A stretch of 28,649 nt of DNA, from positions 1 to 28,649 of the IMG/VR virus record IMGVR_UViG_3300035682_000143; one strand, 5' to 3'. Numbering within the stretch: position 1 is the first letter of the stretch; each line of letters starts with the position of its first letter. The DNA comes from a virus. Below are positions 1 through 28,649 of the stretch, in pieces. The translations under genes were made by a program, and so were the position numbers. The notes below the pieces were generated by a model, which was not told where the DNA came from, did not search any database, and saw nothing but the letters and a program-made list of their open reading frames with translations.

Positions 1-2
1 TT

Positions 3-71
3 ACTACACGAAAAAAATATTATGAGGAAGCAGGTTATCCTTATAAAATCGAGAAAGTGAAATACCTATGA
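3..71 (+). CDS. C-terminal end of an upstream gene (partial)
   Basis: An open frame runs from the window edge to a TGA at 69-71 and would encode 22 residues ending KIEKVKYL. The stop overlaps the next start as ATGA (68-71), the coupling used by many genes here, which is the main reason to accept it. In T4 the gene before 62 is 44 (clamp-loader large subunit), but the tail is too short to recognise and another gene lies in between. The identity is unknown. Confidence 0.5.
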   Translation, partial: TTRKKYYEEAGYPYKIEKVKYL

Positions 72-568
72 ACATACTAACTTCTAATAATGAAGCCTTT
101 GAATTAAATTCTTTACCAGAGGAAGTCGAGGATCTTCGTTATGGAGTTCTTGATTGGAATGATCCTAAGAATGTTGATTATCATTTTGTCCCGCTAATCT
201 TCATGGAAACATTTCATGCACCTGCGGCTGTATTAAAAATTGGTGATCACGTCATTCAAGTTCCATTGGATTGGTATATTGTAATTGGAGAAAAAGATCA
301 CGGAGATCCTGAAATTGTTCCTATTATGAATATTAATGACCGCGGCTTTAGTGCATTTGCTTTTAATCCTATTAGTAGTTTTAGACTAGACTTTCAGCCA
401 CTAGAGATTATTAACGTATTTCAAGACATTCGTTGGTATACCCCTAAACTTAAACACGGACATATTTTAGCAGTTCCTCTTGAACAAGGCAATAAACCTT
501 TATGTGCTTATTTTGTCAAAGAAACAACTAAGCTGCCGGAAGTGTTATCCATAGACAAACTGTATTAA
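68..568 (+). CDS. Conserved-looking phage protein of unknown function
   Basis: This 166-residue protein is not recognised. It is soluble-looking, mixed alpha/beta, mildly acidic, with no signal peptide or membrane segment. The middle holds a hydrophobic strand pattern around KIGDHVIQVPLDWYIVIG (about residues 57-74) and the second half is rich in prolines and aromatic residues, suggesting a beta-barrel-like fold (inference). The start is the ATG that overlaps the upstream stop. It lies directly before the clamp-loader subunit gene, so it probably belongs to the replication or early-regulation group. Its last codons carry the -35 and its stop lies in the spacer of the promoter that serves the next gene. 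Confidence 0.85.
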   Translation: MNILTSNNEAFELNSLPEEVEDLRYGVLDWNDPKNVDYHFVPLIFMETFHAPAAVLKIGDHVIQVPLDWYIVIGEKDHGDPEIVPIMNINDRGFSAFAFNPISSFRLDFQPLEIINVFQDIRWYTPKLKHGHILAVPLEQGNKPLCAYFVKETTKLPEVLSIDKLY

Positions 569-580
569 AGACTGTATAAT
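552..580 (+). promoter_or_regulatory. Sigma70-type early promoter for gp62
   Basis: TAGACA at 552-557 is followed after exactly 17 bases by TATAAT at 575-580. TG directly precedes the -10, as in the promoters at 13234 and 23531. The ATG of the next gene lies at 586, five bases after the -10, so the predicted transcription start falls on or next to the start codon and the transcript would be leaderless. Confidence 0.7.
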
Positions 581-585
581 ACACT

Positions 586-1071
586 ATGGCAACAAAAGCT
601 CCGATGTTAGATATGTTTAAGCGTGTTCTTCCTGCATTGGATACTCGTAATAAAGCACTATACGAGAATCTCAGTGAAGAAGAAATGAAAGGGTTTAGTC
701 CTTGGCTTGTTCAACGATATTTGAGCAGTGCAGAAAGTGCTAACAATGCTGTCATTGAACATTACTTAATTATGACCAATGACATTGTTAATGTCAACTT
801 TAGTGAAGTCAAAGATCCCGAAATGACTTGGAAGCTAATGAGCATGGTTGGTATTGGTAAAAGTCTTAAACATCCATACATTGCTCCTGGCGGCGGCAAG
901 AGAAAAAAGAAAAATGCTTTTAGGTCTTGGTTGCGTGAACAGTACCCGCACTTAGATGACCAAGAGTTAGATATTTGGATCGGCAACTTAGATAAAAAAT
1001 CCGCAAAGGATATGTTAGAACAATACCATGTTAAAGACAAAGACGTTATCGCTAGTGCCAATGACTTATAA
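586..1071 (+). CDS. 62: Sliding-clamp loader small subunit (T4 gp62-like)
   Basis: The protein resembles the gp62 family of T4-like marine phages: 161 residues, starting with a short helix and then SEEEMKGFSPWLVQRYLSS (about residues 30-48), a segment with HYLIMTNDIVNVNF (60-73), and a basic KRKKKNAF stretch near residue 105. T4 gp62 is of similar size (about 187 residues). With gp44 it forms the ATPase complex that opens the gp45 clamp and loads it at primer-template junctions; gp62 itself is not an ATPase, and no Walker motif is present. No ribosome-binding site lies upstream; a promoter ends five bases before the ATG, so the mRNA may be leaderless. It overlaps the next gene by 11 bases. 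Confidence 0.8.
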   Translation: MATKAPMLDMFKRVLPALDTRNKALYENLSEEEMKGFSPWLVQRYLSSAESANNAVIEHYLIMTNDIVNVNFSEVKDPEMTWKLMSMVGIGKSLKHPYIAPGGGKRKKKNAFRSWLREQYPHLDDQELDIWIGNLDKKSAKDMLEQYHVKDKDVIASANDL

Positions 1072-1741
1072 ATGCAGATATTGTAATAAAGATTTCGTCA
1101 GGGAAACTACGCTAATGTCTCACTTATGTGAGAAGAAGCGTAGAATGATGGACAAAGATTGTAAGCAAAATCGCATTGCTTACCAAAGTTGGTTGATATA
1201 TCGTAAGATGATTATTGCCAATGTCAAGCACGACAAGCCTTATGAAGACTTTATTAATGATAGATACTATCTTGACTTTATGAAAGTGTCTAAGCATATC
1301 ATTGATTTGAACTTGGACAAGCCGGAAGAGTTTGTTAGGTTTGTATTAAAAAATGCAATTAAGATAGATGATTGGTGTAAAGCAGTTATCTATGAAGCGT
1401 ATGTTAAAGATAGAACTAAAAAAGAAACTGTAGAGCGAGCAATCGAACGAAGTTTGTTAAATATGAAAGCATGGGCAGAAAAGACTGGTAATAGTTGGTG
1501 TGAATACTTTGCTAGAGTTAACACAGTAGATGCAGTACAAGATATTAGAATGGGTCGTATCAGTCCGTGGTGTACCTTTGCTACAGATCAAGGTAGCAGA
1601 TTAATTGATAGGTTTGAGCCCGGACAGGTTCAAACATTGATAGATTACATTGAGCCTTTATCATGGAAGGCCAGAGTAAAACGTCAGCAGGGTGATGCTG
1701 ATTGGGTGCAGGAAGTTTTTAACAAGGCGGAAATTAAATGA
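1061..1741 (+). CDS. Zinc-finger protein of unknown function in the replication operon
   Basis: The 226-residue protein opens with a single zinc-finger-like motif, CRYCNKDFVRETTLMSHLC (residues 5-23), giving C-x2-C, then H and C as possible zinc ligands. The remainder is helical, basic and rich in aromatic residues, with PWCTFATDQGSRLIDRF near residue 175. The ATG at 1061 was preferred over the one at 1028 because it gives a short 11-base overlap with gp62 and places the finger at the N-terminus, as is common. T4 has its polymerase and regA after gene 62; this protein resembles neither. DNA binding is likely; the helicase loader gp59, similar in length, is a possibility I cannot support by sequence. 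Confidence 0.75.
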   Translation: MTYKCRYCNKDFVRETTLMSHLCEKKRRMMDKDCKQNRIAYQSWLIYRKMIIANVKHDKPYEDFINDRYYLDFMKVSKHIIDLNLDKPEEFVRFVLKNAIKIDDWCKAVIYEAYVKDRTKKETVERAIERSLLNMKAWAEKTGNSWCEYFARVNTVDAVQDIRMGRISPWCTFATDQGSRLIDRFEPGQVQTLIDYIEPLSWKARVKRQQGDADWVQEVFNKAEIK

Positions 1742-1971
1742 ATCAATATAAACAACAAGCAGTACCTGCGTTATTAAAAAGCAGACAAGTACAAGAAGCA
1801 CGAGTTAGACTAATCAACGACATGGTTGAGATAGAAATGAATGGCAGCAGAGTATTTGTACCCACAGCTGAATCATATCAACGTTTGCTCAAAAAGGTTG
1901 CAGTATTGGAACAAAAATTGTATGCTACAGATAACAAAGCAAACAGAATGGCCAGAACTAAGAATGAGTGA
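1738..1971 (+). CDS. Small protein of unknown function
   Basis: A 77-residue basic protein. It starts at an ATG that overlaps the previous stop (ATGA, 1738-1741) and overlaps the next gene by 8 bases. The first half contains a predicted beta pair (VRLINDMVEIEMNGSRVFVP) ending in a proline; the C-terminal third is a helix of coiled-coil character (RLLKKVAVLEQKL). There is no signal peptide. The function is unknown; tight coupling within the replication operon is the only clue. Confidence 0.65.
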   Translation: MNQYKQQAVPALLKSRQVQEARVRLINDMVEIEMNGSRVFVPTAESYQRLLKKVAVLEQKLYATDNKANRMARTKNE

Positions 1972-2194
1972 CAACGATAATAATTTAGAATACGTTTATA
2001 ATGAAGTATTAATAGTAATGGAACGGCTATTGAAAGAAGACCAAAACCCATTAGCTATTGCCGCAGTACTGGCAAGCCAAGCAATGGGTTTATACAAAAC
2101 TATATTAAGTGACAAAGATTACGAAACTATGATAAACAGTCTTGCAGATAAGAAAGATAATGTACAACCATACGAAGCTAGGAGTTTACATTGA
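1964..2194 (+). CDS. Small acidic helical protein of unknown function
   Basis: A 76-residue, acidic, mostly helical protein (EYVYNEVLIVMERLLKE, then a second helix from about residue 28 rich in alanine). The ATG at 1964 is chosen because the frame upstream of it is covered by the preceding gene, and this start gives an 8-base overlap of the kind seen in neighbouring pairs. The stop overlaps the TTG start of the next gene. No motif is recognised. Confidence 0.7.
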   Translation: MSDNDNNLEYVYNEVLIVMERLLKEDQNPLAIAAVLASQAMGLYKTILSDKDYETMINSLADKKDNVQPYEARSLH

Positions 2195-2769
2195 GCTTTG
2201 ATGTTGATATTGACTTTGCCAATAGAGAGCAAATTTTAAGTTTAGTTAAGCACTCTGCCGCCATGCAAAAAGACGGCAACAAAGAACGTAAACATAATAC
2301 TGGTGTTTACTTTCATCACGTACCTACTAATCCATTTACGGGATTATGCACATTAGATTATAAGCAAGCGGAAAATGCTGGATGGTTTAAAATAGACTTG
2401 CTTAACGTTGGTATCTACAATAACTTTACTAGCAACGAACAGATAGACGAATTATTGCATAAAGAACCGACATGGGAGTTATTAGAACATCGTGAAATCA
2501 TTCAACAACTATTTCATATACACAATCACAGCGACACCGTTATTAGAATGAAGCCCAGAAGCATTGAACAACTTGCTATGGTACTTGCAGTTATCCGTCC
2601 TGGTAAAAAACATTTAATTGGACATAGTTGGGCAGATATTGAACTAGAAGTATGGACTAAAACAGAAGATGTTTATAGCTTTAAGAAAAGCCATGCGGTT
2701 GGTTATGCAGTAGCCATTGCATTACAGCTTAATCAATTAGTGTACGGTGTTGATAGTAGCAAGTCTTAA
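2191..2769 (+). CDS. Miniature DNA polymerase III alpha (DnaE)-like protein
   Basis: The 192-residue protein carries, in the right order, short blocks that match C-family polymerases. FDVDIDF (residues 3-9) resembles the palm motif PDFDVDF that holds the first two catalytic aspartates of E. coli DnaE. NTGVYF (36-41) resembles the HAGGVVI block. AENAGWFKIDLLNVG (60-74) resembles the segment around the third catalytic aspartate (here D69). LFHIHNHSDTVIRMKPRSIEQ and LAMVLAVIRPG resemble the block around 'LKPxxFEDLIALxALxRPGP', and FKKSHAVGYA (near residue 170) resembles FNKSHSAAYA. DnaE is about 1160 residues, so PHP, fingers and most other parts are missing. The start is TTG, backed by AGGAG (2180-2184) at 6 bases and a TTGA overlap. 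The 3' end overlaps the opposite-strand desaturase by 33 bases. Homology is likely; polymerase activity is unproven. Confidence 0.65.
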   Translation: MSFDVDIDFANREQILSLVKHSAAMQKDGNKERKHNTGVYFHHVPTNPFTGLCTLDYKQAENAGWFKIDLLNVGIYNNFTSNEQIDELLHKEPTWELLEHREIIQQLFHIHNHSDTVIRMKPRSIEQLAMVLAVIRPGKKHLIGHSWADIELEVWTKTEDVYSFKKSHAVGYAVAIALQLNQLVYGVDSSKS

Positions 2770-3447
2770 GTAACTAAGAGTTTTGATATAAAACCATCCT
2801 ATATCAAATTCAAACCAACGTCTACTTAACTTTGCACTAGCTGGCGCCAAGTGATGATTATTATGCAACTCTTCACCGCCAATAATAATACCCCATGGGG
2901 AAAAATTTGTGCTATGATCTTTTGATTCACCATTGCGATAACCTAGCCAGTGACCAACACCGTTAACTACACCTGCGGCCCAGAATGGAATCCATAACAT
3001 TTGTACACCCCATATTAAAAGTCCCCACCATGAAAAACAAAATAAATTTACAAGCAATAACAAAGTAATTCCAAGTCTGCTATGTTTTGTATAGACATTA
3101 TTCTCCATCCAATCATCTGGAGTTCCTCGACCGAAGTTAGTGACCATCTTAGCATTTTTACTAGCACTATGATATAATCCTGCGCCCTTGAATAATACTT
3201 GCCAAATACCATATACATGGGGACTATGAGGATCACCTTCTTTATCTGTAACACTATGATGTTTACGGTGAATTGCTACCCATTGTTTAGTAACCATGCC
3301 TGTGGTTAGCCACAGCCATAGTCTAAAAAAGTGATTGATTATTGGATGGAATGTTACTGATTTATGCGCTTGGCTTCTGTGTAAAAAGCAAGTTACAGCA
3401 ACGATAGTGATATGAGTTACAATTAACGTGTATATTATTTCTAGCAT
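2737..3447 (-). CDS. Fatty acid (acyl-CoA type) desaturase
   Basis: An integral membrane di-iron desaturase of 236 residues. The three histidine boxes are intact: HRSQAH (residues 23-28), HRKHH (about 60-64) and HNNHH (about 196-200), the last within GGEELHNNHHLAPASAKLS, typical of bacterial delta-9-type desaturases. Hydrophobic segments lie at the N-terminus and around residues 130-165. It would insert a cis double bond into membrane acyl chains and needs host electron donors. The length is at the short end for the family, but all metal ligands are present. It is the second gene of a two-gene minus-strand unit, 12 bases after its partner, and overlaps the + strand gene 3' end. A probable auxiliary metabolic gene. 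Confidence 0.93.
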   Translation of the reverse strand: MLEIIYTLIVTHITIVAVTCFLHRSQAHKSVTFHPIINHFFRLWLWLTTGMVTKQWVAIHRKHHSVTDKEGDPHSPHVYGIWQVLFKGAGLYHSASKNAKMVTNFGRGTPDDWMENNVYTKHSRLGITLLLLVNLFCFSWWGLLIWGVQMLWIPFWAAGVVNGVGHWLGYRNGESKDHSTNFSPWGIIIGGEELHNNHHLAPASAKLSRRWFEFDIGWFYIKTLSYLRLATINTVH

Positions 3448-3459
3448 AATATACTTATC

Positions 3460-3828
3460 TTAAAGTTTTTGAACTAATTGTATTTGTCTGCGTTTAATGC
3501 GTTTGGTAATAATGTTTTGTAAACTAACTATCTCTCCGTGTAGTAATTCAAAGTCTTTTACATTGTATGTTCGTAGACTGTAACTAAAACGTTTAAATTT
3601 TGGTCCTATAAACAAATTAATAGGTAATTGTCTGTTGCTTTGCCACCACCACTCTTCACCACATTCAAGGAAACCGGCTTTGTCTTCGGTACAGTTTAAT
3701 ACGTTTAAAACATATATGCTGGCCATAGTTTGAGTATAGTTCTGCATTATACCCACAACTTCTTCTTCGCCTACTCTACAAAGGCTTAAAAAGGGGAATT
3801 TTGTTAATATTTCATTATGATCTGCCAT
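3460..3828 (-). CDS. Protein of unknown function next to the desaturase
   Basis: A 122-residue soluble protein beginning MADHNEILTKFPFLSLCRVG. Central hydrophobic strand-like segments and a basic C-terminal helix (IITKRIKRRQIQ) are visible. No motif is recognised, though the length and pattern suit a small phage regulatory or nucleic-acid-binding protein (inference only). It is the first gene of the minus-strand pair and is separated from the desaturase by 12 bases, so the two are probably co-transcribed. Upstream on the minus strand only an AT-rich stretch with TAAATATT is seen. Confidence 0.75.
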   Translation of the reverse strand: MADHNEILTKFPFLSLCRVGEEEVVGIMQNYTQTMASIYVLNVLNCTEDKAGFLECGEEWWWQSNRQLPINLFIGPKFKRFSYSLRTYNVKDFELLHGEIVSLQNIITKRIKRRQIQLVQKL

Positions 3829-3866
3829 CGGTAATATTTAGCAGTCAATTCAATTCAATTAAATTA

Positions 3867-3874
3867 AATAAATA
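3867..3874 (+). promoter_or_regulatory. T4-like late promoter, leaderless type
   Basis: AATAAATA differs at one base from the T4 late consensus TATAAATA. It is followed by CATAT and the ATG at 3880. The same 16-base string, AATAAATACATATATG, occurs at 19557-19572 before another probable late gene. The expected transcription start falls at the ATG. Confidence 0.6.
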
Positions 3875-3879
3875 CATAT

Positions 3880-4695
3880 ATGAGCGACACATTTACATTA
3901 TTAGATTACCCGCAACGAAGTGTATTAATATACTCTGACGGATACAGCAGGACAAAAAATATGCCATTTAGCACAACACGAAAAACAGTCTACAAGGGAG
4001 TAGATACTAAACTAGGGTTTGATATCAAAAATCAAGACCGTAAACCTATCAATCTACTAGGTAAGACTATTATGGTCAATGTCATGCAGGTTAGACGAGG
4101 TGAACTAGTATTACAGCGTAGAGCACAGATTACAGAACCGCAAAATGGTTACTGTGAATTTAGTATCTTTGGCTATGACCTGACTGACTTAGAACCAGGC
4201 ATATATCAACTCAGTGCTCAACTATATGAAGATGATGGCATGGCACGTAGTTTATATTCTGATCTAAACAGAGCAGCCACTATGGAAATTGAACTCGTAG
4301 ACGGCGCATATCCTAAATTCTTTAATAGTACATTGTTGCAATTTACACAAGATAACGACACGATGATTAGTCAGCCAGTAGCAAGTAACTTACAGAAAAA
4401 CGACAGCAGTACATTACATACTCTTCAAATCGAAACAACTAATTTTAAAGGTAGATTAACTGCTTTTGGTAGTTTAGAATACGGTAGTATGGGCAATTAC
4501 AGTCCTATTAGATTTATCGACGGACAATATTGGCTACCTCTTGATTCATCACCAACAAGCCCAACAATTGGAATAACAGGTACGCATCAAACTCAGGGTT
4601 GGAACTGGCGCGGTAGTTTCCGTTGGATAAAAGTGGTGTACACACCTGACACTGATAACACCGGAACAGTTGACAAAATACTTTATAGAAGTTAA
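3880..4695 (+). CDS. Probable virion structural protein
   Basis: A 271-residue, beta-rich protein without signal peptide. The first 135 residues have alternating hydrophobic strands (KLGFDIKNQDRKPINLLGK, MVNVMQVRRGELVLQRRAQ, GIYQLSAQLYEDDG), a pattern like N-terminal BppU/immunoglobulin-like baseplate domains. The second half (from about residue 145) is a separate beta-rich domain with many aromatic and glycine residues near GWNWRGSFRWIKVVYTPD. A late-type promoter directly upstream fits a virion role. I cannot name a T4 counterpart; a tail, baseplate or fibre-associated protein is the best guess. Confidence 0.7.
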   Translation: MSDTFTLLDYPQRSVLIYSDGYSRTKNMPFSTTRKTVYKGVDTKLGFDIKNQDRKPINLLGKTIMVNVMQVRRGELVLQRRAQITEPQNGYCEFSIFGYDLTDLEPGIYQLSAQLYEDDGMARSLYSDLNRAATMEIELVDGAYPKFFNSTLLQFTQDNDTMISQPVASNLQKNDSSTLHTLQIETTNFKGRLTAFGSLEYGSMGNYSPIRFIDGQYWLPLDSSPTSPTIGITGTHQTQGWNWRGSFRWIKVVYTPDTDNTGTVDKILYRS

Positions 4696-4707
4696 AATAG
4701 TAAGGTC

Positions 4708-5679
4708 ATGTCGGCCTTACAAACATTATTACAATCACGCATAAACGGAAGACCTAGTCCCAAGGGCTGGCTGAGCTTTAACTGTCCAATGTGTGTAGTC
4801 AATGGACAAAGTCGTCCTGATACAAAACGTCGCGGTGGCATGATGTTTAACCCAGACGGAGCAGTAAGTTATCATTGCTTTAACTGTAATTTCAAAACAA
4901 GTTGGACACAAGGCAGAACACTGAGCTTTAAGATGCGTAAACTTATGCGTCAATTAGGCTTTGATGAAGCAGAAGTACAACGTCTTAACTTAGAACTACT
5001 AAGCCAAGCAGATGTAGAAACATTAGTTAGCAGAGAACCAGAGCCAACATGGACTCCTAATTGGCCTGACTATGACTTAGGCTTTGATATAAGACCGATA
5101 GAAAATATTGAGAAGATAGAATATTTAAAACATAGACAAGTCTACGACTTGGCAGTATGGTTAGAAACAGATACAGAATATGCTGGCTTAAACAAACGAG
5201 CCATACTACCGCTAACTTATGAAAATAGAATGGTGGGTTTTCAAAGTAGATACATTGGAGAAATACCAGAGAAGTTTTCTAAGTATTATAAAAAAGCACC
5301 AGCAGACTATGTGTTTGGATTAGACAATCAACGAGATAATAGACAGTTTGTTATTATTACAGAAGGTGAGATGGATGCGTTACTGACCAGCGGGTTAAGT
5401 ATCGGCAGTAATAATCTAAGTGATCATCAAGCACAACTGATAGAAGACTTAAATATAGAACCTATCGTTATTCCAGACGCAGACAAAGCAGGCAGAGATT
5501 TAGTTGAACGTGCCGCAGATTACGGCTGGAGTGTAAGTTTTCCTGAATGGGAGAACTGTAAAGACGTCAGCGACGCAGTAATGAAATATGGACGATTGTT
5601 TGCTATTCACAGCATACTACAAGCCGCAGAGCATAGTCCGACAAAAATTAGATTAATGGGAAAGAGATATTGTCAATGA
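4708..5679 (+). CDS. 61: DNA primase (T4 gp61-like)
   Basis: The 323-residue protein (T4 gp61 has 342) makes the RNA primers for lagging-strand synthesis together with the gp41 helicase. An N-terminal zinc-binding domain has C26-x2-C29 and C57-x2-C60 in a CHC2-like setting. A Toprim domain follows, with FVIITEGEMDALL (about residues 215-227, catalytic Glu) and VIPDADKAGRD (about 250-260, the DxD-type metal site). The ATG at 4708 lies 12 bases after the previous stop. Its stop overlaps the helicase start (ATGA at 5676-5679), so primase and helicase are probably made in coupled fashion, matching their physical complex. Confidence 0.92.
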   Translation: MSALQTLLQSRINGRPSPKGWLSFNCPMCVVNGQSRPDTKRRGGMMFNPDGAVSYHCFNCNFKTSWTQGRTLSFKMRKLMRQLGFDEAEVQRLNLELLSQADVETLVSREPEPTWTPNWPDYDLGFDIRPIENIEKIEYLKHRQVYDLAVWLETDTEYAGLNKRAILPLTYENRMVGFQSRYIGEIPEKFSKYYKKAPADYVFGLDNQRDNRQFVIITEGEMDALLTSGLSIGSNNLSDHQAQLIEDLNIEPIVIPDADKAGRDLVERAADYGWSVSFPEWENCKDVSDAVMKYGRLFAIHSILQAAEHSPTKIRLMGKRYCQ

Positions 5680-7139
5680 AAGAAGAAATCAAAACGTATA
5701 GCACAAAAGAACAAAAGTTGTTTTTAGAAATTTTAATTGCTGATCCAGAATTAGCAGTAAGATCTAGAAATATTCTAGATCCGGAATACTTCGATAGGAC
5801 CTATAGACAGGCTGCTGAATTTATTAAAGAATATATAGACAAATATGACAATGTTCCTACAACTACTCAAATTGAAGCAACAACAGGAATTAGTTTAGAA
5901 GCATTTACTACCTTATCAGTACAACCACAGAAAGAATGGTTCTTAGATGAGTTTGAGCAATTTGCAAAACACAAAGCATTAGATAGAGCTATTTTAAAAA
6001 GTGTTGACTTGTTGGATAAGCAACGTTATGGCGAAGTTGAAAAGTTGATTAAAGATGCAATTAACATTGGTTTGCCAAAGAGCTTTGGTACAGACTACTA
6101 TGCGGATCCTATGGGTCGACTAATGTTGCTTAAGAATCAAAACGGCGGCACCAGCACAGGATGGAAGACCATTGATGATAAATTGTATGGTGGATTTAAC
6201 AGAGGCGAACTAAACATCTTCGCTGGCGGTTCAGGTGCAGGCAAGAGTTTGTTCTTACAGAACTTAGCACTTAATTGGAGTTTGCAAGGACTGAGTGGTG
6301 TCTACTTTAGTTTAGAACTTAGTGAAGGCTTATGCAGTATGCGTATGGATGCTATGCTTATGGGCATCGCCACAAAAGACATTTATAAAAATATTGATGA
6401 AGTAGACCTTAACATTAAGATGAAGGGTAAGAAAGCTGGTAAGTTACAAATTGTACAACTTACAGCAGGTATTACAGTTAATGACTTAAAATCATGGATT
6501 AAAGAATTCCAAATACAACAGAATAGAAAAATTGACTTTGTCGTAGTAGACTATTTAGATTTGATGTCTCCGGTGTCTGTAAAGATTTCAGCAGAGAATA
6601 CATTTATTAAAGACAAGTATGTGTCGGAAGAACTTAGAGCAATGGCAGTACAAGACAAATACTTGTTCTGTACAGCAAGTCAGTTGAATCGTGGAGCAGT
6701 AGAAAGTGTAGAGTTTGACCATAGTCACATTAGTGGAGGTTTGAGTAAGATTCAAACCGCCGACAACGTTATTGGTATCTTTAACAGTATGACAATGCGT
6801 GAGCGGGGCAGAGTTCAGTTACAGTTTATGAAGACACGTTCGAGTAGTGCAGTGGGTACAAAAGTTGAATTAGAATTTAATACAACAAGTTTACGTATCA
6901 CAGACTTAGATGAAGATAGTCCAGAAGCACCGACCACGGCAGATGTGTTGCATGATAGACTACGTCGTCAAGCACAGACAGAAACTACTAGTACACCGTC
7001 GGCATCAACATCATGGGAAAGACCAAAGCCCAAAGAAGGGTTTAGTTTAGAAACACCGCAGGCTAAAGTGGAACCGTCTATTACTATGAGAACAATGGAT
7101 AGTAATAATAAACTTAATAATCTTCTTAAGAAGAGTTAA
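5676..7139 (+). CDS. 41: Replicative DNA helicase (T4 gp41-like, DnaB family)
   Basis: A 487-residue hexameric helicase that moves 5'-3' on the lagging strand and binds the primase. The N-terminal helical domain spans about residues 1-140. The RecA-like core has Walker A GGSGAGKS (184-191), Walker B-like FVVVDYLDLM (about 288-297), the DnaB sensor stretch LFCTASQLNRGA, and QLQFMKTRSS near residue 390, equivalent to the arginine-finger region. The C-terminal 70 residues are disordered and rich in Thr, Ser and Pro, ending in a short helix, perhaps the primase or loader contact. The ATG at 5676 was preferred over TTG at 5670 because it forms the ATGA overlap with the primase stop. The stop directly abuts the convergent gene. 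Confidence 0.95.
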   Translation: MKEEIKTYSTKEQKLFLEILIADPELAVRSRNILDPEYFDRTYRQAAEFIKEYIDKYDNVPTTTQIEATTGISLEAFTTLSVQPQKEWFLDEFEQFAKHKALDRAILKSVDLLDKQRYGEVEKLIKDAINIGLPKSFGTDYYADPMGRLMLLKNQNGGTSTGWKTIDDKLYGGFNRGELNIFAGGSGAGKSLFLQNLALNWSLQGLSGVYFSLELSEGLCSMRMDAMLMGIATKDIYKNIDEVDLNIKMKGKKAGKLQIVQLTAGITVNDLKSWIKEFQIQQNRKIDFVVVDYLDLMSPVSVKISAENTFIKDKYVSEELRAMAVQDKYLFCTASQLNRGAVESVEFDHSHISGGLSKIQTADNVIGIFNSMTMRERGRVQLQFMKTRSSSAVGTKVELEFNTTSLRITDLDEDSPEAPTTADVLHDRLRRQAQTETTSTPSASTSWERPKPKEGFSLETPQAKVEPSITMRTMDSNNKLNNLLKKS

Positions 7140-7601
7140 TTATTTTAAACCGCGAAGAGGTTCTTGCGGTTGCACAGGTTCCGTTGTAGTCGGAGCTCCA
7201 ATTTCAGGAGCCGGCTCACCGGCGGGTTCTGCTTGAGCCGCTGCCTCGGTATCCTTATTCAAATCTGATTTAAGTCTTTGGAATAAGCTATTGTCCTCTG
7301 CTACGTAAGCAAGCATAGTTTCTAATAGATCCATTAACGCAGTCATTTGATTCAAGTTTGGTCTACGATTCATATACATTGCACGGACACCGGCTTTTAA
7401 ATCATTGTAATGATCTTCGCCAACTGCATCTTTGATAGCGGCTAAACGACTCATAGTTCGAGTAAAACTGCCTTGATCAATTTCTTTGCCGCCGACTTCC
7501 ATTCCTGGATCGTGATGGACTTCTGGCGCTGCCTCTTCGATTGAACGAAGTTTGTTCAAAATCGTTCCCATATTAAAATTTGTGCTAGACATCATAGTCA
7601 T
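7140..7601 (-). CDS. Protein of unknown function with acidic proline-rich tail
   Basis: A 153-residue protein: helical from about residues 10 to 115 (MGTILNKLRSIEEAAPE, later ALMDLLETMLAYVAEDNSLF), then a disordered tail of Pro, Glu and Ala ending EPLRGLK. Early in the sequence SIEE/AAPE would fit the (I/L)-x-E cleavage rule of T4 prohead protease gp21, so a head-associated role is possible but weak. It is transcribed on its own from the minus half of the divergent late promoter (GATAAATA read from 7633 to 7626), with GGAG about 10 bases before the ATG. Its stop abuts that of the helicase gene, with no gap. Confidence 0.75.
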   Translation of the reverse strand: MTMMSSTNFNMGTILNKLRSIEEAAPEVHHDPGMEVGGKEIDQGSFTRTMSRLAAIKDAVGEDHYNDLKAGVRAMYMNRRPNLNQMTALMDLLETMLAYVAEDNSLFQRLKSDLNKDTEAAAQAEPAGEPAPEIGAPTTTEPVQPQEPLRGLK

Positions 7602-7625
7602 AATAAATTACTCCACTGTTAAAGT

Positions 7626-7642
7626 TATTTATCAGATAAATA
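7626..7642. promoter_or_regulatory. Divergent pair of late promoters in a perfect inverted repeat
   Basis: TATTTATC (7626-7633), one central A, and GATAAATA (7635-7642) form a perfect 8-base inverted repeat. Read on each strand it gives the late-promoter variant GATAAATA. The + copy faces the gene at 7665 and the - copy the gene ending at 7601. The single-base spacing means the two initiation complexes should exclude each other. Confidence 0.65.
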
Positions 7643-7664
7643 CTTTCAAGGATGGACTATAATA

Positions 7665-7925
7665 GTGCGTAAACATACACGATCATTACTTGAAGAAATT
7701 ACCAATATTGTACCGCAAAGAGACAGAGAAAGTTTTGTGGAAAACAAAGCTGTAAATGTTATTGCTAGCACTCGGTATCTTGTTGAGTATATACAAGAAA
7801 ACTTCAATCAAGAGCAAAGTGAAGACTTACTAAAACGTTTATTCAACAGTTTAAAAACTGGCGACGAAATGAAATTCCGAAGAGGAATTAAACAAATTAA
7901 AGAAGCAAATAATGGAAGACTTTGA
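7665..7925 (+). CDS. Small helical protein of unknown function
   Basis: An 86-residue, charged, all-helical protein (MRKHTRSLLEEITNIVPQ, then SEDLLKRLFNSLKTGDEMKF). It starts at GTG 7665; AAGGA lies at 7648-7652, 12 bases upstream, a little far. The ATG at 7652 is not usable because it meets a stop within a few codons. A late promoter at 7635-7642 makes a virion or assembly role likely. LLEE near residue 11 fits the prohead-protease rule (I/L)-x-E, which is a weak clue since the motif is short. It overlaps the next gene by 14 bases. Confidence 0.75.
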   Translation: MRKHTRSLLEEITNIVPQRDRESFVENKAVNVIASTRYLVEYIQENFNQEQSEDLLKRLFNSLKTGDEMKFRRGIKQIKEANNGRL

Positions 7926-8682
7926 ACACTTATCAGGTTGGGATTTACTTGTAGAAAGTAGACAATACCGCTCAAACACAGCAGGTCTTAATTTAAGAAA
8001 TGTCAGTGATTTTGCTTTTTTGGACATGATAGCTTTATTCATTTTACAAAACGAATATGAAACCGCGGCAATATCAAAGAACTATGCAGATAAAACTATT
8101 GGATATAGAAACTTTTTACGTCCGAGATTGAGTGGTACAGACTTATACACAAGTCTAAACATATTAGCTAATCCTGACAGCGTTTTTAGCAAAAAGATAC
8201 ATCAAAATCCTGAAGCCGATATACTACTTAGAGCAAAATTAAAAGTGCATACTCCAACAGTAAAGCGTTATTTAGACTTATTAGCAGATGGTACTTTGAG
8301 AAAAGAAGATGCCGCAGTATTGCTATTACGTTTAGAAAAACAGTTGAACATTACAGACAGTAAATTAAAAAGTATTCGCAGATTAGCACAAGACTGGCCT
8401 GCTATCAATGACATGCAACGAGAATTAGTAGTTGATAAAATGCTACAATATTATCGTAGATTTGCTAAACGTAGTGAAATGGCAGTATTCTTAGATGAAC
8501 TAGGCAAGACCAGGGGTTATAAGTTAAATGCTCCTATAGATGCAGAACTTGCTAATTTAGGCTACGGACAAAAGCCAGAACCTGGCAAAAAAGGCTGGAT
8601 AGCAACTCTAGCACCCGCCGCTGGCTTAATGGCAGGATATAAGCTAGGCTATGCACTAACCGGTCCAAAAAACAAACATTAA
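7912..8682 (+). CDS. Probable virion-associated protein of unknown function
   Basis: A 256-residue, mainly helical, basic protein. Helices with heptad character appear in the middle (KRYLDLLADGTLRKEDAAVL, LLLRLEKQLNITDSKLK). The C-terminus has a weakly hydrophobic glycine/alanine stretch (ATLAPAAGLMAGYKLGYAL, about residues 230-248) that could be a membrane-interacting segment. There is no signal peptide. It overlaps the upstream 86-residue gene by 14 bases and is followed by the leader of the next late gene. Ejected or internal virion protein is a reasonable guess; I do not recognise the family. Confidence 0.75.
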   Translation: MEDFEHLSGWDLLVESRQYRSNTAGLNLRNVSDFAFLDMIALFILQNEYETAAISKNYADKTIGYRNFLRPRLSGTDLYTSLNILANPDSVFSKKIHQNPEADILLRAKLKVHTPTVKRYLDLLADGTLRKEDAAVLLLRLEKQLNITDSKLKSIRRLAQDWPAINDMQRELVVDKMLQYYRRFAKRSEMAVFLDELGKTRGYKLNAPIDAELANLGYGQKPEPGKKGWIATLAPAAGLMAGYKLGYALTGPKNKH

Positions 8683-8705
8683 ATAGTATAATATCTTAAA
8701 AAGAA

Positions 8706-8713
8706 GATAAATA
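8706..8713 (+). promoter_or_regulatory. Late promoter for the gene at 8761
   Basis: GATAAATA lies 47 bases before the ATG at 8761, leaving room for a leader of about 40 bases with a good ribosome-binding site (AGGAGA near 8748-8753). The promoter overlaps the right arm of a short inverted repeat, TATCTT/AAGATA, at about 8693-8710. Confidence 0.6.
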
Positions 8714-8760
8714 AACTTAAGAAAGATTAACTTTCGAAGACATATTAGGAGAATTTTATT

Positions 8761-9135
8761 ATGGCAAGAGTAAATGGTTCAGTAGGAACAACAGATGGTG
8801 GTATTTACAACCCAGGTGCTAGTTTAGCATTTTTCGTAGTTACAGTTAAAGATGGTTCTGCAGCCGCAGTTGACCTACGTAGCAGTGACGCAACAGGTCA
8901 AGCATTAGAATCAGTATTCTTTGCTTTCCCTACAGGTATTATTGCTTATGATACAGCAAATGCCGCTACAGGTGTTATCCATGTTATCGTTGACGGTGCA
9001 AACGCACCAGGTGCAGCCGCATTACAAGCAACAGTACGTGCATTAGGTACTAGTGTTGGCAGCGATGAAAAAGACGTATCTGGTTCTACAGTTAGTGCTG
9101 GTGCTGGTTTCACAGTTAGCGCAAGCGCAGTTTAA
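8761..9135 (+). CDS. Probable abundant virion protein
   Basis: A 124-residue, Ala/Gly/Ser/Val-rich, beta-rich protein without cysteine, lacking signal peptide (MARVNGSVGTTDGGIYNPG...). Repeated small-residue strands and low charge are typical of head decoration or tail structural proteins; similar small structural proteins with a TDGG-YNPGASLAFFVVTV start occur in T4-like marine phages as far as I recall. The gene has its own late promoter (8706), the best Shine-Dalgarno site in the region, and a strong intrinsic terminator right after it, so it is set up as a strong single-gene transcript. The exact location in the virion is not deducible. Confidence 0.75.
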   Translation: MARVNGSVGTTDGGIYNPGASLAFFVVTVKDGSAAAVDLRSSDATGQALESVFFAFPTGIIAYDTANAATGVIHVIVDGANAPGAAALQATVRALGTSVGSDEKDVSGSTVSAGAGFTVSASAV

Positions 9136-9152
9136 TCCTTATTCGGGATGGG

Positions 9153-9189
9153 AAGCCGCAGTAACATTTTGTTCTGCGGTTTTTCTTTT
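9153..9189 (+). terminator. Intrinsic terminator
   Basis: CCGCAG (9156-9161) pairs with CTGCGG (9174-9179) around a 12-base loop, extended by weaker pairs on both sides, and is followed by TTTTTCTTTT. It ends the transcript of the gene at 8761-9135. Confidence 0.88.
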
Positions 9190-9203
9190 GACTGGAATAA
9201 AAG

Positions 9204-9211
9204 GTTAAATA
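9204..9211 (+). promoter_or_regulatory. Possible variant late promoter (GTTAAATA)
   Basis: Just after a terminator, a new promoter is expected for the gene at 9231. GTTAAATA here recurs at 14416-14423 (before nrdA) and 26807-26814 (before a secreted protein), each 17-42 bases upstream of a start. It differs from GATAAATA by one base. Confidence 0.35.
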
Positions 9212-9230
9212 TACTAACAGGAGAATTAAC

Positions 9231-9677
9231 ATGTCACAATCCACAGGCAGAACCGGCGAAGTAGTCGGCGGCAACATTGAATTTTTTAGTTGCTACACAT
9301 TAGTAGATATCACGGATACCGGAGTATATGATCCTAACAGCGGTAACTCTTACGAACAAGCACAAAACTTAAATGCGTTATTACAAGCAATTAGCTTGGG
9401 TAGTCAACCGATTATGTCCAGTGTAGAAAAAATCACTGCCGCAGATATGGCAGACTATGAATTTGGCAGTGATTTTACAGGAACTCACAATATGTGGGTA
9501 TTACGTTTTGCTTCTGAACGGGTAGGAGCAATCACAGTTGCATCATTGGTCAGAGACATTGACGGATTGCCAGTATACGATAACTTAGATGAAACAGCTA
9601 CATTTGATAGTAACGTTTTTGAAACCGGCGCAGCCGACCAACTCAACATATATTTTATCCGTAACGATAACTTATAA
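9231..9677 (+). CDS. Probable virion structural protein
   Basis: A 148-residue acidic protein, strongly beta-like, starting MSQSTGRTGEVVGGNIEFF. It has no signal peptide or membrane segment, and carries a single cysteine (FFSCYTLVDI). AGGAGA lies 7-12 bases before the ATG. The position after a strong terminator and next to the gene at 8761, together with a similar composition, suggests a second structural protein of the head or tail. I have the impression that this pair is conserved side by side in T4-like marine phages, but I cannot verify it. The function is otherwise unknown. Confidence 0.75.
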   Translation: MSQSTGRTGEVVGGNIEFFSCYTLVDITDTGVYDPNSGNSYEQAQNLNALLQAISLGSQPIMSSVEKITAADMADYEFGSDFTGTHNMWVLRFASERVGAITVASLVRDIDGLPVYDNLDETATFDSNVFETGAADQLNIYFIRNDNL

Positions 9678-9681
9678 ATCG

Positions 9682-9689
9682 GATAAATA
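9682..9689 (+). promoter_or_regulatory. Late promoter for the gene at 9777
   Basis: GATAAATA begins five bases after the preceding stop. It leaves a leader of about 80 bases before the ATG at 9777. The leader contains two TTAGGCA copies (near 9701 and 9726) and AAGGAG at 9761-9766; nothing else was recognised in it. Confidence 0.6.
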
Positions 9690-9776
9690 CAGTACATAAT
9701 TAGGCACCAGTCCATTGGCACAAACTTAGGCATTTGAGATAAGAATAAAAACACACTAATAAGGAGCATTGTGTCA

Positions 9777-10082
9777 ATGGCAACATCAGCAGAACGGCTA
9801 GGAATAGTCGAAACTAAGGTCGAGAATCTTAATGAGAAACTTGACGATTTAAAAGTAGACGTAAAAGATATGCACGATTGTCTGGATAAAACCAGAGATA
9901 CTATCGAAGAAAAATTAGAAGTAATGTATCAAGCTAGTTGCACTCAACACGCTGAAATGGCTAAAAAGATTTCGTCTATGGAACGCTTTAAAGATAAATG
10001 GATGTATACATTTGGCGGCGGAATGATAGTAGTAAGTTGGGCTAGTGCTCACACAGATCAAATTTTAGCGATATTAAAATGA
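9777..10082 (+). CDS. Coiled-coil protein with C-terminal membrane segment
   Basis: A 101-residue protein: a long N-terminal coiled coil (about residues 3-70, GIVETKVENLNEKLDDLKVD...) followed by one hydrophobic segment near the C-terminus (MYTFGGGMIVVSWASAH, about 77-93). This layout recalls XhlA-type haemolysin/holin accessory proteins and other phage membrane anchors, so a role in lysis is possible (inference). The ATG at 9777 was preferred; the GTG at 9771 is only 4 bases from AAGGAG, while the ATG is 10 away, so either may be used. It overlaps the next gene by ATGA. Confidence 0.75.
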   Translation: MATSAERLGIVETKVENLNEKLDDLKVDVKDMHDCLDKTRDTIEEKLEVMYQASCTQHAEMAKKISSMERFKDKWMYTFGGGMIVVSWASAHTDQILAILK

Positions 10083-10384
10083 ATGAATTTGAAGTCATAG
10101 TTGAAGACACAGAAGAACCTTTAACTGAGGCTAAAAGAGTTTGGGCCAAACGCGGTAAGAAATTAAAGCGTATGATTCGTTGCACCAGCGGCAAGAAAAA
10201 AGGCAGAACAGTTGCCACAGTAGGTGCTTGCAGTAAAGCGATAAATATGAAAAAGAGGTTCATGATGAAGCGAATTAGAAAACGCTTCAATGCTAAGATC
10301 GTTAGAAAAAGTAAAAGAACAAAAGCATTTAATCCCATAAGTAAACGATTAGCAACAATGAACAAAGCAACAAATAAAAGGTAA
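10079..10384 (+). CDS. Small highly basic protein, probably DNA-binding
   Basis: A 101-residue protein with an acidic start (NEFEVIVEDTEEPLTEA) and then an extremely basic remainder, with more than a third Lys and Arg. It contains the block RMIRCTSGKKKGRTVATVG with a cysteine, followed by a second cysteine a few residues on. The composition suggests a nucleic-acid-binding or packaged head protein. If the acidic leader were removed by prohead protease, a basic DNA-packed protein would remain, like T4 internal proteins, but no clear (I/L)-x-E site is seen. It overlaps the previous stop by ATGA. The family is not recognised. Confidence 0.75.
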   Translation: MNEFEVIVEDTEEPLTEAKRVWAKRGKKLKRMIRCTSGKKKGRTVATVGACSKAINMKKRFMMKRIRKRFNAKIVRKSKRTKAFNPISKRLATMNKATNKR

Positions 10385-10389
10385 CATAT

Positions 10390-10812
10390 ATGGCAGACCG
10401 CAGTTTAAACGACATTATCAGATTTCTGGATCCGAGTGGAGAAATCAGCGATGCTGAAATTGCCAGCATTGCCAACGAATTAAAATTTACAGAAGTATTG
10501 GATTTAATATCTGCTGTCAGTGATGATAAAGTTGACGCTGGTAGAAGTATACTTTCTAAACACAATCCTAAATTTACAGTTGCTCAAGAATACGCTGGAG
10601 CAACAGGAGCACAACCAAGCGGATTTAAACCAATTAAACCACAAGGTACTGTAGGTTCATTGCCTACTACTGCTAACAAGCCAACTAATCCCAACGGTCC
10701 TCAAGACGCAGAACAAGGTGATTTAGAAGCAATGGTTGCAGATCCTATGAATAAAAATAAACCAGAAGTCAGACAAATACAAAGTTTGCTACAAAGGTTA
10801 CAGAACAGATGA
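10390..10812 (+). CDS. Protein of unknown function with disordered C-terminal half
   Basis: A 140-residue protein. The first 60 residues form a helical domain (NDIIRFLDPSGEISDAEIAS, then helices to SKHNPKF). From about residue 65 on it is rich in Pro, Gly, Asn and Gln and probably unfolded, ending with a short helix QIQSLLQRLQNR. It lies five bases after the previous stop and its own stop overlaps the next ATG. There is no export signal. A scaffold- or linker-like virion role would fit its composition and position, but nothing specific supports it. Confidence 0.7.
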   Translation: MADRSLNDIIRFLDPSGEISDAEIASIANELKFTEVLDLISAVSDDKVDAGRSILSKHNPKFTVAQEYAGATGAQPSGFKPIKPQGTVGSLPTTANKPTNPNGPQDAEQGDLEAMVADPMNKNKPEVRQIQSLLQRLQNR

Positions 10813-11204
10813 AAATCAAAGATATCATCGCCGAATCATATACAGGCTTTACTGGACGCATGAAGGACTTTGGCTCTGTTAAACGTGGAGACATTGATCA
10901 AAGTTTACCCAGCGTTATGATTGAACCACAATTAAGAAACACAGATACTTACATGCAAATGCGTTATGGTATAGCATTGGCAGCGGCGGCAGCACGGAGA
11001 GGTGAAGAATTCGAACAGGAAAGCGCCTGGAGTGAAAACATCGGTATGGTTGGTTACACTGACGCTGAAGTTGATCAAATTAAAATGGCTGACGAATTAA
11101 TGGGAGTTAAGAGTATTAATTTAACTACTAAAGGCAGTCAAGAACGAACAGATACTGGTACAAAAAGTGCAGTAGCCAGCGGATGGAAGAAGTTTGCAAA
11201 ATGA
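10809..11204 (+). CDS. Probable head/prohead protein with capsid-targeting-like N-terminus
   Basis: A 131-residue protein that begins MKIKDIIAESYTG. This resembles the capsid-targeting leader of T4 internal proteins (MKTYQEFIAEA), including an I-A-E site where gp21 protease would cut after Glu9. The remainder has a helical centre (MQMRYGIALAAAAARRGEEF) and a polar C-terminal part ending GWKKFAK. The inference is that the protein may be packaged into the prohead and trimmed. It starts in an ATGA overlap with the previous gene and ends in one with the next, within a run of small late-type genes. Confidence 0.75.
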   Translation: MKIKDIIAESYTGFTGRMKDFGSVKRGDIDQSLPSVMIEPQLRNTDTYMQMRYGIALAAAAARRGEEFEQESAWSENIGMVGYTDAEVDQIKMADELMGVKSINLTTKGSQERTDTGTKSAVASGWKKFAK

Positions 11205-11416
11205 AAATAGTTGAACTAGCATCTGGCATTAAAACAATGATTACCAACGAGCAACAAGAACTTGTTAAGTTGATTAAAGAATCTACTCAAATTTCAAGAG
11301 AAGATTTGGACGAACGTAAACAAAAGCTAGCAGAACAAATGACTAGTCTTGGATTATTAGATAGAATATACGATGAAGAAAACCAAGCAATTATCTACAA
11401 ATTATTCAGTAGATAA
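11201..11416 (+). CDS. Small helical protein of unknown function
   Basis: A 71-residue, charged, all-helical protein (MKIVELASGIKTMITNEQQE, LVKLIKESTQISREDLDERK). The ATG at 11201 forms an ATGA overlap with the preceding stop and so was preferred over ATG 11183. LIKES in the first half also fits the (I/L)-x-E rule for prohead protease. The next gene starts 44 bases before its end in another frame. The function is unknown. Confidence 0.7.
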   Translation: MKIVELASGIKTMITNEQQELVKLIKESTQISREDLDERKQKLAEQMTSLGLLDRIYDEENQAIIYKLFSR

Positions 11417-11864
11417 AAAAAGCGCAACTAAGTTATCATCTAGAGTAGCAGCCATGCTAGATGATGCTATACCGACTAACATATTAGGTATGCTAGTTAC
11501 TATGAAAGAACAGGAACGCTGTCTCGTATTTTACGATAGATATAGTTTAAATGTTCGCAACAAAAACGATTACTCTATCATAGACTTATACACTAAAGAT
11601 GTAATCTATGATAAAATAGCTTTATTTTCTAGTGCATTGCATATTATATTTGCCTTGCACAAAGGTATAACTAAACAATCACCTACAGAAAATATAATTT
11701 ACGAACTAGATCAAGAATACTTTCGATGTTTAGAAAACATCAAGTTTTATAGACAAAAGATGAATTCGGTTAATTTTGAACTAATCCCCTTATTTGCAGA
11801 CAGATTATCTGATGCCAAGGCAAGATTAGAGGAAACTAAAAACAAATTATCTAAAACATATTGA
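11373..11864 (+). CDS. Protein of unknown function, helical
   Basis: A 163-residue basic protein with several helices: a hydrophobic one in the middle (YDKIALFSSALHIIFALHKG, about residues 79-98) and a C-terminal coiled-coil-like one (SDAKARLEETKNKLSKTY). The central helix is amphipathic rather than a clear membrane span. The start at ATG 11373 produces a 44-base overlap with the previous gene, longer than most here; ATG codons further in (from about residue 28) would remove it. The stop overlaps the late promoter at 11863. No family is recognised. Confidence 0.7.
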   Translation: MKKTKQLSTNYSVDKKSATKLSSRVAAMLDDAIPTNILGMLVTMKEQERCLVFYDRYSLNVRNKNDYSIIDLYTKDVIYDKIALFSSALHIIFALHKGITKQSPTENIIYELDQEYFRCLENIKFYRQKMNSVNFELIPLFADRLSDAKARLEETKNKLSKTY

Positions 11865-11870
11865 TAAATA
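11863..11870 (+). promoter_or_regulatory. Late promoter for the gene at 11890
   Basis: GATAAATA overlaps the TGA of the previous gene. AAGGA (11876-11880) follows, nine bases before the ATG at 11890, giving a short but standard leader. Confidence 0.65.
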
Positions 11871-11889
11871 ATCTAAAGGATACCCTATT

Positions 11890-12582
11890 ATGAATACCTC
11901 TGAAATTTTTAACCCTGCACAACGCAAACAGCGTGTAGTAGAAAACTTCTTAAACAGCCATTATGGCTTAAAATTAGCCGCACACGGTGATTCCGTTAAA
12001 GTGCAGTCACTAATTAGTAAATTAGTTCAAGAAAACCATCAATTTGCTAGCACAAAAGTTGGCTTTCAAAACGATACTACTTATGTTAAGAACACAATGA
12101 TCATCGAAGCATTGCGTCACATTCTTAAAGAGATTGGACCAATGCGTTCTACTCGTAGAATGAACGAACAAAGCGGTGAAGATTTGGCTCAAGCTGAATT
12201 AATCCTTGTTGCTCAGAACATGGTTGATGATCTACAAAAGATGGCTGAAGATGTTGCACAAATGCAAACTGACGAACTAATGCCATTAGAAGAAAAAATG
12301 AAAACAACATTTGGTCAAGAGCAAGGTACTGCGTTTGGGCAAGCCGCTGATCAATCATTCTCGACATTGTTGGACGCAGTCAAGGCTGCTAAAGACGCTT
12401 TAAGTAATGCAGTTGCAGTTCTAAAAGGCGAAAGCCCAATGGGTGGTGACATGGGCGGAATGGGCGACGACCTAAGCGGCGGTATGCCACAGCCAGCAAT
12501 GGAACCACAAGGCGATGAGTTCGGAATGAGCGACGCAGCCAGCGGTGAAGAAGAATTGCCAACAGGCAGAGAACTAAAGTAA
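11890..12582 (+). CDS. Probable virion or scaffold-type protein
   Basis: A 230-residue acidic protein. Residues 1-180 are helical, with long segments such as EDLAQAELILVAQNMVDDLQ and ALEEKMKTT-like coiled coil; the last 50 residues are Gly, Met, Asp and Glu-rich (GGDMGGMGDDLSGGMPQPA) and clearly disordered. Long helices with an acidic tail are common in phage scaffold and core proteins such as T4 gp22, but I see no direct match. It has its own late promoter and an AAGGA ribosome-binding site. Its TAA overlaps the next ATG by one base. Confidence 0.75.
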   Translation: MNTSEIFNPAQRKQRVVENFLNSHYGLKLAAHGDSVKVQSLISKLVQENHQFASTKVGFQNDTTYVKNTMIIEALRHILKEIGPMRSTRRMNEQSGEDLAQAELILVAQNMVDDLQKMAEDVAQMQTDELMPLEEKMKTTFGQEQGTAFGQAADQSFSTLLDAVKAAKDALSNAVAVLKGESPMGGDMGGMGDDLSGGMPQPAMEPQGDEFGMSDAASGEEELPTGRELK

Positions 12583-12908
12583 TGCGTTTATACGAATTTG
12601 TCGACAGCGACGAACAGGTGTTAGGGATCATCAAGCCTTTGCTTTTAAGAGCAAAGGCTGAAGGTGCTACTTCTATTCCGGTTAATCAGCTGATCAATGA
12701 CATAAACGACTCAAGTATTTCGCCGGAGTTATTAGTTAACATTCTTAACAAGCATAGAAAAGATCTAAGCAATATAATAACAACAGCCACTTACGATGAG
12801 ATTGTGCTGAATAACAATGAAATCAAATCTATGACTAATAAATTTGATAAAGATGTTAACAAAATGAAAAGCACAGCATTGAAACAAGCAATGGATCAAT
12901 TAAAATGA
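12582..12908 (+). CDS. Small helical protein of unknown function
   Basis: A 108-residue, helical, charged protein beginning MRLYEFVDSDEQ. The first residues resemble the M(K/R)xxxxF/I leader of T4 prohead-targeted proteins, but no (I/L)-x-E site follows closely. It starts in a TAATG overlap with the previous gene and its stop overlaps the next ATG. There is no membrane segment and no cysteine. It is probably co-expressed with the gene at 11890 as part of the same late transcript. Confidence 0.7.
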   Translation: MRLYEFVDSDEQVLGIIKPLLLRAKAEGATSIPVNQLINDINDSSISPELLVNILNKHRKDLSNIITTATYDEIVLNNNEIKSMTNKFDKDVNKMKSTALKQAMDQLK

Positions 12909-13225
12909 TAGCATCTATTATGTTAACTGCCGCACAGGCCAGAAGTAAAGCTCAAAATGATTTAGTTATTTTTAATGAAGTTAGAAATATCGAATTGGCT
13001 ATTTTAACTGCTAGTGCAGCCGGATTATACGATCTGTCTTTAAGCACTACTGCAATGACAATCAGTGCAATATATTGCAATGTTTGGAAAGGTGTTACTG
13101 CTGATCGAGCCAAAGAAATTCAAATGGCAAGTATAATCAAATACTTCACCGATTTAGGTTATAGTGTTGAACGTAGAACTAATTCAACTACAGGCACTAC
13201 ATTTGATTGGGTAGTTTACTGGTAA
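12905..13225 (+). CDS. Protein of unknown function, probably virion-related
   Basis: A 106-residue protein: two helices (AAQARSKAQNDLVIFNEVRN and an alanine/leucine-rich one to about residue 42), then an RAKEIQMASIIKYFTDLGYS helix, and a C-terminal beta hairpin ending FDWVVYW. A second ATG at residue 6 (MLTAAQ) could also be the start; ATG 12905 is preferred for its ATGA overlap. I have a sense of similar proteins in T4-like marine phages but cannot name the function. It is the last gene before the promoter at 13234. Confidence 0.7.
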   Translation: MIASIMLTAAQARSKAQNDLVIFNEVRNIELAILTASAAGLYDLSLSTTAMTISAIYCNVWKGVTADRAKEIQMASIIKYFTDLGYSVERRTNSTTGTTFDWVVYW

Positions 13226-13233
13226 TATATAAC

Positions 13234-13262
13234 TAGACTATACACTGATTTTAGTGTATAAT
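13234..13262 (+). promoter_or_regulatory. Sigma70-type promoter with operator-like repeats
   Basis: TAGACT (13234-13239), a 17-base spacer and TATAAT (13257-13262) form the promoter. An inverted repeat TATACACT (13239-13246)/AGTGTATA (13253-13260) covers the spacer and -10, and AGTGTATA is repeated directly at 13263-13270, ten bases on. The start codon at 13270 falls at the expected transcription start. Confidence 0.7.
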
Positions 13263-13269
13263 AGTGTAT

Positions 13270-13935
13270 ATGCTATTAAATCCAATTTACGAATACAAAA
13301 AACTCAACCGTGACGAAACTACAGGCAAGCGACTATATGCTTGCCCTGATGGTACTAAAGTTCCCAGCGTCACAACAGTCCTTGACTCAACTAAAGATAA
13401 AACGTTTTTGATTGAATGGCGTAAACGTGTAGGTGATGCCGAAGCAACTCGTATTAGCACAGAGAGTGCAGGCCTTGGTACACTAATGCACACACATTTA
13501 GAATATCATGTATTAGGTCGAGAACGTCCGCAAGGAAATAATCAAGTTCAAATTCTAGCTCGCAATATGGCAGATACTATGATTAATGAAGCATTCGGCG
13601 ACATCGATGAAGTATGGGGTATTGAAGCTCCACTATACTATCCTGGCTTATACGCAGGCACCAGTGATATGATTGGTGTTCATAAAGGTACACCGGCAAT
13701 CATTGATCACAAGACGACTAAAAAGCCTAAGAAGAGAGAATGGATTGAAGATTACTTTCTTCAATGTTGTGCTTATGCATTAGCACACAACGAAGTGCAT
13801 GGCACAGATATTAAAAAATGTGTAATTAATATTATTGACCGCGATGCTAAACTTCAACCCTTTATCATCGAAGGAAATGAGTTTGATCATTATAGTGATA
13901 TGTGGGCCCAGCGTCTTGATCAGTATTATAAATAA
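13270..13935 (+). CDS. PD-(D/E)XK family exonuclease
   Basis: A 221-residue nuclease. The core motif is GTSDMIG with D133, then AIIDHKTTKK with D146 and K148, matching the D...(D/E)-x-K metal site of RecB/Cas4-like and phage exonucleases. An upstream VPSVTTVLDST block and GTLMHTHLE (near residue 69) match the usual N-terminal motif with His/Glu. A basic helix KKPKKREW follows the active site. It probably processes DNA ends in recombination, replication or host-DNA breakdown. The ATG at 13270 is preferred over GTG 13264 because the promoter -10 ends at 13262, so the GTG would lie upstream of the predicted transcript start. The mRNA is probably leaderless. Confidence 0.85.
   Translation: MLLNPIYEYKKLNRDETTGKRLYACPDGTKVPSVTTVLDSTKDKTFLIEWRKRVGDAEATRISTESAGLGTLMHTHLEYHVLGRERPQGNNQVQILARNMADTMINEAFGDIDEVWGIEAPLYYPGLYAGTSDMIGVHKGTPAIIDHKTTKKPKKREWIEDYFLQCCAYALAHNEVHGTDIKKCVINIIDRDAKLQPFIIEGNEFDHYSDMWAQRLDQYYK
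13927..13934 (+). promoter_or_regulatory. Late promoter, perfect TATAAATA
   Basis: An exact match to the T4 late consensus, overlapping the end of the nuclease gene, with only 8 bases to the GTG start at 13943. Since it overlaps coding sequence, chance is possible. Confidence 0.5.
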
Positions 13936-13942
13936 GCATCTA

Positions 13943-14395
13943 GTGGAAAACAATTTAAGCATTTGGTATAAGACTACTACAGAAAAAATCTTAGCTTGGA
14001 GAGAGTTAAGACAAACTGCTGTAGATATGTCAGTGGATAGTCTTATTGAAGCAGTAAACACATGGTGGACATTCTCACCGTGGGTTCGTAAAACAATAGA
14101 TCCATACAAATCAGAAACGTGGCCTAATCCGTGGGACATGATCAATCGAGGAGAATTTTGTCGTAGTGCTATTGCATTAGGACAAGCATACACTCTTTGG
14201 ATGATAGCTCCAACTAGCAATGTAGAACTTTGGTTAGTGAACAACTTTAGCGAAAAAGATGTACATTTAGTAGTAGTTATTGATGAGAAAACTGTGCTAA
14301 ATTATACACTTGGACAAGTAATGCTCATCGAAGAATGTGATTTCGAGATTTTAAATAAGATTACAAAAAGTGATTTAACTCACATTAAAATATAA
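13943..14395 (+). CDS. Protein of unknown function, Trp-rich
   Basis: A 150-residue protein whose first half is rich in tryptophan and aromatic residues (VNTWWTFSPWVRKTIDPYKS, then SETWPNPWDMINRGEFCRSA). A beta-rich C-terminal part contains VHLVVVIDEKTVLNYTLGQV. The start is placed at GTG 13943, seven bases after the preceding stop, because no ATG is available there; the frame is open further upstream inside the nuclease gene but that part is a shadow. No ribosome-binding site is visible, consistent with a near-leaderless transcript. I do not recognise the family. Confidence 0.7.
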   Translation: MENNLSIWYKTTTEKILAWRELRQTAVDMSVDSLIEAVNTWWTFSPWVRKTIDPYKSETWPNPWDMINRGEFCRSAIALGQAYTLWMIAPTSNVELWLVNNFSEKDVHLVVVIDEKTVLNYTLGQVMLIEECDFEILNKITKSDLTHIKI

Positions 14396-14415
14396 CAGAA
14401 TTATTACAATACCAA

Positions 14416-14423
14416 GTTAAATA
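14416..14423 (+). promoter_or_regulatory. Possible GTTAAATA promoter element before nrdA
   Basis: The same octamer occurs at 9204 and 26807 at comparable places. No sigma70 promoter is evident in the 62-base gap before nrdA, so this or read-through must supply transcription. Confidence 0.3.
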
Positions 14424-14457
14424 GAATACTAAAAACAAAATGAGGAAACAAAATATA

Positions 14458-16803
14458 ATGACAACATCAGCCAAAGCCATCACTGTTATCAAGCGCAGTG
14501 GAGAAAAAGAACAACTAATGATCGAAAAATGGCAGGCTCAGATCACTAAGATATGTGCAGGTATAGCAGACGTAAGTCAAAGCATGGTAGAGATTAAAGC
14601 ACAGCCTCATTTCTATGATGGCATTACTACACAAGAAATTGATGAGATTACATTACGTGCTATCGTAAATCTTATTGACGTGGAAGCCAATCCGGATATC
14701 GGACACACAAATTATCAATACGTAGCAGGCAAGCAACGCCTAAGTATGCTACGGAAAGATGTCTATGGTAGCTATGATGTACCAAGTCTTTATAACATCG
14801 TTAAAAAGAATGTAGCAACCGGTCTATACACAAGTGAACTTCTCGACTGGTACTCGGAAGAAGATTGGAACAAGATGAATGACATGTTGGATCATGAAAA
14901 AGATGAGCAATACAGTTATGCCGCCATTGAACAACTTATCGAAAAATATCTTGTAAAGAACAGAGCAACGAAAGAAACGTATGAAACTCCACAGATTAGA
15001 TACATGGTCGCGGCCGCTACTGTATTTCACGCAGAAGAACCGAATGCGGCGAGAATGCGATTTATCAAAGAATATTACACAGCAGCCAGCGACGGGCTTT
15101 TCACATTGGCTACGCCGGTGCTTGCTGGGCTTGGCACTCCTACTAAGCAGTTCAGTAGCTGTGTGCTTATCCGCAGTGATGATGATTTGGATAGTATCTT
15201 TGCTAGTGGTGAAATGATGGCCAAGTATGCCAGCAAACGTGCCGGCATTGGTTTAGAAATTGGACGACTACGTCCATTAGGCAGTCCTATTAGGGGCGGC
15301 GAAATTATGCACACGGGTATGATACCTTTCCTTAAGAAATGGTTCGGTGATCTGCGTAGTTGCAGTCAAGGAGGTATTCGTAATGCAAGTGCTACTGTTT
15401 TTTATCCTATTTGGCATCATCAGTTTGATGATCTTATTGTCCTTAAGAACAACCAAGGAACAGAAGAAACCCGAGTCCGTCATATGGATTATGGGGTTGT
15501 GCTTAGTGCTTTCTTCTGGAGAAGATTTAAAAACAAAGAAGACATAACTTTCTTTGATCCTAATGAAGTACCAGACTTATACGAAGCATTTTATTCTAAC
15601 ACAAAACTCTTTGAAGAACTTTATGTTAAGTATGAAAATACTCCAGGCCTTCGTACAAAAACAATGTCGGCTGAAGAAGTATTCAAGTCTGGCATTTTAA
15701 AAGAACGCACAGATACAGGACGTATCTATCTAGTGTTCATCGACAATGTAATGAAACAAGGACCATTCGATCCCGAGTATCATACAATTTACCAGAGTAA
15801 CTTATGCTGTGAAATTCTTTTACCTACTAAATCCTTTAAACGTTTGGATGACAGCGATGGTCGTATCGCACTTTGCACTTTGGGCTCAATCAATTGGGGT
15901 GCGTTCCGTAACCCAGAAGACATGCGCCGTGCTTGCCGCATACTGCATCGTAGCCTCAATAACATTCTTGACTATCAAGACTTTCTTTCCATCCAGTCTA
16001 AACTATCCAACGACGAAATCAGACCGCTGGGAATCGGTATCACCAACCTCGCCTACTGGCACGCCAAGCGAAGTCTTAGGTACGGAGAACGAGACAGCTT
16101 GGCTGAAGTCAAGACGTGGATGGAACACCAAGCCTACTACTTGACAGAAGCCAGTGTTGAGCTAGCCAAAGAACGTGGTGCGTGTTTAGGCAGTGACAAG
16201 ACACGTTACGGACAAGGCGTCTTTCCGTGGGAACTACGTGCCAATGGTGTAAATGAATTAGCAAACTTTACTCCTGAATTAGATTGGGAGACACTACGTA
16301 CTAACATGAAACAATACGGTGTTCGTAATGCTACACAAATGGCAGTTGCTCCGGTAGAGTCTAGCTCAGTTGTTATTAACAGCACAAATGGTATTGAAAT
16401 GCCAATGAGCTTGATTAGCACAAAAGAAAGTAAGGCAGGTTCATTTACGCAGGTTGTTCCTGAATACCATAAACTTAAAAACAAATATCAAATGATGTGG
16501 GAACAAAAAGACTGTGATGGTTATTTGAAGACAGCATCAGTTATTGCCGCTTATGTTGATCAAAGCATTAGTACAAATACATTCTACAATCCTGCTCACT
16601 TTGCAGACCGCAAAGTTCCAACGACATTGATTGCTAAAAACTTAATGCAAGCTCACTATTGGGGATTGAAAACATTCTACTATAGCTTGATTAATAAGGC
16701 AGGTAGTAAAGCGGCAGCAGAACCACAACCTGATAATGTTATTAGTTTAAATTTTAATCAACAAGAAGAACTTGATGATGACTGCGAGGCCTGTAAGTTA
16801 TAA
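14458..16803 (+). CDS. nrdA: Ribonucleotide reductase class Ia, large subunit
   Basis: A 781-residue alpha subunit (E. coli NrdA has 761) that reduces ribonucleoside diphosphates to deoxy forms for phage DNA synthesis. An N-terminal ATP-cone spans about residues 5-100. Catalytic residues are visible: C235 in FSSCVL, the N448-L-C450-C-E452 block matching E. coli N437/C439/E441, and the C-terminal redox pair C776/C779 in CEACKL. The C-x2-C pair would accept electrons from glutaredoxin, whose gene lies downstream. The ATG at 14458 is chosen because GAGGA sits 11 bases upstream of it and would lie inside the frame of ATG 14440. A central part (about 15840-16240) has markedly higher GC than its surroundings. 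The stop overlaps the next ATG. Confidence 0.96.
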   Translation: MTTSAKAITVIKRSGEKEQLMIEKWQAQITKICAGIADVSQSMVEIKAQPHFYDGITTQEIDEITLRAIVNLIDVEANPDIGHTNYQYVAGKQRLSMLRKDVYGSYDVPSLYNIVKKNVATGLYTSELLDWYSEEDWNKMNDMLDHEKDEQYSYAAIEQLIEKYLVKNRATKETYETPQIRYMVAAATVFHAEEPNAARMRFIKEYYTAASDGLFTLATPVLAGLGTPTKQFSSCVLIRSDDDLDSIFASGEMMAKYASKRAGIGLEIGRLRPLGSPIRGGEIMHTGMIPFLKKWFGDLRSCSQGGIRNASATVFYPIWHHQFDDLIVLKNNQGTEETRVRHMDYGVVLSAFFWRRFKNKEDITFFDPNEVPDLYEAFYSNTKLFEELYVKYENTPGLRTKTMSAEEVFKSGILKERTDTGRIYLVFIDNVMKQGPFDPEYHTIYQSNLCCEILLPTKSFKRLDDSDGRIALCTLGSINWGAFRNPEDMRRACRILHRSLNNILDYQDFLSIQSKLSNDEIRPLGIGITNLAYWHAKRSLRYGERDSLAEVKTWMEHQAYYLTEASVELAKERGACLGSDKTRYGQGVFPWELRANGVNELANFTPELDWETLRTNMKQYGVRNATQMAVAPVESSSVVINSTNGIEMPMSLISTKESKAGSFTQVVPEYHKLKNKYQMMWEQKDCDGYLKTASVIAAYVDQSISTNTFYNPAHFADRKVPTTLIAKNLMQAHYWGLKTFYYSLINKAGSKAAAEPQPDNVISLNFNQQEELDDDCEACKL

Positions 16804-17456
16804 TGCTAGAAACAATTTGCGATATTATGGTAGACGCTTATAAGCGTAATTGGATTACTAGTCGTGATGGCAATGTAAGTATTCGACACCACGACCGTGA
16901 TCATTTTTATATTACACCCAGCGGAGTTCGGAAACAAACTCTACAACCTGATCAATTTAAAAAGATTGGAATTGAAAAAGGGTATTATGATCAACCACCT
17001 CGATTGTATCATGCTAGCAAAGAACTAGAATACAGCGATATTAGTAAGAATTTACAGCCTAGTGGAGAACTACCATTACACTTTGGCTTGCAAAAAGAAA
17101 TGGGTCAACATAACAGCGATGTTCGAGTTGTTGTTCATGTGCATCCAACCTACTGTATTGCCGCTATGCATGCCGGTATTGATTTGAGTACTATTAGTAA
17201 TGCGTTCCCGGAACTTAATCGATATACCAAAGTGGCTCCTAATGTAGGAGATGTGCCTCCGATTAGCCAAGAGCTTGCAGACCAATGTCATAAGATGTTA
17301 CAATTAGATGATGCCGGCAATATTGCTTTTGATATAGTTGGAATTAAAGGGCACGGCGTTGTTGCTATAGACACTAGCCCGTGGCGTGCCTACGAGCACA
17401 TAGAACGATTAGAACATATTTGCAAGATAGTACTTGCGTCAGGAAATTACAAATGA
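16803..17456 (+). CDS. Class II aldolase/adducin-family protein
   Basis: A 217-residue protein of the class II aldolase fold (L-fuculose-1-phosphate aldolase, ribulose-5-phosphate epimerase and relatives; about 210-230 residues). SRDGNVSIRHHDRDHFYITPSG holds the phosphate-binding loops; SGELPLH gives the catalytic acid (E89); HVHPTY gives two zinc ligands (H112, H114); the third is H184 in KGHGVV. All expected metal ligands are present, so it should be active on some sugar phosphate, but the substrate cannot be told. It sits between nrdA and nrdB with one- and four-base overlaps, so it is co-made with ribonucleotide reductase, suggesting a link to nucleotide or pentose metabolism (inference). 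Confidence 0.88.
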   Translation: MLETICDIMVDAYKRNWITSRDGNVSIRHHDRDHFYITPSGVRKQTLQPDQFKKIGIEKGYYDQPPRLYHASKELEYSDISKNLQPSGELPLHFGLQKEMGQHNSDVRVVVHVHPTYCIAAMHAGIDLSTISNAFPELNRYTKVAPNVGDVPPISQELADQCHKMLQLDDAGNIAFDIVGIKGHGVVAIDTSPWRAYEHIERLEHICKIVLASGNYK

Positions 17457-18553
17457 GCAAACAACAATATAACTTAAACACAAAAACAGATTATTTAAAT
17501 CGTAAAATGTTTCTAGACCCAGCCGGTCCAGTTACTATTCAACGATTCGAAGAAGTAAAATACAATAAAATCGCTGACTTTGAAACAACAGCACGTGGAT
17601 TCTTTTGGGTGCCAGAAGAGATTAGCCTAAGCAAAGATGCCAACGACTTTAAAGAAGCCAGTGATGCAGTTAAACATATCTTTACTAGTAACCTATTGCG
17701 TCAAACAGCACTAGACAGTTTACAAGGCAGAGCACCTAGTCAAGTGTTTACGCCTGTAGTATCCTTGCCAGAACTAGAGGCATTGATTTATAACTGGAGC
17801 TTCTTTGAAACCAACATTCATAGTCGTAGCTATAGTCACATCATTCGTAACATTTACAATGTACCTAAAGATGTATTCAATACTATCCATGATACAAAAG
17901 AAATTGTAGACATGGCATCAAGTGTTGGCAACTACTATGATAAGTTGCACAGAATTAACTGCATGAAGGAAATGGATGGCTCGGTTAATGAAAAGGAACA
18001 TATCAAAGCAATCTACATGGCATTACATGCCAGTTACGCATTAGAAGCATTCCGCTTTATGGTATCGTTTGCTACAAGCCTAGCAATGGTTGAGAACAAA
18101 ATCTTTATTGGTAATGGCAACATCATTAGTTTAATTTTACAAGATGAGTTATTACACAAAGGGTGGACAGCTTTCTTAATCAATCAAGTTGTTAAAGAAG
18201 ACTCACGTTTTGCCGCCATTAAAGGTGAATGTGAACAAGAAGTATATCAACTGTACATGGATGTTATTCGCGAAGAAAAGGAATGGGCTGATTATTTGTT
18301 TAATCGAGGACCAGTAATTGGATTGAATGCAGCCATTCTAAAAGAGTTTGTTGATTATACAGCCGCAGGAGCATTAAAGGATATTGGTATTAAATATTTA
18401 AGTCCTGCGCCGAAGTCAACTCCTATACCGTGGTTTAACAAGCACAGTGATACTAGCAAAAAACAAACGGCATTGCAAGAAAGCGAAAGCACTAATTATG
18501 TTATTGGTGTAATGAGCGAAAGTATTGATTATGATGCACTACCCGCACTATAA
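17453..18553 (+). CDS. nrdB: Ribonucleotide reductase class Ia, small subunit
   Basis: A 366-residue beta subunit (E. coli NrdB has 376) that holds the di-iron centre and tyrosyl radical. D88 (LDSLQG), E119 and H123 (ETNIHSRSY), Y127, the EAFRF glutamate and the E/H pair of QDELLHKGW all align with the E. coli ligands and Y122. An oddity is that E119 and H123 are four apart, whereas E115 and H118 in E. coli are three apart: one residue (Asn) is inserted. The C-terminus, DYDALPAL, is the expected acidic tail that docks in NrdA. The ATG at 17453 overlaps the aldolase stop (ATGA), with AGGA 9 bases before it. Confidence 0.95.
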   Translation: MSKQQYNLNTKTDYLNRKMFLDPAGPVTIQRFEEVKYNKIADFETTARGFFWVPEEISLSKDANDFKEASDAVKHIFTSNLLRQTALDSLQGRAPSQVFTPVVSLPELEALIYNWSFFETNIHSRSYSHIIRNIYNVPKDVFNTIHDTKEIVDMASSVGNYYDKLHRINCMKEMDGSVNEKEHIKAIYMALHASYALEAFRFMVSFATSLAMVENKIFIGNGNIISLILQDELLHKGWTAFLINQVVKEDSRFAAIKGECEQEVYQLYMDVIREEKEWADYLFNRGPVIGLNAAILKEFVDYTAAGALKDIGIKYLSPAPKSTPIPWFNKHSDTSKKQTALQESESTNYVIGVMSESIDYDALPAL

Positions 18554-18562
18554 GGAGATTAT

Positions 18563-18724
18563 ATGACATTTGATGAAAAAGTAAGAGAATATTGTCCAAT
18601 GGAGGACACTGAGTATGAAGGATTTTGTATTGATAATCATGCTACAATAAAAGTTAAAACAGCAAAATGCAGTCACAGAGATTACTGCGAAAATCTTAAA
18701 AAAGAATTAGAAGAAGCGAAATGA
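18563..18724 (+). CDS. Small cysteine-containing protein
   Basis: A 53-residue protein: MTFDEKVREYC..., with cysteines at residues 11, 22, 36 and 42 and a helical, charged C-terminus. Four cysteines could bind one metal ion, but the spacing is not that of a known finger. AAGGAG ends 6 bases before the ATG, a strong ribosome-binding site, and the stop overlaps the next ATG. It sits in the Nrd/glutaredoxin operon, so a redox or metal role is conceivable. Confidence 0.7.
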   Translation: MTFDEKVREYCPMEDTEYEGFCIDNHATIKVKTAKCSHRDYCENLKKELEEAK

Positions 18725-19158
18725 AAATTAACGAAGTAACATCATCGCAAATTAATGATAAATGGTTTGATCAAGGTAGTTTCAAAACATTTAAAAAGCC
18801 TAACAAAGAACGCTATGAGATTGCTCAACAAGCAGGCACAGTTCAAACACTGGAAGGCCCAGTTAACTATCAAGCAGGCCATTACATTATGACTGGACCA
18901 AAAGGTGAGCAATATCCAATCACACCTGAAAAGTTTCACAGTATGAAAGATGATTTAGGCAACGGCGTTTGTACACCTAAGAAGATTGTTAAACTTGCTA
19001 AACTAGCAGATCATAACGGTGTTATCCATACTTCATGGGGCGATTTAAATTATACAGCCGGCAATGATTTTATTGTCAAGCATGGTTCAAATGATTATGG
19101 TGCAGTAAAGAAAGATATCTTTGCTCAAACTTATGACACACCGCAGGACTTTCAATAA
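18721..19158 (+). CDS. Two-repeat PGDYG-like protein of unknown function
   Basis: A 145-residue protein with an internal duplication. GTVQTLEGPVNYQAGHYIMT (about residues 39-58) and GVIHTSWGDLNYTAGNDFIV (about 100-119) share G-x-(V/I)-x-T-x2-G-x-(V/L)-N-Y-x-A-G, each followed by a short extension (TGPKGEQYPITPEKF in the first). This looks like the phage 'PGDYG' type of small domain repeated twice. The start overlaps the previous stop (ATGA). The N-terminus MKINEVTSS lacks a signal peptide. The function is unknown; the expression context is the dNTP operon. Confidence 0.72.
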   Translation: MKINEVTSSQINDKWFDQGSFKTFKKPNKERYEIAQQAGTVQTLEGPVNYQAGHYIMTGPKGEQYPITPEKFHSMKDDLGNGVCTPKKIVKLAKLADHNGVIHTSWGDLNYTAGNDFIVKHGSNDYGAVKKDIFAQTYDTPQDFQ

Positions 19159-19166
19159 GGCATAAT

Positions 19167-19325
19167 ATGCAAGTAAGAGTAAAAGAACAACAAGAAGAAT
19201 TCGGCGCCTGCGGTTGCGGTCGTAGCCCCAACGGTAAATGTATCGGCTGGCATGGCCTAACTGAAGAAGAGTTTCAAGCCGCATTAACAGAATACGAAGA
19301 AAGTTTATTTAGGGACGATGAATGA
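19167..19325 (+). CDS. CDGSH-like mini iron-sulphur or zinc protein
   Basis: A 52-residue protein with C15-G-C17-G-R-S20-PNGK-C25-I-G27-W-H29. This is close to the CDGSH consensus C-x-C-x2-S-x3-P-x-C-D-G-S-H, with one fewer residue between Ser and the third Cys and with IGW in place of DGS; the three-Cys/one-His set and C-x3-H spacing are kept. A helical acidic tail follows (TEEEFQAALTEYEES). Binding of a [2Fe-2S] cluster or zinc is an inference. It lies eight bases after the previous stop, and its end overlaps the glutaredoxin start, so it is made with it. Confidence 0.7.
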   Translation: MQVRVKEQQEEFGACGCGRSPNGKCIGWHGLTEEEFQAALTEYEESLFRDDE

Positions 19326-19561
19326 AAGTAGAAATTTATACAAAAGACGCATGTCCATACTGTGTCCAAGCAAAAAACTTGTTTAACAGTAAAGGATGGG
19401 AGTTTACAGAACACCATATTAATGCAACAACAAGAGAAACATTGTTAGAATCTCTAACAACAAGATTAGGGGTAGCGCCACGCACCGTACCTCAAATCTT
19501 TATTGATGATCAGGCCATTGGTGGTTATACTGATCTAGTCACGTGGTTAAAAACTCAATAA
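19322..19561 (+). CDS. Glutaredoxin
   Basis: A 79-residue thioredoxin-fold protein with the dithiol active site CPYC (residues 11-14), the cis-proline block TVPQIFIDD and the GGYTDL glutathione-site motif. It probably recycles the C-terminal cysteine pair of NrdA, using host glutathione. T4 has a comparable gene (nrdC). The start is ATG 19322, four bases into an ATGA overlap with the CDGSH-like gene. The stop lies within the late promoter of the next gene. The length is normal for the family. Confidence 0.95.
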   Translation: MKVEIYTKDACPYCVQAKNLFNSKGWEFTEHHINATTRETLLESLTTRLGVAPRTVPQIFIDDQAIGGYTDLVTWLKTQ

Positions 19562-19564
19562 ATA
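19557..19564 (+). promoter_or_regulatory. T4-like late promoter, leaderless type
   Basis: AATAAATA followed by CATAT and ATG (19570); the 16-base string is identical to that at 3867-3882. It marks the change from the dNTP operon to structural genes. Confidence 0.65.
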
Positions 19565-19569
19565 CATAT

Positions 19570-19878
19570 ATGTTAAAAGAAAACAAAATTGGACAAACAG
19601 TCAGTATGAAACTAGCCAATGGCGACGAAGTCGTGGGCAAAATCACTGGACAAACAGCGGAAGGTCTTACTATCAGTAAGCCTGTTATTCTAGCGGCCAG
19701 CAGAGATGGATTACAAATGATTCCTTTTATGATGACTGCTGAACCCAACAGCGACTTCGTATTCAAAGCACATACAATTATGTGTGTAGCAGATACCAAC
19801 GAACAAGTCAGTGATGCTTATCTTGAAAGCACAACTGGCATTAAGCCGGTTCGAAACTCTAGTAGCATCATATTATAA
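19570..19878 (+). CDS. LSm-like small protein
   Basis: A 102-residue protein whose N-terminal part, VSMKLANGDEVVGKITGQTA followed by EGLTISKPVIL, follows the Sm1 pattern of LSm/Hfq-type small beta barrels (hydrophobic strand, L-x-NG, bend, G-x-hydrophobic strand). The C-terminal 25 residues are polar and flexible. There is no signal peptide. The start is the ATG at 19570 beside the late promoter; an in-frame ATG at 19543 lies inside the glutaredoxin gene. The fold call is inference from pattern only; a capsid or tail role under late control is as likely as RNA binding. Confidence 0.75.
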   Translation: MLKENKIGQTVSMKLANGDEVVGKITGQTAEGLTISKPVILAASRDGLQMIPFMMTAEPNSDFVFKAHTIMCVADTNEQVSDAYLESTTGIKPVRNSSSIIL

Positions 19879-19879
19879 T

Positions 19880-20818
19880 ATGCCACAAGTACACAGATTA
19901 ACTGATGATAATACTGCCGGTGCTCCGATCATCGTAGTAATTCAGAACTCTGTGTATACTAACTATCTATTAACAAGCGTAGACGGAAGTCCTGTAGCAG
20001 GACACGGTCCAGGAGTTCACGGCGGTCCGTTAACGGCTAACGGAAGTTCCAATGTATTCATAGAATACATACCTGTGAATAGACTAGGAGATCCTGATAC
20101 CTGTGGACACCGAAGAGCTATAGGCAGTCCTAATGTATACGTTGATGACATCAACGGTGACGGTGTAGACACAGCTTCTCAAATTGAGCCAGGAACAATA
20201 ATAGTTGAAGGCAGAGTAATGTATGAAAATACAACTCGAGGTATTGCTGCCGCCGTTAAAGATGAAAAGAAAGTTAGTCCCAATCTTCCTACATATCACG
20301 AAGACCCACCAACAGTTGATCAAACCAATCCACCTCCTCAGCCAAGTCCTCCTTCAGGATGTAAAAATAGTAAGTACTTTACATTAGCAGACAGCAGGAT
20401 GCCTATAGAAGCGCAGATGGGTTTAACTAAAGAACAAATAGAATGTAATTGGATTGCACTATGCACTAACATACTAGATCCTTTGCGTGACGCAGGAGTT
20501 AATTTTAAAATTAACAGCGCATTTAGAACATTGGCTTATAACAAAAGCATAGGTAGCTCTAACAACAGTGATCATACTATTGGATGCGCCGCTGATTTAA
20601 CTATCGGCAGTAGCAAAGCAAATGTAAAATTACTTAATAAAGTTTTGAATAAACTTCCTTACTCGCAGTTGATATATGAAGGCACATGGGTTCATGTGGC
20701 ATATGGAGGCAGAGGTCCAAAAGGTGATGCCAAAGTGATGTATACTTACACAGGAGCCAGCCCAATAGCGGCAGGCTCTACTGGCAACAGATTACCTTCG
20801 AATTTAAGAACAGCATAA
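19880..20818 (+). CDS. PAAR spike protein fused to an M15 peptidase domain
   Basis: A 312-residue protein. Residues 1 to about 100 form a PAAR-type domain: HRLTDDNTAGAP, VDGSPV, GVHGG, NGSSNVFIEYIPVNRLGD, CGHRRAIGSPNVYVDD are the typical His/Gly/Ser blocks that build a metal-bound cone at the tip of tail or type VI spikes. A proline-rich linker follows (NPPPQPSPPSG, near residue 155). The C-terminal domain, from about residue 170, resembles Peptidase_M15: H232-x6-D239 in SDHTIGCAADL, with H272 in WVHV as the third zinc ligand and SAFRT near residue 214. It would cut peptide cross-links of peptidoglycan during entry. T4 splits these tasks between gp5 lysozyme and gp5.4. No ribosome-binding site is seen. 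Confidence 0.82.
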   Translation: MPQVHRLTDDNTAGAPIIVVIQNSVYTNYLLTSVDGSPVAGHGPGVHGGPLTANGSSNVFIEYIPVNRLGDPDTCGHRRAIGSPNVYVDDINGDGVDTASQIEPGTIIVEGRVMYENTTRGIAAAVKDEKKVSPNLPTYHEDPPTVDQTNPPPQPSPPSGCKNSKYFTLADSRMPIEAQMGLTKEQIECNWIALCTNILDPLRDAGVNFKINSAFRTLAYNKSIGSSNNSDHTIGCAADLTIGSSKANVKLLNKVLNKLPYSQLIYEGTWVHVAYGGRGPKGDAKVMYTYTGASPIAAGSTGNRLPSNLRTA

Positions 20819-20819
20819 C

Positions 20820-23120
20820 ATGGCAACAAGTCCCTTAAAAATAACTTTTCCTGCTAACCTTCCTAAGAATGAAAAAGATCTTATCTGTATGCTATTGGCA
20901 GGCAGATTGAAAGATTTGCTTAATGGACGTTTAGTATGTGCTCAACTTGCTATAGACGATCTAATTAAAGACACAACTGGTATCAGTGCATTAGGTGCAT
21001 TAAATTCTTCATTGCTTGGTATGCGTTTTGCCGTCAACGACTTAAAATCTGCCACAGGCTATGATAATATATTACACGGCGTTAATCAAGCTATGGGGCA
21101 AGTTAACAATGTTTTTAGTTTAGGTGGATTATGTCCTAGCCCAGTTCATGCTCCTATAATCTCTGACTTATTAGCGCAACTAAATTCAAACTTATTTGGA
21201 CAAGCAGGCAATATATTAAACGCTCTGGGCAGGGTAAGTAACCCTAGCATGTGTTTAGGCGGCGGACCAGGCGGTTTTGGTATTAACTGGAATAGCATGC
21301 CAGGAGATTTAAAAAATTTAAAGGCAGCAATTAAACAGGCCAAAGATTCTAATCTAGGAATAACTCCGGCATTGAATGCATTTAATCGAAATTTAAAATC
21401 CCAAGCCTCTAGATTAAAATCAGAAGTAAAACGACTAGAGCAGAATTTAGCAGACCCCTTAGGAGTAAATGATAAATTAAATACTTCAAGAAATTTACAA
21501 CGTGTTAAAAGTATTAGTGACGGATATCCAGTAAAAGATAGCCGAGGAATATTACATGACAATGTTTTAAAGACAATGGTATCGGCTGATGTTGAATCAG
21601 TAATAGATAACATATACAACAATAGAAACAATGTAAGCACCGCAGGCACTGCTGACAACATAGATAATATTCCTATCAAATATGTAACTAAGCCTATATT
21701 AGACTATTGCGGAGATGTAGTGGGTTATGAAAAGGTTGCAATTACAGGAAATAGTGCTTATATAGGATGGGATCCAAACAGTGATCCTAGTCTCAACACT
21801 GACAATCCAACAGTTAATCCTATTGCAGGATATGATAGTTTTAAGTACACGTTTAAACAACAAGGCAATGCTATTATTGTTTATGATAACACTGGAGAAG
21901 TAGTCTCAGACTTGATGTTATCAAGAGGCATTGCTTATAGACTTAATTTCGAGTTGATAGATACATCGATAAAATTATACTCTGACTCTGCATATACAAC
22001 ATCATGGACCGAAGGATTAACTTATAGTAGAAATCCTGCCTATGGCAAAGACATGGAAATTATTACTCCTGATAGCACAACAACTTTTGTTAGAGGAGAA
22101 GTGGACTGGGCGGTACTAATAGAAAATCCGACAACTCCTGATATTGTTTATTGGAAAACAAATGATAGTTTATATTCTGGCAGTTTTATTGTTAGCGGTG
22201 ATACAGCAATACCAATAGCAGATAGAACATATGATTTATCAATGGCAGTTAAAAAGGCTTGCCTGCAATTAATTCATCAGACTGAAGGAAAGTACGGAGT
22301 TCAATATGAAAGTACTATATCCAGAACATACAATGCACAAACTAAACGGTATGATGCATTAGGCAATGTCACCGGTAGTGTAACCGATTCTTCTATCCTA
22401 ACAGTTATAACAGATGACACAGATATTACTGATGGTAAAATAATTTCAACTACGACAAAATTTAATGACACTTTATATTTGCTGACTAAAAGATATGTCA
22501 CTGTCGAAAACGGATTAGAATATAGTAAGATATATTATTACATTTCATCTAGTACATTAGAAACAGATGCAACTTTTTGCATTTTTATTAAATTTGACAA
22601 TCCTCTTACAATTTTAAATTCTTCTAAATTACCGTATGTTGATCATTATTCTTACAAGTTGACTAGACTATCAAAAATCGATGGAGAATTTAAACCAACC
22701 ACAGAACCAATATCAAATTCTGATGATACAACGTTTGAATTGATTATAGTCGGTTCAAAACAATATATTCGTTGGAATTTGACATCTTATTCAGAAGCAG
22801 ATAAATCGAGTGTCCAGAAAAATGATTTTATTCTTCAAACTGACATAGAAATAGATCCCACAGATACCAAGAGAACATTCATCGATTCGAACCCTGTAGA
22901 ATATAAAACATATTTTTATTTTAAATTTGGTGATGGAACAGCAATCGATTCTACTATCATTTCTAATGGTGATACTGTTATACCGCCTGCAATATTAAGT
23001 GGTGAAACCGTTATTGCACCAAGCCCAGGACAACCGCCTTCTCCACCGACGCCGACGCCGGTGCCTATTCCAGTTAGCAGTAGTTCGACTGCGTATGGAT
23101 TATCATTAATATTTGGATAA
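20820..23120 (+). CDS. Large structural protein, probably baseplate or tail fibre
   Basis: A 766-residue protein. Residues 1 to about 230 are helical (LICMLLAGRLKDLLNGRLVC; long polar coiled coil near 190-215) with a glycine-rich turn (GGGPGGFGIN). From about 270 on it is beta-rich, with repeats of acidic and Thr/Ser-rich strands, resembling a fibre or baseplate wedge. The C-terminus is a proline-rich stretch (GQPPSPPTPTPVPIPV) and then a hydrophobic end, TAYGLSLIFG, perhaps a packing tip. There is no signal peptide. It follows the PAAR protein with two bases between stop and start, consistent with a tail assembly module. I cannot identify the T4 equivalent. Confidence 0.75.
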   Translation: MATSPLKITFPANLPKNEKDLICMLLAGRLKDLLNGRLVCAQLAIDDLIKDTTGISALGALNSSLLGMRFAVNDLKSATGYDNILHGVNQAMGQVNNVFSLGGLCPSPVHAPIISDLLAQLNSNLFGQAGNILNALGRVSNPSMCLGGGPGGFGINWNSMPGDLKNLKAAIKQAKDSNLGITPALNAFNRNLKSQASRLKSEVKRLEQNLADPLGVNDKLNTSRNLQRVKSISDGYPVKDSRGILHDNVLKTMVSADVESVIDNIYNNRNNVSTAGTADNIDNIPIKYVTKPILDYCGDVVGYEKVAITGNSAYIGWDPNSDPSLNTDNPTVNPIAGYDSFKYTFKQQGNAIIVYDNTGEVVSDLMLSRGIAYRLNFELIDTSIKLYSDSAYTTSWTEGLTYSRNPAYGKDMEIITPDSTTTFVRGEVDWAVLIENPTTPDIVYWKTNDSLYSGSFIVSGDTAIPIADRTYDLSMAVKKACLQLIHQTEGKYGVQYESTISRTYNAQTKRYDALGNVTGSVTDSSILTVITDDTDITDGKIISTTTKFNDTLYLLTKRYVTVENGLEYSKIYYYISSSTLETDATFCIFIKFDNPLTILNSSKLPYVDHYSYKLTRLSKIDGEFKPTTEPISNSDDTTFELIIVGSKQYIRWNLTSYSEADKSSVQKNDFILQTDIEIDPTDTKRTFIDSNPVEYKTYFYFKFGDGTAIDSTIISNGDTVIPPAILSGETVIAPSPGQPPSPPTPTPVPIPVSSSSTAYGLSLIFG

Positions 23121-23124
23121 CATT

Positions 23125-23514
23125 ATGGCAGAACCCAATTTACTAGCACCTTCTTCGATAAAAGGTATGACAAAGTTTGTAAGACAAAAAGACATTGAAG
23201 TAAAGTTAGTTTTAGAAAACCCGATTGACTCTGGAAAAACACTTAAGATAAATTCTTTGAGCACTTATCCACCAAAGGTTGGCGCCAGTGCTTATTTTTT
23301 TATAGTAAATGCTGAATTTCCCTATTCAAATGATCAAGGCGCCAGATTTAAATATGATCGTAATATTAATGTTGGCGGAAATGCCGGAGTTAATCGCTGG
23401 ACAGTTATCAATAAAAACGAAATGATATATCTACCAGAAAACACCGCAATATGGCATTATGACGGTGGTGGAGCAATATGTGACATAACAATTAGCTATG
23501 AAGAAATCGGTTAA
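23125..23514 (+). CDS. Small virion protein (NLLAPSSI type)
   Basis: A 129-residue beta-rich protein starting MAEPNLLAPSSIKGMTK and ending DITISYEEIG. Small structural proteins of T4-like marine phages often share this layout (NLL..SI.GKT start, LKINS strand, YEEI end), which I recall rather than can check. ATG 23125 is preferred over the in-frame TTG 23113, which lies inside the preceding gene. No ribosome-binding site of note is present. It is the last gene before the early promoter at 23531. Confidence 0.75.
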   Translation: MAEPNLLAPSSIKGMTKFVRQKDIEVKLVLENPIDSGKTLKINSLSTYPPKVGASAYFFIVNAEFPYSNDQGARFKYDRNINVGGNAGVNRWTVINKNEMIYLPENTAIWHYDGGGAICDITISYEEIG

Positions 23515-23530
23515 ATTGGTAAACTATTAT

Positions 23531-23559
23531 TTGACATAAAGTCAAAATTAATGTATAAT
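23531..23559 (+). promoter_or_regulatory. Consensus sigma70 promoter with inverted repeat over the -35
   Basis: TTGACA (23531-23536), 17 bases, TATAAT (23554-23559): a full consensus match. TTTGAC/GTCAAA, separated by ATAAA, forms an inverted repeat at 23530-23546 that covers the -35, as an operator might. AGGA (23568-23571) lies nine bases before the ATG at 23581. Confidence 0.9.
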
Positions 23560-23580
23560 TAAGCACTAGGACTAATTCTA

Positions 23581-24048
23581 ATGCTTAAACAAATTGCCAA
23601 CTTCCTTACCAAAATTGGTAGACAGCGTATTATATTGGACAGGGAAAGTAACGAACCATATTTGGAACGTTATTATATCTTTCTCAAAGAACGTAAACTA
23701 TTTCCGTTCAATATCTTTCTACACAAATTCCTAAAGTCAGATCCTGATGATGTACACGATCATCCATGGCCTTATGCTACACTTATCCTTAAAGGTGGCT
23801 ATTGGGAATGGATCCCGCATTTTGATACTGTAGGAAGAAAAATTGGCGAATACCAAGTATGGCGCGGCCCAGGTAGTTTTAGAGTCTGCGGAGCAACAAG
23901 CTATCATAGAATTGAACTTGATCCTACAGTAGAATGTTGGACAATGTTTATGCCCGGTCCACAAAAACGTGAATGGGGATTTTTAGTTAACAACAAATGG
24001 ATACACAACGATGACTATATTAAACAACGAACTGCTAACAAAGTCTAG
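23581..24048 (+). CDS. Cupin-fold protein
   Basis: A 155-residue protein with cupin motif 1-like sequence DDVHDHPWPYATLILKGGYWE (about residues 56-76; two histidines as potential metal ligands) and a second motif near FRVCGATSYHRIEL (another His) in the C-terminal half. It has many tryptophans and belongs to a group of small phage and bacterial cupins with HDHPW and unknown substrate. A dioxygenase-like or sugar-modifying function is possible but not shown. It is the first gene of the operon under the consensus promoter. It overlaps the next gene by 38 bases. Confidence 0.8.
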   Translation: MLKQIANFLTKIGRQRIILDRESNEPYLERYYIFLKERKLFPFNIFLHKFLKSDPDDVHDHPWPYATLILKGGYWEWIPHFDTVGRKIGEYQVWRGPGSFRVCGATSYHRIELDPTVECWTMFMPGPQKREWGFLVNNKWIHNDDYIKQRTANKV

Positions 24049-24316
24049 TAATTGGACTGACCAAGAATGGCTAGACTTTAGAACTCAATTAGTAGAACAA
24101 TTAAAGTTTGGAACTATCACTGTTAACTTTACTAAAAAAGATGGGGATAGTAGAACAATGCAATGTACACTTAATCCTACATTCCTTCCTCCATTTTTGT
24201 TAAATGAAGATGTAGGTAATAAAAAAGAAAACACTAATATCATTTCTGTGTTTGATATTAATGCCAAAGGTTGGCGCAGTTTTATTGTTAAGAATGTCAA
24301 AGAGGTCAACGTTTGA
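24011..24316 (+). CDS. WYL_2-like (Sm-like SH3-barrel) small protein
   Basis: A 101-residue protein: a helical start (NWTDQEWLDFRTQLVEQLKF), followed by GTITVNFTKKDGDSRTMQCTL and, after a loop, NTNIISVFDINAKGWRSFIV. This strand arrangement with KKDG-x-x-R-x-M-x-C-T-L and a W-R-S-F end matches the small DUF2693/WYL_2 type SH3-barrel proteins of T4-like phages. The ATG at 24011 lies 38 bases inside the preceding gene; no other suitable start is near. Its role is unknown; nucleic-acid-linked regulation is the family's suggested function. Confidence 0.75.
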   Translation: MTILNNELLTKSSNWTDQEWLDFRTQLVEQLKFGTITVNFTKKDGDSRTMQCTLNPTFLPPFLLNEDVGNKKENTNIISVFDINAKGWRSFIVKNVKEVNV

Positions 24317-24765
24317 AAAGATATTATTTTGCCTATGGCATGAATACAAACATTGCCGAGATGACAATGCGATGTCCAAAAGCAGTTAATCTTGGAGGTT
24401 GTACATTAAAAGGCTTTGAACTAAAGTTTAGACTTCATGCTGACATTGATCAAGTAGAAGGCAGTGAAATGGAAGGTGTTCTTTGGGACATTACCGAAGA
24501 CTGCGAACGTGCATTGGATCGTTTAGAAGGCTATCCTTTTTACTATGACAAGATTGAAGTAATTGTAGATCCGATAAAACAAGTGAATACCAATTCACAC
24601 ATTGTTGCCATGGCATACATTATGACTAGTAAAGGCTCAGAAGAGGCTCCTAGTTCAGGTTATGAAGATTGTTTGATTGAAGGCTATACAGCAAATGGGT
24701 TGGATGTAGATAAGTTGACAACAAAGATTGATTCACTTATAATCAGTCAAATAGGCTATGTATAA
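24313..24765 (+). CDS. Gamma-glutamylcyclotransferase-like protein
   Basis: A 150-residue protein with the GGCT fold signature: KRYYFAYGMNTN at the start (YGxN substrate loop), GVLWDIT in the middle, and LDRLEGYPFYY, whose Glu (about residue 75) is the typical catalytic acid. Such enzymes act on gamma-glutamyl peptides such as glutathione, releasing 5-oxoproline, but many family members have unknown substrates. The start is TTG 24313 in a TTGA overlap with the previous gene, supported by AGAGG (24301-24305) seven bases upstream. It overlaps the next gene by 8 bases. Confidence 0.85.
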   Translation: MKRYYFAYGMNTNIAEMTMRCPKAVNLGGCTLKGFELKFRLHADIDQVEGSEMEGVLWDITEDCERALDRLEGYPFYYDKIEVIVDPIKQVNTNSHIVAMAYIMTSKGSEEAPSSGYEDCLIEGYTANGLDVDKLTTKIDSLIISQIGYV

Positions 24766-25054
24766 ACAAGACAGCATTCATCAAGTCTTATTGGATTATA
24801 AGATTACTATTACTGGCAGTAAAGTAAAGCGTCAATATGATAGAAATCCATTTACACATATTAACACAAGTTGGGATGATCCTGTTTCTTATGAAGAAGA
24901 ACATGTTCCTATGATTATTACAGAGATGCCGGAACGAGAATTTACAGCAATGGCAGATGTATTATGCGAAATGAAAGATTTGATGCGAGATCCAGAAACA
25001 GCAAAACTGTTAATGGAAGCAAGATTTATAAATAGATTAAAAGGAAACAGATAA
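24758..25054 (+). CDS. Protein of unknown function
   Basis: A 98-residue charged protein. Residues 10-55 are beta-like, with a hydrophobic strand MIITEMP; the C-terminal half is helical (EFTAMADVLCEMKDLMRD and TAKLLMEARFINRLKG). No motif was recognised. It starts 8 bases before the end of the GGCT-like gene and ends one base before the next ATG. A TATAAATA late-type element lies within its last codons. Confidence 0.7.
   Translation: MYKQDSIHQVLLDYKITITGSKVKRQYDRNPFTHINTSWDDPVSYEEEHVPMIITEMPEREFTAMADVLCEMKDLMRDPETAKLLMEARFINRLKGNR
25027..25034 (+). promoter_or_regulatory. Possible internal late promoter (TATAAATA)
   Basis: An exact late consensus within the coding sequence, 21 bases before the ATG at 25056. 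As an octamer within an AT-rich gene, it may be chance. Confidence 0.3.
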
Positions 25055-25055
25055 T

Positions 25056-25889
25056 ATGGCACATCATACAAGATATTGGAGTTGTACACCGTTTGCAGAT
25101 TGGCTTCGTGGTACCAAAAAACTCAGTGCAGGCACAGCAGAAGAATGGGATGAGTGGACCACTGCGGCACAGATGAAACACAACTTCCGCTACTGGCTAG
25201 CCGAAGAAGCACTTGGACATATTCAAGATTTTGTCACTTGGCCAGTAAGGAAACTTTATGATATCAAATACTATATTAACAACCGTTTTGTTACCCGCAC
25301 TCATAGCCTTACCGCTCATCCCAGGGATATTAAGCCTGGCCAGTGGCAAGACGTGGGGAACCGCTTTTTGCCTTGCCTATTCAATGAGCTTGTTGATTTT
25401 GTTGAAATAGAAACTGCATGGAGCCACATTGCTTGGAGTGATACACAAGAAAAATACAATCCTCCATTCTATGCCAAAGGCTGGTGGCGTTGGCGAACTT
25501 GGCGTTGCCCTGCTGCCGGCATTGATAACTTAATATGGCAAATCAGTCTTATCCATAATGAAGAATACTGTAAAGACGAACCTTACTATATGAAGCCCAC
25601 ACCACAGGCTGTAAAAGCACAAGAGATTCTAGACTTGTATAAATGGTGGACTGAAGTTTATCCCAAGCGTCCTGATCCGCATGATGCCAGTGGCTGGACT
25701 GCGTACTGTGAACTCAGTCGTTTATCAAATGGTGGCAAAATAAATTGGGGCACAGATAAATCACCAGAACTTAAAAAAGCCAGCAAGCTCGCTCACAAAG
25801 AACTACAAAAAATTGAAGCAGCCTATGAAAAAGAAGACACTGACATGATGATTAGACTTATTAAGGTACGACATGGACTCTGGACATAA
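25056..25889 (+). CDS. Trp-rich protein of unknown function
   Basis: A 277-residue protein, unusually rich in tryptophan (GWWRWRTWRCPAAG near residue 145; also SCTPFADWLRGT, NFRYWLAEEA). Mostly helical; no signal peptide. The part coded by about 25280-25540 has clearly higher GC than the surrounding genes. Its start, MAHHTRYWSCTPFADW, and its tryptophan density suggest a conserved phage family, but I cannot attach a function. It overlaps the zinc-ribbon gene by 17 bases. Some Trp-rich phage proteins interact with host membranes or polymerase, which would fit the early operon, but this is speculation. Confidence 0.75.
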   Translation: MAHHTRYWSCTPFADWLRGTKKLSAGTAEEWDEWTTAAQMKHNFRYWLAEEALGHIQDFVTWPVRKLYDIKYYINNRFVTRTHSLTAHPRDIKPGQWQDVGNRFLPCLFNELVDFVEIETAWSHIAWSDTQEKYNPPFYAKGWWRWRTWRCPAAGIDNLIWQISLIHNEEYCKDEPYYMKPTPQAVKAQEILDLYKWWTEVYPKRPDPHDASGWTAYCELSRLSNGGKINWGTDKSPELKKASKLAHKELQKIEAAYEKEDTDMMIRLIKVRHGLWT

Positions 25890-26049
25890 CTGCGAAGATA
25901 CTAAACAGCGTTCAGAAAAGTATGATGCATACTATTGCTTTGAATGCAATGTATGGTTAGAAGATATATGCAGTGACCGTGATTGTGTCTATTGTAAAAC
26001 TAGACCATTAAAGCCAAATGAACAAGAAACTAATACTAATTCTTTGTGA
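25873..26049 (+). CDS. Small zinc-ribbon protein
   Basis: A 58-residue protein: YYCFECNVWLEDICSDRDC and then VYC, giving C22-x2-C25 and a C-x2-C pair at the other side (C38 and C41), the layout of a single treble-clef/zinc ribbon. There is one more cysteine between. The first 17 bases overlap the previous gene and the last 32 bases overlap the sulfotransferase gene. It may be a regulator of transcription by binding host RNA polymerase or DNA, as small phage zinc ribbons often are (inference). Confidence 0.65.
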   Translation: MDSGHNCEDTKQRSEKYDAYYCFECNVWLEDICSDRDCVYCKTRPLKPNEQETNTNSL

Positions 26050-26803
26050 ACCTCGTACTGGTAGTAACTTGCTCTGCGAAGCAATGGAATCTTATGTAGA
26101 TTTGCAATGTATTAATGAATTCTATTTGTCACCTTATTTTGGTTTATACGTTCGACAAGATCACATACCGGATGATCTCCCGCATAAAGATTTATTGACA
26201 CTAGAACAACAAGAATGTCTTTTTAAGTTTTTAAATGTTGAACCTAATGATTATTATAATTTGTTAGTAAACATTTACAAAGAACCGATAACATCCTTAA
26301 TAGAGTTATATAATGTAACTGATAAAACTTTAGTTGTTAAGATAATGCGTAAGCATTTTGAAGATCTTGGATTAGATAAATTACTTGAATTACCGTTTGT
26401 CGAAGTTATTCTATTAGAACGCTCTAATAAACTAGAAGAATATGTTAGCCATAGAAAAGCAATAGAACACGACAAGTGGTATAATGTAGATACAAGTAAT
26501 CTTAAAGTTACTGTTGATATTGAAAAGTTTTTAGAAAAGAAAAAACAGTCATCGCATTGGTATTCTATACTTAGACATAAACTTAATAATTGCTTAGAGT
26601 TAAATTATGAAAAAGATTTACAAGATTTCGATCAAAGCCAATTTTGTGAAAAATTTAATTCTTGGTTAACTCATATTGGAGTTGCTATTAATAAAACCAA
26701 TCATAGAATGAAATTCTTTAAGAAACAAAACAACGCACCAATTGAGCAGAGTATTTCAAACTATGATGAGATTAAACATCTTGTCAACGAAACTACCGAC
26801 TAA
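26018..26803 (+). CDS. Sulfotransferase (Stf0-like)
   Basis: A 261-residue protein whose start, KLILILCEPRTGSNLLCEAM (about residues 4-23), is the 5'-phosphosulfate-binding P-loop-like motif PRTGS-x-LL of PAPS-dependent sulfotransferases. A second block, VEVILLERSNKLEEYVSHRKA, around residue 128, matches the 3'-phosphate-binding region (R/S). The overall length suits small Stf0-type enzymes that sulfate trehalose, lipids or envelope glycans. The acceptor is unknown; modification of host surface glycolipid or phage glycans is possible. It is the last gene of the early operon, and its ATG overlaps the zinc-ribbon gene. Confidence 0.8.
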   Translation: MNKKLILILCEPRTGSNLLCEAMESYVDLQCINEFYLSPYFGLYVRQDHIPDDLPHKDLLTLEQQECLFKFLNVEPNDYYNLLVNIYKEPITSLIELYNVTDKTLVVKIMRKHFEDLGLDKLLELPFVEVILLERSNKLEEYVSHRKAIEHDKWYNVDTSNLKVTVDIEKFLEKKKQSSHWYSILRHKLNNCLELNYEKDLQDFDQSQFCEKFNSWLTHIGVAINKTNHRMKFFKKQNNAPIEQSISNYDEIKHLVNETTD

Positions 26804-26806
26804 AAC

Positions 26807-26814
26807 GTTAAATA
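26807..26814 (+). promoter_or_regulatory. Possible GTTAAATA promoter element
   Basis: Located three bases after the sulfotransferase stop; AAGGAG and the ATG at 26833 follow. The same octamer occurs at 9204 and 14416. Confidence 0.35.
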
Positions 26815-26832
26815 TATAACAAGGAGATAATT

Positions 26833-27156
26833 ATGAAAAAATTATTCATTACTCTAGCATTAGCCTGTGTAACATTGCCGGCACTAGCACAACACCACGG
26901 ACATGGATTTCGCCATAATGGGAATCATCACGGTCACTATCGAGGACCAGGGTATGGTGGTTGGGTAGCACCTTTGATTATTGGTGGTGCGATCGGTTAT
27001 ACATTAACTAGACCAGAGCCTGTGATTATACAGCAACCAGTAATTATAGAACAACAACCGATTATTCAAAATCAAAATTGTAGTCCATGGAAAGAAGTCT
27101 GGACTTCTGATGGCAAAATTTATAGAGAAAGAACTTGTACTAGTCAATATAACTAA
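26833..27156 (+). CDS. Secreted His/Gly-rich protein
   Basis: A 107-residue protein with a typical Sec signal peptide (MKKLFITLALACVTLPALA, cut after residue 19). The mature part opens with a His/Gly-rich stretch (QHHGHGFRHNGNHHGHYRG), then a hydrophobic VAPLIIGGAIGYTL segment, a repeat-like IIQQPVIIEQQPIIQ run, and two cysteines at the end that may form a disulphide. The histidines could bind metals. Similar small exported proteins occur in many proteobacteria, so this may be of host origin. AAGGAG lies near the ATG, and a strong terminator follows. Confidence 0.85.
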   Translation: MKKLFITLALACVTLPALAQHHGHGFRHNGNHHGHYRGPGYGGWVAPLIIGGAIGYTLTRPEPVIIQQPVIIEQQPIIQNQNCSPWKEVWTSDGKIYRERTCTSQYN

Positions 27157-27185
27157 TACTGACGTTGACCTAAACTATTCGCATT

Positions 27186-27231
27186 AAACATTTATATGGT
27201 ACTACTTTTAAGTACTAGTGTAAATGTTTTT
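27186..27231 (+). terminator. Intrinsic terminator with long hairpin
   Basis: AAACATTTA (27186-27194) pairs with TAAATGTTT (27221-27229); inner pairs include GTACT/AGTAC. Uracil-rich TTTTT follows the stem base. It ends transcription of the secreted-protein gene, just before the tRNA. Confidence 0.8.
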
Positions 27232-27234
27232 AGC

Positions 27235-27321
27235 GGATAGTTGGTCGAGAGGCTTATGACACCAATCTCCGAAGTTGGCAAAGACGTAAGTCTTTCAGGG
27301 GTTCAAATCCCCTACTATCTG
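27235..27321 (+). tRNA. Class II tRNA with anticodon CCG (Ser-type body)
   Basis: The 87-base gene folds as a complete cloverleaf. Acceptor GGATAGT (27235-27241)/ACTATCT (27314-27320); D stem GTC/GAC; anticodon stem CCAAT (27262-27266)/GTTGG (27274-27278) with loop CTCCGAA, so the anticodon is CCG at 27269-27271; variable arm AAAGAC/GTCTTT with GTAA loop; T stem AGGGG/CCCCT with loop TTCAAAT. The base after the acceptor stem is G73; no CCA is encoded. The long variable arm and G73 are serine features, whereas CCG would read the Arg codon CGG. The loop pair next to the anticodon is a T-G wobble. A degenerate or reassigned tRNA are the alternatives. Confidence 0.85.
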
Positions 27322-27334
27322 CTAAGAACATTTT

Positions 27335-27568
27335 ATGAAAACAATTATTTTACTAACAGCAATTTTACTATCAGGATGTACATCATTAAACAAAGTATTG
27401 CATAATGACCATATCGCTTGTCTAGAAGCCCAAAAATCTATGAGCAGAGATCAAACGATGAGAGACATCGCTATGCTAGAAATGGCAAAAACTGCCAATG
27501 ATCAAACTAAAATGGCAGCAATGACAGCAATCGCACAAAGCAAGCAACAAAACCTTGCTTGCAAGTAA
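27335..27568 (+). CDS. Small lipoprotein
   Basis: A 77-residue protein with a short N-terminal signal and lipobox, MKTIILLTAILLSGC, giving Cys15 as the lipidated residue. The mature part is polar, alanine- and methionine-rich, helical, and holds two more cysteines (C29 and the penultimate one). It probably sits on the inner face of the outer membrane. Its size and position could suit an outer-membrane spanin (Rz1-like), but there is no proline-rich region and no matching inner-membrane partner next to it. The ATG lies 14 bases after the tRNA, so both may share a transcript. Confidence 0.82.
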   Translation: MKTIILLTAILLSGCTSLNKVLHNDHIACLEAQKSMSRDQTMRDIAMLEMAKTANDQTKMAAMTAIAQSKQQNLACK

Positions 27569-27587
27569 CTTAAACACAGGTTTTTTT
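27549..27587 (+). terminator. Weak possible terminator after the lipoprotein gene
   Basis: AAAACCT (27549-27555) and AGGTTTT (27578-27584) can pair, and three more T follow. The loop is long (22 bases), so the call is weak. It overlaps the end of the lipoprotein gene. Confidence 0.3.
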
Positions 27588-27620
27588 AAAGGATTGTAAT
27601 AAATCCTTAAGACATCATAG

Positions 27621-27628
27621 TATAAATA
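27621..27628 (+). promoter_or_regulatory. Late promoter, perfect TATAAATA
   Basis: An exact T4 late consensus in a noncoding gap, seven bases before the ATG at 27636, which leaves almost no leader. It makes the solute-binding protein gene a late gene. Confidence 0.65.
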
Positions 27629-27635
27629 CAATACT

Positions 27636-28454
27636 ATGAAAAAACTACTCACATTACTTTTTGTACTGGTTACCTCACTAGCCCAGGCACAGATGCCAGG
27701 TTCCACAGTACCGCTACCCGCAGATATTGCCGCAATTAAGAAAGCTAATGTTCTTATTGTAGCAATGACCAAAAAAGATAATCCTCCTTTCTTCTCCGGA
27801 GAAGGCGACGATATCCGAGGTCTTGACGTTGAGATTGCTCGACGAATTGGTGTCCTACTTGGAGTGCCAGTACAGTTCAGACGCGATGCTGAAAGTTTCG
27901 CTGAAGTTGTTGAACAGGTTGTAACCGGTAAAGCGGATATAGCTGTTAGTAAACTATCCGTAACTGGTCCACGTTTACAAGTTGTTAAATTCAGTGATCC
28001 TTATATTAGACTAAGACAAAGTTTGGTTATTAATCGACTATGGCTAAGTCAAAACAGCCAAGGGCGTGAAGTATATCAAGTCATTAGAAATTTTAATGGC
28101 AAGATTAGTTTTATCAAGAATTCAAGTTACGACACATTTGCCCGTGTTAATTTTCCTAATGCAACATTTGTTCCTGAAGAAAAGTGGGATGTGATCATTG
28201 ACAAAGTCACACGTGGCGACATTGCTGCCGCTTACCGTGATGAATTTGAAATTAAGAAAATTGCTTTTGAAAAACCTGATGCGGCAATTACTACAAAGTC
28301 GATTACAATCTCTGACAGCGTAGACAATATTGCAATAGCTGTAAACCCAAAAGCTGTTCAATTGTTAAGCATTGTTAATCACGTTATTAAAAATGAATAC
28401 AGTAACATTGACACTAAAAAGTTAATGGACAGATATAAAGCAGAAAAGAAATAA
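27636..28454 (+). CDS. Periplasmic solute-binding protein (SBP_bac_3, amino acid type)
   Basis: A 272-residue protein with a Sec signal peptide, MKKLLTLLFVLVTSLAQA, and then a bilobed binding protein of family 3: ANVLIVAMTKKDNPPFF, RGLDVEIARRIGVLLGVPVQ (G-x-D-V-E-I-A motif), VVTGKADIAVSKLSVTGPR, VKFSDPY, SYDTFARVNFPN, and a second-lobe stretch TRGDIAAAYRDEFE. The key ligand-binding D/E and R positions appear present. Such proteins deliver polar amino acids to an ABC transporter or, in some cases, act as sensors or enzymes. No permease or ATPase gene is seen nearby, so it would act with host partners or as a binding decoy. It is under a late promoter. Confidence 0.9.
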   Translation: MKKLLTLLFVLVTSLAQAQMPGSTVPLPADIAAIKKANVLIVAMTKKDNPPFFSGEGDDIRGLDVEIARRIGVLLGVPVQFRRDAESFAEVVEQVVTGKADIAVSKLSVTGPRLQVVKFSDPYIRLRQSLVINRLWLSQNSQGREVYQVIRNFNGKISFIKNSSYDTFARVNFPNATFVPEEKWDVIIDKVTRGDIAAAYRDEFEIKKIAFEKPDAAITTKSITISDSVDNIAIAVNPKAVQLLSIVNHVIKNEYSNIDTKKLMDRYKAEKK

Positions 28455-28463
28455 GGATATAAA

Positions 28464-28649
28464 ATGAGATCAATAACAATATTATTTGCTACCGCAATAT
28501 TTACTACAGTGTGTCACGCAACATGGAACCCTAGTGAGGCGGAGGTCGCATTAAGTGCAAAAGAAGATGCTAGAGATATTGCATTATTTAAATTAATGAC
28601 ACCTAGTGCTGATGAAATCAAATTAAGTGCCAAAGAAGATGCAAGAGAC
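28464..28649 (+). CDS. Secreted protein with LSAKEDARD repeats (runs off the window)
   Basis: The visible 62 residues open with a Sec signal peptide (MRSITILFATAIFTTVCHA, cut after residue 19). The mature part has two copies of a 24-residue unit whose core is LSAKEDARD (residues 30-38 and 54-62); the second starts before the window ends, so more may follow. Before each copy comes a similar (S/E)-A-(D/E)-E-(V/I) phrase. The polar, helical repeat suggests a coiled, secreted or periplasmic rod-like protein. AAGGA lies 8-12 bases before the ATG, and the gene begins nine bases after the solute-binding protein, probably in one transcript. The function is unknown. Confidence 0.7.
   Translation, partial: MRSITILFATAIFTTVCHATWNPSEAEVALSAKEDARDIALFKLMTPSADEIKLSAKEDARD

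Follow-up and report, generated by a model that had tools for sequence, protein, structure and literature searches.

Why does a large phage encode an exported amino-acid-binding protein, and does this protein act alone or as part of a transport system? The question arises at the end of the window analyzed here, a 28,649-base IMG/VR record that terminates 195 bp after the stop codon of the solute-binding protein (SBP) gene (Table 1). A preliminary description of the sequence had noted a run of four exported-protein open reading frames (ORFs) at positions 26,833–28,649, among them a lone SBP without its transporter. The run itself is real: all four ORFs lie on the same strand and have signal-peptide-like or lipobox N-termini by a crude export filter, which only 2 of the 40 other ORFs in the window passed. 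The late promoter proposed at position 27,621 is also present. The lack of a transporter is another matter, as it could not have been supported from the window, where only 195 bases remain past the SBP stop codon, and in related loci a transporter gene follows the SBP wherever the contig continues.

Table 1. Features at the 3′ end of the window.
Feature	Position	Strand	Remarks
His-rich exported protein, 107 aa	26833..27156	+	Variable neighbor
tRNA-Arg, anticodon CCG	27235..27322	+	ARAGORN; between the His-rich and lipoprotein ORFs; absent from the list in the preliminary description
Lipoprotein, 77 aa, lipobox LSGC	27335..27568	+	Variable neighbor
T4-type late promoter TATAAATA	27621..27628	+	7 bases 5′ of the SBP start codon
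SBP_bac_3 periplasmic amino-acid-binding protein, 272 aa	27636..28454	+	First gene of the SBP-SDF-holin-racemase operon
SBP Sec signal peptide MKKLLTLLFVLVTSLAQAQ, cleavage near AQA/Q	27636..27692	+	Sequence and heuristic filter
Small exported repeat ORF, LSAKEDARD ×2, start only	28464..28649	+	Cut by the record end; accessory

The assignment of the SBP to family 3 was borne out by its match to SBP_bac_3 (PF00497; E 7e-17, 61.8 bits vs. a Pfam gathering score of 26.4) and by matches to solved amino-acid SBPs (E 6e-15). Its relatives, 68–93% identical, were found in 45 viral loci by a scan of viral contigs, many on contigs of 235–525 kb. Residues S105, K106, S108, R113, and D202 are invariant among these relatives, and R113 and D202 align with the solved amino-acid SBPs; we take these two to be the alpha-carboxylate Arg and the alpha-amino acid residue, respectively, of such proteins. 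The signal peptide varies across the relatives while the mature part is conserved; dN/dS for the SBP gene is ~0.09. A structure model of the SBP (pLDDT 56) was too poor for use. An origin from a MltF-like lytic transglycosylase was rejected on the NCBIfam MltF score (40 bits against a cut-off of 354) and the lack of an SLT domain.

Clustering of all neighboring ORFs in the related loci placed the SBP at the head of a conserved block, in which it is followed by a ~425-aa SDF symporter (PF00375), a ~202-aa single-transmembrane (TM) protein, predicted below to be a holin, and a ~230-aa racemase of the aspartate/cysteate type. Scans seeded with each of the four proteins gave 57 distinct viral cassettes that extend as far as the holin. 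SBP, SDF, and holin occur in that order in every one of them (57/57), and 45 also have a racemase match; where both flanks of the cassette are in view, the racemase is in place in 38 of 45. Matches to the SBP, SDF, and racemase in phage records, mostly in long records or contigs resembling bacterial chromosomes, were not used as relatives. Every viral locus with an SBP or SDF gene but missing its partner stops at a contig end and, contig ends aside, the SBP-SDF pair never occurs without the holin in the phage loci scanned. The converse does not hold, as viral holin homologues without the pair exist. In all 39 readable cases, the first 4–38 nt of the holin gene fall within the end of the SDF gene; this count leaves out members apparently starting with GTG.

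Going by gene order in the relatives, the SBP opens a conserved operon rather than standing alone, and the four exported proteins do not form a unit, since the three neighbors of the SBP recur in few relatives. Close homologues of the His-rich ORF were found only in two related loci (L011 and L018), with weaker ones in three more (L019, L032, and L046), and the lipoprotein ORF, which weakly matches the Cor superinfection-exclusion family (PHROG_1119, E 1e-4), occurs in 2 of 45 (L011 and L018). The small repeat ORF is missing between the SBP and SDF genes in most relatives. It is complete (71 aa) in L004–L006, where it closely matches the copy in the window, with its last 27 bases shared exactly, and where the SDF gene comes next; given that the window stops inside this ORF, the transporter gene is expected just beyond position 28,649 in the source genome. 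All that follows on the operon past this position was read in relatives, the record of this genome showing the first gene only. Near the cassette, we also observed two families of large exported low-complexity proteins (f5 and f6; ~20 of the loci L002–L046), which, together with a coiled-coil TM protein (f4), travel as one block.

The cassette has the marks of a late operon. Of 46 SBP starts, 43 have the motif [TC]ATAAATA no more than 75 bp upstream, as against a frequency of 0.9% in random 75-mers and 4.5% for other genes. The preliminary description had taken the late promoter to make metabolic help less likely; this argument is weakened by the presence of the motif before nearly all of these SBPs and by the transport genes and the holin sharing one operon. 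All four genes are under purifying selection (dN/dS of 0.09 for the SBP, 0.07 for the SDF, 0.08 for the holin, and 0.12 for the racemase, the last from only 86 columns). Genes outside the cassette vary between loci while the block remains intact. Distances among the SBPs track those among the SDFs well (Mantel r 0.85), and racemase distances show a weak correlation with the others (r 0.28–0.43). Of 15 cassette-bearing contigs searched for the capsid protein Gp23, 8 encode it, among them 7 of the 8 longer than 200 kb, marking these as T4-like viruses. The carriers of this late operon are large lake phages, T4-like jumbo phages with contigs of up to 353 kb and one of 525 kb.

The transporter of the relatives shows a full-length match to PF00375 (E 1e-65, 222 bits vs. 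a cut-off of 27.9) and shares with the canonical SDF/DAACS proteins (GltPh, GltP, and DctA) the TM8 Asp and Arg (D394 and R397 in GltPh). It differs from them in its linkage to an SBP, in scores far under the equivalog cut-offs, and at the sodium sites: the NMDGT motif and the sodium-site aspartates were not found in the phage SDFs, all of which read NRIGS in place of NMDGT, with N401 replaced by His and D405 by Asn. Given these replacements of canonical sodium-site residues, the coupling of the phage SDFs, and even active transport by them, is uncertain. The protein matches PHROGs other than PHROG_10776 (674 positions), a guessed SBP-SDF fusion family. A linked permease and ATPase, as expected of an ABC amino-acid importer, were not found; in both viral and bacterial loci it is the SDF symporter that follows the SBP. 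Based on this gene linkage, the SBP and SDF are a candidate SBP-dependent secondary transporter.

The third gene of the operon is predicted to encode a T-type holin, an assignment based on fold and context. The AlphaFold model of the 202-aa protein (pLDDT 76) returned the T4 holin T as the first-ranked Foldseek match (6px4_T, E 8e-6, probability 1.00), and the predicted model displays both the topology and the periplasmic fold of the T4 T type. The PDB match covers the periplasmic domain, and most other fold matches were to GAF domains, so that the modeled fold would not be decisive by itself. A family profile, which improved on a one-sequence hhalign comparison with the T4 holin, gave a weak alignment to the T4 T family over the full length (E 7.5e-4, probability 25%). 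The protein did not match the T4 T-type sequence family PHROG_860 and instead matched PHROG_31287, a family of unknown function that includes gene S13_076 of the Cronobacter phage S13 and that probably comprises T-type holins, judging from fold and gene context. As for context, an endolysin and a spanin-like ORF immediately follow the homologue in the Vibrio phage IKEMa6-1 (L057), a lysozyme gene is found near it in a phage from Manatee Spring (L051), and in L134 the homologue comes immediately after a GH19 endolysin. The protein has a short N-terminus, one TM helix, and a periplasmic GAF-like domain in common with the T4 holin T/antiholin RI system, while differing in sequence (~13% identity), in its embedding in a transport operon, and in that no RI homologue was identified. 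It is the sole T-like holin in 10 of 13 large contigs; of the remaining three, two have a second divergent copy and the third is the 525-kb contig, which has two cassettes. A second, more divergent T-like holin (~245–250 aa; L033, L092, L095, G405, and G406) was also seen, in the first three near a GH19 endolysin.

The racemase matches PF01177 (E 3e-38), and the two catalytic cysteines of the aspartate/glutamate racemase superfamily (in PCN and GCTE) are invariant. All 10 racemase members matched the profile of the cysteate racemase CuyB (NF052483, NCBIfam); the member compared with the curated cut-off, that of L007, exceeded it (211 vs. 190).

The same three families in the same order are also found in bacteria. 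Homologues of the SBP were present in 8 of 398 Pseudomonadota genomes and in 7 further genomes from two orders; an SDF gene adjoins the SBP in all 15 of these loci, and 9 of the 15 (e.g., L344, L347, L348, and L361–L366) have an SBP-SDF-racemase run. None of the 15 loci had a holin match, in contrast to the phage cassettes, and the SBP identity was ~38% in the one pair measured (L047). The SBP-linked bacterial SDFs carry xRxGx at the TM7 motif; across SBP-linked SDFs, Arg occupies the second position of NMDGT and the motif Asp is lost, whereas canonical paralogues keep N[LM]D. In a tree of SDFs, those of the phages form one clade (100/100) that is joined, at moderate support (87/88), to the majority of the SBP-linked SDFs from bacteria, and two SBP-linked SDFs with NRHGS were placed next to canonical ones with weak support and on long branches. 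In L344, L345, and L361, a second, divergent SDF paralogue lies downstream of the bacterial SBP-SDF pair, and a two-SDF transporter is possible there. In L347, L348, and L367, the TM8 Arg is replaced by Met, which suggests a non-acidic substrate for that SDF branch.

Taken together, the conserved SBP residues, the TM8 pair of the SDF, and the racemase family favor the reading that the SBP opens a late operon in which a captured bacterial set for acidic-amino-acid uptake and racemization surrounds a phage holin and feeds the infected cell, to which we assign a probability of roughly 60%. The phage lineage would have acquired a bacterial SBP-SDF-racemase uptake operon, with the holin gene now placed downstream of the transporter gene, whose 3′ end it overlaps, and upstream of the racemase. 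At a late stage of infection, the exported SBP would bind an acidic amino acid in the periplasm (aspartate, glutamate, or cysteate, perhaps in the D-form) and pass it to the SDF elevator transporter; the racemase would interconvert D- and L-forms in the cytosol, and the cell would go on receiving precursors until the holin, expressed alongside, terminates the infection. We infer the cooperation of SBP and SDF, the direction of racemization, and the benefit. An acidic amino acid or its sulfonate analogue as the substrate is likewise suggested by family resemblance, where the conserved SBP residues, the TM8 Asp and Arg of the phage SDFs, and a racemase above the cysteate-racemase cut-off agree. 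Help to host amino-acid uptake, as proposed in the preliminary description, thus stands as the best reading, while its former ground, an SBP without a transporter, gives way to the transporter that follows.

The most interesting rival couples the transport genes to lysis, given that the phage uptake genes were never found without the holin even though the bacterial operon has none. Here, the SBP and/or the SDF would be wired to the holin as sensors, the time of lysis then depending on acidic amino acids outside the cell. By analogy to the antiholin RI in T4, the ligand-bound or free SBP, or the transporting SDF, might conceivably touch the periplasmic domain of the holin, and a tentative example of a signal would be acidic amino acids freed by lysing neighbor cells. 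The overlap of holin and SDF and the status of the holin as the sole T-like one in most genomes fit such wiring, as do two precedents: the T4 holin T is controlled by a periplasmic protein with a signal peptide (PMC11413866), and the cyanophage PstS is a phage SBP that affects lysis timing under starvation (PMC10976474). However, the conservation of the SBP pocket residues and of the racemase catalytic cysteines would be needless for a pure antiholin, and in bacteria the three genes are found together with no holin beside them; we regard lysis control as unlikely.

Common descent might by itself account for the linkage, with nutrient genes and holin sharing a late operon by ancestral accident. 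One ancestral insertion would be enough to explain the correlated SBP and SDF distances and the single phage SDF clade, but the block stays intact while outside genes differ, and the racemase keeps its position in most two-flank cassettes despite its weakly correlated distances, leaving such hitch-hiking rather improbable. The preliminary description had also raised the blocking of competing phages. A cluster of exported accessory proteins that excludes superinfecting phages or blocks competitors is suggested by the weak Cor-family match of the adjacent lipoprotein, yet that lipoprotein is nearly absent from related loci, and an SBP, a transporter, and a racemase fit such a role poorly, making it very improbable. 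That these exported genes encode virion proteins also appears unlikely, because the SBP has a signal peptide of a cleavable type, divergent in sequence ahead of a conserved mature part, and is encoded beside a transporter, a holin, and a cytosolic enzyme.

Among the closest known systems is TAXI-GltS of Bordetella pertussis, in which the partner of the SBP gene is likewise a glutamate symporter of the elevator type, made of one component, and not the membrane part of an ABC or TRAP system (PMC12344293); the phage SBP belongs instead to family 3 (PF00497), the transporter is an SDF (PF00375), and a racemase follows. Before TAXI-GltS, the only SBP-dependent secondary transporters known were TRAP and TTT, and its 2025 description notes that more classes are needed to test the predisposition of elevator transporters to SBPs (PMC12344293). 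TRAP and TTT also combine a periplasmic SBP with an ion-driven transporter, coupling being uncertain in the phage proteins, but their membrane components are lacking in the phage operon, and the SBP and transporter families are unrelated. The cyanophage PstS is similarly a phage-borne SBP for nutrient capture in T4-like phages (PMC10976474); it uses the host PstABC and binds phosphate, whereas the lake phages carry their own transporter and enzyme in a holin operon, with an amino acid as the probable substrate. No description of an SBP_3-SDF transporter, or of a phage-borne SBP-SDF or SBP-racemase pair, was found in the open-access literature searched, and, as far as that literature goes, binding-protein-dependent secondary transport by an SBP_3-SDF pair, here in the lysis operon of a phage, appears not to have been described. 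The pair is a candidate, and one open to testing, for a further class of SBP-dependent secondary transporters, based on the SDF fold of glutamate transporters. In large lake phages, the placement of what appears to be the only T-like holin gene within an operon for nutrient uptake would also connect amino acids in the environment with late metabolism and lysis.

Finally, contig IMGVR_UViG_3300027749_002876 (524,565 bases) contains two different complete cassettes in opposite orientation (L016 and L024). The listed genes of L024 appear identical to those of a separate 171-kb contig (L043), and the larger contig may be a chimera or a two-copy genome.
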